Source of the DNA: Luteimonas sp. JM171
Lineage (GTDB): Bacteria > Pseudomonadota > Gammaproteobacteria > Xanthomonadales > Xanthomonadaceae
DNA: 64,000 nucleotides
Assembly (NCBI RefSeq): GCF_001717465.1
Contig: NZ_CP017074.1
Span: 1,020,873-1,084,872, forward strand
Direction: 5' to 3'
A program made the position numbers and the translations under genes. Of the stretch, positions 1-64,000 are shown piece by piece (the stretch's first letter is position 1; each line of letters begins with the position of its first letter). Below the pieces are notes generated by a model. It was not told where the DNA came from and searched no databases. It saw only the letters and a program-made list of their open reading frames with translations.

Positions 1-813
<813 letters not shown>

Positions 814-885
814 GGGGGTCCTTGTCGCGGTTCGCACGGCGAATCCCATTAGTATAGGCGGCTGTGCACGGGCACTCGTGCGACG

Positions 886-1665
886 TTGCGTTGCGTTTCC
901 TTGGTACCCAGACAGTTCCCCCTCAAACTCGTTTCCCGGCGGATGATCGCGCCCACCGTTGCCCACCTGGAGCTGGTGCGCGACGACGGCCACGCGCTGG
1001 ACTTCAACCCCGGCCAGTTCATCCAGGTCCATTTCGAACTCGCTGACGGCACGCCGGCAAGGCGCAGCTATTCGATCGCCTCGGTGCGCGACCGCCCCGC
1101 GCGGCCGGACGACCTGGTGGAGATCGCGGTGAGTTACGTGCCCGGCGGCGCGGCCACCGCGCTGTTCGAGAGCCTGGAAGTGGGCGAGAGCATCAACGCC
1201 GCCGGGCCGTTCGGGCGCTTCTGCCTGATGCCCAACGATGCCAACCGGCGCTACCTGCTGATTGCCACCGGCACCGGGGTCACGCCATACCGCGCCATGC
1301 TGCCGCTGCTGGAGCAGCAGATGCAGGCGCGCGGCATCGAGGTCGTGGTGCTGTTCGGGGCGCGCAGCCCGGCCGAGCTGCTGTACGGCGACGAGTTCCG
1401 CGCCTTTGCCGAAGCCCACCCGAACTTCCGCTTCATCCCCTGCTTCTCGCGTGAGCTGCCGGAGCCCGGCTCGGCGCACGACCATCCCGATGTCCGCCAC
1501 GGCTACGTGCAGCAGTTCCTGGACGAACTCGCGCCCAGCGGCGACGCCGACCTGGCCTACCTGTGCGGCAACCCGGACATGGTCGACGCCTGCTTCGAGG
1601 CGCTGAAGGATTACGGCCTGGCCGTGCCGCAGATCCGGCGCGAGAAGTACGTCAGCAACAAGTAG
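886..1665 (+). CDS. fpr: Ferredoxin--NADP(+) reductase
   Basis: Flavoprotein that moves electrons between NADPH and ferredoxin or flavodoxin in the cytoplasm. The FAD-binding beta-barrel contains the RSYSIAS motif (the RxYS FAD signature) and GGAATALFE. The NAD(P)-binding half begins at LLIATGTGVTPYRAM and continues to YLCGNPDMVDACF; the protein ends EKYVSNK. Length is 259 residues from the TTG at 886, near the usual size of bacterial FNR. No convincing ribosome binding site precedes 886. TTG at 901 or ATG at 943 are alternatives, and homology to FPLKLVSRRM favours a start upstream of 943. The gene stands alone, divergent from the yadG-like gene. Confidence 0.88.
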   Translation: MRCVSLVPRQFPLKLVSRRMIAPTVAHLELVRDDGHALDFNPGQFIQVHFELADGTPARRSYSIASVRDRPARPDDLVEIAVSYVPGGAATALFESLEVGESINAAGPFGRFCLMPNDANRRYLLIATGTGVTPYRAMLPLLEQQMQARGIEVVVLFGARSPAELLYGDEFRAFAEAHPNFRFIPCFSRELPEPGSAHDHPDVRHGYVQQFLDELAPSGDADLAYLCGNPDMVDACFEALKDYGLAVPQIRREKYVSNK

Positions 1666-1696
1666 GCGCGACCGGTCCGCTTGGGACGCGGGCCAA

Positions 1697-1714
1697 TGTC
1701 AAGGTCGCTTGACA
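1697..1714. promoter_or_regulatory. Palindromic operator 1, TGTCAAG-N4-CTTGACA
   Basis: TGTCAAG (1697-1703), spacer GTCG, CTTGACA (1708-1714): a perfect 7+7 inverted repeat. A second copy with the same arms lies at 1741-1758. The right arm supplies a perfect -35 hexamer TTGACA (1709-1714), followed 17 bases later by CATCAT (1732-1737, four of six matches to TATAAT). Bound protein would therefore occlude RNA polymerase. The likely ligand is the XRE regulator encoded at 2157-2363; that assignment is inferred. Confidence 0.7.
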
Positions 1715-1740
1715 GCGCTGGCAGATAGGCGCATCATCGA

Positions 1741-1758
1741 TGTCAAGCTCACTTGACA
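1741..1758. promoter_or_regulatory. Palindromic operator 2, TGTCAAG-N4-CTTGACA
   Basis: TGTCAAG (1741-1747), spacer CTCA, CTTGACA (1752-1758). Arms are identical to those of the copy at 1697-1714 and the centres are 44 bases apart (about four helical turns). It lies at the expected transcription start and directly before the first gene of the operon, fitting cooperative autorepression. Confidence 0.7.
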
Positions 1759-1767
1759 CATGCCGCC

Positions 1768-2160
1768 ATGCGCCCCGTCGCCCGCCGCTACATGCAGGAG
1801 TTCCTGCCCGCCATGGCCGCCTACGTGGTGGTCCTGTTTTTCTCGACCTGGGCGCTGCGCCACGTGGAGGCAACCGCGCTTCGGGTCCTGCTTGCGCTGG
1901 CCCCGGCCGTGCCTGTCGCCGCGGCCGCGCGCGCGGTGCTGCGCTTCGTGCGCGGCAGCGACGAGCTTGCCCGCAAGATCCTGCTCGAGGCGTTCGCCCT
2001 GGCGGCCCTCGTGCTTACGCTCGGCACCTTCAGCCTGGGGTTGCTGGTGATGGCCGACGTGCTCACGATGCGTGCGGACATGGCGCTGCTCTGGGTCCTG
2101 CCGGTCTATTGCATGCTGTACGGCGCATTCGCCGCCATTGCCCAGCGCCGCTACGCGTGA
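1768..2160 (+). CDS. Small integral membrane protein, first gene of the XRE/ABC operon
   Basis: I do not recognise a named family. About 130 residues from ATG 1768. An upstream in-frame TTG at 1753 lies inside the operator palindrome and is rejected. Four hydrophobic segments are visible: around MAAYVVVLFFSTWAL, VLLALAPAVPVAAAARAVL, LLEAFALAALVLTLGTFSLGLLVMA and LLWVLPVYCMLYGAFAAIA. The stop codon overlaps the GTG start of the XRE regulator (GTGA at 2157-2160). A small multi-span membrane protein translationally coupled to a compact XRE regulator is a recurrent bacterial pair. A role in controlling or accompanying the regulator is inferred from this pairing only. Confidence 0.75.
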   Translation: MRPVARRYMQEFLPAMAAYVVVLFFSTWALRHVEATALRVLLALAPAVPVAAAARAVLRFVRGSDELARKILLEAFALAALVLTLGTFSLGLLVMADVLTMRADMALLWVLPVYCMLYGAFAAIAQRRYA

Positions 2161-2363
2161 AGAACCGCATGCGCGAGCTGCGCGAGGCGCGCGGCTGGTC
2201 ACAGGCCCGGCTGGGGGAGCAGCTGGAAGTGTCGCGCCAGACCATCAACGCGATCGAGACCGGCAAGTACGACCCGAGCCTGCCGCTCGCCTTCCGGATC
2301 GCGCGTGAGTTCGGGGAACCCATCGAATCCATTTTCCTGTTTGAAGAGGGGGACACACCATGA
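2157..2363 (+). CDS. Compact XRE-family transcriptional regulator
   Basis: Sixty-eight residues that are almost entirely one helix-turn-helix domain: MRELREARGWSQARLGEQLE, then VSRQTINAIETGKYDPSLPLA. It belongs to the short YozG-like XRE group. Start is GTG 2157, coupled to the preceding membrane protein; ATG 2169 is the alternative. Its stop overlaps the ATG of the hydrolase gene (ATGA at 2360-2363), so all genes of this operon are tightly coupled. Two identical-arm palindromes upstream of the operon (1697-1714 and 1741-1758) are the obvious binding sites, suggesting autoregulation of the whole hydrolase/exporter unit. Confidence 0.88.
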   Translation: MKNRMRELREARGWSQARLGEQLEVSRQTINAIETGKYDPSLPLAFRIAREFGEPIESIFLFEEGDTP

Positions 2364-3877
2364 GACCGAGGCTGTACCTTGCCTGCCTGCTTGCGGTCGG
2401 CGCGCTGCTTGCAGCGTGTGATGACACGCAGCAGCAAGCGTCCGGGCCGCGCGCCGATGCCGACGGCATCCTCCACTACGGCGGGCTCAGGTTCGAACCC
2501 TGCTCGCTGGCCGGCAGCGGCAACACCACGGTTCGGGCGCAATGCTCCTCGCTGGCGGTGCCCGAGAACCCGGACGATCCGGAAGGACGCCAGATCGAGC
2601 TGGCGATCGCCCTGGTCGCCGCCGACGGCATGGCCCAGCCGGACCCGGTCTACATGATCGCCGGCGGCCCGGGCCAGTCGGCGCTGGAGACCTATCCGAT
2701 GCTGCACGCCGCGTTCGCCGACGTGCGCCGCAGCCGCCACGTGATCCTGGTTGACGCACGCGGCACGGGCGGCTCGAACCCGCTGCATTGCCCGCTGGAT
2801 GAAGACGACCCGGTGCTCGCCCTGACCGGCGAGGAAGCGGAGGCGGCCACCCTGGAATTCACCCGCCGCTGCCGCGCGCAGCTCGAGCAGGTGGCCGACC
2901 TGCGCTTCTACACCACCGGCGAGCACGTGCGCGACCTGGACGCGGTGCGCCAGGCGCTGGGCGTGGACCGGATCAACCTGGTGGGCGTGTCCTATGGCAC
3001 CCGCGTAGCCCAGCAGTACGCGGCCACCTATCCGGACCATACCCGCGCGCTGGTGCTGGACTCGGTGGCGCCCAACTCGCTGGTGCTGGGCCAGGAACAC
3101 GCCCGCAACCTGGAAGATGCGCTGGAGACGCACTTCGCGCGCTGCCGCGAGGATCGGGCCTGCGTGGCCAACCTGGGCGATCCGCGCGAGCAGCTGGGCC
3201 TGGTCCGCGAACGCCTGGAGGCGGGCGGCATCGGCCCGGTGCGCTACCGCGACCCCGTGGATGGGCAGTGGCGCGAGGATGTGCCGCGCTTCGGCCACCT
3301 GGCCGGCCTGCTGCGCATGTATCCGTACCAGCCGACGATGGCGTCCATGCTGCCGCTGCTGCTGCACGAGGCCGCGCAGGGACGCTATGAAAGCCTGCTT
3401 GCCCAGGCCCGCATGACATACCGGAACCTCGGCGACTCGATCGCGATGGGCATGAGCCTCTCGGTGACCTGCAGCGAAGACGCGCCGGACTTCGATACCC
3501 GCGCAGGCGACGACGGCACCGTGCTGGGCGACACCTTCCTGGCCATGATGGACGAACAGTGCGGACTGTGGCCGCGCGGCAGCCGGGCCGAAGGGTTCCG
3601 CGCGCCGCTGGAAGGGGACGTGCCGGTGCTCGCGATCAGCGGCGAGTTCGATCCGGTCACGCCACCGCGCTATGGCGACGAGGTGGTCGGGCACCTGCCC
3701 AACGGCCGCCACCTGGTGCTGCCCGGGCAGGGGCACAGCGTCCTGTCCCTCGGGTGCATGCCCAAGCTGTTCGCACAGTTCATCGAATCCACCGACGCGG
3801 CTGCGCTTGACGCCTCCTGCCTGGAGCGGCTGCGCCCGACGCCGCCGTTCGCCGGCTATTACGGATGGGAGCCCTGA
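2360..3877 (+). CDS. Lipoprotein alpha/beta hydrolase with TAP-like C-terminus
   Basis: Exported hydrolase of the tripeptidyl-aminopeptidase/proline-iminopeptidase group, 505 residues. The N-terminus has a lipoprotein signal ending LLAAC, so it is probably membrane-anchored. The oxyanion region is MIAGGPGQSA. The nucleophile elbow is GVSYG (Ser about residue 211). The acid is in GEFDPVTPP (Asp about 431) and the histidine in GQGHS (His about 459). All three catalytic residues are present. It lies between the XRE regulator and the ABC exporter genes with overlapping or near-overlapping ends. Cleavage of a peptide or ester whose product is handled by the exporter is a reasonable inference; the substrate cannot be read from sequence. 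Confidence 0.88.
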   Translation: MRPRLYLACLLAVGALLAACDDTQQQASGPRADADGILHYGGLRFEPCSLAGSGNTTVRAQCSSLAVPENPDDPEGRQIELAIALVAADGMAQPDPVYMIAGGPGQSALETYPMLHAAFADVRRSRHVILVDARGTGGSNPLHCPLDEDDPVLALTGEEAEAATLEFTRRCRAQLEQVADLRFYTTGEHVRDLDAVRQALGVDRINLVGVSYGTRVAQQYAATYPDHTRALVLDSVAPNSLVLGQEHARNLEDALETHFARCREDRACVANLGDPREQLGLVRERLEAGGIGPVRYRDPVDGQWREDVPRFGHLAGLLRMYPYQPTMASMLPLLLHEAAQGRYESLLAQARMTYRNLGDSIAMGMSLSVTCSEDAPDFDTRAGDDGTVLGDTFLAMMDEQCGLWPRGSRAEGFRAPLEGDVPVLAISGEFDPVTPPRYGDEVVGHLPNGRHLVLPGQGHSVLSLGCMPKLFAQFIESTDAAALDASCLERLRPTPPFAGYYGWEP

Positions 3878-3878
3878 G

Positions 3879-4622
3879 ATGATCCTGCTTGAGAACCTGC
3901 ACAAGTCGTTCAAGGCCAAGGGCGGCCCGGTCCACGCCGTCAGGGGCGTGGGCTTCCAGGCGCGCGACGGCGAGATCACCGGGCTGCTCGGGCCCAACGG
4001 CGCCGGCAAGACCACCACCCTGCGCATGCTCTATACCCTGATGAAGCCCGACCAGGGCCGCATCCAGGTCGACGGCGTCGACGTGGCGGAGGATCCCACC
4101 ACGGTGCGGCGCAGCCTCGGCGTGCTGCCCGACGCCCGCGGCATCTACAAACGCCTCACCGCGCGCGAGAACGTGGCCTACTTCGGCCGCCTGCACGGGC
4201 TCGACGACGCCACCATCGCCGCGCGCATCAAGCGCATGGCCGACGCGCTGAACATGCGCGACTTCCTCGACCGGCGCACCGAGGGGTTCTCGCAGGGCCA
4301 GCGGACCAAGACGGCCATCGCCCGCGCACTGGTGCACGACCCGCGCAACGTGATCCTGGACGAGCCGACCAACGGCCTGGACGTGATGACCACCCGCGGG
4401 TTGCGCGGGTTCCTGCGCGAGCTGCGCGCCGAGGGCCGCTGCGTGATCTTCTCCAGCCACATCATGCAGGAGGTCGCCGCGCTGTGTGACCGCATCGTGG
4501 TGATTGCACATGGGGAAGTGCGTGCCATCGGCACGCCTGATGAACTGCGCGAACAGACCGGGCTGGCCGACCTGGAGGACGTGTTCGTACGCCTGGCCGA
4601 CCTGGAGGGAGCGGAAGCATGA
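3879..4622 (+). CDS. NatA-like ABC exporter ATP-binding protein
   Basis: ATPase of a NatA/CcmA-like ABC-2 exporter, 247 residues. ATG 3879 lies just past the hydrolase stop; the reading frame is open further upstream inside the hydrolase gene, but that part is not homologous. Walker A is GPNGAGKTT (38-46). The signature is the variant FSQGQ (137-141), as common in NatA proteins. Walker B is VILDEPTNGLD and the switch histidine is in FSSHIMQEV. The stop overlaps the start of the permease gene (ATGA at 4619-4622). With that permease it forms a two-gene exporter of unknown substrate. Confidence 0.9.
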   Translation: MILLENLHKSFKAKGGPVHAVRGVGFQARDGEITGLLGPNGAGKTTTLRMLYTLMKPDQGRIQVDGVDVAEDPTTVRRSLGVLPDARGIYKRLTARENVAYFGRLHGLDDATIAARIKRMADALNMRDFLDRRTEGFSQGQRTKTAIARALVHDPRNVILDEPTNGLDVMTTRGLRGFLRELRAEGRCVIFSSHIMQEVAALCDRIVVIAHGEVRAIGTPDELREQTGLADLEDVFVRLADLEGAEA

Positions 4623-5788
4623 AGACTGTCTGGACCGTGGCTCGCAAGGAGCTGATCGACCTGTTCCGTGATCGGCGCACGATGCTGATCAGCCTGCTGA
4701 CGGGCCCGCTGCTGGTGCCGGTGCTCTTCCTTGGCATCGGCTCGATGGCCGAGAGCCGGATGCGCACGCAGATGGAGTCGACCCTGGAGCTGCCGGTGAT
4801 CGGCGCCGAGCACGCGCCCAACCTGGTGGCGTTCCTGGGCGAGCGCAACATCGAGGTGCTGCCGGGGCCGGACGACCCCGACCGCGCGGTGCGGGCGCAG
4901 GACGCGGACGTGATCCTGCGCATCAGCCCCGACTTTGGCGAACAGTGGCGCCAGAGCCGTCCGGCCCGGGTGGAGCTCATCCACGACAGCTCGCGCCAGG
5001 ATTCGCAGATCCCGGTATCCCGCCTGATGACGGTGCTGGCCGAGTACAGCGGCACCGTGGGCGTGCTGCGCGGCATCAGTCGCGGCGTGAGCCCCGAGGC
5101 GGCGTTCGCGGTGCAGGTCGCGCGGCGCGACGTCGCCACGCCGGAGTCCCGCCGCGCCATGGCGCTGGTGTTCCTGCCCTACATGCTGGTGTTCTTCAGC
5201 TTCATGGGCGGCGCCCACCTGGCGATGGATGCCACCGCCGGCGAGCGCGAGCGGCAGTCGCTGGAACCGCTGCTGGCCACGCCGGCCCGCCGGGCCGCGA
5301 TCATGAGCGGGAAGATCCTGGCGGCGTGCCTGTTCGGTGCCCTGAGCCTGATGCTGATGCTGCTTGCGTTCAAGCTCAGCTTCGAATTCGCCCCGGGAGC
5401 GCTTCGGGTGATCAACGTCTCCACCCCGGTGATGGCGATGCTGCTGCTGGTGCTGCTGCCGATGGTGGTGATTGGCACCACGCTGCTGACCCTGATCTCG
5501 GCCACGGTCAAATCAATGAAGGAGGCGCAGGGCTACATGACCATCCTGATGCTGCTGCCGCTGATCCCCACCCTGGTGCTGACGTTCAACCCGGTCAAGG
5601 ATGCGCTGTGGCAATTCACCGTGCCGTTCCTCGCCCAGAGCCAGCTGATCATGAAGCTGGTGCGCGGGGAGGTCGTGAGCCCCGTGGAGTGGGCGGTGTA
5701 CATGGGGGCGGGCCTGGGCGCAGGGATGGTGCTGTGGATCCTCGCCTCGCGGATGTACATGCGCGAGCAGCTCGCCGTCTCGGCCTGA
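4619..5788 (+). CDS. NatB-like ABC-2 permease
   Basis: Membrane subunit of the exporter, 389 residues, resembling the NatB (sodium-efflux permease) group. One N-terminal membrane segment (about residues 22-42) is followed by a soluble domain of roughly 140 residues that starts near SRMRTQMESTLELPVIGAE and has a YbhR/NatB-like layout. Several C-terminal spans follow, beginning at ALVFLPYMLVFFSFMGGAHLA and including GERERQSLEPLLATP, a hallmark of this permease group. It is the last gene of the operon; a perfect 13-base-pair stem follows at 5806-5834. The name NatB is by family resemblance; sodium as substrate is not established. Confidence 0.88.
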   Translation: MKTVWTVARKELIDLFRDRRTMLISLLTGPLLVPVLFLGIGSMAESRMRTQMESTLELPVIGAEHAPNLVAFLGERNIEVLPGPDDPDRAVRAQDADVILRISPDFGEQWRQSRPARVELIHDSSRQDSQIPVSRLMTVLAEYSGTVGVLRGISRGVSPEAAFAVQVARRDVATPESRRAMALVFLPYMLVFFSFMGGAHLAMDATAGERERQSLEPLLATPARRAAIMSGKILAACLFGALSLMLMLLAFKLSFEFAPGALRVINVSTPVMAMLLLVLLPMVVIGTTLLTLISATVKSMKEAQGYMTILMLLPLIPTLVLTFNPVKDALWQFTVPFLAQSQLIMKLVRGEVVSPVEWAVYMGAGLGAGMVLWILASRMYMREQLAVSA

Positions 5789-5805
5789 TCGGGGACGGCA
5801 CAAAT

Positions 5806-5834
5806 GGAAACGCCCGGCATCGCCGGGCGTTTCC
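5806..5834. terminator. Bidirectional hairpin terminator
   Basis: GGAAACGCCCGGC (5806-5818), loop ATC, GCCGGGCGTTTCC (5822-5834): a perfect 13-base-pair stem between the convergent NatB-like gene and the TonB-domain lipoprotein gene. There is no long U tract, but position and perfection support termination on both strands. Confidence 0.75.
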
Positions 5835-5854
5835 CTCGCTGCGGGAGCGGCGCG

Positions 5855-6901
5855 TCAGCCGCCCGGGTTGAACCCGATCACGCGGCGGGTGGTGACCGGA
5901 TCGCCGACCGGTTCAAAGCGCCAGCGGCGCACGGCCGCGACCGCTTCGCGATCGAACACCCGCGGCGGATCGGCGCGCACCACGCGCGCGTTGGCGACCG
6001 ACCCGTCCGGATTGACGGTGAACTCCACCAGCACCTCGCCACCCTGGCCCGCGCGCAGCGCCTCGGGCGGGTAGCGCGGCGCCGGGGTGCTGATTGCGTG
6101 CAGGTCAGGCGTGGCGGGTTCGGTCGCGGCCGCGGCCTGCCGCTCCCGCGCCGCCCGCTCCTCGGCCTCGCGCCGCTCGGCGGCAAGGCGCTCGGCTTCC
6201 TCGCGCTCCGCCGCGCGCTGCTCGGCCGCCAGGCGTTCGGCTTCTTCCTGTTCCGCCTGCTCCTCGGCCAGGCGCGCGGCCTCGGCCTGGGCCTCCTGCT
6301 GCTGGCGCTGCCGCTCGGCCTCCAGCGCGCGCTGGCGCTCGGCTTCCTGCTCGGCGGTGAGCTGCTGCTGCTCAATGCGCCGCGCGGTGGCCTGCTCGGC
6401 CTCCTCGATGGTCGTGGCCAGCCTTGGCAGCGCCGGATGCTCCTGGCTCGCGCGCTCGATCAGGCGCTGCAGGCGCCTGGCTTCCTCGTAGTCTTCGCGG
6501 TCGCGGCTCTGCTCGGTGGCGATCACCGTCATCGGCAGCAGGTCGGTCAGGGCACTGGAGGCCGCCGCGTCGCCCGGCGCGCGCTCGCGCAGGGCCAGGT
6601 AGTACTCGAACGCGTTGTCACCCGGCGGTGCGTACAGCCGGCTTTCGGCATAGGCCTGGCGGGCCGCTGCGCGCAGCTCGTCCACGCTCAGGGCCGACAT
6701 CGCGTCGTCGTCCTGCTGCGGTGGTTCCTGCTGCGCGGCGGGCGCGGCACCGTCGGCCTCCTGGGCGGCATCCCCCGGCGCCGCGGAAGGCTCCGGTGCG
6801 GGCTGTTCGCCGCCGCAGGCCCCCAGCATGATGGCCAGCGCGAGCGTGCCCGCGTACCTCGGCCAGCGCGGGCCCACGGCCCCGTTTTCATTCCCCGACA
6901 T
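5855..6901 (-). CDS. Lipoprotein with Arg/Glu/Ala-rich coiled coil and C-terminal TonB domain
   Basis: A 348-residue protein from ATG 6901, preceded by AGGGGGAA; the reading frame extends further upstream but only this start has a ribosome binding site. A lipobox IMLGAC puts the acylated Cys at about residue 29, followed by Gly-Gly. Then come a Pro/Glu/Ala linker, a helical domain, and a long Glu/Arg/Ala/Gln-rich charged segment predicted to be coiled coil. A TonB C-terminal domain begins near PAPRYPPEALRAGQGGEVLV and includes VNPDGSVANARVV and AAVRRWRFEP. True TonB has an inner-membrane helix, whereas this has a lipoprotein signal, so anchoring differs. Its role is unknown; a periplasm-spanning partner of a TonB-like system is an inference. 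Confidence 0.82.
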   Translation of the reverse strand: MSGNENGAVGPRWPRYAGTLALAIMLGACGGEQPAPEPSAAPGDAAQEADGAAPAAQQEPPQQDDDAMSALSVDELRAAARQAYAESRLYAPPGDNAFEYYLALRERAPGDAAASSALTDLLPMTVIATEQSRDREDYEEARRLQRLIERASQEHPALPRLATTIEEAEQATARRIEQQQLTAEQEAERQRALEAERQRQQQEAQAEAARLAEEQAEQEEAERLAAEQRAAEREEAERLAAERREAEERAARERQAAAATEPATPDLHAISTPAPRYPPEALRAGQGGEVLVEFTVNPDGSVANARVVRADPPRVFDREAVAAVRRWRFEPVGDPVTTRRVIGFNPGG

Positions 6902-7003
6902 CAGTTCCCCCTGGTGCGTTCTGCGTTGGATACGCGTGCGTAGGACGCGACAGCACGGCCGATTTGTCAACACCCGCGCCCCGTCCACGGCCTGCTTCCT
7001 AGG

Positions 7004-8356
7004 TTACTTGCCGATGCAGAACGTGGCGAATATGTGGCCGAGCAGCGCGTCCGGCGACACCTTGCCGGTGATCTCCCCCAGCCGGTCATGGGCGTCACGC
7101 AGCGATTCGGCCGCCAGCTCCAGCACCCCGGCCTCCAGCTGGCCGCGCGCCTGCCCAACGGCTGCTTCCGCCTGGCGAAGGGCCTCGACGTGCCGCGCGC
7201 GGGCGGTGAACTCGCCGGCGGCCGCATCGCCCGCCCCGGCGAGGGCGCGCAGGCGCGCATGAAGCGCGTCGAGCCCGGCCCCGGTGCGGGCGGAAATCCA
7301 CAGCACCTGTTCATCGATGCCTTCCGGCGCGTCGACGAGATCGGCCTTGTTGTAGAGCCACAGGACCTGGGGAACGCCGGCAACGGCCTCGGTGACCGCG
7401 GCGCGGCCGCTGGCGGGATCCCGGCCGTCCACCACCACCAGGGCAAGGTCGGCGCGCGCCAGCTCGGCGCGGGCCCGACGCATGCCTTCGCGCTCGATGG
7501 CATCGCCGCCCGCGCGCAGTCCCGCCGTGTCCACCAGGTCCAGCTCCACGCCATCGACCCGCACGGTTTCGCGCAGCAGGTCGCGGGTGGTGCCGGCAAT
7601 GTCGGTGACGATCGCCCGCTCGCTGCCCGCCAGGGCGTTCAGCAGCGAACTCTTGCCGGCGTTGGGTGGGCCCACAATCACCGCGTGCAGGCCGTCACGC
7701 AGCCGGCGCCCGCGCTCCGCGTCGGCGAGCAGGCCAGCCAGGCCGGCGCCCAGCGAGGCCAGTCCTTCCAGGACCTCATTCCCGCCCAGGGTCTCGATCG
7801 GCTCGTCGGAAAAATCGATCATGGCCTCCACGTGGACCCGCAGCGAAAGCACCTGCGCTGCGAGCGCTTCCACCCGCGTGGAAAAGGCCCCGTCCAGGGC
7901 GCGCCGCGCGGCCCGCGCCGCGCGCAGGTCACCGGCGGCGATCAGGTCGGCGACCGCCTCTGCCTGGGCCAGGTCCAGGCGCCCGTTGAGGAAGGCACGC
8001 TCGCTGAATTCGCCCGGCCGGGCGTGGCGGGCGCCGAGCCCGATGCACAGCTCCACCAGCCGCTGCAGCACCGCCGGGCTGCCGTGGGCCTGCAGCTCGG
8101 CCACATCTTCGCCGGTGTAGCTGCCGGGTGCCGGGAATGCGATCACGATCCCGTCGTCGAGCACCGCGCCATCGGGCTCGTGGAACCGCAGGTAGTGGGC
8201 ACGGCGGGGCTGCAGCCGGCCCCGGGATATCTCCGCGGCGATGCGCAGGGCGTCCGGGCCCGACAGGCGCACCACCCCGATCCCGGCAGCGCCACCCGCG
8301 GTGGCGATGGCGACGATGGTGTGGGCGCCGGGCCGCGCCGCGACCCGGGCCGCCAT
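7004..8356 (-). CDS. mnmE: tRNA uridine-5-carboxymethylaminomethyl(34) synthesis GTPase MnmE
   Basis: With MnmG, MnmE modifies the wobble uridine of certain tRNAs. 450 residues from ATG 8356, whose bases overlap the yidC stop (ATGA). The N-terminal folate-binding domain starts [21 protein letters not shown]. The inserted G domain has G1 [10 protein letters not shown]2 in the GTTRD loop, G3 DTAGLR and G4 NKAD. The C-terminus ends in the catalytic CIGK motif (Cys-x-Gly-Lys). Position downstream of rpmH-rnpA-yidC is the classic origin-proximal arrangement. Confidence 0.97.
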
Positions 8357-10098
8357 CAGCCCTTGGCCTTGGCCGCCTTGGCGGGCTTGTCCGGCCCCGA
8401 CTTCGGCGGATCGCCGCTGTAGCGGCGCAGGAACCACCACTGCTGGAGCAGGCCCAGCGCGCCGTTGGTGACCCAGTACAGCACCAGGCCGGCCGGGAAG
8501 AAGATCATGATAGCGCCGAAGATCACCGGCATCAGCTGCATGATGCGCTGCTGCATCGGGTCCATGCCCGTCATCGGGCTCAGGCGCTGGGTCGCCCACA
8601 TCACGGCGATGTTGATGATCGGCAGGATGAACCACGGGTCGGGCGCGGTCAGGTCCTGGATCCAGCCGATCCACGGCGCATGGCGCAGCTCCACCGACTC
8701 CAGCAGCACCCAGTACAGGGCGAAGAAGATCGGCATCTGCAGCAGGATCGGCAGGCAGCCGCCGACCGGGTTGATCTTCTCCTTCTTGTACAGCTCCATC
8801 ATCGCCATCTGGAACTTCTGCTTGTCGTCCCCGTAGCGTTCCTTGAGCTGCTGCATGCGCGGCTGGAAGCGGCGCATCTTGGCCATCGACTTGTACTGCG
8901 CCGCCGACAGCGGATACAGGGCCAGCTTGACCACGACCACCAGGCCGACGATCGCCCAGCCCCAGTTCTTGACCAGGCCGTGGATCTTGTCGAGCAGCCA
9001 GAACAGCCATTCGCCAAGGAAGGCCATGGCCGAGAAGCGCGAGTAGTCGATGGCGCGGTCCAGGCCGCGCACGTCCTGGGCCTTGATCTGGTCAACCAGC
9101 TTGGGGCCCACCAGCAGGCGCGCCTCAAGGCTGGCCTGCTGTCCGGGCGCCACGCTCAGTCCCGGGCCCAGCTGGCGCACGAGGTAGCGCGGGCCGTCGG
9201 TGTGCACCGAGATGGTGGTCTGGTCTTCCGGCTGCGGGATCCAGGCGCTGAAGAAATGGTGCTGCAGGATCGCGATCCAGCTTTCGGTGGCGCGCAGGTT
9301 GAGCGGGCCGTCCTCGGCGAAATCGGCGAACGGGTGGCGGGTATAGCCGCCCTCGTCGCTGTACCAGGCGGCGCCGTTGAAGCTGAATGACTCGGGGTTG
9401 GTCATGCCGCGGCTGATCCGCGGCGGCACGCGCGACAGCTGGCGATAGATGTAGCCCTGCCACGGCTGGCCGCCGGCGTTGACCACGGTGTCCTGCACGT
9501 CGATGGCATAGGAGCCCGGGCGCACGGTGAAGGTGCGGCGGATCTGCACGCCCTCGGGGCCGTTCCAGATGAACGGCACGGTGACTTCTTCCTCCCCGCC
9601 GGTGAGGCGGTACTCGCGCTGGCCGCCCTCGGCGACGAACCCGGCCTCGTGGGTGGGGGCGGCATTCGTCTGGCTGACCCAGCCGCTCTGGGCCGCGTAC
9701 CAGCGGGCGGGGTCGGTATCGAACAGCTTGACCGGCGGGCTGTCTTCGTCGCGGCTCTGCGGGTACTGCAGCAGCGCGGCGTCCACGGCGTTGCCGTTCT
9801 GCAGGGTCAGCCGCAGGACGTCGGTCACCACGGTCACCTGGTCGCCGGCGGAAGCGCCCGGCGCCTGGACGTCGGGCACCGCTCCCCCGGGGGGCGGCGC
9901 CGAGGGCGCGCTGGGAGCGGTGGGAACCGAGGCATCGCCCGCGCCGGCCGCATCGGGCACCGAACCGCCGTCCTGGACGTCGGCAATCGCGGGTGCAGCG
10001 GGCGCGGCCTCGAGATCGGCCTCCTTGCGCCACTCCATCCACAGCAGCATTGCCACCATCAGCCAGGCGAAAATCAGGAGGGTGCGGGTCTGGTTCAT
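8356..10098 (-). CDS. yidC: Membrane protein insertase YidC
   Basis: Inserts and folds inner-membrane proteins, with or without Sec. 580 residues from ATG 10098 ([20 protein letters not shown]), the first membrane helix. A large periplasmic beta-sandwich domain follows, preceded by a Pro/Ala/Gly-rich linker. The conserved core begins near [20 protein letters not shown] and includes [20 protein letters not shown] and [20 protein letters not shown]. The tail is Lys/Ala-rich ([10 protein letters not shown]), typical of proteobacterial YidC. Only 13 bases separate it from rnpA, so no yidD fits here. Confidence 0.97.
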
Positions 10099-10111
10099 CA
10101 GGCAGGCAAGC

Positions 10112-10540
10112 TCACTCGCCGGTGGGGTCCGGCGTGACGGGTCGGGCGCGGGAGGGCGCGGAAGCGGAGCCGGACATTGTGCCGTCCACGGCCGGACCGG
10201 GCAACGCGCCGGCCCGCTGCAGCAGGGCGCGAAGCCCCTCGCGCAGCGTGGCGCCATCGGCGCCCGCGGCCCTTGGGCGCGCGACCACCACGTAGGCACC
10301 GGGCCGCAGCTGCGAACGCAGCTGGCGGAACTGCTCACGCAGCTGACGCTTGATCCGGTTGCGGCCGACGGCGGTGCGGTCCACCTTGCGCGACACCGCC
10401 AGGCCCAATCGCGGCGGCGCGCCATCGTCGTGCCAGTGCAGCGCCATCAGCGGCGAGGCCGTACGCCGGCCGTGGGCGAACACGCGGTCGAACTCCGCGC
10501 GCACGCGAACGCGCGCCTGCCTCGGGAAGGCGGCGCTCAT
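10112..10540 (-). CDS. rnpA: Ribonuclease P protein component
   Basis: Protein subunit that helps RNase P RNA process tRNA 5' ends. About 142 residues from ATG 10540 ([12 protein letters not shown]); an upstream in-frame TTG at 10546 is unlikely. The RNA-binding signature is [15 protein letters not shown], and [10 protein letters not shown] is also typical. The C-terminal tail after LLQRAG is longer than usual and low-complexity (Ser/Ala/Pro). It sits between rpmH and yidC, as in most proteobacteria. Confidence 0.95.
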
Positions 10541-10602
10541 GGGCAACGCAGGGGAATCGGGCGCATCAGCCGCGCCATGGCGGCCATGCGCGGGGCGCGG
10601 CG

Positions 10603-10743
10603 TCAGGCCGACAGGCGCTTGCGGCCCTTGGCGCGGCGGCGGGCCAGGATCTTGCGGCCGTCGGCGGTCTTCATGCGGGCACGAAAGCCGTGGTCGCGCT
10701 TGCGCTTGAGGTTGCTGGGCTGGAAAGTGCGCTTGGTGGCCAT
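10603..10743 (-). CDS. rpmH: 50S ribosomal protein L34
   Basis: Forty-six residues: [20 protein letters not shown], then [20 protein letters not shown] and RKRLSA. This is a textbook L34, very basic. It is the first gene of the leftward rpmH-rnpA-yidC-mnmE cluster and divergent from dnaA. The 213 bases between the two starts must hold both promoters; no confident -35/-10 pair stood out there. Confidence 0.98.
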
Positions 10744-10956
10744 TTCGGGGTCTCGTGCGAAGGTGCGGCGGTTAACGAACCGGGAATGGTAGCTTCGCGC
10801 CCGCTGGCCCGTCAACCCGGGCGATTGGAGCCGGTGCGCGCCCGGGGGGCGGGTGGTAGGCTGACCGGTCCGTTCCCCCTCTTTCCCGCCGGCCCCGCTG
10901 GGTCCGGCGCGAAGCCGCCTTTGGCGCCCGCTCGACGAGACACCTGCACAACCACG

Positions 10957-12288
10957 ATGGAAGCCTGGCCCCGCTGCCTTGAACGCCTCGAAGCCGAACT
11001 GCCGGCCGAGGATATCCACACCTGGCTCAGGCCGCTGCAGGCCACCCGCCGCGACGGCGCCATGGTGCTTTACGCGCCCAACGCCTTCGTGCGTGACGAG
11101 GTGCGCAGCCGTTACCTCGACCGGATCCGCGAGCTGCTGGGGCATTTCGGCGGCTCGGACGACGTGTCGCTGGAGATCGGCTCGATGCCGCGGGCGGCAA
11201 CCACGCCGGCGGCGGCCCCGCTGGCGGCCGCGGCGGTCAGCCCAAGCCCGTCGGGCCCGGCGTTCCACGGCAACCTGGACAGCCACTACACCTTTGACAA
11301 CTTCGTCGAGGGCCGCAGCAACCAGCTGGGGCGCGCCGCCGCCTGGCACGCGGCGCAGAACCCCGGCGAACGCGCCCACAACCCGCTGCTGCTCTACGGC
11401 AGCACCGGGCTGGGCAAGACCCACCTGATGTTCGCCGCCGGCAACCGCATGCGCGAGCTCAACCCCGCGGCCCGGGTCCTGTACCTGCGCTCGGACCAGT
11501 TCTTCAGCGCCATGATGCGGGCCCTGCAGGACAAGGCGATGGAAGGGTTCAAGCGCCAGTTCCAGCAGGTGGACGCGCTGCTGATCGACGACATCCAGTT
11601 CTTCGCGGGCAAGGAGCGCACCCAGGAGGAGTTCTTCCACACCTTCAACGCGCTGTTTGAAAGCCGCCAGCAGATCATCATGACCTGCGACCGCTTCCCG
11701 CGCGAAGTGGAAGGCCTGGAACCGCGCCTCAAGTCGCGCCTGGCCTCGGGACTGTCGGTCGGGATCGATCCGCCCGACTTCGAGACCCGGGCGCAGATCG
11801 TGCTGTCCAAGGCCCACGAGCGGGGCGCCAAGATTCCCGAGGACGTGGCGTTCATGATCGCCAAGAAGCTGCGGTCCAACGTGCGCGACCTGGAGGGGGC
11901 CATTTATACGCTGGCGGCCCGGGCCACCTTCACCGGCCACACCATCACCCCGGAGTTCGCCCAGGAAACCCTGCGCGACCTGCTGCGCGCGCAGATGCAG
12001 AGCGTCTCCATCGCAAACATCCAGAAGACCGTGGCAGACTACTACGGCCTGCAGATCAAGGACCTGCTGTCCAAGCGACGCACCCGGATGCTGGCCCGCC
12101 CCCGCCAGGTGGCGATGGCCCTGTCCAAGGAGCTGACCGAGCACAGCCTGCCCGAGATCGGCGACGCGTTTGCCGGCCGTGACCACACTACCGTGCTGCA
12201 CGCCTGCCGCCAGGTCCGCAACCTGATGGAAACCGACGGCAAGCTGCGCGAGGACTGGGACAAGCTGATCCGGAAGTTGAGTGAATAG
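10957..12288 (+). CDS. dnaA: Chromosomal replication initiator protein DnaA
   Basis: Binds DnaA boxes and opens the origin. 443 residues from ATG 10957 ([19 protein letters not shown]); the frame is open upstream but lacks homology. Domain I starts [20 protein letters not shown], then an Ala/Pro-rich domain II. The AAA+ domain III has Walker [10 protein letters not shown] (about 148-156) and Walker [10 protein letters not shown]. Domain IV carries the DnaA signature [14 protein letters not shown]. The probable origin lies immediately downstream, before dnaN. Confidence 0.98.
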
Positions 12289-12536
12289 GGCGGTCCAGGC
12301 CTGTTGGCCAGTCCGGGGCAAGCTGTGGACAAGTCGGGGATGGAATCCCGGCCTGGAAGTTGTCCACAGGTTGCCCGCAGCGCGAGGACACAGTTGTACA
12401 CGCAGTTATAACAAGATTTAGTTGTTGAAATTCAATGGGTTAGGTGGGTTATCAAGCGTTTTCGCCGCCTCCATCACCACCAGCTTTTGATATTTATCCA
12501 GTTCTTGAAGCAGTGAGCCAAGGGGAACCGACCGGC
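12289..12536. other. Probable chromosomal replication origin (oriC), dnaA-dnaN intergenic region
   Basis: A 248-base gap between dnaA and dnaN with DnaA-box-like nonamers: TGTGGACAA at 12324-12332 (reverse of TTGTCCACA), TTGTCCACA at 12360-12368 and TTATCCAGT at 12494-12502, compared with the TTATNCACA consensus. An unusually AT-rich stretch for this genome covers roughly 12402-12440 (TTATAACAAGATTTAG and following) and could be the unwinding element. Placement between dnaA and dnaN agrees with what is known for Xanthomonas. Functional status is inferred. Confidence 0.72.
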
Positions 12537-13637
12537 ATGCGTTTCAGCCTCCAGCGCGAAGTCTTTCTCAAGCCGTTGAACCAGGTGGTCAACGTCGTCG
12601 AACGCCGGCAGACCCTGCCGGTGCTGGCCAACCTGCTGGTCCAGGTGAGCGATGGGCAGCTGTCGCTGACCGGGACGGACCTGGAAGTGGAGATGGTGGC
12701 CCGCACCGCGGTTGACGACGCCCAGGACGGGGAAACCACGATTCCGGCCCGCAAGCTGTTTGAGATCGTCCGGGCCCTTCCCGATGGCAGCAAGGTCACG
12801 GTGTCGCAGTCGGGCGACAAGGTTACGGTGCAGGCCGGGCGCAGCCGTTTCACCCTGGCGAGCCTGCCGGCCAATGACTTCCCCGCTATCGACGAGGTGG
12901 AGACCACCGAACGGATCCAGGTGCCGGAGGCGGCGCTGAAGGAGCTGATCGAGCGCACCGCGTTCGCCATGGCCCAGCAGGACGTGCGCTATTACCTCAA
13001 TGGCCTGCTGTTCGACCTGGGTGAATCCCGCCTGCGCTGCGTGGCCACCGATGGCCATCGCCTCGCCCTGTGCGAGTCTCCGCTGGACGCGGCGGTGTCG
13101 AACAAGCGGCAGATCATCGTCCCGCGCAAGGGCGTGACCGAGCTGCAGCGCCTGCTCGAAGGCGGAGACCGTGAGCTGGAGCTGGAGCTGGACCGCAGCC
13201 ACCTGCGGGTCAAGCGCGACGACGTCACCTTCACCAGCAAGCTCATCGACGGGCGGTTCCCGGATTACGAGGCGGTGATCCCGATTGGCGCGGACCGGGA
13301 GGTCAAGGTGAACCGCGAGGTGCTGCGCGCCGCGCTGCAGCGGGCGGCAATCCTCTCCAACGAGAAATATCGCGGCGTGCGGGTGGAAGTCTCGCCGGGC
13401 CAGCTCAAGATCAGCGCCCACAACCCGGAGCAGGAAGAAGCCCAGGAAGAAATCGAGGCCGACACCCGGGTTGAGGACCTGGCCATCGGGTTCAACGTCA
13501 ATTACCTGTTGGATGCGCTGTCCGCACTGCGCGACGAGGACGTGGTGATGCAGCTGCGGGATGCCAACTCGTCGGCGCTGGTGCGGGAGGCCGGAAGCGA
13601 AAAATGCCGCCACGTGGTGATGCCGCTCCGGCTGTGA
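12537..13637 (+). CDS. dnaN: DNA polymerase III subunit beta (sliding clamp)
   Basis: Ring-shaped processivity clamp. 366 residues from ATG 12537 (MRFSLQREVFLKPLNQVVNV), with AGGGGAA about ten bases upstream; the longer upstream frame lies in the origin region and is not coding. It has the usual three-domain clamp features: VVERRQTLPVLANLL at the N-terminus, VRYYLNGLLFDL and ATDGHRLALCE in the middle, and the C-terminal VVMPLRL. Length equals that of the Escherichia coli protein. Confidence 0.98.
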   Translation: MRFSLQREVFLKPLNQVVNVVERRQTLPVLANLLVQVSDGQLSLTGTDLEVEMVARTAVDDAQDGETTIPARKLFEIVRALPDGSKVTVSQSGDKVTVQAGRSRFTLASLPANDFPAIDEVETTERIQVPEAALKELIERTAFAMAQQDVRYYLNGLLFDLGESRLRCVATDGHRLALCESPLDAAVSNKRQIIVPRKGVTELQRLLEGGDRELELELDRSHLRVKRDDVTFTSKLIDGRFPDYEAVIPIGADREVKVNREVLRAALQRAAILSNEKYRGVRVEVSPGQLKISAHNPEQEEAQEEIEADTRVEDLAIGFNVNYLLDALSALRDEDVVMQLRDANSSALVREAGSEKCRHVVMPLRL

Positions 13638-13646
13638 CCGGGTATG

Positions 13647-13662
13647 TGTTCCACGTGAAACC
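13647..13662. promoter_or_regulatory. parS-like site 1
   Basis: TGTTCCACGTGAAACC, differing from the classic parS palindrome TGTTNCACGTGAAACA only at the last base. It lies between the dnaN stop and the recF start. ParB binding is inferred. Confidence 0.65.
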
Positions 13663-13664
13663 AG

Positions 13665-13690
13665 AACGCCCGGCTTCGTCCGGGCGTTTT
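13665..13690 (+). terminator. Hairpin terminator after dnaN
   Basis: AACGCCCGG (13665-13673), loop CTTCGT, CCGGGCGTT (13680-13688), followed by TT and a pyrimidine-rich run. A nine-pair GC-rich stem between dnaN and recF; partial termination could separate recF expression from dnaN. Confidence 0.6.
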
Positions 13691-13722
13691 GCCCTTTGGG
13701 GCTCGGCCGCCGGAGCCCTCTG

Positions 13723-14814
13723 GTGCAGGTGACCCGTCTGCGCGTGGGTGATCTGCGCAAGCTCGCGTCGATCGAGATCATGCCCGGGCCCGGGATCAAC
13801 CTGCTGGTGGGTGACAACGGGGCCGGAAAGACCAGCGTGCTCGAGGCTCTGCACCTGATGGCCTATGGCCGCAGCTTCCGGGGGCGGGTGCGCGACGGAT
13901 TGGTCCGCACCGGGGCCGGAGCACTCGAAATCTATATCGAATGGACGGAGGGCGGAGGCGAGCGCGCGCGCCGGGCGGGGCTGCGCCACGCGGGCTCCAA
14001 GTGGGAAGGGCGCCTGGACGGCGAGGCCGTGTCGCAGCTGGGAGACCTTTGCGCCGCCCTGGCGGTTGTGACGTTCGAGCCCGGGAGCCATGCGCTGGTC
14101 GGTGGCAGCGCCGAGCCGCGGCGGCGATTCATGGACTGGGGGCTGTTCCACGTGGAACCAGTCTTTCTTCCGGCCTGGCGACGCTACGCGCGGGCGCTGC
14201 GCCAGCGCAACGCGCTGCTCAAGCGGGATGCGGCGGCGGATGAGCTGGAGATCTGGGATCGGGAGCTGGTGGCGGCGGGGGAGCCGATCACGGCGCTGCG
14301 GCAGGCCTATATCGAGAGCCTCGAACCGGTGGTGGCGGCAACCGCCGCGACGATCGCGCCCGGACTCGGGGCCGCGACCATGCAGTTTCTCCCCGGCTGG
14401 AGGCAGGAGGCCATGCCGCTTGGGGATGCGCTCCTGCTTGCCCGTGAGCGCGACCGTTTCCTTGGCCACACCTCGGTTGGTCCCCACCGGTGTGATTGGC
14501 GCATCGCATTTTCCGCCGTCGGCGATGGGGAAGCGCTGTCGCGGGGCCAGGCCAAGCTTGCCGCGCTGGCCTGTCTGCTCGGGCAGGCGGGGGATCTGGC
14601 AACCCGCGTCGGCGAGTGGCCGGTGGTGGCACTAGATGACCTTGCTTCCGAGCTGGACGCCGGGCACCGCCGCAGGCTGCTGGGGTTTCTTGGCGCCACT
14701 CCGGCCCAGGTCTTTGTCACGGGTACGGATACCCCTGAAACGATTCCGGACATCCCCGGGCGGCAGGGGGCGGTCTTGTTCCACGTGGAACAGGGGCGCG
14801 TCACTGCGGCCTGA
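13723..14814 (+). CDS. recF: DNA replication and repair protein RecF
   Basis: SMC-like ATPase that helps load RecA at gaps. 363 residues from GTG 13723 (reads VQVTRLRVGDLRKLASIEI); GGAG lies a few bases upstream and this matches where related RecF proteins begin. TTG 13696 is the longer alternative. Walker A is GDNGAGKTS, then VLEALHLMAYGRSFRG. The signature region is ALSRGQAKLAALACLL and Walker B VVALDDLASELD. Two parS-like palindromes are embedded in the coding sequence, at the FHVE motifs around 14144 and 14777. Confidence 0.95.
   Translation: MQVTRLRVGDLRKLASIEIMPGPGINLLVGDNGAGKTSVLEALHLMAYGRSFRGRVRDGLVRTGAGALEIYIEWTEGGGERARRAGLRHAGSKWEGRLDGEAVSQLGDLCAALAVVTFEPGSHALVGGSAEPRRRFMDWGLFHVEPVFLPAWRRYARALRQRNALLKRDAAADELEIWDRELVAAGEPITALRQAYIESLEPVVAATAATIAPGLGAATMQFLPGWRQEAMPLGDALLLARERDRFLGHTSVGPHRCDWRIAFSAVGDGEALSRGQAKLAALACLLGQAGDLATRVGEWPVVALDDLASELDAGHRRRLLGFLGATPAQVFVTGTDTPETIPDIPGRQGAVLFHVEQGRVTAA
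14144..14159. promoter_or_regulatory. parS-like site 2 (inside recF)
   Basis: TGTTCCACGTGGAACC within the recF coding sequence, where it encodes the LFHVEP motif. Fifteen of sixteen bases match the perfect palindrome seen at 14777-14792. Confidence 0.65.
14777..14792. promoter_or_regulatory. parS-like site 3 (inside recF)
   Basis: TGTTCCACGTGGAACA, a perfect 16-base palindrome equal to the Pseudomonas-type parS form, near the 3' end of recF where it encodes LFHVEQ. Third such site within 1.15 kb of the probable origin. Confidence 0.75.
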
Positions 14815-14861
14815 ACGGCCGTCCCCTACCGTTCCCGGGGCCCGGAGGCCGGCAGGTGCAA

Positions 14862-14870
14862 TGGTATAAT
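14862..14870 (+). promoter_or_regulatory. Extended -10 promoter of gyrB
   Basis: TGGTATAAT: a perfect TATAAT (14865-14870) preceded by an extended -10 TG. The base pairs at -35 are a poor match. It is followed directly by the palindrome CAACCGGTTG (14871-14880) around the expected transcription start, 80 bases before the gyrB ATG. Confidence 0.65.
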
Positions 14871-14881
14871 CAACCGGTTGA

Positions 14882-17410
<2,529 letters not shown>

Positions 17411-17499
17411 ACAGAGCCCGCGGGCGGGCTCGTCGCGTTGACGAACCTTTCAGCAACCGCGGGCTACAACCAAAAATCCTTCCCGGCCAGGGCCCTGAC

Positions 17500-18309
17500 A
17501 TGAACAAGATCCTGCTGGCGCTCGCCGCCGCCGTCCTCGTGGCCGCCTGCGCGACCACCATCTCCCCGACCGGGCGCACCCAGTACGTGGGCGCGGTCCC
17601 GCAGGAGCAGCTCGATCAGCTGGGCGCCCAGGCGTTCGTTGAAATGAAGAGCAAGCAGCCGCTCAGCAACAACCGCAGCCACAATGCCTACGTGTCCTGC
17701 GTGGTGCAGGCCATCGTCAGGGAATTGCCTGCAGATCAGCGCACGCTCAGGTGGGAATCGGCGGTGTTCGCCGACGATTCGCCCAACGCGTTTGCCCTTC
17801 CGGGCGGCAAGATCGGCGTCAATACCGGCCTGCTGGGCGTGGCCCGCGACCAGGACCAGCTGGCGGCCGTGATCGCCCATGAAGTGGGCCACGTGATCGC
17901 CCGCCACCATGACGAGCGGATCACCCGCCAGTACGGCGCTGCCGGTGCCTTGCAGGTGGTGGGCGCCCTGCTCGGTTCGCGCTACGGGGAAGGCGTGGGC
18001 CAGGTCGCCATGCAGGGCGGCAGCATCGCGGCCCAGGGCCTGTTCCTGCTCCCGGGCTCGCGCGCCCAGGAAACCGAGGCCGACGTGGTCGGCCAGGACC
18101 TCATGGCCCGCGCCGGGTTCGACCCGCGCAAGGCGGTGGACCTGTGGCAGAACATGATCGCCGCCAGCGGCGGCAACCGGCCGCCGGAATGGCTCTCCAC
18201 CCATCCCAACCCGCAGGCGCGCATCAGCGAGATGCAGTCGCGCGCGAGCGCGCTGATACCGGTCTACGAACAGGCCCGCGCTTCCGGGCGTCGGCCGGCC
18301 TGCGGCTGA
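17500..18309 (+). CDS. M48-family metallopeptidase lipoprotein (LoiP/YggG-like)
   Basis: Zinc peptidase of the periplasmic M48 group, 269 residues. The signal ends LVAAC, a lipobox. The catalytic motif HEVGH (about residues 127-131) is followed by VIARHHDER, and the third zinc ligand is the glutamate in AQETEADVVG. Related proteins act in outer-membrane quality control. It is followed by a TPR protein gene in the same direction after a gap of about 100 bases, so the two may be co-expressed. Confidence 0.9.
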   Translation: MNKILLALAAAVLVAACATTISPTGRTQYVGAVPQEQLDQLGAQAFVEMKSKQPLSNNRSHNAYVSCVVQAIVRELPADQRTLRWESAVFADDSPNAFALPGGKIGVNTGLLGVARDQDQLAAVIAHEVGHVIARHHDERITRQYGAAGALQVVGALLGSRYGEGVGQVAMQGGSIAAQGLFLLPGSRAQETEADVVGQDLMARAGFDPRKAVDLWQNMIAASGGNRPPEWLSTHPNPQARISEMQSRASALIPVYEQARASGRRPACG

Positions 18310-18405
18310 GCCAACAGGCCATCCCCGGCCCTTCCTGTGCCAGAATCCCGGGTTTCCGGCGTCGCCCTGGCGCGCGGATGCCGTCCAGATCGAGGAGTTG
18401 ATCCC

Positions 18406-19623
18406 ATGAAGACCACGACCCACGCCCCCGCCCTCGTCGCCCTGGCCGTTGCCGCGGCGCTGGCCGCCGCCGCCCCGCAGTCCTTCGCCGCGCCGGCGTC
18501 CCCCGTCGTTTCGGCCGAGGCCGATGAGTGCCAGCGCGAGCGCCGCCGCGGTGCCCGCGGCGAAAGCGCCCAGCAGGAAGAGCGCTATCCAGACGCCACC
18601 CGCACGTCCCCGACCGAAGGCGCCTCCGCGCGCATGGGCCGGCGCCTCAATCAGCTCAACGAGGCGATGGGCGACAGCGATTACGACAAGGTGCTCGAGA
18701 TTGCCAACGAGATCCTCGAGCAGCCGCGCGCGAACGACTACGACAAGGCGTTCGCGGCCAACCTGGCCGGCCATGCCTCGTACAACAAGGACGACATGGA
18801 AGGCGCCAAGCGCTACATCGCCCAGGCGATCGAGCTTGATGGCCTGGACAACACCAACCACTTCCAGGCCATCTTCATGCTCGCCCAGCTGCACGCGCAG
18901 GATGAAGAGAGCGACCAGGCACTGACGCTGCTGGAGCGCTACTTCAACGAATCGGGCAGCAAGGATCCCAAGGAACTGGTGCTGCGCGGCCAGGTCCTCT
19001 ACCAGGCCGAGCGCTACGACGATGCGATCCCCGCCCTGCGCGAGGCGATCGAGGCGTCCGAGGACGTCCCGGACAGCTGGACGCAGACGCTCATGAGCGC
19101 CTACGCCCAGGCGGGCCGCGATGCCGAGGCGACCGCGATGGCCGAGCAGATCGCCGCCGCTGCGCCCGACGACAAGCGTTCGCAGATCAACCTGGTCAGC
19201 CTTTACCTGCAGACGGGCCAGGACGCCAAGGCCATCGAGATCCTCGAGCGCCTGCGCGCCGCAGGCCAGCTCACCGAGGACCGCGAGTACCGCAACCTGA
19301 TGGCCATGCACCTCAACAACGAGGGGGGCGAAGCCAGGGCGATCGAGGTGATCAACGAGGGACTGGAGAGCGGCGTGCTCGAAGCCAACCACCAGACCTA
19401 TCTCGCACTGGCCCAGGCCTACTACTTCTCCGACCAGGTGGAGCCGGCCATCGAGGCCTACCGCAAGGCCGCGCCGCTGGACGATGACGGCGAGACCTTC
19501 CTCAACCTGGCACGCGTGCTGTACGGCGAAGGACGCGAGGCCGAGGCCGCCGAAGCTGCACGCCAGGCACTCTCCAAGGGCGTTTCCAACGAGCAGGATG
19601 CGCGCCGCATCATCGGCAATTGA
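18406..19623 (+). CDS. Secreted TPR-repeat protein
   Basis: 405 residues from ATG 18406, preceded by GAGGAG; the frame extends upstream without homology. A signal peptide ends near PQSFAAPASP. The mature part is almost wholly tetratricopeptide-like helical repeats (for example AKRYIAQAIELDGLDNTNHF, ALTLLERYFNESGSKDP and AIEAYRKAAPLDDDGETFLN). It is very acidic. A protein-protein scaffold in the periplasm is likely; no specific partner is evident. Its position just upstream of tonB is conserved in this bacterial family as far as I recall, which suggests a cell-envelope role. Confidence 0.85.
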   Translation: MKTTTHAPALVALAVAAALAAAAPQSFAAPASPVVSAEADECQRERRRGARGESAQQEERYPDATRTSPTEGASARMGRRLNQLNEAMGDSDYDKVLEIANEILEQPRANDYDKAFAANLAGHASYNKDDMEGAKRYIAQAIELDGLDNTNHFQAIFMLAQLHAQDEESDQALTLLERYFNESGSKDPKELVLRGQVLYQAERYDDAIPALREAIEASEDVPDSWTQTLMSAYAQAGRDAEATAMAEQIAAAAPDDKRSQINLVSLYLQTGQDAKAIEILERLRAAGQLTEDREYRNLMAMHLNNEGGEARAIEVINEGLESGVLEANHQTYLALAQAYYFSDQVEPAIEAYRKAAPLDDDGETFLNLARVLYGEGREAEAAEAARQALSKGVSNEQDARRIIGN

Positions 19624-19670
19624 GGCCCGCGGAAACCAGCGGGCAGCCGATTGCATGTGCATATAGCTTG

Positions 19671-19699
19671 TTGGTAACCGTAATAAAGATTGGTATAGA
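19671..19699 (+). promoter_or_regulatory. Candidate sigma-70 promoter for tonB-exbBD
   Basis: TTGGTA (19671-19676), 17-base spacer, TATAGA (19694-19699), in an AT-rich stretch about 90 bases before tonB. No clear Fur box was seen. Confidence 0.5.
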
Positions 19700-19789
19700 C
19701 TTGAAGTTTCCCGTCGCCGAAACGCGGTTGCCGGGATTCCGAGCCACCGCACAGGGCGCCCCGGCGCCCCGACACACCGAGTTTTCCGC

Positions 19790-20449
<660 letters not shown>

Positions 20450-20544
20450 TCTCCCGCCGGCCCTGCCCGGGCCGGCCGATCCAGTTCAATCCCAGCGTCA
20501 CCCTTGATCCATCAACTTCAATCTTCATTACAAAGGTAAGCGTC

Positions 20545-21306
20545 ATGCTGCAGGAAACCACCAACGCCCCTACCGGAGCCGCCGACGGCGCCGCAGCGCT
20601 TCAGCAGATGGGCTTCGCCGACATGATCCAGCACCTGGACGTGGTCGGCTGGACTGCTCTGCTCACCCTCCTCACGATGTCCGCGCTGTCGATCTACTGG
20701 ATCATCTTCAACTTCTTCAAGAACCAGCGCCTGCGGGCCAACTCGGACCGCGTGATCAACACGTTCTGGGAAACGCCGAACGCGCAGGACGCCATCCGCT
20801 TCATGGAAGAGCAGCGCCCGAGCGAGCCCTTCTCCAAGATTGCGCTTGACGCCGCCCAGGCGGCCGCCCACCACCAGCGCCAGGAAGGCTCGCGCCTTGC
20901 CGAGTCGCTGACCCGCTCCGAATACGTCGACCGCGCCCTGCGCCAGGCCGTCGTGCGCGAATCGCTGCGCCTGGAGTCCGGCCTGACCCTGCTCGCCACC
21001 GTGGGCTCGATCGCCCCGTTCGTGGGTCTGCTGGGTACGGTGTGGGGCATCTACCGCGCCCTGATCCGCATCGGCGCCAGCGGCCAGGCCGACATCGGCG
21101 CGGTTGCCGGTCCGGTCGGTGAGGCCCTGATCATGACCGCGATCGGTCTGGGCGTCGCGATCCCGGCGGTGCTGGGCTACAACTTCTTCACCCGTGCCAA
21201 CCGGATGATCAACAACAAGCTCGACACCTTCGCGCACGACCTGCACGACTTCTTCGCGATCGGTTCGCGCGTCGGCGACGTTCCCGCCCCGGCGAAGAAG
21301 GCCTGA
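20545..21306 (+). CDS. exbB: Proton channel subunit ExbB
   Basis: MotA/TolQ/ExbB family proton channel, 253 residues with three membrane segments (about residues 35-55, 145-165, 190-210). Family motifs ATVGSIAPFVGLLGTVWGIY and GPVGEALIMTAIGLGVAIPA are intact. It follows tonB by 95 bases and precedes two exbD genes with short gaps, giving a complete inner-membrane energising complex. Confidence 0.96.
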   Translation: MLQETTNAPTGAADGAAALQQMGFADMIQHLDVVGWTALLTLLTMSALSIYWIIFNFFKNQRLRANSDRVINTFWETPNAQDAIRFMEEQRPSEPFSKIALDAAQAAAHHQRQEGSRLAESLTRSEYVDRALRQAVVRESLRLESGLTLLATVGSIAPFVGLLGTVWGIYRALIRIGASGQADIGAVAGPVGEALIMTAIGLGVAIPAVLGYNFFTRANRMINNKLDTFAHDLHDFFAIGSRVGDVPAPAKKA

Positions 21307-21332
21307 CCCGGACAGACTGAGGGAGGCCGCAT

Positions 21333-21752
21333 ATGTCCTACAGTGGCAACCAAGGTGGCGGCGAACCAATGGCCGCCATGAACGTCGTACCGCTGGTCGA
21401 CGTGATGCTGGTGCTGCTCATCATCTTCATGGTGACGGCACCGCTGATGGCACACCGGGTGGAAGTGGAGCTTCCAAGGGCCGATCTGGAAGATCGGCCG
21501 GATACCGCGCCGCCGGCGCCCCCGATCACCATCGCGGTCAAGGACAATGGGGATATCTTCCTCAATGACCAGCCGGTCACCCATGAGCTGCTGGAAAGCG
21601 CGCTCTCGGTGGAAGCCCAGAAGACCCCGCAACCGCCCGTCAACGTGCGCGGGGACCGCACCACCCCGTACCGGGTGATCAACGAAGTGGTGACCATCGC
21701 GCAGTCCCAGGGCATGCGCAAGGTCGGCTTCGTCGCCACCCGCGAAAACTGA
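21333..21752 (+). CDS. exbD1: ExbD-family proton channel subunit 1
   Basis: 139 residues, single N-terminal membrane helix [20 protein letters not shown] with the essential Asp of VDVMLV, and a periplasmic domain ending GMRKVGFVATREN. Preceded by GGGAGG. The first of two adjacent ExbD paralogues; in Xanthomonas two exbD genes at this locus are known, and the second is dispensable for iron uptake there. Confidence 0.94.
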   Translation: MSYSGNQGGGEPMAAMNVVPLVDVMLVLLIIFMVTAPLMAHRVEVELPRADLEDRPDTAPPAPPITIAVKDNGDIFLNDQPVTHELLESALSVEAQKTPQPPVNVRGDRTTPYRVINEVVTIAQSQGMRKVGFVATREN

Positions 21753-21764
21753 CGGAGGCCCGCA

Positions 21765-22178
21765 ATGGCATTCAGTACCAGCTCCGGCGAAGGGCCCATG
21801 GCCGACATCAACATCATCCCGCTTGCGGACGTGATGCTGGTGTTGCTGATCATCTTCATGGTGACCGCCCCGCAGCTGTCGTATCCGATCGACATCGACC
21901 TGCCCCAGCGCTCGGTCGATCCGCCGGAACAGCGCGTCGACCCGCCCGAACCGATCCGCCTGCGGATCGACGGCGCGGGCCAGGTGTTCTGGAACGACAG
22001 CCCGACCCCGATGAGCGCCCTGCGCAACATGATGGAAGCCGAGGTCCAGCGCGATCCGGGCAACCAGCCCACGCTGGAGATCGACGCGGCCGAGGACTCG
22101 CAGTACGGGGTCCTGGCCAAGGTCCTGGCCGAAGCCAAGAACGCGCAGATGCAGAAGATCGGTTTCGTCAAGAAGTAA
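21765..22178 (+). CDS. exbD2: ExbD-family proton channel subunit 2
   Basis: 137 residues, 12 bases after exbD1, with GGAGG upstream. Same layout: membrane helix [20 protein letters not shown] with conserved Asp, periplasmic domain ending MQKIGFVKK. It differs in having a Pro-rich linker with a repeated DPPE motif. Probably gives the Exb complex an alternative composition. A strong terminator follows. Confidence 0.93.
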
Positions 22179-22238
22179 CCGGCCCTCCCGGCGCGCCGTT
22201 GCCTGCAGCGCGGCGCCACCGGAGCCAGCCAGTCTTGG

Positions 22239-22268
22239 ACGCCGCCCTCCCGGGCGGCGTTCTTTTTT
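22239..22268 (+). terminator. Rho-independent terminator of tonB-exbBD
   Basis: ACGCCGCCC (22239-22247), loop TCCC, GGGCGGCGT (22252-22260), then TTCTTTTTT. GC-rich stem plus U tract, just before the convergent pdxJ. Confidence 0.9.
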
Positions 22269-22283
22269 GTGCGACGTGGAACC

Positions 22284-23036
22284 TCAGCCGCGGACGATCT
22301 GCACGTAGCGGGCGACCGTGGGCGCCAGCCCGTCGTACAGCGCCTCGCCGATCAGGGCATGCCCGATCGAAACCTCCAGCACGTTGGGCACGCCGGCCAG
22401 GAATGCACCCAGGTTCGCCTGGTCCAGGTCATGGCCGGCATTGACGCCCAGCCCGGCCTCCTGTGCCCGCCGCGCCGCCTCGGCAAACAGCGCCAGGCTG
22501 GCTTCCGCATCGCCGCCCGCGTGGGCCTCGGCCCACGGCCCGGTGTAGAGCTCGATGCGGTCCGCGCCCAGCTCGGCCGCGCGCGCCAGCGCAGGGCCCG
22601 AGTCGGCGTCTGCGAACAGGCTGACGCGGCAGCCCATCTGCTTGAGCGCCGCCACGGGTTCGCGCAGCCGCGCGGCATCGGCGATGAAATCAAAGCCGTG
22701 GTCGGAGGTCAGCTGGTCGTCGCCATCGGGCACCAGCGTGGCCTGGTCGGGCTGGACCCGCTCGCACAGGGCCAGGAACCCCGGATAACCGGCCCGCGGC
22801 GCGGCAAAGGGGTTGCCCTCCAGGTTGAACTCCACGCCGCGTGCCCGGCACAGCTTCGCCAGCGCGAGCACATCGTGCGTGCGCGCATGGCGCGCGTCGG
22901 GTCGCGGATGCACGGTGATGCCATCGGCGCCGGCATCCAGGCAGCTGATCGCCGCGCGGAGCACGTCGGGGTCGTTGCCACCGCGCGAATTGCGCAGCAG
23001 CGCGACCTTGTTGAGGTTGACGCTCAGGCGGGTCAT
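22284..23036 (-). CDS. pdxJ: Pyridoxine 5'-phosphate synthase PdxJ
   Basis: Condenses 1-deoxyxylulose 5-phosphate with 3-amino-2-oxopropyl phosphate to form pyridoxine phosphate, the last ring-forming step of vitamin B6 synthesis. 250 residues, TIM barrel. Motifs: [20 protein letters not shown] at the N-terminus, [21 protein letters not shown], and [15 protein letters not shown] near the C-terminus. Convergent with exbD2, as in Xanthomonas. Confidence 0.96.
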
Positions 23037-23067
23037 GCCGGAACCGCCCGCTCCCGGCCGCGGACGA

Positions 23068-23334
23068 TCATGCTTCCGATGCCGGCCCGCGCGTCTCTGC
23101 AGCGGCGGCGCGGCGAGCCTCGGCCTGTTCCCGCATCCGCCGCAGTTCCTGGGGATCGATCATCAGCGCATCGTCGCGGGTCTGGCTGCCGACCCGCTGG
23201 GCCAGCAGGCCCATCACCCAGACCACCAGCAGGGCCAGCGCGGCCAGGATGCAGATGACGGCAATCGCGATCGACTTGGTCGTCATCGCGATGGCAAAGG
23301 CCGCAATGGCCAGGAGCAGGAACAGCCAGGGCAT
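23068..23334 (-). CDS. Small two-helix membrane protein, unknown function
   Basis: 88 residues from ATG 23334, with AAGGAAG upstream; the open frame extends 75 bases further with no support. Two hydrophobic segments, [16 protein letters not shown] and [20 protein letters not shown], then a charged cytosolic tail rich in Arg/Glu/Ala ([18 protein letters not shown]). No family recognised. It lies between pdxJ and cls on the same strand. Confidence 0.7.
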
Positions 23335-23423
23335 GGCAACGACCTCTTCCTTGGACGCGCCCAGTCTAACCGTTGCAACGGCGGGTTGAAGCCGCTGGCG
23401 CGCCGGCAACGGCCGCTGGTCCG

Positions 23424-24869
23424 CTAGAGCAGCGGTGACAGCAGTCGGGCCAGTGCCTCCGGCAATCGGTGGCGCAGCGGCCGCTTCGATTCGGCCTTCA
23501 CTTCCGGCGCGTTCTCGAACTCGCCCTCGAGGTGCTGCTCGAGCTCGGCCGCCAGTTCCTCGCCATCCAGCAGCATCGACACCTCGAAGTTGAGGCGGAA
23601 GCTGCGATGGTCGAAGTTCGCGCTGCCCACCAGCACCATGTGTTCATCAATCAGCAGCGCCTTGGTGTGCAGCATCCTCGGGCCATATTCGTGCACCTTG
23701 ACCCCGGCTTCCATCAGCGTGTCGAAGTAGGAGCGTGCCGCCAGCGTGGCCAGCACCGAGTCGCTGCGCTTGGGCACCAGCAGGCGCACGTCGAGCCCGG
23801 CCAGCGCGGCCGAGGTCAGCGCCATGATCGCCGCCTCGCCGGGGACGAAATACGGCGTGGCCAGCCAGACCCGCTGGCGGGCACCGTGGATCGCCCCGAC
23901 GTAAAGGCGGTGGATCGCCTCCCAGGACGAATCCGGCCCCGATGCCAACACCAGCGCCGGGGTCTCGCCGGGCGTGACGGGCCGGGGCGTCTGCGCCGCG
24001 ATCTCCTCCAGGCAATCGTCCTCGCCCGCGGAATAGATCCAGTCCTCGGCAAACACCCGCTGCAGGCGCAGCACCGCCTCGCCTTCCACCCGCAGGTGCA
24101 GGTCCCGGAACGCGTCCTCGCTGTGCCGCTCGTCGTGGTCATCGCTGATGTTGACGCTGCCGGTGTAGCCGATGCGCCCGTCGATCACCACGATCTTGCG
24201 GTGCGAGCGCAGGTTGACCCACGGCCGCTGCCAGACCCGGCCGAACCTGGGCGGGTGGAACCAGGCCACCTCGCCGCCGGCTTCGATCAGGTCGGTGAAG
24301 AACCGGCGCGAGCGGTGGCCGCCCACCGCGTCGATCAGCAGCCGCACCTTGACCCCTGACCGTGCACGTTCGACCAGCGCGTCGCGCAGCGCGGTGCCGG
24401 CGTTGTCCGGGTGGTAGATGTAGTACTCCAGATGAATGTGGAATCGCGCAGCCCGCACATCCTCCAGCAGCGCATCGTAGGTGGCGCAACCGTCGATGAG
24501 CAGGCGGATGTCACTGGCGCGGCTGCGCCGCAGGCCGGTGGTCATCTCCGCCAGGCGGATGAGCTCGGCGGTTTCGGTGGCTTCGTCGGTGTAGTCCGCC
24601 TCCCCGGTCATCCGCGCACGGCTGGTTTCGCGCCGCAGCCGGTGGCGCCGGATCTTCTGCGGGCCGAACACGTGGTAGACCAGAAAGCCCAGGTAGGGCA
24701 GCAGCGCCAGCCCCAGCAGCCAGCTCAGGGTGGCCACCGGCTCGCGCTTCTGCAGGATGATCCAGCCGCCCAGCAGCAGCACGTACAGCAGCCATCCCAG
24801 CACCAGCAGCGTCACCAGGCCGGAGCCGGAAGTAAGTGATTCCCAGCCGCGCAGCAGCATGTCCTGCAT
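23424..24869 (-). CDS. cls: Cardiolipin synthase (phospholipase D superfamily)
   Basis: Makes cardiolipin from two phosphatidylglycerol molecules at the inner membrane. 481 residues: two N-terminal membrane segments (LVTLLVLGWLLYVLLLGGWI and TLSWLLGLALLPYLGFLVYH), then two HKD motifs, HRKIVVIDGRIGYTGS (about residue 224) and HTKALLIDEHMVLVGSANFD (about 400). Both active-site halves are intact. Divergent from the fap-like operon, sharing a 281-base intergenic region. Confidence 0.95.
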   Translation of the reverse strand: MQDMLLRGWESLTSGSGLVTLLVLGWLLYVLLLGGWIILQKREPVATLSWLLGLALLPYLGFLVYHVFGPQKIRRHRLRRETSRARMTGEADYTDEATETAELIRLAEMTTGLRRSRASDIRLLIDGCATYDALLEDVRAARFHIHLEYYIYHPDNAGTALRDALVERARSGVKVRLLIDAVGGHRSRRFFTDLIEAGGEVAWFHPPRFGRVWQRPWVNLRSHRKIVVIDGRIGYTGSVNISDDHDERHSEDAFRDLHLRVEGEAVLRLQRVFAEDWIYSAGEDDCLEEIAAQTPRPVTPGETPALVLASGPDSSWEAIHRLYVGAIHGARQRVWLATPYFVPGEAAIMALTSAALAGLDVRLLVPKRSDSVLATLAARSYFDTLMEAGVKVHEYGPRMLHTKALLIDEHMVLVGSANFDHRSFRLNFEVSMLLDGEELAAELEQHLEGEFENAPEVKAESKRPLRHRLPEALARLLSPLL

Positions 24870-24949
24870 CGTTTCGATCCATGGGCGGGCGCCGGCCTGG
24901 CGCGGCCACAGGCTAACCGACCCGGGGCCTGTAACAACGTGGTGTCCGC

Positions 24950-24967
24950 TGTAACGGCGGCGTTACA
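24950..24967. promoter_or_regulatory. Candidate upstream activator site 1
   Basis: TGTAACG (24950-24956), spacer GCGG, CGTTACA (24961-24967): a perfect seven-base inverted repeat, centred about 168 bases before the predicted sigma-54 start. A further half-site TGTAACA lies at 24930-24936. Proposed binding site for the sigma-54 activator encoded at 31123-32448. Confidence 0.65.
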
Positions 24968-25019
24968 CCCCGAAAGACCGCGCCGCTGCGCGATTTTCCC
25001 CGCCCTGCGGCCGTGGATG

Positions 25020-25037
25020 TGTAACGCCCGCGTTCCA
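25020..25037. promoter_or_regulatory. Candidate upstream activator site 2
   Basis: TGTAACG (25020-25026), spacer CCCG, CGTTCCA (25031-25037): the same arms as site 1 with one changed base, 70 bases further downstream centre to centre. Repetition of the motif at this distance supports a specific enhancer-type element. Confidence 0.6.
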
Positions 25038-25069
25038 GTTGCATGGTTTCGATGCGAGGAATGTTGCCG

Positions 25070-25082
25070 CAAGTCATTGATT
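25070..25082. promoter_or_regulatory. Candidate IHF binding site
   Basis: CAAGTCATTGATT fits YAANNNNTTGATW, the reverse complement of the IHF consensus WATCAANNNNTTR, at every position. It lies between the proposed activator sites and the -24/-12 element, where IHF bending is needed at sigma-54 promoters. Confidence 0.6.
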
Positions 25083-25099
25083 TTACCGGACAAAAACGG

Positions 25100-25116
25100 T
25101 TGGCACGGCTCCTGCG
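25100..25116 (+). promoter_or_regulatory. Sigma-54 (-24/-12) promoter of the fap-like operon
   Basis: TTGGCACGGCTCCTGCG compared with consensus YTGGCACGrNNNTTGCW: the -24 GG (25102-25103) and -12 GC (25114-25115) are exactly ten bases apart and only two less critical bases differ. Expected start near 25127, about 25 bases before the first gene. Confidence 0.8.
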
Positions 25117-25150
25117 TTGATAAGGGGCGCTATCCGTTGAGTGCCCCGCA

Positions 25151-25645
25151 ATGACCAGACCCACCCTTCCGCTGTTTGTCACCCTGGCCGCAGCTGCGAT
25201 GCTGCCGGGCCTCGCGGACGCGGCCGATGCGCGCGCCGGGGTCCATGCCCGGCACGGCGAGATGACCGTGCTGCGCGACGTCCACGCACGCCACGCCTAC
25301 CGCCAGGTGCCCAAGGGCATGGCCCTGATCGTTGATCCCACGCCCAACCGCGAGATCAACAACGGCCTGGGGCTGGGGGAAATGAGCGACGCCGACTTCG
25401 CCACCATTTCTTCGGGCCAGACCCTGTCGCAGCTGCGATCGGTGTCGGGCATTGATGCCACCGTGAACAACGCGATCGGCGTGGGCCTGGGCACCGGCCA
25501 GGTGCAGCACTCCGGCACCGGCGTGGGCGGTACCCCGACCGGCCCCCTGGGCACCGTGGGCGCCACCACCCGCGGCATCAGCGGGCATGTGACCGGCGCG
25601 CTCTCCAATCTTCCGTTCGGCAAGTCCGGGCAGGGCGGGCCGTGA
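25151..25645 (+). CDS. fapA: FapA-like small secreted protein
   Basis: 164 residues, signal peptide ending GLADAADA. A conserved-looking centre reads YRQVPKGMALIVDPTPNREI then LGEMSDADFATISSGQTLSQ; the C-terminal third is Gly/Thr-rich and low complexity. It holds the fapA position, first in the operon and 24 bases downstream of the predicted sigma-54 start. In Pseudomonas, FapA is a periplasmic protein that influences subunit handling. Assignment rests mainly on operon position, length and export, so the gene name is tentative. Its stop overlaps the GTG start of the next gene. Confidence 0.62.
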   Translation: MTRPTLPLFVTLAAAAMLPGLADAADARAGVHARHGEMTVLRDVHARHAYRQVPKGMALIVDPTPNREINNGLGLGEMSDADFATISSGQTLSQLRSVSGIDATVNNAIGVGLGTGQVQHSGTGVGGTPTGPLGTVGATTRGISGHVTGALSNLPFGKSGQGGP

Positions 25646-26295
25646 CCATGCGCGGCATCACGGGGGCGTTCATGCTGATGATCGCGCTGTCCATGCAGGC
25701 GCTGCCCGCGCACGCGCAGCAGGCCGGCGACGACTACGCCGACATGCTCCAGTACCTGGCTGAGACCCGCATCGGCGACGACGTGCTGGCCGGCGCCAGC
25801 GGCGCCATCGCGGTCAACATCGCCGCCGGCGATCTCAACCAGCAGGCCAACCTGCGCAGCATCGCGATCGGCGAATACGCCCAGGCGTCGAGCGTCGCGC
25901 TGCAGCGCCACCACACCGACGTGGCGACGGCGCCGGACCACGCCATCGCCGTCATTTCAGGCAACGCCCTGCAGGGCGCGGGCGGCCTGGCATCGATCAA
26001 CCAGGCCAGCGGCACCGGCAATGCGGAACTCAACGCAGTGACGGTGGCGCTGGCGCAACGGGGCATACGCGAGACCCCCGACGCGCTGTTGGCGTCGGCG
26101 GACTTTGCGTCGGCAGGAGTGCAAGCCATCTCCGAACCAGGGGCCGCAGGAACGCATACCCGAGAGGTGGGCGTTGATGGGTCCGCCTTGCAAGGGTTCG
26201 ACGGGGTTCTGCAGCTCAACCAGGCCGCGGGTGTCGCCAATGCCACGGAGAACAGGTTGCTGATCTCCGTGCAGGGCGGCGGCCCCGGCATTTGA
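25642..26295 (+). CDS. fapB: FapB-like minor amyloid subunit with three imperfect repeats
   Basis: 217 residues from GTG 25642 (GTGA overlap with the preceding stop); ATG 25648 is equally possible. Signal peptide ends LPAHAQ. Three repeats with Gly-x-hydrophobic-x-Asn-x-Ala-x-Gly-x-x-Asn spacing: GASGAIAVNIAAGDLNQQAN (about 51-70), LQGAGGLASINQASGTGNAE (110-129) and LQGFDGVLQLNQAAGVANAT (183-202). This is the repeat style of Fap amyloid subunits. The smaller size and position before the large repeat protein fit FapB, proposed nucleator in Pseudomonas. No cysteine is present. Confidence 0.72.
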   Translation: MTMRGITGAFMLMIALSMQALPAHAQQAGDDYADMLQYLAETRIGDDVLAGASGAIAVNIAAGDLNQQANLRSIAIGEYAQASSVALQRHHTDVATAPDHAIAVISGNALQGAGGLASINQASGTGNAELNAVTVALAQRGIRETPDALLASADFASAGVQAISEPGAAGTHTREVGVDGSALQGFDGVLQLNQAAGVANATENRLLISVQGGGPGI

Positions 26296-26324
26296 TCCAA
26301 GAAGGAAAACACCAGGAGACGATC

Positions 26325-27989
26325 ATGAAAGGCAATTTGAAGATCACGGCCCTTGCAGCCGCCGTCGCGAGCTTCGCGATGGGCACTGCCGCGGCGCAGG
26401 TGGCGCCGCCGGATGTCACCACCGCGGTCGACACCGACATCTACATCTGGGGCGATGTCGAAGCCGTGGGTGAAGTGGCGGTGGGCGGCGAGGTGAACGT
26501 TGGCGGCGACGTCAACTTCGACATCAACTACGAGCAGAACGACGTCGTCAACCGCAACGTCAACCTCAACGACGACCGCAGCTACACCGAAGACATCAAC
26601 GTCGCGGTCAACGACACCCTCAACTACACGACCAACCTGACCGAGGACCTGAGCTACTCGTCCGACATCTCCGAGGACCTGAGCTACACGTCCGAGATCA
26701 ACGAGGACATCAACTACACCGCCGACTTCGCCGAGAGCCATACGCTCACGACGAACGAATCGCACAACCTGGAGACCAACGAGGTCAGCTCCAACATCGT
26801 GCGCAACGAGTACGGCCGCACCGACATCCGGGGCGAGCGCGACGAGCACGGCGTGAGCGTGCAGATCGACAAGTCGCTGTCGCTGAGCTCGGACATCGCC
26901 TTCAGCGGCGACCCGACCATCAGCGGCGACATCGAGCTGGATTCGGCGGCGATCGCAGTGGTCGACAACCGCCAGTCCAACACCGGCAACGTTGGCCTGA
27001 ACGACATGCTCACCAATGACGCGTCGGCCGGTGACGACACCGCTTCGGGCGCGTCGGGCAACCTCCAGTTCAACATCGCCGCCGGCGACAACAACGTGCA
27101 GGACAACGCCGCGGCGCTTGCCGCCGCCGACGCCGGCTTCTCCTTCGGCCTCGCCGATGCCGAGATCTTCGTCAACCAGTACGGCTCGGGCAACACCACC
27201 GTCAACGAGGGCGTGACCAACAGCGCCGCCGTTTCCGGTGCGGCCTTTGACGGCGCCTCGGGCAACATCGGCGTCAACATCGCGTCGGGCAACAACAACA
27301 TGCAGAAGAACGCGATGACGTCCTCGGTTGCCACCGCCGCCTATGCGCAGGCCTCGGTGAGCTCCAACCAGGTGTCCTCCGGCAACATCGTGACCAACAC
27401 CGGCATCGTCGAAGAGATGACCGATTCGGTCGACGTCGCCCTGAGCGGAACCATCAGCGGCAGCATCGAGGGTTCGGCCACCGGCAGCTACGGCGGTTCC
27501 TCGGCCGGCGGCTACTCGGGTTCGGGCAACTCGTACCAGAGCAGCAACTTCTACGCCGACATCTGGGAAGGCGAGGAGCACCCGACCGGGCCCGCCATGG
27601 GCCACGCCGACTTCGACATCGAGAGCCAGGGCGCGGTCGAGAACCCGTTCCAGGACGGCGTCGGCGGCCTGGGCTTCGACAACGTCGAGTCCGGCAGCTA
27701 CGAGGGCAGCGAGCAGGGCGAACTGTCGTTCGACGAGCTCTCCTTCGCCGACCTGCAGGCCAGCCTAGCCGGCACCGTTTCCACCACCCAGTGGATCATC
27801 CGCGATGCGACCAACACCGCGGCCCTGTCCGGCAGCGCCTTCTCCGGCGCCTCGGGCAACATCGGTGTGAACCTGGCCGCCGGCGCCGGCAACATGCAGG
27901 CCAACAGCCTGTCCATGGCCGTCGCGCAGCCGGGTAACGGCGAAGCCCCGCCCCCGAGCAACGGTAACGGCGGCGGTAACGGTGAGTAA
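26325..27989 (+). CDS. fapC: FapC-like major amyloid fibre subunit
   Basis: 554 residues from ATG 26325, with CAGGAG upstream. Signal peptide ends MGTAAAQ. Residues 96-135 form four tandem decapeptides: NDTLNYTTNL, TEDLSYSSDI, SEDLSYTSEI, NEDINYTADF. Three Fap-type repeats follow: GASGNLQFNIAAGDNNVQDN (242-261), GASGNIGVNIASGNNNMQKN (310-329) and GASGNIGVNLAAGAGNMQAN (508-527), separated by long linkers, one of them Gly/Ser-rich (374-407). The protein is acidic, Asn-rich and lacks cysteine. In Pseudomonas, FapC is the main fibril component and polymerises outside the cell. Size, repeats and position support the same role here; fibril formation itself is inferred. Confidence 0.78.
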   Translation: MKGNLKITALAAAVASFAMGTAAAQVAPPDVTTAVDTDIYIWGDVEAVGEVAVGGEVNVGGDVNFDINYEQNDVVNRNVNLNDDRSYTEDINVAVNDTLNYTTNLTEDLSYSSDISEDLSYTSEINEDINYTADFAESHTLTTNESHNLETNEVSSNIVRNEYGRTDIRGERDEHGVSVQIDKSLSLSSDIAFSGDPTISGDIELDSAAIAVVDNRQSNTGNVGLNDMLTNDASAGDDTASGASGNLQFNIAAGDNNVQDNAAALAAADAGFSFGLADAEIFVNQYGSGNTTVNEGVTNSAAVSGAAFDGASGNIGVNIASGNNNMQKNAMTSSVATAAYAQASVSSNQVSSGNIVTNTGIVEEMTDSVDVALSGTISGSIEGSATGSYGGSSAGGYSGSGNSYQSSNFYADIWEGEEHPTGPAMGHADFDIESQGAVENPFQDGVGGLGFDNVESGSYEGSEQGELSFDELSFADLQASLAGTVSTTQWIIRDATNTAALSGSAFSGASGNIGVNLAAGAGNMQANSLSMAVAQPGNGEAPPPSNGNGGGNGE

Positions 27990-28052
27990 GAACGCACCCT
28001 GAGGGTGCACGAGGTTTCCCGGCCTTTCCCCTGTGGCCGGGATTCAATGGAA

Positions 28053-28102
28053 GCCCCGCTCCGCCTCCCCCGCGGAGCGGGGCCTTCCTTCGGAAAAGGA
28101 AG
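28053..28102 (+). other. Strong intercistronic hairpin after the major subunit gene
   Basis: GCCCCGCTCCGC (28053-28064), seven-base loop, GCGGAGCGGGGC (28072-28083): a perfect 12-pair stem, directly followed by a smaller one, CTTCC (28084-28088) with GGAAG (28098-28102). There is no U tract. It lies in the 118-base gap between fapC-like and fapD-like genes, the largest gap in the operon, and could act as an attenuator or 3' stabiliser. Confidence 0.6.
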
Positions 28103-28107
28103 ACCAG

Positions 28108-28842
28108 ATGATCAGGACACGGCCGCACTGGAACCTGGCAAGGCCCCTGGGGGCGATGCTTGCGCTCGCCGGAGGCCTGGCCGCACTCGCCGCTCCAGGC
28201 GCGTACGCCGCGGACATCCAGTTCGCCGGCGTGCTGCCCAACGGGGCGATGTTCACCAAGTCGGTCGAGAGCATGACCGAGAGCCGGTTCCGGCACCTGG
28301 TGCGGCAGGAGACCGACTACAGCTGCGGGGCCGCGGCGCTCGCCACCATCCTGCGCTACGCCTATCGGCTCGACGCCGACGAGGCCACGGTGATCGAAGG
28401 GATGATGATGGTGTCCGAGCCGGAGATCGTCCGCGAGCGCGGCTTCTCCCTGCTCGACATCAAGAACTACGTGGAATCACTGGGCATGCGCGGGCGCGGC
28501 TACCGGGTGGACGAGGAGCGGCTGCGCAGCCTGCGGGTGCCCGCGATCGTGCTGATGGACGTGGCCGGGTTCCGCCACTTCGTGGTGCTCAAGCAGGTCA
28601 TGGGCGACACCGTGGAGATCGGGGACCCGATGCTGGGCAACCGCAGCGTCCCGTTCGACGAATTCATGGAAGGGTGGCCGTCGCGGGCCGTGTTCGTCGT
28701 GATAGGCAGTGACTTCGACCGCAACACCGTGCTGCTTGATCCGCCTTCGCGCCCGAGCGCCAAGGCCCTGTATGCACGGCAGGGTCCGCTGACCGACGCC
28801 GAGCTGCTGGATTTCGGCTTCACCCACGCGGACCTGTTCTGA
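28108..28842 (+). CDS. fapD: FapD-like C39 family peptidase
   Basis: 244 residues from ATG 28108 (GGAAG upstream). Signal peptide ending GAYAADI. C39-type papain-like fold with Cys in DYSCGAAALATILRY (about residue 73), His in FRHFVVLK (about 157) and Asp in IGDPMLGN (about 173), so the catalytic triad is complete. FapD in Pseudomonas is a C39-like protease required for fibre production. An exported stand-alone C39 domain, with no ABC transporter attached and surrounded by amyloid subunit genes, is characteristic of the Fap system. Confidence 0.85.
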   Translation: MIRTRPHWNLARPLGAMLALAGGLAALAAPGAYAADIQFAGVLPNGAMFTKSVESMTESRFRHLVRQETDYSCGAAALATILRYAYRLDADEATVIEGMMMVSEPEIVRERGFSLLDIKNYVESLGMRGRGYRVDEERLRSLRVPAIVLMDVAGFRHFVVLKQVMGDTVEIGDPMLGNRSVPFDEFMEGWPSRAVFVVIGSDFDRNTVLLDPPSRPSAKALYARQGPLTDAELLDFGFTHADLF

Positions 28843-28855
28843 CAGGAACAACGAC

Positions 28856-29626
28856 ATGAACGCAATCCATTCGCTGGCGCGCACGCTGCTCCTGGGGGCA
28901 CTGCTGTGCGCTGCGCCGGCGCTGGCGCAGGAGGCCCCGGCGCCAACCGCGCGCGGCCTGACCGAGATTCCCGACAGCGAGCTGGGCCTGATGCGCGGCC
29001 GCTTCGTCGCCGGCGACAACCAGGTCCTGTGGTTCGGGGTGTCGATGATCTCCAGCTGGCAGACCAGCTCAGGGCAGCTGCTGCAGGGCCGGCTCGACAT
29101 CGGCTTCGACTTCAGCGACGGCCAGCCGGTGCTGAGCTTCAGTCCCAACGTCGTGCTCACCGACGAGCACGCGCCCATGCCGGTGCCATCGGGCCAGCGC
29201 AGCGTCGAGAGCGCCGGGCTGCAGAACGTGGCGGGCCTGGTGCAGGGGGTGCAGGTGGCCGGCGACGGCAACGCCGCCAGCAATGTGACCTCGCTGAGCC
29301 TGCGCGACGGCGAGGCGCCCGGCGCGGGCACCCCCGCCGGCCTGTCGCAGGGAAGCCTCGACCGGCATTCCGGGCCGGCGAGCGCGCGCGTGCAGTTCGA
29401 CCGCAATGGCGCCGGCGTGAAGCTCGAAGTGGCCGGCCATGGCACGGCCGAACAGTGGATCCGGTCGGGCAGCCTGGGCCAGAGCATCCGCCTGCTGAGC
29501 GATGGCCAGGCGGTCCGCAACCAGCTGCACCTGGACATGGTGCGCCAGTCGCTTCCCGCCACAGCAATGCTCAACCAGAACGTGGCCCAGGCCCTGGTGA
29601 CCACACGCGGCATCGGCGGTCCCTGA
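28856..29626 (+). CDS. fapE: FapE-like secreted protein
   Basis: 256 residues, signal peptide ending PALAQ. N-terminal motif IPDSELGLMRGRFVAGDNQV (about 38-57), then a beta-rich segment and one Fap-like repeat, GLQNVAGLVQGVQVAGDGNA (121-140). In Pseudomonas FapE is a minor extracellular component. The assignment relies on the fifth position in a fap-ordered operon, export, length and the single repeat; the mature protein has no cysteine. The last base of its stop is the first base of the next ATG (TGATG). Confidence 0.68.
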   Translation: MNAIHSLARTLLLGALLCAAPALAQEAPAPTARGLTEIPDSELGLMRGRFVAGDNQVLWFGVSMISSWQTSSGQLLQGRLDIGFDFSDGQPVLSFSPNVVLTDEHAPMPVPSGQRSVESAGLQNVAGLVQGVQVAGDGNAASNVTSLSLRDGEAPGAGTPAGLSQGSLDRHSGPASARVQFDRNGAGVKLEVAGHGTAEQWIRSGSLGQSIRLLSDGQAVRNQLHLDMVRQSLPATAMLNQNVAQALVTTRGIGGP

Positions 29627-31089
29627 TGCGTTCCGGGGGGAACAACCAGGACCAGGGTCGATCGCAGGGAGCGGCCCGGCCGGCTGTGCGCGCGGCACCG
29701 CTCACCTTCGCCCTGGCCGCCGCGCTGGCGTGCACCGCCGCGCCGGCGATCGCCCAGGACGCCCGGCCCGCGGGCGAGGAGCCGGGCGGGCAGGGACAAG
29801 CCGCCGCCGGTGAAGCGAGCGCCTCGGAGCGCGCCGAGATGGCCCGCATGATGCAGGAGCTGGCCGCGCTCAAGGCGGCCTATTCGCAGGAGGTCCGCCG
29901 GCTGCGCGAACTCGACATGCAGATGCAGGCGCTGCAGGCGCGCATCAGCGGGCGTGCCCCTGCGGCCCCGCAGCCGCAGCAGGCCGCACCCCAGTCCGCG
30001 CCGGCGCCAGCTCCCGCCGCCCAAGCGCCGCCGGCGGCCACTGCCCAGGCCCCGGCCCAGGCGCCGCCGCCCGACGCCGGCTATGCCAGCTCGGCCGAGG
30101 ATGCCGAGCGCGCGCGCGAGGAGGAGGCGCGCAGCGTGTCCGACGTGCGCCAGCAGCAGCAGGCGCTGTTCAACCAGCGCCTGGTGATCGACAACGGCAT
30201 CAGCTACAACCGCTACGATCGCAAGCAGCTCACCCTCAACGGCTTCCTTGCCCTGGATGCGATCTTCCTGGGCAACATCGCGATCGAGAACGTCGAGTCC
30301 GATACCTTCACCTATAACCTGGCGCTGCGCTGGGGCGTGTCCCCGCGCCTGACCCTGAACCTGGACGTGCCGTGGATCTGGCGGCGCACCGTGTACCAGA
30401 AGGGCGGCGCGGGCGGTGCGGCCGCCGTGATCGCGCAGTCCCATACCAGCGGCTCGGGCCTGGGCGACGTCACCGCCAGTGCCAACTACCGCCTGTTTAC
30501 CGAAAGCAGCTTCCTGCCCGAGGCCGTGCTCACCCTTGGCGTGACCGCGCCCACGGGCCGCGAGCCGTATGGGATTCCCTGGCGCGTGCTCGAGCGCGAC
30601 GAGGACGACTTCATCCGCTTCGCGGTGCCCGAGGAGCAGCCCACCGGCAACGGCGTGTGGCAGGCCTCGGCGAGCCTGTCGGCGGTCAAGGCCACCGAGC
30701 CGGCCATCCTGTTCGGGAACGTCGGCTATACGCGCTCGTTTGCCGCCAGCTTCGACGACCTGGACAACAACCCCGCCACGGTCAACCCGGGCAGGGTGCA
30801 GCTTGGCCAGGCGTTCACCCTTGGCGCGGGCGTGGCGTTCGCGTTCAACGAGCGCACCAGCCTGAGCATCGCCTACAACAACCGCTTCAACGCCCGCGCG
30901 CGTACCCGCTATGACGACGGCGGCGAGTGGACCAAGCTGATCGGCTCGGATGGCAATGCCGCCACCCTGAGCCTGGGCGTGACCCATGCGCTCAGCCCGA
31001 GCGCGACGTTCGTGGGGATGCTCGGCATCGGCCTGACGCCCGATGCGCCGGACTTCAGCCTCAACTTCAAGGTCCCCTACACCCTGTAA
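29626..31089 (+). CDS. fapF: FapF-like outer-membrane amyloid secretion porin
   Basis: 487 residues from ATG 29626. A long n-region and signal sequence end PAIAQ (about residue 44). Then a coiled coil of roughly 40 residues (66-107, MARMMQELAALKAAYSQEVR and on), an Ala/Pro/Gln linker (108-150), a second charged helix, and a beta-barrel from about 185 to the end with alternating hydrophobic strands, finishing VPYTL. This is the layout of the trimeric FapF porin of Pseudomonas, where the coiled-coil/plug regulates passage of FapB and FapC. Last gene of the operon; 33 bases separate it from the convergent sigma-54 activator. Confidence 0.82.
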   Translation: MRSGGNNQDQGRSQGAARPAVRAAPLTFALAAALACTAAPAIAQDARPAGEEPGGQGQAAAGEASASERAEMARMMQELAALKAAYSQEVRRLRELDMQMQALQARISGRAPAAPQPQQAAPQSAPAPAPAAQAPPAATAQAPAQAPPPDAGYASSAEDAERAREEEARSVSDVRQQQQALFNQRLVIDNGISYNRYDRKQLTLNGFLALDAIFLGNIAIENVESDTFTYNLALRWGVSPRLTLNLDVPWIWRRTVYQKGGAGGAAAVIAQSHTSGSGLGDVTASANYRLFTESSFLPEAVLTLGVTAPTGREPYGIPWRVLERDEDDFIRFAVPEEQPTGNGVWQASASLSAVKATEPAILFGNVGYTRSFAASFDDLDNNPATVNPGRVQLGQAFTLGAGVAFAFNERTSLSIAYNNRFNARARTRYDDGGEWTKLIGSDGNAATLSLGVTHALSPSATFVGMLGIGLTPDAPDFSLNFKVPYTL

Positions 31090-31122
31090 TTGCCGGGGCC
31101 AGCCCCCGGCCGGCGGCGCGGG

Positions 31123-32448
31123 TCAGCGCAGGTCCGGCAGCGACAGCCGGTGCTTGCGGCACAGCCGGTAGATGGTCGGGCGCGAGACGCGCAGCCGGCG
31201 CGCGCTGGCGCTGATGTTGAACCCGGTCTCGCGGAGCGTGGCCAGCACCGCCTCACGTTCGGCCTGGGTGCGGGCCTTGTCCAGGCATTCGTCGGACTCG
31301 CCCGCCTCCACCCCCAGCTGCAGGTCGGCGGCGGTGATCAGCGGCTGGCGCGCGATCACCGCGGCGCGGCGCACCCGGTTCAGCAGCTCGCGCACGTTGC
31401 CCGGCCACGGGTAGTCGCGCAGGGCGCGGCGGGCGCCGGCATCAAAGCCGCGCGCGGTCACCAGGTGCTGGCGGCGGAATTCGGCCAGGAAGCGTCGCGC
31501 CAGCAGCTCCACGTCCGCCCCGCGCGCGCGCAGCGGCGGCAGGTGCAGGTGCAGCACGTCCAGGCGGAAATACAGGTCGCGCCGGAAACGGCCCCGCTCG
31601 ACCGCCTGTTCCAGGTCCACGTGGGTGGCGGCCAGCACCCGCACGTCCACCCGCAGCGACTGGCTGTTGCCCAGCCGTTCCAGGGTGCCTTCCTGCAGCA
31701 CCCGCAGCAGGTTGGCCTGCGCGTCCGTCGGCAGGTCGCCGATTTCGTCCAGGAAGATGGTGCCGGTGTTGGCGGTCTCGAACAGGCCGATGCGGCGGCT
31801 GGCGGCGCCGGTGAAGGCGCCGCGCTCATGACCGAACAGTTCGGCCTGGATCAGGCCGGCCGGCAGCGCGCCGCAGTTGACCGCCACGAAGGGGCCGCGG
31901 CGCCGGTCCGAGAGCTCGTGCAGCGCGCGCGCCGCCAGCTCCTTGCCGGTGCCGGTTTCGCCGGTGATCAGCACCGGCAGGTCCACCCCGGCGTAGCGGT
32001 GCAGGGTGGCGCGCACGTCGAGCATCGGTCCGCTCCGGCCGACCATGCCGCCATCGTCGTCCGCGCCGGGGGCGCGCCGGTCGAAGCTCGACAGCGCCTG
32101 CGCCAGCTGCTGCGGGTTGAACGGGCACACCACCCGCTCGCCACAGGCCTGCAGCACCGGATGCAGGCCCGGCTGGTCGATGTCCGAGTCCGGGGTCAGC
32201 GCGATCATCGGCAGCCCGGCATGGTCGATGACCACCTGTCCCAGCGACTCCACGTCCCCGGCCCCGAGTCCGCGCAGGTCAAGCAGCGCCACCACCTTGT
32301 CGCCCGCGCGCATGCCCACCTTCGCGCTGCGGCGCGGGTCCACCACGCGCAGCTCCCAGCCGGCGGCGGCAAGCATCTTCTTCTCGTGCGGGGACGGATT
32401 TCCAAACCAGATGACGCAGCGTCGCGCGTCGTGATGTGAACTGTCCAT
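31123..32448 (-). CDS. Sigma-54-dependent transcriptional activator (VpsR-like), candidate fap activator
   Basis: Enhancer-binding protein of 441 residues. The N-terminal 125 residues look like a receiver-type domain, with Asp in ALLDLRG (about residue 57) at the place of the phosphorylation site but otherwise weak receiver features, reminiscent of VpsR. The AAA+ domain has Walker A GETGTGKE (163-170), the sigma-54 contact loop GAFTGA (210-215), Walker B IFLDEIG (231-237) and PWPGNVREL. A Fis-type helix-turn-helix (NISASARRLRVSRPTIYRLC) ends the protein. It is convergent with the fap-like operon, whose promoter is sigma-54 type. Control of that operon is inferred from adjacency and promoter class. 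Confidence 0.9.
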   Translation of the reverse strand: MDSSHHDARRCVIWFGNPSPHEKKMLAAAGWELRVVDPRRSAKVGMRAGDKVVALLDLRGLGAGDVESLGQVVIDHAGLPMIALTPDSDIDQPGLHPVLQACGERVVCPFNPQQLAQALSSFDRRAPGADDDGGMVGRSGPMLDVRATLHRYAGVDLPVLITGETGTGKELAARALHELSDRRRGPFVAVNCGALPAGLIQAELFGHERGAFTGAASRRIGLFETANTGTIFLDEIGDLPTDAQANLLRVLQEGTLERLGNSQSLRVDVRVLAATHVDLEQAVERGRFRRDLYFRLDVLHLHLPPLRARGADVELLARRFLAEFRRQHLVTARGFDAGARRALRDYPWPGNVRELLNRVRRAAVIARQPLITAADLQLGVEAGESDECLDKARTQAEREAVLATLRETGFNISASARRLRVSRPTIYRLCRKHRLSLPDLR

Positions 32449-32861
32449 GGCTCATCGATCAAGGGGAGCGAAACCCGGCCGGCGGCTCGCCTGGCGTCCG
32501 GTGACACGCGTTCGGGGGATTGGCGCGCGCCGTGATGCGGGCTTCAGGGGACGGGCGCAAACGCAGCGCCCGGGCGCATCAGGCCCGGCGATGGCCGGGT
32601 GGGGGCAGGCAAGTTGGGGCAGGTGGCGCGCGGCGCTGGCGCGGCGGGTCGGCCGGTGCAGCCGACCGGGGCGGTCGGGATGTGCGGAGTGCCATGGAGT
32701 TCCCCCGGGATATTGGTGGGCGCAGGTCCTCGTACCTTTGCGTGCATGGTCAGTAAACGGCGGTGGCGGCCAGAACCGGACAGCGGCCGGCCAGGACACC
32801 GGCGCCGGGCCATTCAGCCCCGGTCTCGGGCGGCGCGACACGGGCGTGCCACCATGGCCGC
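32449..32861. other. 413-base region without a recognised gene
   Basis: Lies between the divergent sigma-54 activator and radical SAM genes. Very GC-rich; open frames here are extensions of flanking genes without homology. It must contain both promoters, but I see no convincing -35/-10 pair, sigma-54 element or palindrome matching the activator sites at 24950-25037. Confidence 0.5.
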
Positions 32862-33965
32862 ATGCGCATCCGGAACAAACCCCATGGCCCGGCCACCGAA
32901 GCCGTCCGCGGGCGCGGCAGCGCATCGTTCGTGGACGGGCGGTTCCAGAAACAGCAGGTGCGGCTGGAAGATGACGGCTGGGACAGCCTGCATGCGCTGG
33001 CCGAAGAGCAGGCACCGCGGCTGGAAACCGTGGTCACGGCCGAGCAGGCGCGCACCGTGGTCAGCCGCAACCAGTCGCCGGACATCCGCTTCGACCAGTC
33101 GGTCAACCCGTACCGCGGCTGCGAGCACGGCTGCGTCTACTGTTTCGCCCGGCCCTCGCACGCCTACCTGGACCTGTCGCCCGGCTTGGATTTCGAGACC
33201 CGGCTGTTCGCCAAAACCAACGCCGCCGAGCGCCTGCGCGCCGAGCTGGCCAAACCTTCCTACCGCTGCTCGCCCATCGCCCTGGGCATCAACACCGACG
33301 GCTACCAGCCCATCGAGCGCGACTGGGGCGTGACCCGCCAGCTGCTGGAAGTGCTGGCCGAATGCCGTCACCCGTGCAGCATCGTCACCAAGGGCGCGCT
33401 GGTCACCCGCGACCTCGACCTGCTGGCGCCGATGGCCGAGCAGGGCCTGGTGAGCGTGTACCTGTCGATCACCACCCTGGACAACCGCCTCTCGGCGCGG
33501 ATGGAGCCGCGCGCCGCCGCCCCGCACACGCGCCTGGCCACGGTGCACAAGCTCACCGAGGCCGGGGTGCCGGTGGGGGTGCTGGTGGCACCGGTGGTGC
33601 CGGCCATCACCGACAGCGAGCTGGAGGCCATCCTGGAGGCGGCCCGCGAACACGGCGCGCTCTCGGCCAGCTACGTGCTGCTGCGCCTGCCGCACGAGCT
33701 CAAGGAGATCTGGCGCGAATGGCTGCAGCTGCACTATCCGGACCGCGCCGCGCATGTGATGAGCCTGGTGCGGCAGATGCGTGGCGGCCGCGATTACGAC
33801 AGCGCTTTCGGCACCCGCATGCGCGGCCAGGGGCCCTTCGCCGACCTCATCGCCGCGCGTTTTGCCCGCGCCCGGCGCCGGCTGGGCTTCGGCCCGATGC
33901 CCGCGCTTGACTGCTCCCGGTTCACGCCGCCGCGGCCCGATTCGCCGCAGGGCGAGCTGTTCTGA
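32862..33965 (+). CDS. PA0069-family radical SAM protein
   Basis: 367 residues from ATG 32862 (MRIRNKPHGPATEAVRGRGS). The [4Fe-4S] cluster motif is CEHGCVYC (Cys-x3-Cys-x2-Cys), preceded by SVNPYRG, diagnostic of the PA0069/SplB-like branch of radical SAM enzymes. The rest is a TIM-barrel half with GINTDGYQPIE and SIVTKGALVTRD. Substrate and reaction are unknown for this family. It stands alone. Confidence 0.88.
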   Translation: MRIRNKPHGPATEAVRGRGSASFVDGRFQKQQVRLEDDGWDSLHALAEEQAPRLETVVTAEQARTVVSRNQSPDIRFDQSVNPYRGCEHGCVYCFARPSHAYLDLSPGLDFETRLFAKTNAAERLRAELAKPSYRCSPIALGINTDGYQPIERDWGVTRQLLEVLAECRHPCSIVTKGALVTRDLDLLAPMAEQGLVSVYLSITTLDNRLSARMEPRAAAPHTRLATVHKLTEAGVPVGVLVAPVVPAITDSELEAILEAAREHGALSASYVLLRLPHELKEIWREWLQLHYPDRAAHVMSLVRQMRGGRDYDSAFGTRMRGQGPFADLIAARFARARRRLGFGPMPALDCSRFTPPRPDSPQGELF

Positions 33966-34049
33966 GACTGCGGCCGCCTTCACGTCCATTGCACACCCGG
34001 CTTGGCTGGAACCCGTAGACTGGAGCCTGAACAACAGGGGTTCCGCGCG

Positions 34050-34823
34050 ATGTGTCCAGTGTCAGACTCCGCGCCGCCGACAACGCCGGCCGGGGAGGGT
34101 CTGGCAGAGGTCGAGCGTGCGCTGCAATCGCTGCGCCTGCAGCAGCAGGTGCTTGCCACCGGCATCTCCCACGACCTGCGCGCGCCGCTGCGCGCGATCA
34201 GCGCCTATTCGGCGATCCTGGCCGACCAGCATGCCCAAGGGCTTTCGGAGGAAGGCCGCGGCTACGTGCGCCGCATCCGCGAGGCGGCGGCGCGCATGGA
34301 CCGGCTCATCGAGGGCCTGCTGCAGCTCTCCCATGCCAGCCGCGCGCAGCTGGCCCGCCAGCAGGTCGACCTGAGCCTGCTGGCCGAGTGGAGCCTGGCC
34401 GAGGCGCAGGATGCGCACCCGGCGGTGGCGGTGGAAGCCAGCGTGCAGCCCGGCCTGGAGGCCGTGGGTGACGAGCGCCAGCTCAAGCAGCTGTTCGGCC
34501 ACCTGCTCGACAACGCCCTGCGCTACGCGCGCGATGGCCAGGTCCGCATCGAGATCAGCGGCGCGCGCGAGGGTGATGTCTCGCGGGTGAGCGTGCGCGA
34601 TTCCGGCCACGGATTCGAGATGCGCTATGCGGCGCGGATCTTCGAGCCCTTCCATCGCCTGCGCGCCACCGAGGACGGCGGCGGCGACGGGCTGGGCCTG
34701 GCGATTGCCCACGAGATCGTGCAGCGCCACGGTGGCCGCCTGTGGGTGGAGTCCGAGCCGGGCCGTGGCAGCACGTTCCACGTCGAGCTGCCGGCGCCGC
34801 CACCGCGGGAGGCCGCGGCGTGA
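34050..34823 (+). CDS. Soluble sensor histidine kinase
   Basis: 257 residues from ATG 34050. No membrane segment and no PAS or GAF domain: a short N-terminus leads directly to the H-box GISHDLRAPLRAISAYSAIL (His about 41). The HATPase domain has an N box with LLDNALRYARDG, then DSGHGF and GDGLGLAIAHEIVQRHGG. Its stop overlaps the GTG of a single-domain response regulator gene. Phytochrome-associated kinases resemble this HisKA/HATPase module, but no photosensory domain is present, so the input signal must come from a partner protein. Confidence 0.88.
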   Translation: MCPVSDSAPPTTPAGEGLAEVERALQSLRLQQQVLATGISHDLRAPLRAISAYSAILADQHAQGLSEEGRGYVRRIREAAARMDRLIEGLLQLSHASRAQLARQQVDLSLLAEWSLAEAQDAHPAVAVEASVQPGLEAVGDERQLKQLFGHLLDNALRYARDGQVRIEISGAREGDVSRVSVRDSGHGFEMRYAARIFEPFHRLRATEDGGGDGLGLAIAHEIVQRHGGRLWVESEPGRGSTFHVELPAPPPREAAA

Positions 34824-35257
34824 ACGCCGGCGAGATCCTGCTGGTCGAGGACAACCCCGACGACGCCGAGCTGACCCGCATCGCCTTCGCCGAAGCCAGC
34901 ATCCCCAACCCGCTGGTGGTGGTGCGCGATGGCGCCGAGGCGCTCGACTACATGTTTGCCCGCGGCCAGTGGTCGCACCGCGATCCCGCGGCCCAGCCGG
35001 CGCTGGTCCTGCTCGACCTCAACCTGCCCAAGCTCGACGGCCGCGAAGTGCTGCAGGCGATCCGCGGGGATGCCCGCACCCGCGCGCTGCCGGTGGTGGT
35101 GCTCACCACCAGCGTCGAGCCGTTCGACGTGGAGGCCAGCTACGCGCTGGGCGTGAACAGCTACATCCGCAAGCCCGTGGATTTCGAGCAGTTCGTGTCG
35201 GCGGTGCGGCAGGTGGTGCAGTACTGGCTGGTGCTCAACCAGCCGCGTTCGGCGTAG
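34820..35257 (+). CDS. Rcp1-like single-domain response regulator
   Basis: 145 residues from GTG 34820, overlapping the kinase stop (GTGA). Only a receiver domain: acidic pocket ILLVEDNPDDAEL, phosphoacceptor Asp about 66 in LLDLNLPKLDG, switch Thr in VLTTS and Lys in YIRKPVDF. The NPDD motif and lack of an output domain match the Rcp1 group that pairs with phytochrome-type kinases. Output is probably by protein contact. Overlaps the convergent oxygenase gene by 23 bases. Confidence 0.9.
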   Translation: MNAGEILLVEDNPDDAELTRIAFAEASIPNPLVVVRDGAEALDYMFARGQWSHRDPAAQPALVLLDLNLPKLDGREVLQAIRGDARTRALPVVVLTTSVEPFDVEASYALGVNSYIRKPVDFEQFVSAVRQVVQYWLVLNQPRSA

Positions 35258-35981
35258 GGCTGCCGAACAGGCGCTCGGCGCGCTGGAACAGGATCCAGCT
35301 GGTGGCGATGAACTTGTCGCCGCCGCGCGGGCGGTTGCCGCGGTGGGTGTGGGTGAAGGCCGTCGGCGCGATCAAGAGGTCGCCGGTGCGCGGCGCCACC
35401 TTGCGGCGCTGGAACAGGAATTCCGTTTCGCCTTCCTCGAACCCGTCGTTGAGGTACACCGTCCACAGCAGGTGCCGGTGCAGGGTCTCGCACTGGGGAT
35501 CGCGCGGATACAGCTCGCAGTGCCAGTACGGGTAGCCGCCCTCGCCGTCGCGGTACCACTGCAGGTTGATCGCGCCCGGGCGCAGGCAGGTGCGCGCCAG
35601 CTCGCCCAGCCGGGCGTCGTCCATGGAACTGAAATCTTCCGCCTCAAGCCGCCGCAGCTGGCCGTCCGGGCCGGGCTGCTGCAGCATCAGCGGCGCCACC
35701 AGCGCCTGCGGCCAGCGCCGCAGGTAGGCGAGCATCCCGGCGTAGACGGCCACGTTGAGCGCCTGCTCCACGTCGGCCCAGGCGGCGTTGCCCGCCAGCG
35801 ACAGGTCCCTGCTGTGCTTGAGCTCAGGAAATACGCCCCCACCCACCCGTCCGGGCTGCAGTTCCCGGCTCTCGCGCATGCGCGCAACGATGCTGGCGCA
35901 GGCCTGGGCGTCAAGCGCCCCCGGCACCACATGGATGAAGTCGTCGATGTCGGCTGCTGGCATGTCCATGCCGGCAAGCAT
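35235..35981 (-). CDS. 2-oxoglutarate/Fe(II) oxygenase family protein
   Basis: About 248 residues from ATG 35981; ATG 35969 or GTG 36017 are alternatives because none has a good ribosome binding site. Jelly-roll dioxygenase of the prolyl-4-hydroxylase-like group. Metal ligands appear to be H-x-E in YWHCELYP and the distal His in FTHTHRGNRP; a downstream basic residue in GDKFIATSW would hold 2-oxoglutarate. The H-x-E form is less common than H-x-D. Substrate unknown. Confidence 0.75.
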   Translation of the reverse strand: MLAGMDMPAADIDDFIHVVPGALDAQACASIVARMRESRELQPGRVGGGVFPELKHSRDLSLAGNAAWADVEQALNVAVYAGMLAYLRRWPQALVAPLMLQQPGPDGQLRRLEAEDFSSMDDARLGELARTCLRPGAINLQWYRDGEGGYPYWHCELYPRDPQCETLHRHLLWTVYLNDGFEEGETEFLFQRRKVAPRTGDLLIAPTAFTHTHRGNRPRGGDKFIATSWILFQRAERLFGSPTPNAAG

Positions 35982-36056
35982 CGCACGGTCGGCCGGTGGA
36001 CGGGGGCGGAACGGCACCCCGGGCCGGTTGGCCGACGCGGCGCCTGAGAGGAAGGG

Positions 36057-36518
36057 TCAGCGCGGAAGGATCTGATACAGGTAGCTGGTCAAGATCCAGG
36101 CGTAGGATCCGCGGCCGTTCAGACGCCATTCGTAAGTCCAGCTCTGGTGGATCCCGCCGGATGTGGATTCGATGGTGATGACATCCCCAGGATTCCCCGA
36201 AGCGGGCAGCGGCACCGGAGGATTGCTCCCAGGCGATGCGGGGAGCGCGAATGAGGAGTCGGTGCGCGTGTAGGAAACACGAATATCACCCAGTGACCCC
36301 AAGCGGCCAATTGCCGCGCCATCTTCGTCAAAGGCCCGGTTTTGTTGCAACCAATCCAGAACAGCGTTCGCCTCGCGGGAGCGTGCGGGGTAGCTCACTT
36401 CCGTATGGACGAGTTGGACGGCGGCGTCGGGAGTTGCTGGCGGGCGAGCTTCCCCGCTCAGGGGGAACGAGGCAACCAACACTCCGCATGCGAGGAGAGC
36501 CAATTTCCGGGTTGCCAT
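36057..36518 (-). CDS. Secreted protein of unknown function
   Basis: 153 residues, signal peptide MATRKLALLACGVLVASFPL ending near SGEARP. The mature part has no recognised domain; Ser/Thr/Tyr content is high and the C-terminal third (SWTYEWRLNGRGSYAWILTS) looks beta-rich. Codon choice is visibly less GC-biased than in neighbours, consistent with recent acquisition. Stands between two conserved genes on the same strand with no evident partner. Confidence 0.65.
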   Translation of the reverse strand: MATRKLALLACGVLVASFPLSGEARPPATPDAAVQLVHTEVSYPARSREANAVLDWLQQNRAFDEDGAAIGRLGSLGDIRVSYTRTDSSFALPASPGSNPPVPLPASGNPGDVITIESTSGGIHQSWTYEWRLNGRGSYAWILTSYLYQILPR

Positions 36519-36616
36519 TCGAAAGTCCTCCGTTGACCAGTGGCTTCACCCATACAGCACAGCACAGCGCAAGGATGCGCTGCGTTGGAGGCAACCCGTG
36601 GACGACGCGTTGTTGT

Positions 36617-37813
36617 CTACGCAACCTTTGCGATGGCTTCTGCCACGTAGTCCAGGTTCTCCCGGTTCAGCCCCGCCACGCAGATGCGCCCGGTGCCCAC
36701 GGCGTAGATGCCGAACTCCTCGCGCAGGCGGTCCACCTGGGCGCGGCTGAGGCCGGAGTAGGAGAACATGCCGGCCTGGTGGCGGATGAAGTCGAAGCCG
36801 GTGGCGCCGTGGGCCGCCAGCCGTTCCACCAGACCTTCACGCAGGGCGTGGATGCGCGTGCGCCATCCGCCCAGCTCGTCCTCCCACTGCCTGCGCAGGC
36901 CGCCGTCGTTGAGCACGCCCGCCACCAGCGCCGCGCCGTGGAACGACGGGCTGGAATAGTTGGCGCGGATCAGGCGCTTGACCTGCGACTGCACCCGCCC
37001 GCTCTCCTCCGCGCTGTCGCTGACCACGGTGAGCGCGCCGACGCGCTCGCCGTAGAGTGAGAACGACTTGGAGAACGAATTGGCCACCAGGAAGTTGCGG
37101 ATTGGCGAGGCCGCCAGCTTGCGGATCGCGATCGCGTCCTCGTCGATGCCCTGGTCGAAGCCCTGGTAGGCCATGTCGACGAACGGCACCAGGTTGCGCT
37201 CGTGCATCAGCGCGATCACCTGGTCCCACTGGTTGGCGGTGAGGTCGGCGCCGGTGGGGTTGTGGCAGCAGGCGTGCAGCAGCACCACGGTGCCGGCTTC
37301 CAGCTTGCCCAGGTCGGCGAGCATGCCGTCGAAGTCCAGGCCGTGGGCCGCGTCGTCGAAGTAGGTGTAGTCGATGACTTCAAAGCCGGCGGCCGGGAAC
37401 ACCGCGCGGTGGTTCTCCCAGCTCGGCGTGCTGATGGCGATGCGCGCGAACGGCAGCGCGTGCCTGAGCAGCTCGGCGCCCGCGCGCAGGGCGCCGCTGC
37501 CGCCGATGGTCTGCGAGGTGCTGGCGCGGCCCTCGCTGATCACCGGCGAGTCGGCGCCAAACAGCAGTTCGCGGGTGGCCGTGCGGTAATCGGGCATGCC
37601 GTCGATCGGCAGGTACCCGCGCGCCGGGCTGCGCTCGGCCAGCGCGCGCTCCACCTGCTGCACCGCGCCCATCACCGGGATCCGTCCCTCTTCGTCGTAG
37701 TAGATGCCCACCCCGAGGTTGACCTTGGTCGGGCGCGGGTCGGCGCGGAAGGCATCGGTCAGGCCCAGGATCGGGTCCCCGGGCACCTGTTCAACGTTCT
37801 TGAAGAAGGACAC
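36617..37813 (-). CDS. tyrB: Aromatic amino acid aminotransferase (class I, PLP)
   Basis: Transfers amino groups between aromatic amino acids or aspartate and 2-oxo acids. 398 residues from GTG 37813 (reads SFFKNVEQVPGDPILGLTDA, where homologues begin); the open frame continues upstream without homology. PLP lysine in NSFSKSFSLYGERVG (about residue 249), and CCHNPTGAD is the substrate/PLP-phosphate region. Fold-type I aspartate aminotransferase family. AspC and TyrB cannot be separated with certainty by eye. Confidence 0.88.
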   Translation of the reverse strand: MSFFKNVEQVPGDPILGLTDAFRADPRPTKVNLGVGIYYDEEGRIPVMGAVQQVERALAERSPARGYLPIDGMPDYRTATRELLFGADSPVISEGRASTSQTIGGSGALRAGAELLRHALPFARIAISTPSWENHRAVFPAAGFEVIDYTYFDDAAHGLDFDGMLADLGKLEAGTVVLLHACCHNPTGADLTANQWDQVIALMHERNLVPFVDMAYQGFDQGIDEDAIAIRKLAASPIRNFLVANSFSKSFSLYGERVGALTVVSDSAEESGRVQSQVKRLIRANYSSPSFHGAALVAGVLNDGGLRRQWEDELGGWRTRIHALREGLVERLAAHGATGFDFIRHQAGMFSYSGLSRAQVDRLREEFGIYAVGTGRICVAGLNRENLDYVAEAIAKVA

Positions 37814-37900
37814 TGCATCACCGTCTGGAAAAGGGGAAGGCCGGGGTCGAACCACCCGGGAAAACCCCGCAAGTCTATCATTTGGCGGGAAAACCCCGGC

Positions 37901-38533
37901 TCAGATGACCCGCAGCGTGATCGCCTTGAGCACCGCCCGGGTGCGGTCGCGGGTGTCGAGTTTTTCCAGGATCGTGGAGACGTAGTTCTTCACCGTGCCC
38001 TCGGCCAGGAACACCGAGCGGGCGATCTCGCGGTTGGAGTAGCCGCCGGCCATCAGCCGCAGGATCGCCACCTCGCGCTCGCTGAAGGGCTCGCGCGGCG
38101 CGTCGGCGGCGTGGTAGCGGTAGCGCGCGCGCACTGGCCCGGTGCTCACCGGCTGCAGCAGGGTGTCGCCGGCGGCGATGCGCAGCACCGCGTCGCGCAG
38201 ATCCTCCGGCGCGGCGTCCTTGAGCAGGAAGCCCTGCGCCCCGGCTTCGGTGGCGCGCAGCAGCAGCTCGCTGTCGTCAAACGTGGTCAGCAGCAGCACC
38301 GGCGTGCCGTCGCCGCGCTCGCGCAGCGCCTGCAGGGCCGCGATGCCGTCCATGCCGGGCATGCGGATGTCGCTCAGCACCACGTCCACCGGCGTGGCCG
38401 CCAGGCCTTCCAGCAGCGCGGCGCCGTCGTCGGCCTCTAATGCCACGCTGATGCCCTGGCCTTCCAGCAGCGCCCGCAGCCCGGCGCGCACCAGCGCCTG
38501 GTCGTCGGCCAGCGCGATGCGCGGCGCGCTCAC
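37901..38533 (-). CDS. NarL/LuxR-family response regulator
   Basis: 210 residues. Receiver with ALADDQ, phosphoacceptor Asp about 55 in VLSDIRMPGMDG and Lys in FLLKDAAPE; C-terminal LuxR helix-turn-helix FSEREVAILRLMAGGYSNRE and AEGTVKNYVSTILEKLDTRD. Partner of the kinase gene directly upstream, whose last bases overlap its start (ATGA). Target genes unknown. Confidence 0.93.
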   Translation of the reverse strand: MSAPRIALADDQALVRAGLRALLEGQGISVALEADDGAALLEGLAATPVDVVLSDIRMPGMDGIAALQALRERGDGTPVLLLTTFDDSELLLRATEAGAQGFLLKDAAPEDLRDAVLRIAAGDTLLQPVSTGPVRARYRYHAADAPREPFSEREVAILRLMAGGYSNREIARSVFLAEGTVKNYVSTILEKLDTRDRTRAVLKAITLRVI

Positions 38534-39633
38534 GCCGGCAGGCTCGCATCGATGCGCAGTGCGCCGCCGGCGGAGGTGGAGAACGCCAGCTGTCCGCCCG
38601 CGGCCGCCAGGCGCTCGCGCATGCCGGCCAGCCCGTTGCCTTCGCGCAGCGGGCCGCGCAGGCGGCCGTCATCCTCGATCGACACCTCCAGGCGCGGGCC
38701 ATCGCGGCGGATGCGCACCTCCAGCACCCGCGCCTGGCCGTGGCGCGCGCTGTTGGTGAGCGCCTCCTGCACCATCCGCAGCAGCGCATCGGCGGTGGCC
38801 GGGTCGCCGATGCGCACGTCATCGTCGATCACAAGCCGCAGCGCGGGCCGCGGCAGCGGCGCCGCCAGCGCACGCAGCGCGGTGGCCAGGTCCAGGCCGC
38901 GGTCGTCGCGCAGCTGCTGCACCAGCTCGCGCAGGTCGTCCATCAGTTCGGCGGCCAGCCGGCGCGACACTTCGAGCTCCGTCGGTGCGCCGCCCTGCTG
39001 GCGGTCGGCCAGCGCGCGCAGGTTGAGGGTGAGCGCGGTGAGCTTGTGGCCGGCCACGTCGTGCAGCTCGCGCGCAAAGCGCAGCCGCTCGGCGTCGCGC
39101 GCGCTGTCGGCCAGCAGGGCGCGGGTGGCGAGCAGGTCGGCGTTGACCAGTGCCAGCCGGTCGCGGGCCTGCTCGGCGCTGCGGGCGTAGTGCGCCACCA
39201 GCGCGGCGAAGGCCTGGAAGCCCAGGTAGACCGTGACCGTCAGCGCCGGTGCGGCATGCCCGCCGGCGCGCAGCACCAGGTACAGGGCGAGGTTGAGCAG
39301 CGCCGCGGCGGGCAATACCCGCGACGGGGGATAGTCGATCGCCAGCGCGGCCACCAGGATCACCAGCAGTACCGGGGACGTGCCGGTGCGCGGCGCCAGC
39401 GCCACCAGCGCGAGCGCGATCAAGGCAAGGACGACGTATCCGGTGGCACGCAGCAGCGGCCTGGCTGAGAGCGTGTCGACCACCAGGAACAGCGCGCTGA
39501 AGCCCAGCAGCAGCGCCCAGCCCAGCGGGCGCTGGGAACCGAGTTCGCCGTGGATCGAGACCGCCACCGTCAAAAGGGTCAGCAGGGCGGCGAGGTTCAG
39601 CGGCTGCAGCAGCGGGGCGAGGTGGCCGCGCAT
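38530..39633 (-). CDS. Membrane sensor histidine kinase (NarX/DesK type)
   Basis: 367 residues from ATG 39633; upstream open frame is not homologous. About five N-terminal membrane segments (residues 12-145) with little periplasmic sequence, so it probably senses the membrane itself. HisKA_3 domain with RELHDVAGHKLTALTLNL (His about 191), then a DesK-type ATPase domain with VQEALTNSARHGQA and GNGLAGMRERLAAAGG. Forms a two-gene system with the LuxR-type regulator. Confidence 0.92.
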   Translation of the reverse strand: MRGHLAPLLQPLNLAALLTLLTVAVSIHGELGSQRPLGWALLLGFSALFLVVDTLSARPLLRATGYVVLALIALALVALAPRTGTSPVLLVILVAALAIDYPPSRVLPAAALLNLALYLVLRAGGHAAPALTVTVYLGFQAFAALVAHYARSAEQARDRLALVNADLLATRALLADSARDAERLRFARELHDVAGHKLTALTLNLRALADRQQGGAPTELEVSRRLAAELMDDLRELVQQLRDDRGLDLATALRALAAPLPRPALRLVIDDDVRIGDPATADALLRMVQEALTNSARHGQARVLEVRIRRDGPRLEVSIEDDGRLRGPLREGNGLAGMRERLAAAGGQLAFSTSAGGALRIDASLPA

Positions 39634-39798
39634 GGCCCGTCTCCATGGGGCGGGCGTTCCATGCTGCGTCGCCCGTCCGGTCCGCGCAACGGATCCGGCG
39701 CAGAAAGTGACTTCCGGCACCATGCAAAGGTGACCGCGGGGACTGCGATGGCCACGCGCCGGGCTTGAAGCTGGTACTCCCCGATCGGAGCCACGCCC

Positions 39799-40566
39799 AT
39801 GCCCGGATACGCCACCTTCCTCGCCCTGCACATCGCCGCCGGCTCCGTTGCGCTGGCCTGCTTCTGGCTGGCGGTGGTGCTGCGCAAGGGAAGCCCCATG
39901 CACCGCCTGGCCGGGCGCATCTACCTGCTGGCGATGGTGCTGGTGATTGCCACCGGGGTGGCGCTGACGGTGCAGTTCGTGCTCGAGGGGCACACCGTCG
40001 GCGCCGCCTTCCTGGGCTACCTGCTGCTGCTGGTGTCCACCACCGTCTGGCTGTCCTGGCGGGCCATCCGCGACCGCGCCGCGCCCGCCCGCTACCTGGG
40101 GCGTGCGTACCAGGTCCTGGCCATCGCCAACCCCGCCGTGGGCGTGGTCATCCTGTGGCTGGGCCTGGACCGCGGCCAGCCGTTGCTGGCGGGGTTCTCC
40201 CTGGTCGGCATCATGATCGGGGTGGACATGCTGCGCCGGCGCCGGGTCATTCCCACCCAGCCGCTGTGGTGGCTGGAAGAGCATTACGGGGCGATGGTCG
40301 CCAATGGCGCCGCCACCCACATCGCCTTCGTGGCGATCGGATTGCCACGCTTGGTGCCGGCCCTCCAGGGTTCGACGTGGTACTACCTGGGCTGGTTCGG
40401 GCCGGTGGTGCTGTCGGTGGTGGCCAAGGTGTGGCTGGACCGCCGCTACCGGGTGCGCGCCGGCTCACGCGGACCGCAGCCTGTCTACCGGCGTGCCCCG
40501 GCGCCCAGGCCATCGCCGGTCCAGTGCAACCCCACCATCCAGGTGCGGTCGCGGCCGGGCTCGTAG
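39799..40566 (+). CDS. DUF2306-like integral membrane protein
   Basis: 255 residues, at least six hydrophobic segments beginning FLALHIAAGSVALACFWLAV; KGSPMHRLAGRIYLLAM with its conserved His is typical of DUF2306-type proteins. Function unknown. The last 27 or so codons (Arg/Pro-rich, VYRRAPAPRPSPVQ and on) overlap the end of the convergent TonB-dependent receptor gene by 82 bases and may be an unselected read-through tail. Confidence 0.75.
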   Translation: MPGYATFLALHIAAGSVALACFWLAVVLRKGSPMHRLAGRIYLLAMVLVIATGVALTVQFVLEGHTVGAAFLGYLLLLVSTTVWLSWRAIRDRAAPARYLGRAYQVLAIANPAVGVVILWLGLDRGQPLLAGFSLVGIMIGVDMLRRRRVIPTQPLWWLEEHYGAMVANGAATHIAFVAIGLPRLVPALQGSTWYYLGWFGPVVLSVVAKVWLDRRYRVRAGSRGPQPVYRRAPAPRPSPVQCNPTIQVRSRPGS

Positions 40567-42650
40567 AAGCGGCCGTTGCCCTCGTTCACGATCACCGAGC
40601 CGATGTGGTCGCGGTCGAGCAGGTTGTCGACGCGGGCGAAGGCGCGCAGGCGCCCTGCGCGGGTATTCCAGCTGCGCGAGGCCTCCAGGTGCAGCAGGCC
40701 GTAGCCGGCCGCGGATTCCGAACCCAGGTCGTTCACCGGCACCGACGACACCGCCTCGCCCTCGAGCGCCGCCGACCACGGCCCCTGCTGCCACTGCAGG
40801 CGCGCGAACGCCTGCTGTTCCGGCACGCCCGGGATCGGCGAGCCGGCCGGCACCGCCACGGACGGGTCGGTGCAGCCGCTGCCCTGGCAGATCAGGTAGC
40901 CGCTGCGGAATTCGGCGTCCAGGTGGGTGGCGGCCAGCGACAGGTCCCACTGCTCGCCCAGCGGCAGCCCGGCCGAGACCTCCACGCCCTGGCGCCGGGC
41001 GCTGCCGGCGTTGCGGTAGCTGCTGCGGCCGGCGACGTTGCGCGCCACCGCCAGCTCATCGTCGGTATCGGCGCGGAACAGCGCCGCTTCCAGCCGCGCG
41101 CCGGCGTCGTCGCGCCATTTCACGCCGAGCTCGTAATTGTCGCTCACTGCCGGGCGCAGGTCGAAGGCCAGGCCGGCGCCGCCGTCGGCGCGGTAGGAGA
41201 TCTCATTGAAGGTCGGGGTTTCGAAGCCGCGCCCGGCGGACACGTATACCCGCAGGTCATCGCGCGGGGCGAAGCTGAGCCCGGCGACCGGCGCGGTGTG
41301 GTTGTGGGTGACGTGGCCGCTGTCGTCGGGATTGCCGTCGGTCACATAGTTGTCGCGGGAGACAAACTCCACCTCGCTGTGGCGCGCGCCCAGCAGCAGC
41401 GCCCAGCGGTCGGCCAGCTGCCACCAGGCCTGGGCATAGACATCGGCGTTCTCGAGCCGGTTGCGCTCGTCGCGGCGCAGCCCGCCGCGCACGCCCAGGG
41501 TGTCGCCGACGAAGTTCTCCCAGCCGCGGCGATGCTGGCGCTGGCGGTCGAGGTTGGCGCCCACGGTGACTTCCAGCGCCCGGCCGGCGAGTTCGCCCTG
41601 CATCGACCAGCGCGCGTCGAAGCCGTAATAGGTGTTGTCCAGGTCGATCACCGCGCCAGCCTGCAGCGGGTTGCGCTGGGCCACCGGCGGGATCGGCAGG
41701 AACTGCAGCACTTCGCGCTCGCCGCCGTAGGCCATCATCCGCAGGGTCTGCGCGGCGCCAAAACCGTGCTCGTAGAGCGCGCCCGCCTGGCCCTGGCGCA
41801 CGCTCTTGCGGGTGTTGTACTGGAAGGCGTTCACCACGGCCTGGCGCGGATTTTCGCGCGCCTGTTCGGCGGTCAGCCCCAGCGGGTCCTGGGCCTCGGG
41901 GATGTCCACGTAGTTGCCTACCAGCTGCAGCCGGCGGCGGTCGCCCAGGTCGAAATTGAGCTTGAGGTTGGCGACGTCGCGGCGCGCGGCGCTGTGCTCG
42001 CGCCAGCCGTCGGTGTCGAAGCGCGAGATGGCGAAGTTGTAGCCGAAGCGCTCGCCGCCGCCCAGCAGCTGTGCGGCGGCGGTCCAGGTGTCGTCGGCGC
42101 CCACCGTCACCCGCGCCTGCCACGGATCGCCGGGCTGGCCGTCCGCGCTCCAGATCTGCACCACCCCGCCCGAGGAGTTGCCGTGCAGGGCCGAGAACGG
42201 CCCGCGCAGCACCTCGATCCGGTCCGCGCCGGCCAGGCTGTAGTGCGACACCTGGCCCTGCCCATCGGGCATCGAGGCCGGGATGCCGTCGGCGTACAGG
42301 CGCAGGCCGCGTACGCCGAAGGTCGAGCGCGCGCCAAAGCCGCGGATCGACAGTTGCGTATCCTGCGCCAGGTTGCGCCGGTCGCGCGCCAGCACGCCGG
42401 GGATGCCGCGCAGCACTTCCGACACGTCGGCATCGGCGCGGCTGGCGTCGCCATCCAGCGACACCACCGTGGCCGAGGCCGGCATGTCGAACGCATTGAC
42501 CCCGCGCAGGCGCGAGGCCTCCACGACGACGCGGTCGAGCGTCACCGCTTCACCGGCGGGATCGTCGCCGGCGGTATTGGTCTGGGCTTGGAGGAGGGGG
42601 CAGGCCAGCAGGCCCGCGGCAAGGATGCTCAGGCGGGGGATGAAAGTCAT
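40485..42650 (-). CDS. TonB-dependent outer-membrane receptor
   Basis: 721 residues from ATG 42650. Signal peptide ends LLQAQ, then the plug domain with DRVVVEASRLRGVNAFDMPA, VLRGIPGVLARDRRN and RIEVLRGPFSALHGNSSGG, then a 22-strand barrel with a C-terminus ending GDGLGAGARR rather than an aromatic. Resembles FecA/siderophore-type receptors (QLSIRGFGARSTFGVRGLRL). The ligand cannot be named. It would be powered by TonB-ExbBD. Confidence 0.9.
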   Translation of the reverse strand: MTFIPRLSILAAGLLACPLLQAQTNTAGDDPAGEAVTLDRVVVEASRLRGVNAFDMPASATVVSLDGDASRADADVSEVLRGIPGVLARDRRNLAQDTQLSIRGFGARSTFGVRGLRLYADGIPASMPDGQGQVSHYSLAGADRIEVLRGPFSALHGNSSGGVVQIWSADGQPGDPWQARVTVGADDTWTAAAQLLGGGERFGYNFAISRFDTDGWREHSAARRDVANLKLNFDLGDRRRLQLVGNYVDIPEAQDPLGLTAEQARENPRQAVVNAFQYNTRKSVRQGQAGALYEHGFGAAQTLRMMAYGGEREVLQFLPIPPVAQRNPLQAGAVIDLDNTYYGFDARWSMQGELAGRALEVTVGANLDRQRQHRRGWENFVGDTLGVRGGLRRDERNRLENADVYAQAWWQLADRWALLLGARHSEVEFVSRDNYVTDGNPDDSGHVTHNHTAPVAGLSFAPRDDLRVYVSAGRGFETPTFNEISYRADGGAGLAFDLRPAVSDNYELGVKWRDDAGARLEAALFRADTDDELAVARNVAGRSSYRNAGSARRQGVEVSAGLPLGEQWDLSLAATHLDAEFRSGYLICQGSGCTDPSVAVPAGSPIPGVPEQQAFARLQWQQGPWSAALEGEAVSSVPVNDLGSESAAGYGLLHLEASRSWNTRAGRLRAFARVDNLLDRDHIGSVIVNEGNGRFYEPGRDRTWMVGLHWTGDGLGAGARR

Positions 42651-42743
42651 CCGGCAATGATCCACGAACGTCCGTGCATAAGGCGTCCATTGCCCGCCCC
42701 TGTGACAGGTGCCGCAAATCGAGCCCCCGCGGGCGCGTATTTC

Positions 42744-43634
42744 CTACACGTCCGCGTCGGTGGCCCAGCCTTCGCCGGTGCCGCGCTGGAACACGCGGTC
42801 GGTGTCGAGCACGTCGCCGGCGGGGATCGAGTCGGCCTTCGCCAGCCGCGCGTAGATCGGGGTGAAGTCCGGTTCGGTCCCGCGCATCAGCTGCTCGAAG
42901 CTGTCGATCACGAAATAGGTCTTCTGGAAGGTGTCGATGCGGTAGCGGGTGCGCATGATCCGCTCCACGTCGAAGCCGATCCGGTTGGGCGCATCGCTCT
43001 CCAGGCTGTAGATCGACTCGCCCTTGGACGACACGATCCCGGCGCCGTAGATCCGCATCCCTTCGGGCGTGTTGATCAGCCCGAACTCCACCGTGTACCA
43101 GTACAGCCGGGTCAGCGCCTGCAGCGCCTCGGCGCCGATCCCGTGCGCCTTCAGCCCGCCCCGCCCGTAGGCCTGCATGTAGTCCGAGAACATCGGGTTC
43201 ATCAGCAGCGGCACGTGGCCGAACAGGTCGTGGAAGAGGTCGGGCTCCTCGATGTAGTCGATCTGGTCCGGACGCCGGATCCACCAGGTCACCGGGAAGC
43301 GGCGGTTGGCCAGGTGGTCGAAGAAATCCAGCTCCGGCAGCAGCCCTTCCACCCCGATCAGCTCCCAGCCGGTGGCCCTGCGCAACTCCACGTTGAGGTC
43401 GGAGAACTTCGGGATGCGGTCGGCGGTCATGCCCATCGCGTCCTGGGCCTCGAGGAACTCGCGGCAGGCGCGCCCGGGCAGGATCTCGCGCTGGCGCGCG
43501 TAGAGCGTGGCCCAGGTCTGGTGGTCGTCGTCGCTGTAGTCGTCCCAGGGCTGCTCGACCACGCCGGTGGCGTACACCGGCACCTTGCCCTTGTCGGTGT
43601 GCAGGTTCTCGACGCGGCGTGGCTGGATGCTCAT
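42744..43634 (-). CDS. phhA: Phenylalanine 4-monooxygenase
   Basis: Pterin-dependent hydroxylase turning phenylalanine into tyrosine. 296 residues from ATG 43634 (MSIQPRRVENLHTDKGKVPV). Iron ligands His 135 and His 140 in FHDLFGHVPLL and Glu 183 in YWYTVEFGL are all present, and PRRVENLHTDKGKVPVYATG is typical of bacterial enzymes. Divergent from an Lrp-type regulator gene, a common arrangement for amino-acid catabolism. Confidence 0.96.
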   Translation of the reverse strand: MSIQPRRVENLHTDKGKVPVYATGVVEQPWDDYSDDDHQTWATLYARQREILPGRACREFLEAQDAMGMTADRIPKFSDLNVELRRATGWELIGVEGLLPELDFFDHLANRRFPVTWWIRRPDQIDYIEEPDLFHDLFGHVPLLMNPMFSDYMQAYGRGGLKAHGIGAEALQALTRLYWYTVEFGLINTPEGMRIYGAGIVSSKGESIYSLESDAPNRIGFDVERIMRTRYRIDTFQKTYFVIDSFEQLMRGTEPDFTPIYARLAKADSIPAGDVLDTDRVFQRGTGEGWATDADV

Positions 43635-43689
43635 GGAACGCTCCTGGAACGGCTGTCCATCCAGCGTAGCGCGGCGCTGCCGCAACCGG

Positions 43690-43736
43690 ATTGCGTTATT
43701 GCGTAAAACGCCGTTAATCCGGCAACATCATTGCGT
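43690..43736. promoter_or_regulatory. Three direct ATTGCGT repeats between phhA and the Lrp-type regulator
   Basis: ATTGCGT at 43690-43696, 43698-43704 and 43730-43736, in the otherwise AT-richer 127-base gap between the divergent genes. First to second start are eight bases apart and second to third 32 (about three turns). Candidate Lrp-type operator controlling both directions. Confidence 0.5.
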
Positions 43737-43761
43737 CAACTTAGACAAGAGCGCATGGATC

Positions 43762-44235
43762 ATGCAGGCAACCCAGCTTGACCGCACGGACCTGCAGCTG
43801 CTGGCGGAGCTGCAGGGGCGCGGCCGTCTCACCAATGCCGAGCTCGCCGAGCGGGTGCATCTCTCGCCCTCGGCCTGCCTGCGCCGGGTGCAGCGCCTGG
43901 AGCGCAGCGGGGTCATCGCCGGCTACCGGGTGGAACTGGACGCCGAGCAGCTGGGCCTGGGTTTGCAGGCGTTCGTGCGCGTGCAGCTGGAAAAACACGA
44001 CTCCTCGCACGTCGAGCGCTTCACCACCGCCGTGCAGGGCTGGAACGAGGTGGTGGCCTGCCACGCGCTGAGCGGCGACATGGATTACCTGCTGCAGGTC
44101 ATGGTCCAGGACCTGGACCACTTCTCGCGTTTCCTGCTCGACCGCCTGCTCAACGCCGCTGGCGTCGCCGACGTCAACTCCAACTTCGTGCTCCGTACGG
44201 TCAAGGCTTTCCGCGGTCTGCCGTTGCCGGGGTAG
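43762..44235 (+). CDS. Lrp/AsnC-family transcriptional regulator
   Basis: 157 residues from ATG 43762. N-terminal helix-turn-helix LDRTDLQLLAELQGRGRLTN then LAERVHLSPSACLRRVQRLE; C-terminal RAM ligand-binding domain with GDMDYLLQVMV. Divergent from phhA, so the ligand may be phenylalanine or tyrosine and phhA a target; this is inferred from position. Confidence 0.93.
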   Translation: MQATQLDRTDLQLLAELQGRGRLTNAELAERVHLSPSACLRRVQRLERSGVIAGYRVELDAEQLGLGLQAFVRVQLEKHDSSHVERFTTAVQGWNEVVACHALSGDMDYLLQVMVQDLDHFSRFLLDRLLNAAGVADVNSNFVLRTVKAFRGLPLPG

Positions 44236-44241
44236 CGCGGC

Positions 44242-45261
44242 CTACGGGCAGGCGGTGCGCAGGGGGTTCAGGGCCTGCAGCCAGCTGCGTTCGCAGGCAA
44301 CCGGTTCCGGATCGCGCGGCGGCGGTGCCAGGGCGGCCGCGCGCTGCTCCTGCACCCGCGCGATCGCCGCGCGCACCTGCGGCAGCGCCGCCAGGGCCGC
44401 GCGCTCGCCCTGGGCGATGGCCCGCGCACGCTGGCTGAAATCGGCCGGGCCGATGTCGTTGACCTCGGGCCGGATCAGCACGTCCGCGCGGCCGCGCTCC
44501 TGCGCGCCCAGGCGCTGGCCCATGATCGCGATCGACTGGTTGACGATTCCCAGCATGTCCGCGGGCGTGGTGCCCGAGGCCTGGGTGGAGATGTCCACGG
44601 CGATGACGACGTCGGCGCCCAGCTGGCGCGCGGCATCCACCGGCACCGGGCTGCTCACGCCGCCATCGACATAGCTGTGGCCGCCGATCCGGGCCGGCTC
44701 GAACACGCCCGGTACCGCGCTGGAAGCGCGCACCGCCTGGCCGGTATTGCCGCGCACGAACACCGTGCGCTCGCCCGTATCCAGCCGCGTGGCCACCGCG
44801 GCGAACGGCTTGCCCAGGCGTTCGATCGGACTGTTGCCCACCTGCTGGTTCACGTAGTCCTGCAGCTTCTGGCCCTGCAGCAAGCCGCCGGAGAACAGCC
44901 GCACGTCGCGGATCGACGCCTCGTCCAGCGCCACCGCGTGCTCCTGCAGGGCGAAGGCGTCCATCCCCGAGGCGTACATCGCCCCCACCACGCTGCCGGC
45001 GCTGGTCCCGGCCACCACGTCCACATCGATGCCGTTGGCCTCGAGCATCTTGATCACGCCGATATGGGCGAAGCCCTTGGCCGCGCCGCCGCCCAGCGCC
45101 AGGCCCACCCGCACCGGCGGCGGGGCCGGCAGCGGCGCCGGCGTGGGATCAATCTCCACCGGCGCCACCGGCCGCACCTCGCGGCTGCCGCAGGCGGCCA
45201 CCAGCAGCGCGGCGCAGGCCAGCAGCAGCGGGGAGCGGAGACGGGAATGGAGCCAGCGCAT
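44242..45261 (-). CDS. Patatin-like phospholipase lipoprotein (RssA-like)
   Basis: 339 residues from ATG 45261. Lipobox ALLVAAC (Cys about 24). Patatin domain: oxyanion LALGGGAAKGFAHIG, nucleophile GTSAGS (Ser about 88) and catalytic Asp in YVDGGVSSPVPV, so the Ser-Asp dyad is complete. Likely acts on lipids at the envelope; the physiological substrate is unknown. Ends seven bases from the Lrp-type gene, convergent. Confidence 0.9.
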   Translation of the reverse strand: MRWLHSRLRSPLLLACAALLVAACGSREVRPVAPVEIDPTPAPLPAPPPVRVGLALGGGAAKGFAHIGVIKMLEANGIDVDVVAGTSAGSVVGAMYASGMDAFALQEHAVALDEASIRDVRLFSGGLLQGQKLQDYVNQQVGNSPIERLGKPFAAVATRLDTGERTVFVRGNTGQAVRASSAVPGVFEPARIGGHSYVDGGVSSPVPVDAARQLGADVVIAVDISTQASGTTPADMLGIVNQSIAIMGQRLGAQERGRADVLIRPEVNDIGPADFSQRARAIAQGERAALAALPQVRAAIARVQEQRAAALAPPPRDPEPVACERSWLQALNPLRTACP

Positions 45262-45330
45262 CGTTGAAGCCAAGGGAAACACCCGGTCGAGGATATCCCC
45301 CGCCCGCCTGTCCCCCGCTGAAGCACCGGC

Positions 45331-45642
45331 TCAGGGCAGGCCGGCCAGCCGCAGCAGGGCCGCCGCGGCGGCCCCGATCACCACCACCCCCAGGAACGGC
45401 ACCCGCAGCGCCAGCGCGGCCGCGGCCGTCAGCAGCGCGCCCACCCGCGCGTCCACCACCAGCCCGCCGTTGCCGGCAAATGTGTTCATCACCGTCAGCG
45501 ATGCCAGCAGGCCGATGGTGATGGTCCCGGTCACCCGGGCCATGCGCGGCCCCGACAGCCAGCGCCCGGGCACCAGGTGGCCGGCCAGCTTGGTGGCAAA
45601 TGCGGCCAGCGAGGCCAGCAGGATCCAGCCCCACAGGCTCAT
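45331..45642 (-). CDS. azlD: AzlD-family branched-chain amino acid exporter subunit
   Basis: 103 residues from ATG 45642 (MSLWGWILLASLAAFATKLA), four hydrophobic segments. Overlaps the end of azlC by four bases and is the small partner of that transporter. AzlCD exports branched-chain amino acids. Confidence 0.88.
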   Translation of the reverse strand: MSLWGWILLASLAAFATKLAGHLVPGRWLSGPRMARVTGTITIGLLASLTVMNTFAGNGGLVVDARVGALLTAAAALALRVPFLGVVVIGAAAAALLRLAGLP

Positions 45643-46334
45643 CCCCGTCCTCCCCGCAGCGACCTGGCCAGCACCGGCCCGCGCCAGCCCAGGACCGCCG
45701 CCACCAGCGCGGCGATGAGGATCGGGATCCCGGGCGGCGTCCAAGGCAGTGCGATCGCGGTCACCAGCGCGCACACCGCGGCAACGGCCACCGGCTCGCG
45801 CCCGCGCAGCCGTGGCCACAGCAGCCCAAGGAAGGCAGCGACCGCGGCGCCGTCGAGTCCCCACTGGCGCGGATCGCCGAGCGCATCGCCCAGCGCCGCT
45901 CCCAGCGCGGTGAACAGGTTCCACAGCAGGTACACGCCGAGTCCCGCGGTCCAGAATCCGCGCCGCTTCTCGCCCGCCTCATGCTGCGAGGCGGCGGTGG
46001 CCGTGGACTCGTCGATGGTCACCTGCGCCGCCACCAGCCGCTTCCATCCGCGCGGCCGCAGCCACTGGTTGACCTGCATTCCGTAAACCGCGTTGCGCAC
46101 GCCCAGCAGCGTGGCCGCGCCCATCGCCGCCGCGCCGGTGCCGCCACCGCCGACCACGCCGATGAAGGCGAACTGCGAGCCGCCGGTGAACATCAGCAGG
46201 CTCAGCGCCATGGCCTGCCAGAACGTCAGCCCGGCGGCCACCGCCAGCGCGCCAAAGGAGATGCCGTACAGCCCGGTGGCCACGGCGATTGACAGGCCGA
46301 TCTTCTCGGCCGGGGTGGGGGATCGAAGCATCAC
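45639..46334 (-). CDS. azlC: AzlC-family branched-chain amino acid exporter subunit
   Basis: 231 residues with about six membrane segments and the family motifs GLYGISFGALAVAAGLTFWQ and FTGGSQFAFIG. Start ATG 46334 or the next codon, also ATG. Translationally coupled to azlD. Confidence 0.9.
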   Translation of the reverse strand: MMLRSPTPAEKIGLSIAVATGLYGISFGALAVAAGLTFWQAMALSLLMFTGGSQFAFIGVVGGGGTGAAAMGAATLLGVRNAVYGMQVNQWLRPRGWKRLVAAQVTIDESTATAASQHEAGEKRRGFWTAGLGVYLLWNLFTALGAALGDALGDPRQWGLDGAAVAAFLGLLWPRLRGREPVAVAAVCALVTAIALPWTPPGIPILIAALVAAVLGWRGPVLARSLRGGRG

Positions 46335-46390
46335 GCCAGTGTGCCTCGCATCCGTTTCAGCCGTAACCCGCGGCCTGTGCTTTTGCTGTC

Positions 46391-48097
46391 CTACAGTGGC
46401 GTGGCAAAGCGTTCGCCGAAGAAGTCGCCGGGCACCCAGCGCGGGCGCTCGTCGTCGTTGCCGATGCGGGTGGCGATGGCGGCGGCGAGCCGGGCCAGGC
46501 GGGCGGCGTCGTCGTACTGGATCGGCTGGCTGGCGTCGTCGCAGGGCTGGTGATAGCAGTTGCGGAGGAAGTACGTCAGCGCCACGCGCGGGTCGCGCTC
46601 GCCGTCGGCCGATTCCACGCCGCCGTCCAGGTACAGCGCCGGGATGCCCGCACGTACGAAGGCGTAGTGGTCGCTGCGCACGAAGGTGACTTCCTCGGGG
46701 AAGGGATCGGGCGACAGCTTCACGCCCACCTCCCCGGCCGCCGCCTCCACCGCCGCCTGCAGGGTCGAGTGTTCGGCCCCGATCACCACTGCGTCCGTGC
46801 TCGGCGCCAGCAACACCGGCATGTCGATGTTGATGTTGGCCACCAGGCCTTCGCGCGGGACGCTCGGGTTGGCCACGAAATGCTGCGCGCCCAGCAGGCC
46901 CTGCTCCTCGCCGGTCAGGGCAACGAACAGTTGCGAGCGGCGCGGCGCTTCCTCGGCGGCCACTAGGGTGCGCGCGGTTTCCAGCAGGATCGACACGCCC
47001 AGCGCATTGTCGATCGCGCCGCTGTGGATCGCGTCGCCGTCGCGCATGGCGATCACGCCCACGTGGTCCAGGTGTGCGGTGTGCACCACATGCTCATCGG
47101 CCAGCGCCGGATCGCTCCCGGCCAGCCGGCCGACCACGTTGTGCGATTCGATTGCCTCGATCCGGGTGGCGCCCTCGATGATGATCTCGCCATCGAGTTC
47201 GAACGCGCGCCCGGTGCCGTCGCGCGCGCGATCAAAGACCTCGGCCGCGGGGCGCCCGGGCTTGAACAGCAGCGTGTCGGCCGCGGCCACGCCCACCGCT
47301 GCCACGCCCTGCAGCCGGGGGAAACCGTCGATGGCGATGCCTTCCGCATCGTGCAGGCGCATCGCCGGCTTGTCCCAGGCCGCCTGCATCCGCGCCCACG
47401 GCACCCGCGCCTCGAACTGCGGCGTGGAGACGATCACCGCGCCCACCGCGCCGCGTTCGGACAGCGCGGTGAACTTCTCGCGGGTGGCCGAATGAAACGC
47501 GCGGGCGTTGTCATCGAAGCTGTCCGGCGCGCCCGGCAGCAGCACCGCGATCCGGCCGCGCAGGTCCACGCCGGCAAAGTCGTCATGATCGAGCTCCGGC
47601 GCGTGGATGGCATGGCCGACGAAGACCGCCGGCGCGCGCACCGAGTGCTGCATGGCGCTGAAGCTCGACCACGGCAGGAACTCGTCGCCAAAGCGCAGTT
47701 CGTCGACCTCGCCCTCGCGCACCACCGCCAGCCGGGCGCCGTCGCGCAGCGGCGTGCCGGTGAGCAGCGGCACGCGCTGGAACCAGGTGCCGCGCTCGCC
47801 GGCCGGCTCCAGCCCCGCCTCGGCCATCTGCGCGGCGACGAAGGCGGCGGCCCGCTCGTAGCCCGGGGTGCCGGTTTCGCGCCCCTGCATGTCGTCGGCG
47901 GCCAGCCGGCGCAGGTCGGCCGCGATGCGCTGCGCGGCCGGGTCATCCGACTGCGGCAACGCATCGGCGGGGGCGGTCGGAGCCAATGCCTGCCCCGCAG
48001 GCTCCGGCGCCGGAGCCGCCCGCATGCAGCGCCAGCCGATGCCGGCCAGCACTGCCAGGACGATCAGGACCAGCAGGATGCGCAGGGTGCGGGACAT
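46391..48097 (-). CDS. M28-family zinc aminopeptidase with PA domain
   Basis: 568 residues. N-terminal hydrophobic anchor (LRILLVLIVLAVLAGIGWRC), then an Ala/Pro linker, a protease-associated domain insertion (residues about 150-270), and the M28 catalytic core. Zinc and catalytic residues visible: HLDH, AIDNALG, TGEEQGLLG (catalytic Glu-Glu) and NINIDMP; the last ligand is the His in NCYHQPCDD. Probably a periplasmic aminopeptidase for peptide scavenging. Downstream of a beta-lactamase-fold hydrolase gene on the same strand. Confidence 0.92.
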   Translation of the reverse strand: MSRTLRILLVLIVLAVLAGIGWRCMRAAPAPEPAGQALAPTAPADALPQSDDPAAQRIAADLRRLAADDMQGRETGTPGYERAAAFVAAQMAEAGLEPAGERGTWFQRVPLLTGTPLRDGARLAVVREGEVDELRFGDEFLPWSSFSAMQHSVRAPAVFVGHAIHAPELDHDDFAGVDLRGRIAVLLPGAPDSFDDNARAFHSATREKFTALSERGAVGAVIVSTPQFEARVPWARMQAAWDKPAMRLHDAEGIAIDGFPRLQGVAAVGVAAADTLLFKPGRPAAEVFDRARDGTGRAFELDGEIIIEGATRIEAIESHNVVGRLAGSDPALADEHVVHTAHLDHVGVIAMRDGDAIHSGAIDNALGVSILLETARTLVAAEEAPRRSQLFVALTGEEQGLLGAQHFVANPSVPREGLVANINIDMPVLLAPSTDAVVIGAEHSTLQAAVEAAAGEVGVKLSPDPFPEEVTFVRSDHYAFVRAGIPALYLDGGVESADGERDPRVALTYFLRNCYHQPCDDASQPIQYDDAARLARLAAAIATRIGNDDERPRWVPGDFFGERFATPL

Positions 48098-48104
48098 GCC
48101 GGGT

Positions 48105-49178
48105 TCAGCGGCTGATTTCGTCCAGTATCCGGCGTGCCAGCGGGTAGGGCCGCGGGTGGTTGCGGTTGGTCAGCACCAGCACGGTGGTGCGGTGCTCCGG
48201 GTCGCGGATGATCACGTTGCGAAAGCCCATCGTCTCGCCCGAGTGCCACAGCCGGCCGCCGTCCAGGCGCCAGCCGTAGCCGTAGGCGTCCACGTTGTCC
48301 TCGTCCACATCCACCTGGGTCTGGTTGCCGAACGCGAGCGCGCGGGTGTCGTCGGACAGCAGGCGGTTGTCGTACAGCGCCGCGTCCCAGCGCGCCATGT
48401 CGTCGAGCGAGCTGTAGATGCCGCCATCGCCCAGCACCGCGCTGGTCGGGCTCTGGTCGGTGCGCTCCCAGGCGCCGTCCACCAGGCTGTGGCCGTAGGC
48501 GCGGTTGGCGACGGTGGAGATGCCGTCCTCGAAGGCGACGCTGTTGTCCATGCCCAGCGGCTCGAAGATGCGCGCGCGCAGCACGTCGGCGTAGCGCTCG
48601 CCGGTGGCGGCCTCGGCGATCAGGGTCAGCAGTGCGTAGGCGCTGTTGCTGTAGCGGTACTCGGTGCCGGGCTCGAAGTAGAGCCGGTCCTGGCCTTCCA
48701 GGATGGTGAGCACGTCGGCGTCGCGCACCTGGCGGTCGAGGCCTTCGGGCATCACGTCTTCGTAGTCGATCAGGCCCGAGGTGTGGCTGAGCAGGTGGTG
48801 GATGGTGATGCCGTCGGCCACCTCCGGCAGGGAGGGCAGCCACTTGCGCACGGGGTCTTCAACCGCGAGCAGGCCGTCTTCGGCCAGCAGCAGCACGGTG
48901 GCGGCGGTGAAGGCCTTGCTGATGGAGGCGAGGCGGAAGTTGGACTGGGCGGTGACGGGGATGCCGTTTTCCACGTCGGCCAGGCCGTAGCCGCGGCGCA
49001 CCACCGGTTCGCCATCGCGCAGCACGAGCACGGCGGCGCCGGGCACGTTGCCGTCGTAGTCGGCCATGATCGCGTCGATGGGGTCGGCCTCGGGGGCGGG
49101 CGCCGCGGGCTCGGTGGAGCCGGTGTCGGCGCAGGCGGCGAGGGCGGCGAGGAGCGGGACGAGGAGGAATGTGCGCAT
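48105..49178 (-). CDS. Class-C beta-lactamase-fold serine hydrolase lipoprotein
   Basis: 357 residues, lipobox LAALAAC. Active-site motifs of the AmpC/D-aminopeptidase/esterase superfamily: S-x-x-K in SISKAFTA, Y-x-N in YRYSNSAY and H-x-G in WHSGETMG. The C-terminus is close to that of class C enzymes. True beta-lactamase activity is not implied; most such lipoproteins are esterases or peptidases of unknown substrate. Ends seven bases before the M28 peptidase gene. Confidence 0.9.
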   Translation of the reverse strand: MRTFLLVPLLAALAACADTGSTEPAAPAPEADPIDAIMADYDGNVPGAAVLVLRDGEPVVRRGYGLADVENGIPVTAQSNFRLASISKAFTAATVLLLAEDGLLAVEDPVRKWLPSLPEVADGITIHHLLSHTSGLIDYEDVMPEGLDRQVRDADVLTILEGQDRLYFEPGTEYRYSNSAYALLTLIAEAATGERYADVLRARIFEPLGMDNSVAFEDGISTVANRAYGHSLVDGAWERTDQSPTSAVLGDGGIYSSLDDMARWDAALYDNRLLSDDTRALAFGNQTQVDVDEDNVDAYGYGWRLDGGRLWHSGETMGFRNVIIRDPEHRTTVLVLTNRNHPRPYPLARRILDEISR

Positions 49179-49252
49179 CGCCCGAGTCTAGCGAGCGGCG
49201 TGGGTGGGCGCCATGTGGTCTGGTCCGGGGAGCAATGATTGTTCTCGCGGGC

Positions 49253-49360
49253 GGGCCGACGGGGCAAGCCGGTGGCGGACACGCCGTGAACCCGTCCATG
49301 GGGGCTTGTCCGCGACGTCCATGTCGCGGACAGTCCGCCACCGGCTTGCCCCGCCGGCCC
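49253..49360. repeat. Composite long-stem hairpin repeat element
   Basis: Outer arms of 28 bases (49253-49280 and 49333-49360) pair with a single mismatch, including a perfect 20-base core GGGGCAAGCCGGTGGCGGAC (49261-49280) against its complement at 49333-49352. Nested immediately inside the right arm is a second stem, TGTCCGCGAC (49307-49316) with GTCGCGGACA (49323-49332), loop GTCCAT. The interior includes GTGAACCCGTCCATGGGGGC. The composition resembles dispersed intergenic repeats I have seen in Lysobacteraceae. Only one copy is in this window. Confidence 0.7.
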
Positions 49361-49413
49361 CTCGCGTTGGCAGCAATCTGCCTGATTGGTCGATCACCGG
49401 GCGGGTGTTTGCC

Positions 49414-50208
49414 TCAAGCGTGCGGAGGGTCGTCCTTCCTGGATGGCCGGCGGAACTCGAGGACCTGGCCGCGGGTGGGTTCGTCGCGTTGCCACAGGAT
49501 GGGCACATCGTCGGCGGCGCGGGTTTCGAACTGGTCGCGTTCGCGGGCGGCGTCGGCTTCGGCCTGTTCTTCTTCCAGCTCCCAGCTGTAGCGGCGGCGG
49601 GGGGTGAGGGGGTCGAGGCGGCGGAAGAGGAAGGCGCCGAGCAGGCCGCCAACGGCGCCGCCCAGGTGCGATTGCCAGGAGACGCCGGGCTCCTGGGGAA
49701 GGATGGTGAGGAGCATGCCGCCGTAGAAGAAGAAGGCGATCATGCCGGCGGCCACGGAGGGGCGGTCGCGGCGCAGGATGCCCAGGACGAACAGCAGGAA
49801 CATCAGGCCGTGGGTGACGCCGCTGGCGCCCAGGTGGTGCGAGCCGGGGTCGCCGAGCCACCACGCGCACAGGCCGGCGCCAAGCCACATCAGCGGCAGC
49901 GCGCGCGGGGCGGCGCGGGGGTAGAGCATGAAGGTCAGGGTGCCCAGCAGGAGCAGGGCGCCGGCGTTGGCCAGCAGGTGCTCGGGCGAGCCATGCAGCA
50001 GGGGCGCGGTGAGGATGCCCAGCAGGCCGTGGGCGCTGCGCGGCGAGATGGCGAACGGGCGCCAGTCGCCCATCGCCTGCAGGCCGAACACCACCGCCAG
50101 CAGCGCCACGAACGCCAGGCTCAGCTTGAACGCGCCCGCCAGCCGGCGCCGGTCGGCCGCGCGCTGGGCTTTGGGATCGGCGGGCGGCTCGGGCAGGTGC
50201 AGGTCCAT
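49414..50208 (-). CDS. Rhomboid-family intramembrane serine protease
   Basis: 264 residues from ATG 50208 (MDLHLPEPPADPKAQRAADR). Six or so membrane helices. Catalytic Ser in HLGASGVTHGL (G-x-S-G) and His in QSHLGGAVGGLLGAF; the HGSPEHLLANAGAL segment holds the conserved HxxxxHLxxN-type motif. A charged cytosolic tail with EEEQAEADAARERDQFE follows. Substrate unknown. Confidence 0.9.
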   Translation of the reverse strand: MDLHLPEPPADPKAQRAADRRRLAGAFKLSLAFVALLAVVFGLQAMGDWRPFAISPRSAHGLLGILTAPLLHGSPEHLLANAGALLLLGTLTFMLYPRAAPRALPLMWLGAGLCAWWLGDPGSHHLGASGVTHGLMFLLFVLGILRRDRPSVAAGMIAFFFYGGMLLTILPQEPGVSWQSHLGGAVGGLLGAFLFRRLDPLTPRRRYSWELEEEQAEADAARERDQFETRAADDVPILWQRDEPTRGQVLEFRRPSRKDDPPHA

Positions 50209-50277
50209 GCTCCAACAATGGCGCCGCCGCCGCCGGATGCAACCGCCGGCGGGGCCCCGGGCCGTAGAATCACCGGC

Positions 50278-51447
50278 ATGGATCAATCACTGCCCACGGT
50301 CAGGCTCAAGAACGCCTGGCGCTCCTCGCACCCCTGGATCTTCCAGCGTCTGGTGGAAAAACCCGCCCAGCGGCCCAAACCCGGCAGCATCGTCGACGTG
50401 GTCGGCGTGGAGGGCGACTGGATCGGCCGCGGTTTCTACAACGGCCATTCGCGCATCGCCATCCGCCTGCTGGAGAAGGACCCGGCGGTGCCGGTGGACG
50501 CGGGCTGGTTCTCGCGCCGCATCGCCGAGGCGGTGCGGCTGCGGCGCGAGGTGCTGCGGCTGGACGAGGTGTCCGATGCCTGGCGCGCGGTGCACAGCGA
50601 GGGCGATGGGCTGTCCGGGCTGGTGGTGGACCGCTACGCGGACCTGGTGGTGGTGGAATTCTTCTCCGCCGGCATGTTCCGCCACCGCGAGTGGATCTTC
50701 GACGCGCTGCGCCAGCAGTTCCCCGGCTGCCGCATCCACGCCTCGGCCGACGAGCACGTGCAGAAGCAGGAGAGCTTTGATTTCCGCGGCAACGTGCCGG
50801 CCGAGCCGGCAATCATCACCGAGCACGGGGTGAAGTTCCGCGCCGATCCGGCCGGCGCGCACAAGACCGGCTTCTTTGCCGACCAGCGTGAGAACCGCGA
50901 GTGGCTCTCGCGCCAGTGCCAGGACAAGCGCGTGCTCGACCTGTGCTGCAACACCGGCGGCTTCGGCATCTACGCCGCCGCGCGCGGGGCGATGGACGTG
51001 ACCGGCGTGGACATCGACGAGGCGGTGCTGGAGATCGCCCGTGGCAACGCCAGGCTCAACGACGTGCGGGTGCGCTTCGTGCAGGCCGACATCTTCCCGT
51101 GGCTGCGCGATGCCGCGGCCCGCGGCGAGGCGTGGGACGTGGTGGTGCTGGATCCGGCCAAGATGACCCGTGACCGCAACCAGGTGATCCCGGCGCTGAA
51201 GAATTACCTGGACATGAACAAGCTCGCCCTGGGCGTGGTGAAGCCGGGCGGGCTGTTTGCCACCTTCTCGTGCACCGGGCTGGTGAGCGAGGAGCAGTTC
51301 CTGGACATGCTGCGCCGGGCGGCGTTCTTCTCCAATCGCCGGCTGCAGATCCTGAAGGTGGCCGGCGCGGGCGCCGACCATCCGTTCCTGGCTGACGTGC
51401 AGGAGTCGCGCTACCTCAAGGCGGCCTTCTGCCGCGTGCTGGATTGA
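50278..51447 (+). CDS. rlmI: RlmI-like class I SAM-dependent rRNA methyltransferase
   Basis: 389 residues from ATG 50278 (MDQSLPTVRLKNAWRSSHPW); upstream open frame is the hairpin and rhomboid antisense region. N-terminal PUA-like domain (residues about 1-80), then a Rossmann methyltransferase with VLDLCCNTGGFGIYAAARGA, VVLDPAKMTRDRNQ and FATFSCTGLVS. Resembles the 23S rRNA m5C1962 enzyme RlmI. Its stop overlaps a TTG start of the next gene (TTGA). Confidence 0.88.
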   Translation: MDQSLPTVRLKNAWRSSHPWIFQRLVEKPAQRPKPGSIVDVVGVEGDWIGRGFYNGHSRIAIRLLEKDPAVPVDAGWFSRRIAEAVRLRREVLRLDEVSDAWRAVHSEGDGLSGLVVDRYADLVVVEFFSAGMFRHREWIFDALRQQFPGCRIHASADEHVQKQESFDFRGNVPAEPAIITEHGVKFRADPAGAHKTGFFADQRENREWLSRQCQDKRVLDLCCNTGGFGIYAAARGAMDVTGVDIDEAVLEIARGNARLNDVRVRFVQADIFPWLRDAAARGEAWDVVVLDPAKMTRDRNQVIPALKNYLDMNKLALGVVKPGGLFATFSCTGLVSEEQFLDMLRRAAFFSNRRLQILKVAGAGADHPFLADVQESRYLKAAFCRVLD

Positions 51448-53591
51448 ACCGGCGCCATCGCCGGGCGCTGCGTCCGTGGGCGCGGCGCGCGCTGGTGGCG
51501 TGCGTTGCGCTGGTGGCGCTGGCGCTCGCGGCCACGCTGCTCCTGCCCGAAAGTGGCCCGCCGGACGCGGATCCGCCCGATACAACATTCGACTGGCAGG
51601 CGCACATCGGGCTGCTCGGCGGCGACGGCCACCGGGGCGTGCGCGACGGCCCGCTGGTGCGGGCGCGCTTCGATGAGCCCTGGGGTCTGGTGCGTGGGCC
51701 GGGTGGCAGCCTGTTCATCGCTGATGGCGGCGAAGCCAACCGCATCCGCCGCGTCGCCCCGGACGGCCAGGTGCGCACGCTCGCCGGGGACGTGGAAGGG
51801 TTTGCCGATGGCGTGGGCGAAGCGGCGCGCTTCCACACGCCCTCGGCGCTCGCGGTCGATGCGCTGGGCAACCTCTACGTGGCCGATACCGGCAACCACG
51901 CCATCCGCAAGGTCACCCCGGGCGGCACCGTCACCACGCTGGCCGGCGACGGTACGCCGGGCTTCCGCGACGGGCCGGCCGGGCAGGCCCGCTTCCACGC
52001 GCCGATGGGCGTGGCGGTGGATGCCCGGGGCCGGGTGTTCGTCGCCGATACCTGGAACGACCGCATCCGCGTGATCGAGCCCGACGGCGGCGTGCGCACC
52101 GTGGCCGGCGGCGACGGGCCCGGCTTCCGCAACGGGCGCGGTGGATCGGCGCGCTTCGACACGCCCACCGCGCTGGCGCTCGATGGCCACGGGCGGCTGT
52201 GGGTGGCCGATACCGGCAACCGCGCGCTGCGCCGCGTCGATCCCGACGGCGCGGTCGATGCCTGGCGCCCGTCGCCCTGGGCGGACGCGGACGATGACCC
52301 GGCAATGGCCGCGCCGCTCTCGCTCGCGGCCACGCACGACGGCCACCTGTACGTGGCCGAGCTCTCGCCCGGCCGCGTGCTGCAGCTCAGCCCGGAGGGC
52401 CGGGTGCGGGTGCTGGCGGGAGAAGAAGGCGCGCGCTGGTTCGCCCGGCCTTCCGCGCTGTGGCTTGACGGCGACGGCAGCCTGCTGGTGGCGGACGCCG
52501 CCGGGCATCGCCTGCACCGGCTGGCGCCGCGCACCGGCGACGCGCCCCACGGGCCGGTCGGGCCCAATCCCGAACGCCTGCTCCCCGACACCGCCGGGCG
52601 CTGGCCGCTGGCGCCGCAATACGCCTGGCACGAAGTGGTCGGCACCCTGGGCGAAGTGCGCGGCAACTTCCGCGGCGAGAGCCGCAGCCACCTGCACAAC
52701 GGCCTGGATATCCGCGGCAACGTCGGCGCGCGGGTGCTATCCGTCGCCGATGCCAAGGTCAGCTCGCCGCTGGCCGCGTGGAGCTTCGGCGGCCAGGCCG
52801 AGGGCATCGCCACCGACGAGCTGACCTACCTGCACCTGCGGGTCGGCCGCACCCCGCAGGGCGCGAACCTGGATCCGCGCAAGTTCCTGTTCGTGGACGA
52901 CGAAGAGGGCAGGACCGCGCGCGTGCGGATCCCGCGCGGCACCCGCTTTGCCGCCGGCGAGGCCCTGGGCACCATCAACGCCCAGGCCCACGTGCACCTG
53001 ATCGTCGGCCCCTACGGCCACCAGCTCAACGCGATCCGGCTCGGCCTGGTGGACTACGTGGATACCGTGGCGCCGCGCGTCGACGCGGTCTCCCTGCTCG
53101 ACGAACACGACCGGCCGCTCACCCGACAACGCAACGGCCGAGTGCTCGTGCCGCAGGACGGCCGCGGCATCCAGGTGGTAGTCGAGGCCTGGGACCAGGT
53201 GGACGGCAACCTCGCAAGGCGCCGCCTGGGCCTCCACCGCGTTGGCTGGCAGGTGCTGGCCGCCGACGGCTCCATGCTCCCCGGCCACACCCGGCCGGAG
53301 ATGAACATCGACTTCTCCCGCATGCCGCCGTACCCGGAGGCGGTGAAGGTGGCCTACGCCGCCAGCAGCGGCATCACCGTGCACGGCGCCGCGCGCACGC
53401 GCTTCCTGTACGTGGCCAGCAACCGCGTGCGCGCCAACGAACTCGCGATCAGCCACTGGCAGCCCTCCCGGCTGCCCCCGGGCGACTACATCATCCGCGC
53501 CTTCGCCGAGGACGCCGCCGGCAACCAGGCCACCGGCAACCGGGACCTGCCCATCACCCTCGTCGCGAAACCAGGATCGAACCCACTGTAG
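51444..53591 (+). CDS. NHL beta-propeller fused to an M23-like metallopeptidase domain
   Basis: 715 residues from TTG 51444, overlapping the rlmI stop; the N-terminus ALVACVALVALALAATLLLP is a membrane anchor or uncleaved signal. Residues about 50-380 hold NHL repeats (LYVADTGNHAIRKVTPGGTV and similar). Residues about 400-545 form an M23/LytM-type domain with H-x3-D (His 418, Asp 422 in LHNGLDIRG) and H-x-H (516, 518 in AHVHLIV), so zinc ligands are complete. The C-terminal 160 residues look like an immunoglobulin-type beta domain. Peptidoglycan or another envelope polymer is a plausible target. I know of no standard name for this combination. Confidence 0.82.
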   Translation: MNRRHRRALRPWARRALVACVALVALALAATLLLPESGPPDADPPDTTFDWQAHIGLLGGDGHRGVRDGPLVRARFDEPWGLVRGPGGSLFIADGGEANRIRRVAPDGQVRTLAGDVEGFADGVGEAARFHTPSALAVDALGNLYVADTGNHAIRKVTPGGTVTTLAGDGTPGFRDGPAGQARFHAPMGVAVDARGRVFVADTWNDRIRVIEPDGGVRTVAGGDGPGFRNGRGGSARFDTPTALALDGHGRLWVADTGNRALRRVDPDGAVDAWRPSPWADADDDPAMAAPLSLAATHDGHLYVAELSPGRVLQLSPEGRVRVLAGEEGARWFARPSALWLDGDGSLLVADAAGHRLHRLAPRTGDAPHGPVGPNPERLLPDTAGRWPLAPQYAWHEVVGTLGEVRGNFRGESRSHLHNGLDIRGNVGARVLSVADAKVSSPLAAWSFGGQAEGIATDELTYLHLRVGRTPQGANLDPRKFLFVDDEEGRTARVRIPRGTRFAAGEALGTINAQAHVHLIVGPYGHQLNAIRLGLVDYVDTVAPRVDAVSLLDEHDRPLTRQRNGRVLVPQDGRGIQVVVEAWDQVDGNLARRRLGLHRVGWQVLAADGSMLPGHTRPEMNIDFSRMPPYPEAVKVAYAASSGITVHGAARTRFLYVASNRVRANELAISHWQPSRLPPGDYIIRAFAEDAAGNQATGNRDLPITLVAKPGSNPL

Positions 53592-53610
53592 GAGGGCGCA
53601 TGCCGCGGTC

Positions 53611-53988
53611 CTACTGGCGGCGCTGCAGGTATTCCGCGAGTGCCACCGCGTTGTTGTGCTCCTCGTCCCGGGCACCAAACAGCAGCGTGGCCCGCTTCAC
53701 CCCGCGCAGCGCGTCGTACAGCGCTTCCAGCCCTTCCGGGTTGTCGTCCAGCTCCTTGAAGTAGCGCTCGCGGAAGCCGTCCCAGCGCGCCGGGTCATGT
53801 CCGAACCACTTGCGCAGCCCGTCGCTGGGCGCCACCGACTTCACCCACGCGTCCGCGCCCAGCGCCTCCTTGCTGATCCCGCGTGGCCAGATGCGATCCA
53901 CCAGCACCCGCCGACCGCGGCTCTTCTTCCGGGCAGCATCGTGCGCGCGCATGACCTCCAGATCCACGGTGGTGTCGCCCTTGGCCAT
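53611..53988 (-). CDS. DUF488 family protein (YeaO-like)
   Basis: 125 residues with the DUF488 hallmarks RVLVDRIWPRGISKEAL, then KWFGHDPARWDGFRERYFKE and TLLFGARDEEHNNAVALAEY. Short cytosolic protein of unknown function, standing between convergent and tandem neighbours. Some members are DNA- or stress-associated, but nothing here indicates which. Confidence 0.9.
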   Translation of the reverse strand: MAKGDTTVDLEVMRAHDAARKKSRGRRVLVDRIWPRGISKEALGADAWVKSVAPSDGLRKWFGHDPARWDGFRERYFKELDDNPEGLEALYDALRGVKRATLLFGARDEEHNNAVALAEYLQRRQ

Positions 53989-54033
53989 GGGGCCAGTCTC
54001 TGCACCCTCCCGTAGCCCCGCGTGAAGCCGGGG

Positions 54034-55146
54034 TCACTCCTCCGTCAGTGGCCGCACGTGCTCGACCAGGTTGAGGAGGAATCGGCCCGGCTCCTCCCAC
54101 GGCATCATGTGCGCCGACCGTTCGAACCACACCCCGCGCTTGTAGGGGGCCTCGACCCGCGCCAGCCATTCCGCGGTCAACTGCGACGGCGTGGTGTAGT
54201 CGTGCCGGCCCATGAACATCAGCACCGGGATCGGGAACTCGCGCACCGGCTTGAAATCGACCTCGACGAACTCGTCAAGCACCCGGCCCAGGGTGAAAAG
54301 ACTGCCCGCGTTGAGCGCGGCGCGGTCGTCGGCGTCATAGTCGGGCGAGAGCCGCGCGGCGCCATAGAACCACAGGTTGGTTTCGTCGCGGAACGCGGCC
54401 ATGCCGCCGTAGTGCTGCGGCCACTTGCGCGCGGCCACGATCCGCTCACGGGTGATCGGCTCGTCGCCCGGGTAGGGCATGAGCGATTCAATCTCCGCCA
54501 CGGCCGCGGCATTGCCGTGGCGGTGCGCCTGCTCCAGCCCCCAGGCGAGGCTCAGGCGCTCGTTGTCGCGGACGTTGATCACCTGGCCCACGCCGACGTA
54601 GGCGTGGAACAGGTCTGGCCGCTGCAGCGCCGCGTGCATCGCCGGGATCGTGCCCCAGCTGTGCGCCATCAGCACCAGCTTCTCCTTGCCGAGCCTTTCG
54701 CGCGCGTACTCCGCGACCTCGATGAGGTCGGCGGCGAACTGCTGCACGTGGATGGTTTCGGTGACCGCGTCCGGATCGTTGCCGGCGTAGGTCTTGCCGG
54801 TCCCGCGCTGGTCGTAGTTGACCATGGTGAAGAAGTCCTCCAGCGGGCGCTGGAACTGCCACAGGCTGGGGATGGTCGGCGTCGCCGGGCCACCGTGCGC
54901 GAACAGGATCACCGGGTTGGAGCGGTCCTGGCCGCGGATGCTGATCCACTGGTCGATGCCGCCGATGCGCACGGCCTGGCTTTCCTGCACCCCGTCGGGG
55001 CCGGGGATGCGCATGAGGTCCTCGACCACCGCGCGGGCGCGGGCAAGGTCGTCGTCCGCGGCAGGCTGCTGGGCGCGAGCGGGTGCCGGGAGTGCTGCGC
55101 ACAGGCACAGCAGTGCGGAAAAAAGCATGGGAAGCGTGCGTGGCAT
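54034..55146 (-). CDS. Secreted alpha/beta hydrolase (proline-iminopeptidase-like)
   Basis: 370 residues from ATG 55146, with GGAAGG upstream; the signal peptide ends APARAQ. S33-type hydrolase: oxyanion FAHGGPATPT, NYDQRGTGKTY, nucleophile AHSWGT (Ser about 163), acid in FMGRHDYTTP and His in SAHMMPWEEP. All catalytic residues present. Probably a periplasmic aminopeptidase or esterase. Confidence 0.9.
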   Translation of the reverse strand: MPRTLPMLFSALLCLCAALPAPARAQQPAADDDLARARAVVEDLMRIPGPDGVQESQAVRIGGIDQWISIRGQDRSNPVILFAHGGPATPTIPSLWQFQRPLEDFFTMVNYDQRGTGKTYAGNDPDAVTETIHVQQFAADLIEVAEYARERLGKEKLVLMAHSWGTIPAMHAALQRPDLFHAYVGVGQVINVRDNERLSLAWGLEQAHRHGNAAAVAEIESLMPYPGDEPITRERIVAARKWPQHYGGMAAFRDETNLWFYGAARLSPDYDADDRAALNAGSLFTLGRVLDEFVEVDFKPVREFPIPVLMFMGRHDYTTPSQLTAEWLARVEAPYKRGVWFERSAHMMPWEEPGRFLLNLVEHVRPLTEE

Positions 55147-55285
55147 GGGTCCTTCCTCTGGCCGGTTGGAGGCCCCAGTCTCCTCCGGCCAGGACGCAGG
55201 CGCATGGGTCATCTGTCACCGCGCCGTGCGGCACAACCGGCACGGCCGGCGCAGCCGGTGAGACGCCGGCGGCTACACTGGCCGG

Positions 55286-56623
55286 ATGGATAACCAAGCC
55301 CTTCTGATCGTGATCGCGCTGCTGCTGGTGGTGGCCGTGGCGCTGCTGCTTGTGCTGGTGCTGCGGCGCCCCGAAACCAAGCTGGAACAGGCTCTGCGCG
55401 AGGAGCAGCGCGAGGGACGCGGCGAGCTGCACCAGCAGCTGGCCAGCTTCTCGACTTCGCAGGAGCAGCGCATCGATGCGTTCGGCGCGCGCCTGAACGA
55501 GCTGATCTCGCGCACCGACCAGCGCCTTGAAGTGCTGCGCGAGTCGCTCGTCGAGGATGCCCGCAAGGGGCGGCTGGAAGGCGCCGACCAGCAGCAGCGT
55601 TTCACCGAGGCGCTCAACCAGCGCCTCAGCGAGCTCACCCAGCGCAACGAGCGCGGCATCGGAGAGATGCGCGCCACCCTGGAAATGCAGCTGCAGGCGC
55701 TGCAGGCCGACAACGCGCAGAAGCTGGAGAAGATGCGCGAGACGGTGGACGAAAAGCTCCAGTCCACCCTCAACACGCGCCTGGATTCCTCGTTCAAGCT
55801 GGTGTCCGAGCGCCTGGAGCAGGTGCAGCGCGGGCTGGGCGAGATGCAGCAGCTGGCCACCGGCGTGGGCGACCTCAAGCGCGTGCTCACCAACGTCAAG
55901 AACCGCGGCGGCTGGGGCGAGGTGCAGCTGGAGAACATCCTCGAGCAGGTGCTGATCGCCGAGCAGTACGCGCGCGAGGTGCGGGTGCGCCCGGGCTCGT
56001 CGGAGGCGGTGGACTTCGCCATCCGCCTGCCGGGCCGGCGTGACGACGACGAGCCGGTGTGGCTGCCGGTGGACTGCAAGTTCCCGCGTGAGGACTACGA
56101 GCGCCTGCTTGATGCCCAGGAGCAGGGCGACGTGGAAGCGGTGCGCGTCTCCGGCAACCAGCTTGAGCGCGCGATCCGGGTGCAGGCCAAGTCCATCTGC
56201 GAGAAGTACGTGGCCCCGCCGCACACCACCGACTTCGCGATCCTGTTCCTGCCCACTGAGGGCCTGTACGCGGAAGTCATCCGCCGCGCCGGGCTGGTCG
56301 ATGCGCTGCAGCGCGAGCACCGCATCGTGGTGGCCGGGCCGACCACGTTCACCGCCTTGCTCAACAGCCTGCAGATGGGCTTCCGCACGCTGGCCATCGA
56401 GCAGCGCTCAAGCGAGGTGTGGAAGCTGCTGGGCGCGGTGAAGAGCGAGTTCGGCAAGTTCGCCGGCATCCTCGAGAAGGCCGAGCGCCAGATCACCACC
56501 GTCGGCCGCAGCCTGGGCGACGCCAGCCGCAAGACCCGCACCATCGAGCGCCGCCTGCGCGACGTCGAATCCCTCTCCAGCGAGGAATCCCGCGAGCTGT
56601 TGGGCCACGACGAGGAAGAGTAG
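55286..56623 (+). CDS. rmuC: DNA recombination protein RmuC
   Basis: 445 residues. N-terminal membrane anchor LLIVIALLLVVAVALLLVLV, long coiled coil (about 35-190), then the RmuC nuclease-like domain with NRGGWGEVQLENILEQVL and LPVDCKFPREDYERLL. RmuC limits DNA inversion and rearrangement. Ordinary length and complete. Confidence 0.95.
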   Translation: MDNQALLIVIALLLVVAVALLLVLVLRRPETKLEQALREEQREGRGELHQQLASFSTSQEQRIDAFGARLNELISRTDQRLEVLRESLVEDARKGRLEGADQQQRFTEALNQRLSELTQRNERGIGEMRATLEMQLQALQADNAQKLEKMRETVDEKLQSTLNTRLDSSFKLVSERLEQVQRGLGEMQQLATGVGDLKRVLTNVKNRGGWGEVQLENILEQVLIAEQYAREVRVRPGSSEAVDFAIRLPGRRDDDEPVWLPVDCKFPREDYERLLDAQEQGDVEAVRVSGNQLERAIRVQAKSICEKYVAPPHTTDFAILFLPTEGLYAEVIRRAGLVDALQREHRIVVAGPTTFTALLNSLQMGFRTLAIEQRSSEVWKLLGAVKSEFGKFAGILEKAERQITTVGRSLGDASRKTRTIERRLRDVESLSSEESRELLGHDEEE

Positions 56624-56687
56624 GCCTTGAACCCGTTGCACGCAGCACTGAAAATCTCCGCAGGATTTCATTGCAATGGAGTGCATC

Positions 56688-57308
56688 ATGTTCCAGTCCG
56701 TCGTCCGTTCGGCGCTGCTGCTTATTGGCCTCTTCCTTGTCGCCGCCTGCGCGCCGAAGTCCCAGGAGCTCCAGGCTGTCAGCGAATTCGAGGTCGGACA
56801 TCGTCCGGCCCCCAGCGCGAAAGCGCAGCTCGAGGTGATCCTTGCCACTGGAACGGGAGGCTCGGTTACACCCGTTTATTCAGACGTTGCGTTCTTCCCG
56901 GTGACCCGGGCAGACGCTTTCGACTCGAGCCAGTTGCCCCCCGCGGTTCGACACCACGACACGGAGCCTGACCTCTCCGCCATCGATTTCGACAGCAAGT
57001 TTGCCTTCCTCGTCGCGCACCCTCGCTCGAACAGCTCTTACAGCGCACTGCAGAGTGGCCAGAGCGCGATGTACTTCAGTTCGGCGGAGGTGTCGTACCC
57101 GGAAGACCGTGTACTCATCCATCTCAGCGCGGGCCGACTGGGCGATCTTGACCCTATGACCGCGCTCACCGCTCGATGGGGCGGCCGGATTTATCCCGTC
57201 GAGCGACGGGGTCGCAATCAGGTCGAAGTGCGCATCGACGAGCACAGTTACATGTACTCCCTGGAGGACGGCGGGCTGCAGGCCACCGCATCCAGGGCGA
57301 GGCGCTGA
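56688..57308 (+). CDS. Lipoprotein of unknown function
   Basis: 206 residues from ATG 56688 with GGAG upstream. Lipobox FLVAAC (Cys about 21). The mature part has no recognised fold; it looks mostly beta (for example LEVILATGTGGSVTPVYSDV). Codon use is clearly less GC-rich than neighbours. It lies between rmuC and mlaA without an obvious link to either. Confidence 0.68.
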   Translation: MFQSVVRSALLLIGLFLVAACAPKSQELQAVSEFEVGHRPAPSAKAQLEVILATGTGGSVTPVYSDVAFFPVTRADAFDSSQLPPAVRHHDTEPDLSAIDFDSKFAFLVAHPRSNSSYSALQSGQSAMYFSSAEVSYPEDRVLIHLSAGRLGDLDPMTALTARWGGRIYPVERRGRNQVEVRIDEHSYMYSLEDGGLQATASRARR

Positions 57309-57331
57309 TTCCGACCCCGCGGGCCCGAGCG

Positions 57332-58360
57332 TCAATCCGGGATCGGCACCGGGATCGCGTCGGCCGGGACGGTTGGGTTGGCCTCGTCGTCCAGCAGGTA
57401 GTCCGGCAGCAGGTATTCGTCGTCGGCCTGCGTGCGGTCGCCGTGGATCTGGTAGTTGCGGCGCTGCAGCCACGCGTCGCGCACCAGCGCGTACTCGTCG
57501 GCGGCGCCCTGCCGCATGCGGTCCACGGCCATCAGCTGGGTGCGGATCTCCACCAGCTGCAGGCCCTGCAGGCCGATGCGCGCCGCGTCGTCGTCGATCT
57601 GCCGCGTGGGCGAGAGCGGCGCATCGCCCACCAGGCCGAAGGCATCGCGCACGGTGCGCGGGCCGAACAGCGGCAGTTCCAGGTAGCGCGAGTTCTCCCA
57701 GCCCCACACGCCGAGGGTCTGCCCGAAGTCCTCGCTGCGATGCGGGATGTTGGCATCCGTGGCGGGATCGAAGATGCCGCCGATGCCAAGGGTCACGTTG
57801 AGCAGGAAGCGGCCCAGCGACTGCGCCGCCTGCCCCGGCTTGCCCTGCAGCAGCGCGTTGACTGCGCTCACCGGCTGGCCGAGGTTGGAGAAGAAGTTGC
57901 TCACGCCCAGGCGCACCGGCCGCGGCACCACCTTCAGGTAGCCGCGCGCCAGCGGCAGCGCCACGTTGCGGTCCACCGCATTGTTGAAGCGATGCATGCG
58001 GCGGTTGAACGGCTCCCACGGGTCGTAGCTGGTGGGCATCTGCGCCGAAGGCGGCAGGCTCGGGTCGGCGACCGGGTTGTAGGGCTCGCCGTAGATCAGC
58101 GCGTAGTCGAGTTCGGCCTGCGTCGGCTCAAGCGCCTCGGGTGTCGTGGTATCGGCTTCGGCATCGCCCGCGTCGGCCACGTAGGGACGACCTGTCGCGT
58201 CCTGCGCGGCAGTTTCCGCCTCGCCCGCCGAAACCTGGGCGGGCACATCCGCCGCCGGCACATCCGCCCGCACCTGCGGCCCGCCCGCGCAGGCGGACAG
58301 GCCCGCGGCGAGCAGTGCGGCCAGGGCCAGGGAGGGCAGCGAAGGAATGCGGATGGTCAC
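57332..58360 (-). CDS. mlaA: MlaA (VacJ) outer-membrane phospholipid-extraction lipoprotein
   Basis: 342 residues from GTG 58360 (reads TIRIPSLPSLALAALLAAGL); no ATG fits, and longer frames run into mlaB. Lipobox LSAC (Cys about 24). Followed by an Asp/Ala/Glu-rich linker, then the MlaA domain with YDPWEPFNRRMHRFNNAVDR and GVWGWENSRYLELPLFGPRT. Removes phospholipids from the outer leaflet and passes them to MlaC. Unusual in lying at the end of the mla cluster, as seen in this and related groups. Confidence 0.93.
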   Translation of the reverse strand: MTIRIPSLPSLALAALLAAGLSACAGGPQVRADVPAADVPAQVSAGEAETAAQDATGRPYVADAGDAEADTTTPEALEPTQAELDYALIYGEPYNPVADPSLPPSAQMPTSYDPWEPFNRRMHRFNNAVDRNVALPLARGYLKVVPRPVRLGVSNFFSNLGQPVSAVNALLQGKPGQAAQSLGRFLLNVTLGIGGIFDPATDANIPHRSEDFGQTLGVWGWENSRYLELPLFGPRTVRDAFGLVGDAPLSPTRQIDDDAARIGLQGLQLVEIRTQLMAVDRMRQGAADEYALVRDAWLQRRNYQIHGDRTQADDEYLLPDYLLDDEANPTVPADAIPVPIPD

Positions 58361-58406
58361 GAGCGGAAACAGGTCTGCAAATGAAAGGTTGAAACGTGGG
58401 GAGCGC

Positions 58407-58721
58407 TCAGTCGGCGCCCGGCGGCGGCGCATCGCCGAAGGCCAGCGAAGGCGCCAGCCGGTAGGCGGCCCGCAGCTCCTCGAAGCCCTCCGGGCTGCCG
58501 CTGATCTGCAGCGGCCCGCCGGCCCGCGCCGAGAGCGCGGAGAGCATCGCCAGCCCGGCGCTGTCGATGCGCGGCACCGCGGTCAGGTCCAGGCGCCGCA
58601 CGCCCTCGAGCGCGGCCAGCGCCGGTGGCCAGGCGCCGGCCACGTCGTCGCGCAGCAGGCTGCCGCTGAACACCAGCGCGTCGGCCTCGCGGCGCACGCC
58701 CGGGGCATCAGATCCCGGCAT
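58407..58721 (-). CDS. mlaB: STAS-domain protein MlaB
   Basis: 104 residues from ATG 58721; the first bases overlap the mlaC stop by 14 bases. STAS domain with RLDLTAVPRIDSAGLAMLSA and the conserved Ser after Asp (DSAG). Cytosolic subunit of the MlaFEDB transporter. Confidence 0.9.
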   Translation of the reverse strand: MPGSDAPGVRREADALVFSGSLLRDDVAGAWPPALAALEGVRRLDLTAVPRIDSAGLAMLSALSARAGGPLQISGSPEGFEELRAAYRLAPSLAFGDAPPPGAD

Positions 58722-59364
58722 CCACCTGCACCCGGCCGCCGCGCAGCTCATCGGCCACCTGGCGGATCGACTTGTTCTGCAGCTCGTTGTCGAACTGGCG
58801 GCGGAACGTGCTCACGAAGCTCACGCCTTCCACCTGCACGTCGAACACCTTCCACTCACCGCCGCTCTGGCGCATCAGGAAGGTCATCGGGATCGGCTCG
58901 CCGCCCTGGCGCAGCAGCTCGCTGGCCACGCGCACGCCCAGCCCGCGCGGCAGCGCGTTCTCGGACACGATGCGCACCTGCAGCCGGGTGTTGAAGTCCA
59001 GAAGCGAGGAGCCGTAGCGGCGCAGCAGGCTCGAGGCCAGCGCGTCGGCGAAGTAGGCGATGTCGGCGTCATCGGCGCCGCGGCCGTGGCGGCCGAGCAC
59101 CTGGCGGGCCGCGTAGTCCTTGTCGAACATGGCCTCGAACTCGGAGGTCACGAAGGCCTCCAGCGCGGCGCGGTCGTTCTGGAACTCGGCGCGGCGCTGC
59201 TCGAGCGTGGCCAGGATGCGCTGGGTGTTGTCGAGCACCAGCTGGCTGGGCGTGCCCTGGGTGGTGGCCTGGGATTGGGTGGTTGCCGACTGCGCCAGCA
59301 CCAGCGCCGGGGCCGCGGCCAGCAGCGCCGAGGCGAGGATCAGGGGGAGGGTGCGCTTTTTCAT
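58708..59364 (-). CDS. mlaC: Periplasmic phospholipid carrier MlaC
   Basis: 218 residues, signal peptide ending ALVLAQ. Family features LVLDNTQRILATLEQRRAEF and FKVFDVQVEGVSFVSTFRRQ region (GEWKVFDVQVEGVSFVSTFR). Carries phospholipids between MlaA and MlaFEDB. Start ATG 59364 overlaps the mlaD stop. Confidence 0.93.
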   Translation of the reverse strand: MKKRTLPLILASALLAAAPALVLAQSATTQSQATTQGTPSQLVLDNTQRILATLEQRRAEFQNDRAALEAFVTSEFEAMFDKDYAARQVLGRHGRGADDADIAYFADALASSLLRRYGSSLLDFNTRLQVRIVSENALPRGLGVRVASELLRQGGEPIPMTFLMRQSGGEWKVFDVQVEGVSFVSTFRRQFDNELQNKSIRQVADELRGGRVQVDAGI

Positions 59365-59915
59365 TGGTTGGGTTCCTCGGGGGAGGGAAGCGGTTCGGCC
59401 TGGAAGATGTCGTCGGCCGGTGCGGGCGCGGTCTGGGCCTCATCGCCGCCCGGCCCGCTGAACATGTAGCGGCCGACCATCTGGATCAGGTCCACCGCCG
59501 GCGTGGTGAAGGCGATCTCCTCGCCCGGCTGCAGCGACTCCATGTCGCCGCCGGGCTGCAGGTCCACGTAGCTCTCGCCCAGCAGCCCGCCGGTGAGGAT
59601 GGTGGCCGAGGTATCGATCGGCAGCTCGTTGTAGCGCTCGTCGATCTCCAGGGTAACGATGGAGTCGAATCGCACCGGATCAAGGCTGATCGCGGCCACC
59701 CGGCCGATCGTCACCCCGCCCACGCGCACCGGCGCCTGCGGCCGCAGCTGGCCCAGGTTGGTGAACCGCGCGGTGAGCTGGTAGGTCGGGTTGCCGAAAC
59801 CGAAGCTGAAGTTGTTGTTGGTCGAGGCGATCGCCAGCACCAGCAGCGTGGCCAGGGCCAGCAGCAGGAAGGCACCGACGGCGAATTCGAGGCGGGGGCC
59901 GCGGGACTGGCTCAT
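59361..59915 (-). CDS. mlaD: MCE-domain protein MlaD
   Basis: 184 residues. One N-terminal membrane helix FAVGAFLLLALATLLVLAIA, then the MCE domain with QLRPQAPVRVGGVTIGRV and ATILTGGLLGESYVDLQPGG. The hexameric ring of the Mla transporter. Ends overlapping mlaC. Confidence 0.94.
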   Translation of the reverse strand: MSQSRGPRLEFAVGAFLLLALATLLVLAIASTNNNFSFGFGNPTYQLTARFTNLGQLRPQAPVRVGGVTIGRVAAISLDPVRFDSIVTLEIDERYNELPIDTSATILTGGLLGESYVDLQPGGDMESLQPGEEIAFTTPAVDLIQMVGRYMFSGPGGDEAQTAPAPADDIFQAEPLPSPEEPNQ

Positions 59916-59928
59916 GGAAGTCTCCGGA

Positions 59929-60675
59929 TCAATACAGGAACGCGGTGAGGACGAAGTTGAACATCAGCACCAGCAGCGAGGCGTTGACGACCGCGCGGGT
60001 GGTGGCCACCGAGGTGCCCTCGATGGTCGGCTCGGCGTGGTAGCCCACGTACGAGGCCACCAGCGCCGCGGTGCCGCCGAACACGGCCGCCTTCACGAAC
60101 GCGTTGACGAAATCGTGGCGGAAATCCACCGCGTCCTGCATCTGCTGCCAGAACATGCCGCCGTCGATGCCCAGCACCTGCACGCCCTGGAACCAGCTGG
60201 TGGCAATGGCGAAGCTGCAGAAGAATCCGGTCAGCAGCGGCACCGTGATCACCGCCGCCCAGAAGCGCGGGGCCACGGCCTTGGCCACCGGGTCGATGGC
60301 CATGAGGCCCAGCGCGGTGATCTGGTCGGTGGCCCGCATCAGCCCCAGTTCGGCGGCGATTGAGCTGCCGGCCCGGCCCACGAACAGCAGCGCGGTCAGC
60401 ACCGGCGCCAGTTCGCGGTACAGGCCCAGGCCGATCAGGATGCTGACCTGGTTGGTGGCGCCGAAGGTCTCCAGCCCGCGGTAGGCCAGCAGGGTCAGCG
60501 ACAGGCCCACGAAGGCCCCGCCAACGGCGATGATCGGCAGCGAGCGGCCGCCGATCTTGTAGATCTCGCGCACCAGCTCGGCGAAGAAGTCCTTGGTCGG
60601 CTTCGATGCGCGCAGCACCGAAAGCGAGAACATTCCGGCGCGGCCGACCGAGCGGGTGGCATCGGCGAATGGCAT
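59929..60675 (-). CDS. mlaE: ABC permease MlaE
   Basis: 248 residues, five or so membrane segments; family motifs LYRELAPVLTALLFVGRAGS and ELGLMRATDQITALGLMAID are intact. Start ATG 60675 overlaps the mlaF stop. Confidence 0.96.
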   Translation of the reverse strand: MPFADATRSVGRAGMFSLSVLRASKPTKDFFAELVREIYKIGGRSLPIIAVGGAFVGLSLTLLAYRGLETFGATNQVSILIGLGLYRELAPVLTALLFVGRAGSSIAAELGLMRATDQITALGLMAIDPVAKAVAPRFWAAVITVPLLTGFFCSFAIATSWFQGVQVLGIDGGMFWQQMQDAVDFRHDFVNAFVKAAVFGGTAALVASYVGYHAEPTIEGTSVATTRAVVNASLLVLMFNFVLTAFLY

Positions 60676-61463
60676 CAGGCGGCCCTCTCGCGGGGTGCGG
60701 CGTCAAAGGCGATCGGGCCGTCCGGCCGGCCTTCCAGGAACTGCCGCACCAGAGGATCCTGGCTGGCGTACAGCGCATCCGGCGTGCCCGAGAACACGAT
60801 TTTCCCGTTCGCCAGCACCAGCGCGTGGTCGGCGATCTCCAGGCTCTCGCGCACGTGGTGGGTCACCACGATGCTGGTCAGCCCGAGCGTGGTGTTCAGG
60901 CGCGAGATCAGGCCCATGATCACGCCGATCGCGATCGGGTCCAGCCCGGTCAGCGGCTCGTCATAAAGCATCAGCGGCGGGTCCAGCGCCAGCGCGCGCG
61001 CCAGCGCCACGCGCCGGGCCATGCCGCCGGAGAGCTCGCGCGGGTACAGGTGGCCCGAGGTGCGCAGGCCCACCGCGTGCAGCTTGATCTCCACCAGCCG
61101 GTCCAGCACCTCGGCCGGCAGCTTCGTGTGCGTGCGCAGCGGCAGGGCCACGTTGTCCGCCGCGGTCAGGTCGGTCAGCAGGCCGTTGTGCTGCAGCAGC
61201 ATGCCGATGCCCTTGCGCAGCTCCAGCAGCTCGCGCTGGCGCCGCGGCACCGGCTGGCCCAGCACCTCGATGCTGCCGGCCGCCACCGGCAGTTCGCCGG
61301 TGATCGCGCCCAAGAGGGTGGATTTGCCGCAGCCCGAAGGCCCCAGCACCGCGGTCACGCTGCCGCGCGGCACCTCCAGGTCGATTCCGGACAGGATCGT
61401 GCGCGGCCCGCGGTCGATGCGGACTCCCGAGAGGCGGACGGCGATGTCGGTGTTTTCAGGCAT
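60675..61463 (-). CDS. mlaF: ABC ATPase MlaF
   Basis: 262 residues from ATG 61463 (MPENTDIAVRLSGVRIDRGP). Walker A GPSGCGKST, signature LSGGMARR, Walker B LMLYDEPLTGLDP, His switch VTHHVRES. First gene of mlaFEDCB-mlaA, all overlapping or close, which maintains outer-membrane lipid asymmetry. Confidence 0.95.
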   Translation of the reverse strand: MPENTDIAVRLSGVRIDRGPRTILSGIDLEVPRGSVTAVLGPSGCGKSTLLGAITGELPVAAGSIEVLGQPVPRRQRELLELRKGIGMLLQHNGLLTDLTAADNVALPLRTHTKLPAEVLDRLVEIKLHAVGLRTSGHLYPRELSGGMARRVALARALALDPPLMLYDEPLTGLDPIAIGVIMGLISRLNTTLGLTSIVVTHHVRESLEIADHALVLANGKIVFSGTPDALYASQDPLVRQFLEGRPDGPIAFDAAPRERAA

Positions 61464-61535
61464 CGGCGGGGCAACAGGGCGGGGCGCGGCGACTGCGCAG
61501 GATCGCAGAGCCACGCTGAACGCAGGGTCGTCCAT

Positions 61536-61551
61536 TGTACCGGCGGGTACA
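61536..61551. promoter_or_regulatory. Palindrome TGTACC-N4-GGTACA upstream of mlaF
   Basis: TGTACC (61536-61541), spacer GGCG, GGTACA (61546-61551), about 75 bases before the mlaF ATG. Candidate operator only. Confidence 0.4.
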
Positions 61552-61600
61552 GCAATCACCCCGTCCCGCTGCGGGAATCAGCGTCCCGCCGCGCCCGGCG

Positions 61601-62356
61601 TCACAGCAGCGCTTCAGGCGACTCCGGCAGGATCTGCCCGCCATCCACCACGATGGTCTGCCCGGTGATGAACTTGGCCTCGCGCGAGGCCAGGAACGCC
61701 ACCGCGTGGCCGATGTCCTCCGGCGTGCCCAGGGTGTGGGTGGGGATGATCGCGCGCTGCTGGTCCAGGTAGGCCTCGCCCTGCGCCTTCAGCCCCTCGG
61801 TGAGGATGTTGCCCGGCTGCACCGCGTTCACCGTGATCCCGCGGTTGGCGTACTCCAGCGCCGCGCTGCGCATGAAGCCCAGCTGCGCCGCCTTGCTGGC
61901 GCCGTAGTGGCTCCAGCCCGGGAAGCCGGTGATCGGCCCGGTGATCGAGGAGGTGATCACCACCCGGCCGTAGCCGCGCGGCGCCATCGCCTTCAGCGCC
62001 GCCTGCACCACGAAGAACATGCTTTTCACGTTGACCGCCTGCATGTGGTCCCAGTCGGCCTCGGTCATCTCCTCCAGCGTGGCCTGGGGGAAGATGCCGG
62101 CGTTGGAGGCGAGGATGTCGAGCTGCCCGCACTCGGCCACCACCTCGTCCACCACCGCCCGCACCCGCGCCTGGTCGGTCACGTCGAGCTGCTTGAACAC
62201 GCCGCCGATTTCCTTCGCGGTCGCGGCGCCGGTCTCGGCGTTGATGTCCGCCACCACCACCTTCGCCCCGGCCTTCGCCAGCACCAAGGCAATGCCCTTG
62301 CCGATGCCCGCCGCGCCGCCGGTCACCAGCGCCGCCTGTCCTGAAAGGTCAAACAT
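61601..62356 (-). CDS. Short-chain dehydrogenase/reductase
   Basis: 251 residues from ATG 62356 (MFDLSGQAALVTGGAAGIGK). Cofactor motif TGGAAGIGKG, NAG in SNAGIF, catalytic Ser in ITSSITG, Tyr 151 and Lys 155 in HYGASK. Asp in VADIN after the second strand suggests NAD(H) preference. Classical SDR of the FabG type; substrate unknown. Confidence 0.9.
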   Translation of the reverse strand: MFDLSGQAALVTGGAAGIGKGIALVLAKAGAKVVVADINAETGAATAKEIGGVFKQLDVTDQARVRAVVDEVVAECGQLDILASNAGIFPQATLEEMTEADWDHMQAVNVKSMFFVVQAALKAMAPRGYGRVVITSSITGPITGFPGWSHYGASKAAQLGFMRSAALEYANRGITVNAVQPGNILTEGLKAQGEAYLDQQRAIIPTHTLGTPEDIGHAVAFLASREAKFITGQTIVVDGGQILPESPEALL

Positions 62357-62451
62357 GCCCACGCTCCGTTGCTGCTGGAAAACCCCAGTATCGCCCGGAA
62401 CCGTGCGCGTCTCCGGAATTGCGAACGGCCTCCGGCACAATGGGCGCATCC

Positions 62452-64000
62452 ATGACCACGCCCGCCGCGCCCGACTTCCGCCTCTACCACTCCAACTCGC
62501 TGGAGGTGCTGGCGGGGATCCTGGCGGAAATCCTGCGCACGCCGCCGCCGGAGGCCTCGCCGCTGGCGCCGGACGTGGTGCTGATCCCGCAGGTGGCGAT
62601 GCGCCGCTGGCTGCAGGCCACCCTGGCCGCGCGCCACGGCGTGGCGGCCAACATCGAGTTCCTCACCCCGGGTGAATTCGTCGGCCGCGCGCTCAAGGCG
62701 AACCTGGAGGGCGAGGGCGACGAGCTCGATCCCGAGACCCTGCACTGGCCGCTCTACGCCGCCCTTACCGACAAGGACCTGCTGGCCGAACCGCCGCTGG
62801 CCGCCATCGCCGCCCACGTGCAGGGCGACGACCCGCTGCGCGCCTGGTCGCTGGCCGGCGAACTGGCCCAGGTGTTCGGCAAGTACCAGGCCTGGCGGCG
62901 CGACTGGCTGCTGCGCTGGGAGGACGGCGCCGATCCGGAAGATCCGCAGGCGATCCTCTGGCGGCGGGTGGCGCGCGGCAAGGCGCATCGCGCGCGCCGC
63001 ATCCAGCAGTACCTGGACCGGTTCGAAGCCGCCGACCGCCCGCAGCCCGCCGGCCTGCCCTCGCGCCTGTCCGCCTTCGCCACCCTCAACGTCTCGCCCG
63101 ACGCGCTGCGGGTGATCGCCACCCAGGCCCGCGCCGGCACCCTGCACTGCTTCGTGCCCTCGCCGGTGAAGGACTACTGGGGCGACCTGCAGAAGGTGCG
63201 GGACGTGCCGGAATCCGAACTCGCCACCGAAGGCGCGCTGCTGGCCGGGGGCGAGAGCCGACTGCTGCAGGCCTGGGGCGCCGCCGGCGTGGACTTCATG
63301 CGCCTGGTGGGCAATTACGAAGTGGTCCACGCCTCGGCCGAATTCGCCGCCCACGCCGACCCGGCCGACAGCGGCGGCAAGCTGCAGGGCAGCCTGCTGC
63401 GGCGCCTGCAGTCGGACCTGTTCCACCGCCGCGGCGCGCCCGGCTTTCCGCTGCGCGAGGAAGTCGACCGCGCCGATCCCAGCCTGCAGCTGCACGCCTG
63501 CCACACCCGCCTGCGCGAGCTGCAGGTGCTGCGCGACCAGCTGCGCGCGCTGTTCGACGACGAGCGTTTCGACCCGCCGCTGCAGCCGCGCGAGGTTGCG
63601 GTGCTGGCGCCGGACATCGACCCGTACCTGCCGTACCTGGACGCGGTGTTCGGCGACCGCGCCGGCGCCGACGCCATCCCCTACGCGCTGGCCGACGCCA
63701 GCCCGCTGGCCAACGAGCCGCTGGCCGAAGTGTTCCTGCGCCTGCTGGCGCTGCCGGTCTCGCGCTTCGGTCTGCACGAGATCCTGGACCTGCTCGCCAG
63801 CCCGGCGCTGGCCGAGGCCAACGGCCTGGACGCGCCCGCCATCGAGCGCCTGCAGGGCTGGCTCGACGCCGCCGGCGCGCGCTGGGGCCTGGACGCCAGC
63901 CACCGCGCCCGCTTCGACGCGCCCGAAGACGACGCCTACACCTGGGCCTTCGCCCTGGACCGCCTGCTGCTGGGCCATGCCAGCGGCAGCGACGCGCTGA
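62452..64000 (+). CDS. recC: Exodeoxyribonuclease V subunit gamma RecC (3' part outside window)
   Basis: Chi-recognition subunit of RecBCD. ATG 62452 or, in frame four codons earlier, ATG 62440; open to the window end (about 516 residues). Diagnostic stretches: FRLYHSNSLEVLAGILAEIL at the N-terminus, VVLIPQVAMRRWLQATLAAR, QVFGKYQAWRRDWLLRWEDG and LQLHACHTRLRELQVLRDQL. recB and recD are expected downstream. Confidence 0.93.
   Translation, partial: MTTPAAPDFRLYHSNSLEVLAGILAEILRTPPPEASPLAPDVVLIPQVAMRRWLQATLAARHGVAANIEFLTPGEFVGRALKANLEGEGDELDPETLHWPLYAALTDKDLLAEPPLAAIAAHVQGDDPLRAWSLAGELAQVFGKYQAWRRDWLLRWEDGADPEDPQAILWRRVARGKAHRARRIQQYLDRFEAADRPQPAGLPSRLSAFATLNVSPDALRVIATQARAGTLHCFVPSPVKDYWGDLQKVRDVPESELATEGALLAGGESRLLQAWGAAGVDFMRLVGNYEVVHASAEFAAHADPADSGGKLQGSLLRRLQSDLFHRRGAPGFPLREEVDRADPSLQLHACHTRLRELQVLRDQLRALFDDERFDPPLQPREVAVLAPDIDPYLPYLDAVFGDRAGADAIPYALADASPLANEPLAEVFLRLLALPVSRFGLHEILDLLASPALAEANGLDAPAIERLQGWLDAAGARWGLDASHRARFDAPEDDAYTWAFALDRLLLGHASGSDAL

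Follow-up and report, generated by a model that had tools for sequence, protein, structure and literature searches.

A predicted sigma-54 promoter with paired enhancer dyads in front of the fap operon of Luteimonas sp. JM171

How is a functional amyloid operon controlled outside Pseudomonas? The question is raised by a fap locus in the window, a 64,000-nucleotide stretch of the genome of Luteimonas sp. JM171, in which the space in front of fapA carries sequences of the kind used by sigma-54 RNA polymerase and its enhancer-binding activators. We compared this locus with those of relatives in the genus and family, of Pseudomonas and of more distant bacteria.

The fap operon and its upstream region

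By gene content, six open reading frames of the window are a fap operon, fapABCDEF: they stand in the order fapA-fapF and include a C39 peptidase (FapD) and an outer-membrane barrel (FapF), and their amyloid product is predicted from these genes. The best NCBIfam model for each frame is that of its own fap gene, FapA to FapF in order, with every score below the model's cut-off. FapF also matches the solved Pseudomonas FapF crystal structure (5o65) with an E value of 7.2e-76, and the fapF ATG overlaps the fapE stop codon by one base. FapC (26292-27989) has ∼550 residues with short DINY/DLSY-type repeats near the N-terminus, and the protein is 244-334 residues long in the four Pseudomonas loci compared. 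Further upstream, at 19790-22178, TonB-, ExbB- and two ExbD-like open reading frames, recognized from sequence, lie in a row. Coordinates are given in Table 1.

Table 1. Features of the fap locus, in positions of the window
Feature	Position	Strand	Remarks
Phospholipase-D-type gene (PLD)	23424-24869	minus	divergent from fapA
Possible third site, degenerate	24930-24947	plus	TGTAAC half-site; 20 bp upstream of distal dyad; weak
Distal enhancer dyad TGTAACGGCGGCGTTACA (predicted)	24950-24967		perfect; 151 bp upstream of -24 element
Proximal enhancer dyad TGTAACGCCCGCGTTCCA (predicted)	25020-25037		one mismatch to dyad; 81 bp upstream of -24 element
IHF consensus WATCAANNNNTTR (predicted site)	25070-25082	minus	exact match; 31 bp upstream of -24 element
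-24/-12 sigma-54 element TGGCACGGCTCCTGC	25101-25115	plus	GG-N10-GC, TGGCAC-type context
fapA	25151-25645	plus	NF058617 E 9.3e-12, below cut-off
fapB	25642-26295	plus	NF058557 E 9.4e-26, below cut-off
fapC	26328-27989	plus	NF058558 E 1.3e-53, below cut-off; ORF opens at 26292, start codon not fixed
fapD, C39 peptidase	28090-28842	plus	PF03412 E 2.2e-20; NF058616 E 1.5e-78, below cut-off; ORF opens at 28033, start codon not fixed
fapE	28856-29626	plus	NF058559 E 1.4e-28, below cut-off
fapF, outer-membrane amyloid transporter	29626-31089	plus	NF058560 E 2.6e-106, below cut-off
BrfA-like sigma-54 activator, 441 residues	31123-32448	minus	convergent behind fapF

The 281-bp intergenic space between the PLD gene and fapA carries four elements, which follow one another 5' to 3' as distal dyad, proximal dyad, IHF consensus and -24/-12 element, and then fapA. 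An earlier reading of the window, made from sequence only, had described the two dyads, the exact IHF match, the -24/-12 element with its GG-N10-GC spacing and, as the nearest regulator, a convergent sigma-54 activator behind the operon; all of these were found in place. Transcription of fapA would be expected to start near 25126-25127. A simple scan of 24870-25200 revealed no sigma-70-type promoter.

The two copies of TGTAACG-N4-CGTTMCA, whose starts are 70 bp apart, are the only exact matches in the whole genome (2,992,253 bases), where the reversed control pattern gave zero. The proximal dyad is the weaker, retaining seven of the eight positions at which the distal site does not vary among relatives; the possible third site has a matrix score of 4.7, against 25.0 for the distal dyad. 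The IHF consensus has one further exact match in the window, at 14868. The -24/-12 element deviates at two positions from TGGCACGN4TTGCW and on its own is at chance level, with 10 matches in the window (70% GC) as against 14.5 in shuffles when up to two mismatches are allowed. The finding exceeds chance because the elements combine and are conserved, not because of the -24/-12 element alone.

Covariation between the dyad arms was also considered. When the arms are treated as a six-pair helix across 14 sites, four pairs are invariant and one pair only changes on both sides. Shuffles reached the observed values of five covariation measures in 157, 490, 94, 482, and 82 of 500 cases, and for this reason we do not claim compensating arms.

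Conservation and co-occurrence with fapF

A FapF search of 61 genomes gave some match in 26 and a strong one in 15. These 15 were taken to hold a fapF orthologue (E ≤ 5.2e-162; the next best match is at 2e-33), and upstream regions were obtained for 14 of them, the window included. The sequence-only reading had proposed a comparison of such regions as its check, and it stands up to it. Both TGGCACGN5TGC and the dyad TGTNNC-N6-GNNACA are present in 14/14, and in 2000 dinucleotide shuffles the dyad occurred in a mean of 0.06 and a maximum of 2 of 14 regions.

Because the pattern had been generalized from these same 14 sites, it was run against whole genomes as a composite (dyad, 128-150 bases, TGGCACGN5TGC). 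Twenty of 52 genus genomes have the composite, each of them once and always at fapA; the reversed control gave one match in the 52. Thirteen of the sites belong to loci first examined, and the other seven (L187-L193) each lie directly before fapA. Genomes with the composite are exactly those with a fapF orthologue (14/37 and 6/15 of the genus), and it is absent from all 32 genus genomes lacking one. The activator behaves in the same way: at E ≤ 1e-100, 15 of the 61 genomes have an orthologue of it, and these are the same 15 that have the fapF orthologue; at this threshold 0/46 of the remainder have one, weaker homologues occurring elsewhere. The gene order PLD, fapA-F, reversed activator, radical-SAM gene is retained in most relatives in the genus.

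The proximal site is more variable. At 80-83 bp from the element it is among the four best matrix matches in 12 of the 14 regions, including the window, and the other two have a TGTAAC half-site at 80-81 bp. Its matrix score is 9.5 in the window, 13.5 at best and as low as -4.6, lying near or below zero in L037, L040, L046, and L047. The site is degenerate throughout the window's group, none of whose 21 regions has an exact proximal dyad.

For comparison, 80 named Pseudomonas loci, the best 80 of 215 found with a solved Pseudomonas FapF, were examined. A homologous activator lies reversed behind fapF in 77; in the other three the contig ends shortly after fapF. The element [ACGT]GGCA[CT]N7GC with at least one exact upstream dyad is present in 76/80. 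The exact proximal dyad occurs in 74 loci, at 81 bp in 72 and at 80 and 82 bp in one each, and the distal dyad in 67, at 128 (5 loci), 138-140 (17), 150-151 (28), or 162-163 bp (17). The composite was not found in four loci. Two of them, L148 and L161, stop short of fapA; in L157 the dyad at 163 bp has one mismatch, and L165 is a true miss. Of the 76 composite loci, seven contain an additional plus-strand element that has a dyad in range; on the minus strands there were two composite matches in all. The window thus shares dyad, IHF-like site and spacing with these loci but differs in that its proximal dyad is degenerate and its distal dyad perfect, and in that its -24/-12 element begins with T, mostly C in Pseudomonas.

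When up to two mismatches are allowed, 20 of the 21 regions in the window's group have an IHF-like site 30-31 bp from the element, and 70 of the 76 Pseudomonas loci have one at 32 bp. The exact consensus is present in 9/21 and 1/76, respectively, the others being mismatched. Shuffled 75-base stretches often contain a site of this quality at any position (mean 3.7 of 21, maximum 9; mean 23.3 of 76, maximum 35), and so the evidence for IHF lies in the fixed position.

More distant loci were found with a FapF model in 26 of 369 genomes at class level (E ≤ 1e-40) and in 21 of 398 at phylum level (E ≤ 1e-60). We examined 29 of them (17 of 28 class-level and 12 of 21 phylum-level places) with a looser criterion that allows one mismatch in a dyad. 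An activator homologue lies near the operon in 24/29. The composite precedes the first fap gene in 14, although at L089 the match depends on a poor element, and both dyads are present in 10. Besides the window's family and f171, taken to be that of Pseudomonas, the families with both dyads are f143 (L084), f138 (L094), and f166 (L098). Under the same criterion there were seven matches away from promoters, two of which had both dyads; most of the seven were the same palindromes read from the opposite strand.

The composite was not shown in 10 of the 24 loci with an activator (L083, L085, L087, L088, L090, L095, L099, L199, L204, and L205). The available stretch begins inside the operon in L087 and L099, leaving eight loci that speak against universality; among these, L083 and L085 contain dyads with a single mismatch, at 81 bp and, further out, at 139 and 150 bp. 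Five of the 29 lack an activator, of which two, L201 and L202, are informative: L096 runs into a contig end, the L203 stretch opens close to the start of the operon, and L086 has no gene recognized before fapD. L201 and L202, from another class of the phylum, have neither an activator in the stretch nor the composite. Since several gammaproteobacterial families have both dyads and eight loci fail, the enhancer layout is, to judge from these sequences, old within the gammaproteobacteria and not universal for fap, and L201 and L202, with no sigma-54 activator in the stretch, suggest that fap may also be controlled otherwise.

Four loci of the same genus (L048, L049, L051, and L052) contain Fil-like operons encoding a FapD-like C39 protein and a FapF/FilC-like barrel, with a sigma-54 activator downstream on the same strand; a VpsR domain was found in that of L048. 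In four of five Fil-like loci a TGGCA[CT]..TGC element is accompanied by a TGTTTC-type dyad (up to one mismatch) at 123-125 bp. These operons are perhaps a sister enhancer system.

Spacing of the distal dyad

Classic sigma-54 enhancers, such as those of NtrC and NifA, have upstream sites at ∼80-160 bp with IHF in between and act in a manner dependent on the face of the helix; a half-turn shift can abolish activation. The fap layout differs from them in its activator and in the sequence of its sites.

In the first 14 regions the distance between distal dyad and -24 element is 149-154 bp (9 regions) or 160-165 bp (5). A scan of 395 genomes of the family, allowing 138-168 bp, gave 69 matches in 65 genomes: 42 at 149-154, 22 at 158-166, and 5 at 139-143 bp, with none at 144-148, 155-157, or 167-168 bp. 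Some of the 69 are chance matches, since the control gave 18 in 17 genomes (counted by eye), and outside the genus a location at fap was confirmed only for G225 and G334 (loci L091 and L093). Eight likely off-target matches (139 twice, 140 twice, 143, 149, 150, and 162 bp) were left out of the period analysis by eye, although one of these, at 140 bp in G516, looks like a true dyad.

In Pseudomonas the spacing classes are separated by mean steps of 10.7, 11.8, and 12.2 bp; the mean step in the family is 10.1 bp. The best period is 11.8 bp in Pseudomonas (R 0.95), 11.2 bp in the family, where the maximum is flat (R 0.68), and 12.0 bp for both combined (R 0.77); no one helical period suits all the data equally well. 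In three relatives (L037, L038, and L041) the distal dyad is preceded by a second, weaker site, which starts 13 bp further upstream and might let the distal site hop between registers.

We read the spacing as the result of selection that holds the dyads to one side of the helix as seen from the polymerase. The same classes could reflect descent, a few spacings having been inherited with no bearing on function; genomes that are related are no independent samples, and the classes were defined from the data themselves. Yet the four Pseudomonas classes need at least 11 changes on a tree of fapD-F DNA (76 rows, 66 labelled; a quick tree with some forks unresolved), and still the distal dyad is confined to 8 of the 36 positions between 128 and 163. 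Eight distinct positions drawn at random were equally periodic in 0/20000 draws, under a null that ignores clustering; a figure of (8/36)^11, being post hoc, was given no weight. The family-wide clusters on either side of the empty 155-157 interval likewise argue against descent, which we regard as an unlikely explanation.

We lean towards a shared ancestral fap enhancer code in several gammaproteobacterial families. It would consist of a proximal dyad at ∼81 bp, a distal dyad that has moved many times but almost only by whole turns, and, between dyads and promoter, an IHF site at 31-32 bp.

The neighbouring activator and other candidate regulators

The activator gene lies reversed behind fapF, as brfA does in Pseudomonas fluorescens PF07, with synteny in relatives. 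Its product has a diverged VpsR-like N-domain, an AAA+ domain with GAFTGA and Walker A motifs, and a Fis-type HTH. The N-domain has diverged from that of Pseudomonas BrfA: the VpsR domain (PF20161) is matched at E 0.022, below the Pfam threshold, and the end typical of BrfA-like proteins (FFDFHTLP...LGRAFGMA) is not recognizable. PF20161 passes the threshold in two relatives, L034 and L047, and likewise in L118, a BrfA-like protein of Pseudomonas; a third relative, L092, gives no match. In the predicted structure (mean pLDDT 79, pTM 0.64) the N-domain is α/β, and the model matches NtrC1, NtrX, LuxO, FleQ, and VpsR structures, VpsR ranking after the other four; the match to VpsR of Vibrio cholerae (PDB 7v2b) extends over most of the length of the protein. 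The likeness to VpsR comprises this fold match and the PF20161 domain of some relatives, the window protein itself differing in its subthreshold score.

In a tree of activators the window's group is a clade of its own (100*) inside a set with support 84 that includes the Pseudomonas, most other fap, and the fil activators. The Pseudomonas proteins sit nearer other gammaproteobacterial fap activators (support 85); long branches are present in the tree. The HTH motif [SA]RxTxYRL is shared by 113 of the 119 collected activators (the window's counted twice) and is absent from L088, L089, L095, and L052 and from the FleQ-like and PilR-like activators of this genome. The genome has three strong sigma-54-activator matches (230-244 bits), namely a FleQ-like protein beside rpoN, a PilR/NtrC-like protein and the fap-adjacent one, and four weak matches (21-35 bits), which we regard as other AAA+ proteins. 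We assigned the names FleQ-like and PilR-like from sequence and place, and the FleQ-like protein passed no NCBIfam cut-off. There are two rpoN genes (G000:C1:1734437-1734907 and 2638890-2639351), so that a 3-Mb genome pairs two rpoN genes with only three strong activator matches.

An RpoN-dependent fap promoter has been described before. In Pseudomonas fluorescens PF07, a -24/-12 promoter of fapA was mapped by 5'-RACE, fap expression is lost in rpoN and brfA deletions, and brfA is the adjacent reverse gene downstream of fapA-F (PMC9207406), an arrangement like that of the window. BrfA of PF07, which is not among our 80 loci, is reported to sense c-di-GMP (PMC9207406, PMC13101488). Of the interpretation offered in the sequence-only reading, the regulatory part is supported by conservation, co-occurrence and the Pseudomonas layout, and the statement that no such fap operon was known falls. 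In the same work fapF of PF07 is not upregulated with fapA-E, the RpoN-dependent unit being fapA-E (PMC9207406), whereas fapF overlaps fapE in the window. BerB of Burkholderia cenocepacia is similarly described as an RpoN-dependent, c-di-GMP-binding enhancer-binding protein of biofilm matrix production with a TGGCAC-type -24/-12 element, but it drives berA (exopolysaccharide) and not an amyloid operon; the text consulted contains no word beginning "palindrom" and no "inverted repeat" (PMC5552954). The accessible parts of a review and a 2013 evolutionary study (PMC6173800, PMC3792158) do not contain "sigma" or "RpoN". In the fap, BrfA, VpsR-type and enhancer-phasing literature, from which subscription papers were mostly missing, no title or abstract start named a fap enhancer motif, and within that scope we found no description of the double dyad with IHF or of a conserved, phased layout.

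The elements found, their conservation, their co-occurrence with fapF and the activator, and the spacing classes make it highly probable that 24950-25115 is a working sigma-54 promoter and enhancer of fapABCDEF driven by the neighbouring activator. We infer the following mechanism. RNA polymerase with RpoN would rest as a closed complex at the -24/-12 element, and dimers of the BrfA-type activator would bind the two TGTNNC-N6-GNNACA dyads, where the TGTNNC half-sites are probably recognized by its HTH. IHF would bend the DNA at its predicted site so that an activator hexamer reaches the polymerase and opens the complex by ATP hydrolysis. The trigger is probably raised c-di-GMP, by analogy with BrfA. 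That c-di-GMP is the signal here seems fairly likely; it is less sure than in Pseudomonas because the N-domain match is weak and its typical end unrecognizable.

FleQ might instead control fap through these sites. In Pseudomonas ogarae F113, c-di-GMP induction of fapB needs FleQ (PMC9279365), and a FleQ-like activator is encoded beside an rpoN gene here. The composite, however, tracks fap across the genus, as does the neighbouring activator (15/15 against 0/46), and the FleQ-like HTH lacks the motif common to most fap activators; the effect in F113 may be indirect. We consider control by FleQ very improbable. Also very improbable is a reading in which the dyads serve another dimeric regulator, such as a repressor, and the nearby sigma-54 activator does not need them. 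In its favour, a dyad does not by itself identify the protein that binds it, and eight activator-bearing wider loci with the promoter region in the stretch fail the composite criterion. Against it, the spacing between dyads and -24 element is constrained, the proximal dyad lying at 80-83 bp and the distal one shifting by about one turn at a time, as expected of an activator that touches the polymerase, and the informative loci without a nearby activator, only two in number, both lack the composite.

Control by the neighbouring activator would extend RpoN/BrfA-type regulation of functional amyloid from Pseudomonas to another family, and the composite is a DNA signature by which all fapF-bearing genomes among those examined in the genus were recognized. 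Should the spacing classes be functional, fap promoters would provide a ready series for testing enhancer reach and helix face. If the ancestral code is real, the fap operon would be a natural in vivo experiment on enhancer phasing, with a mean step of ∼11.5 bp in Pseudomonas.
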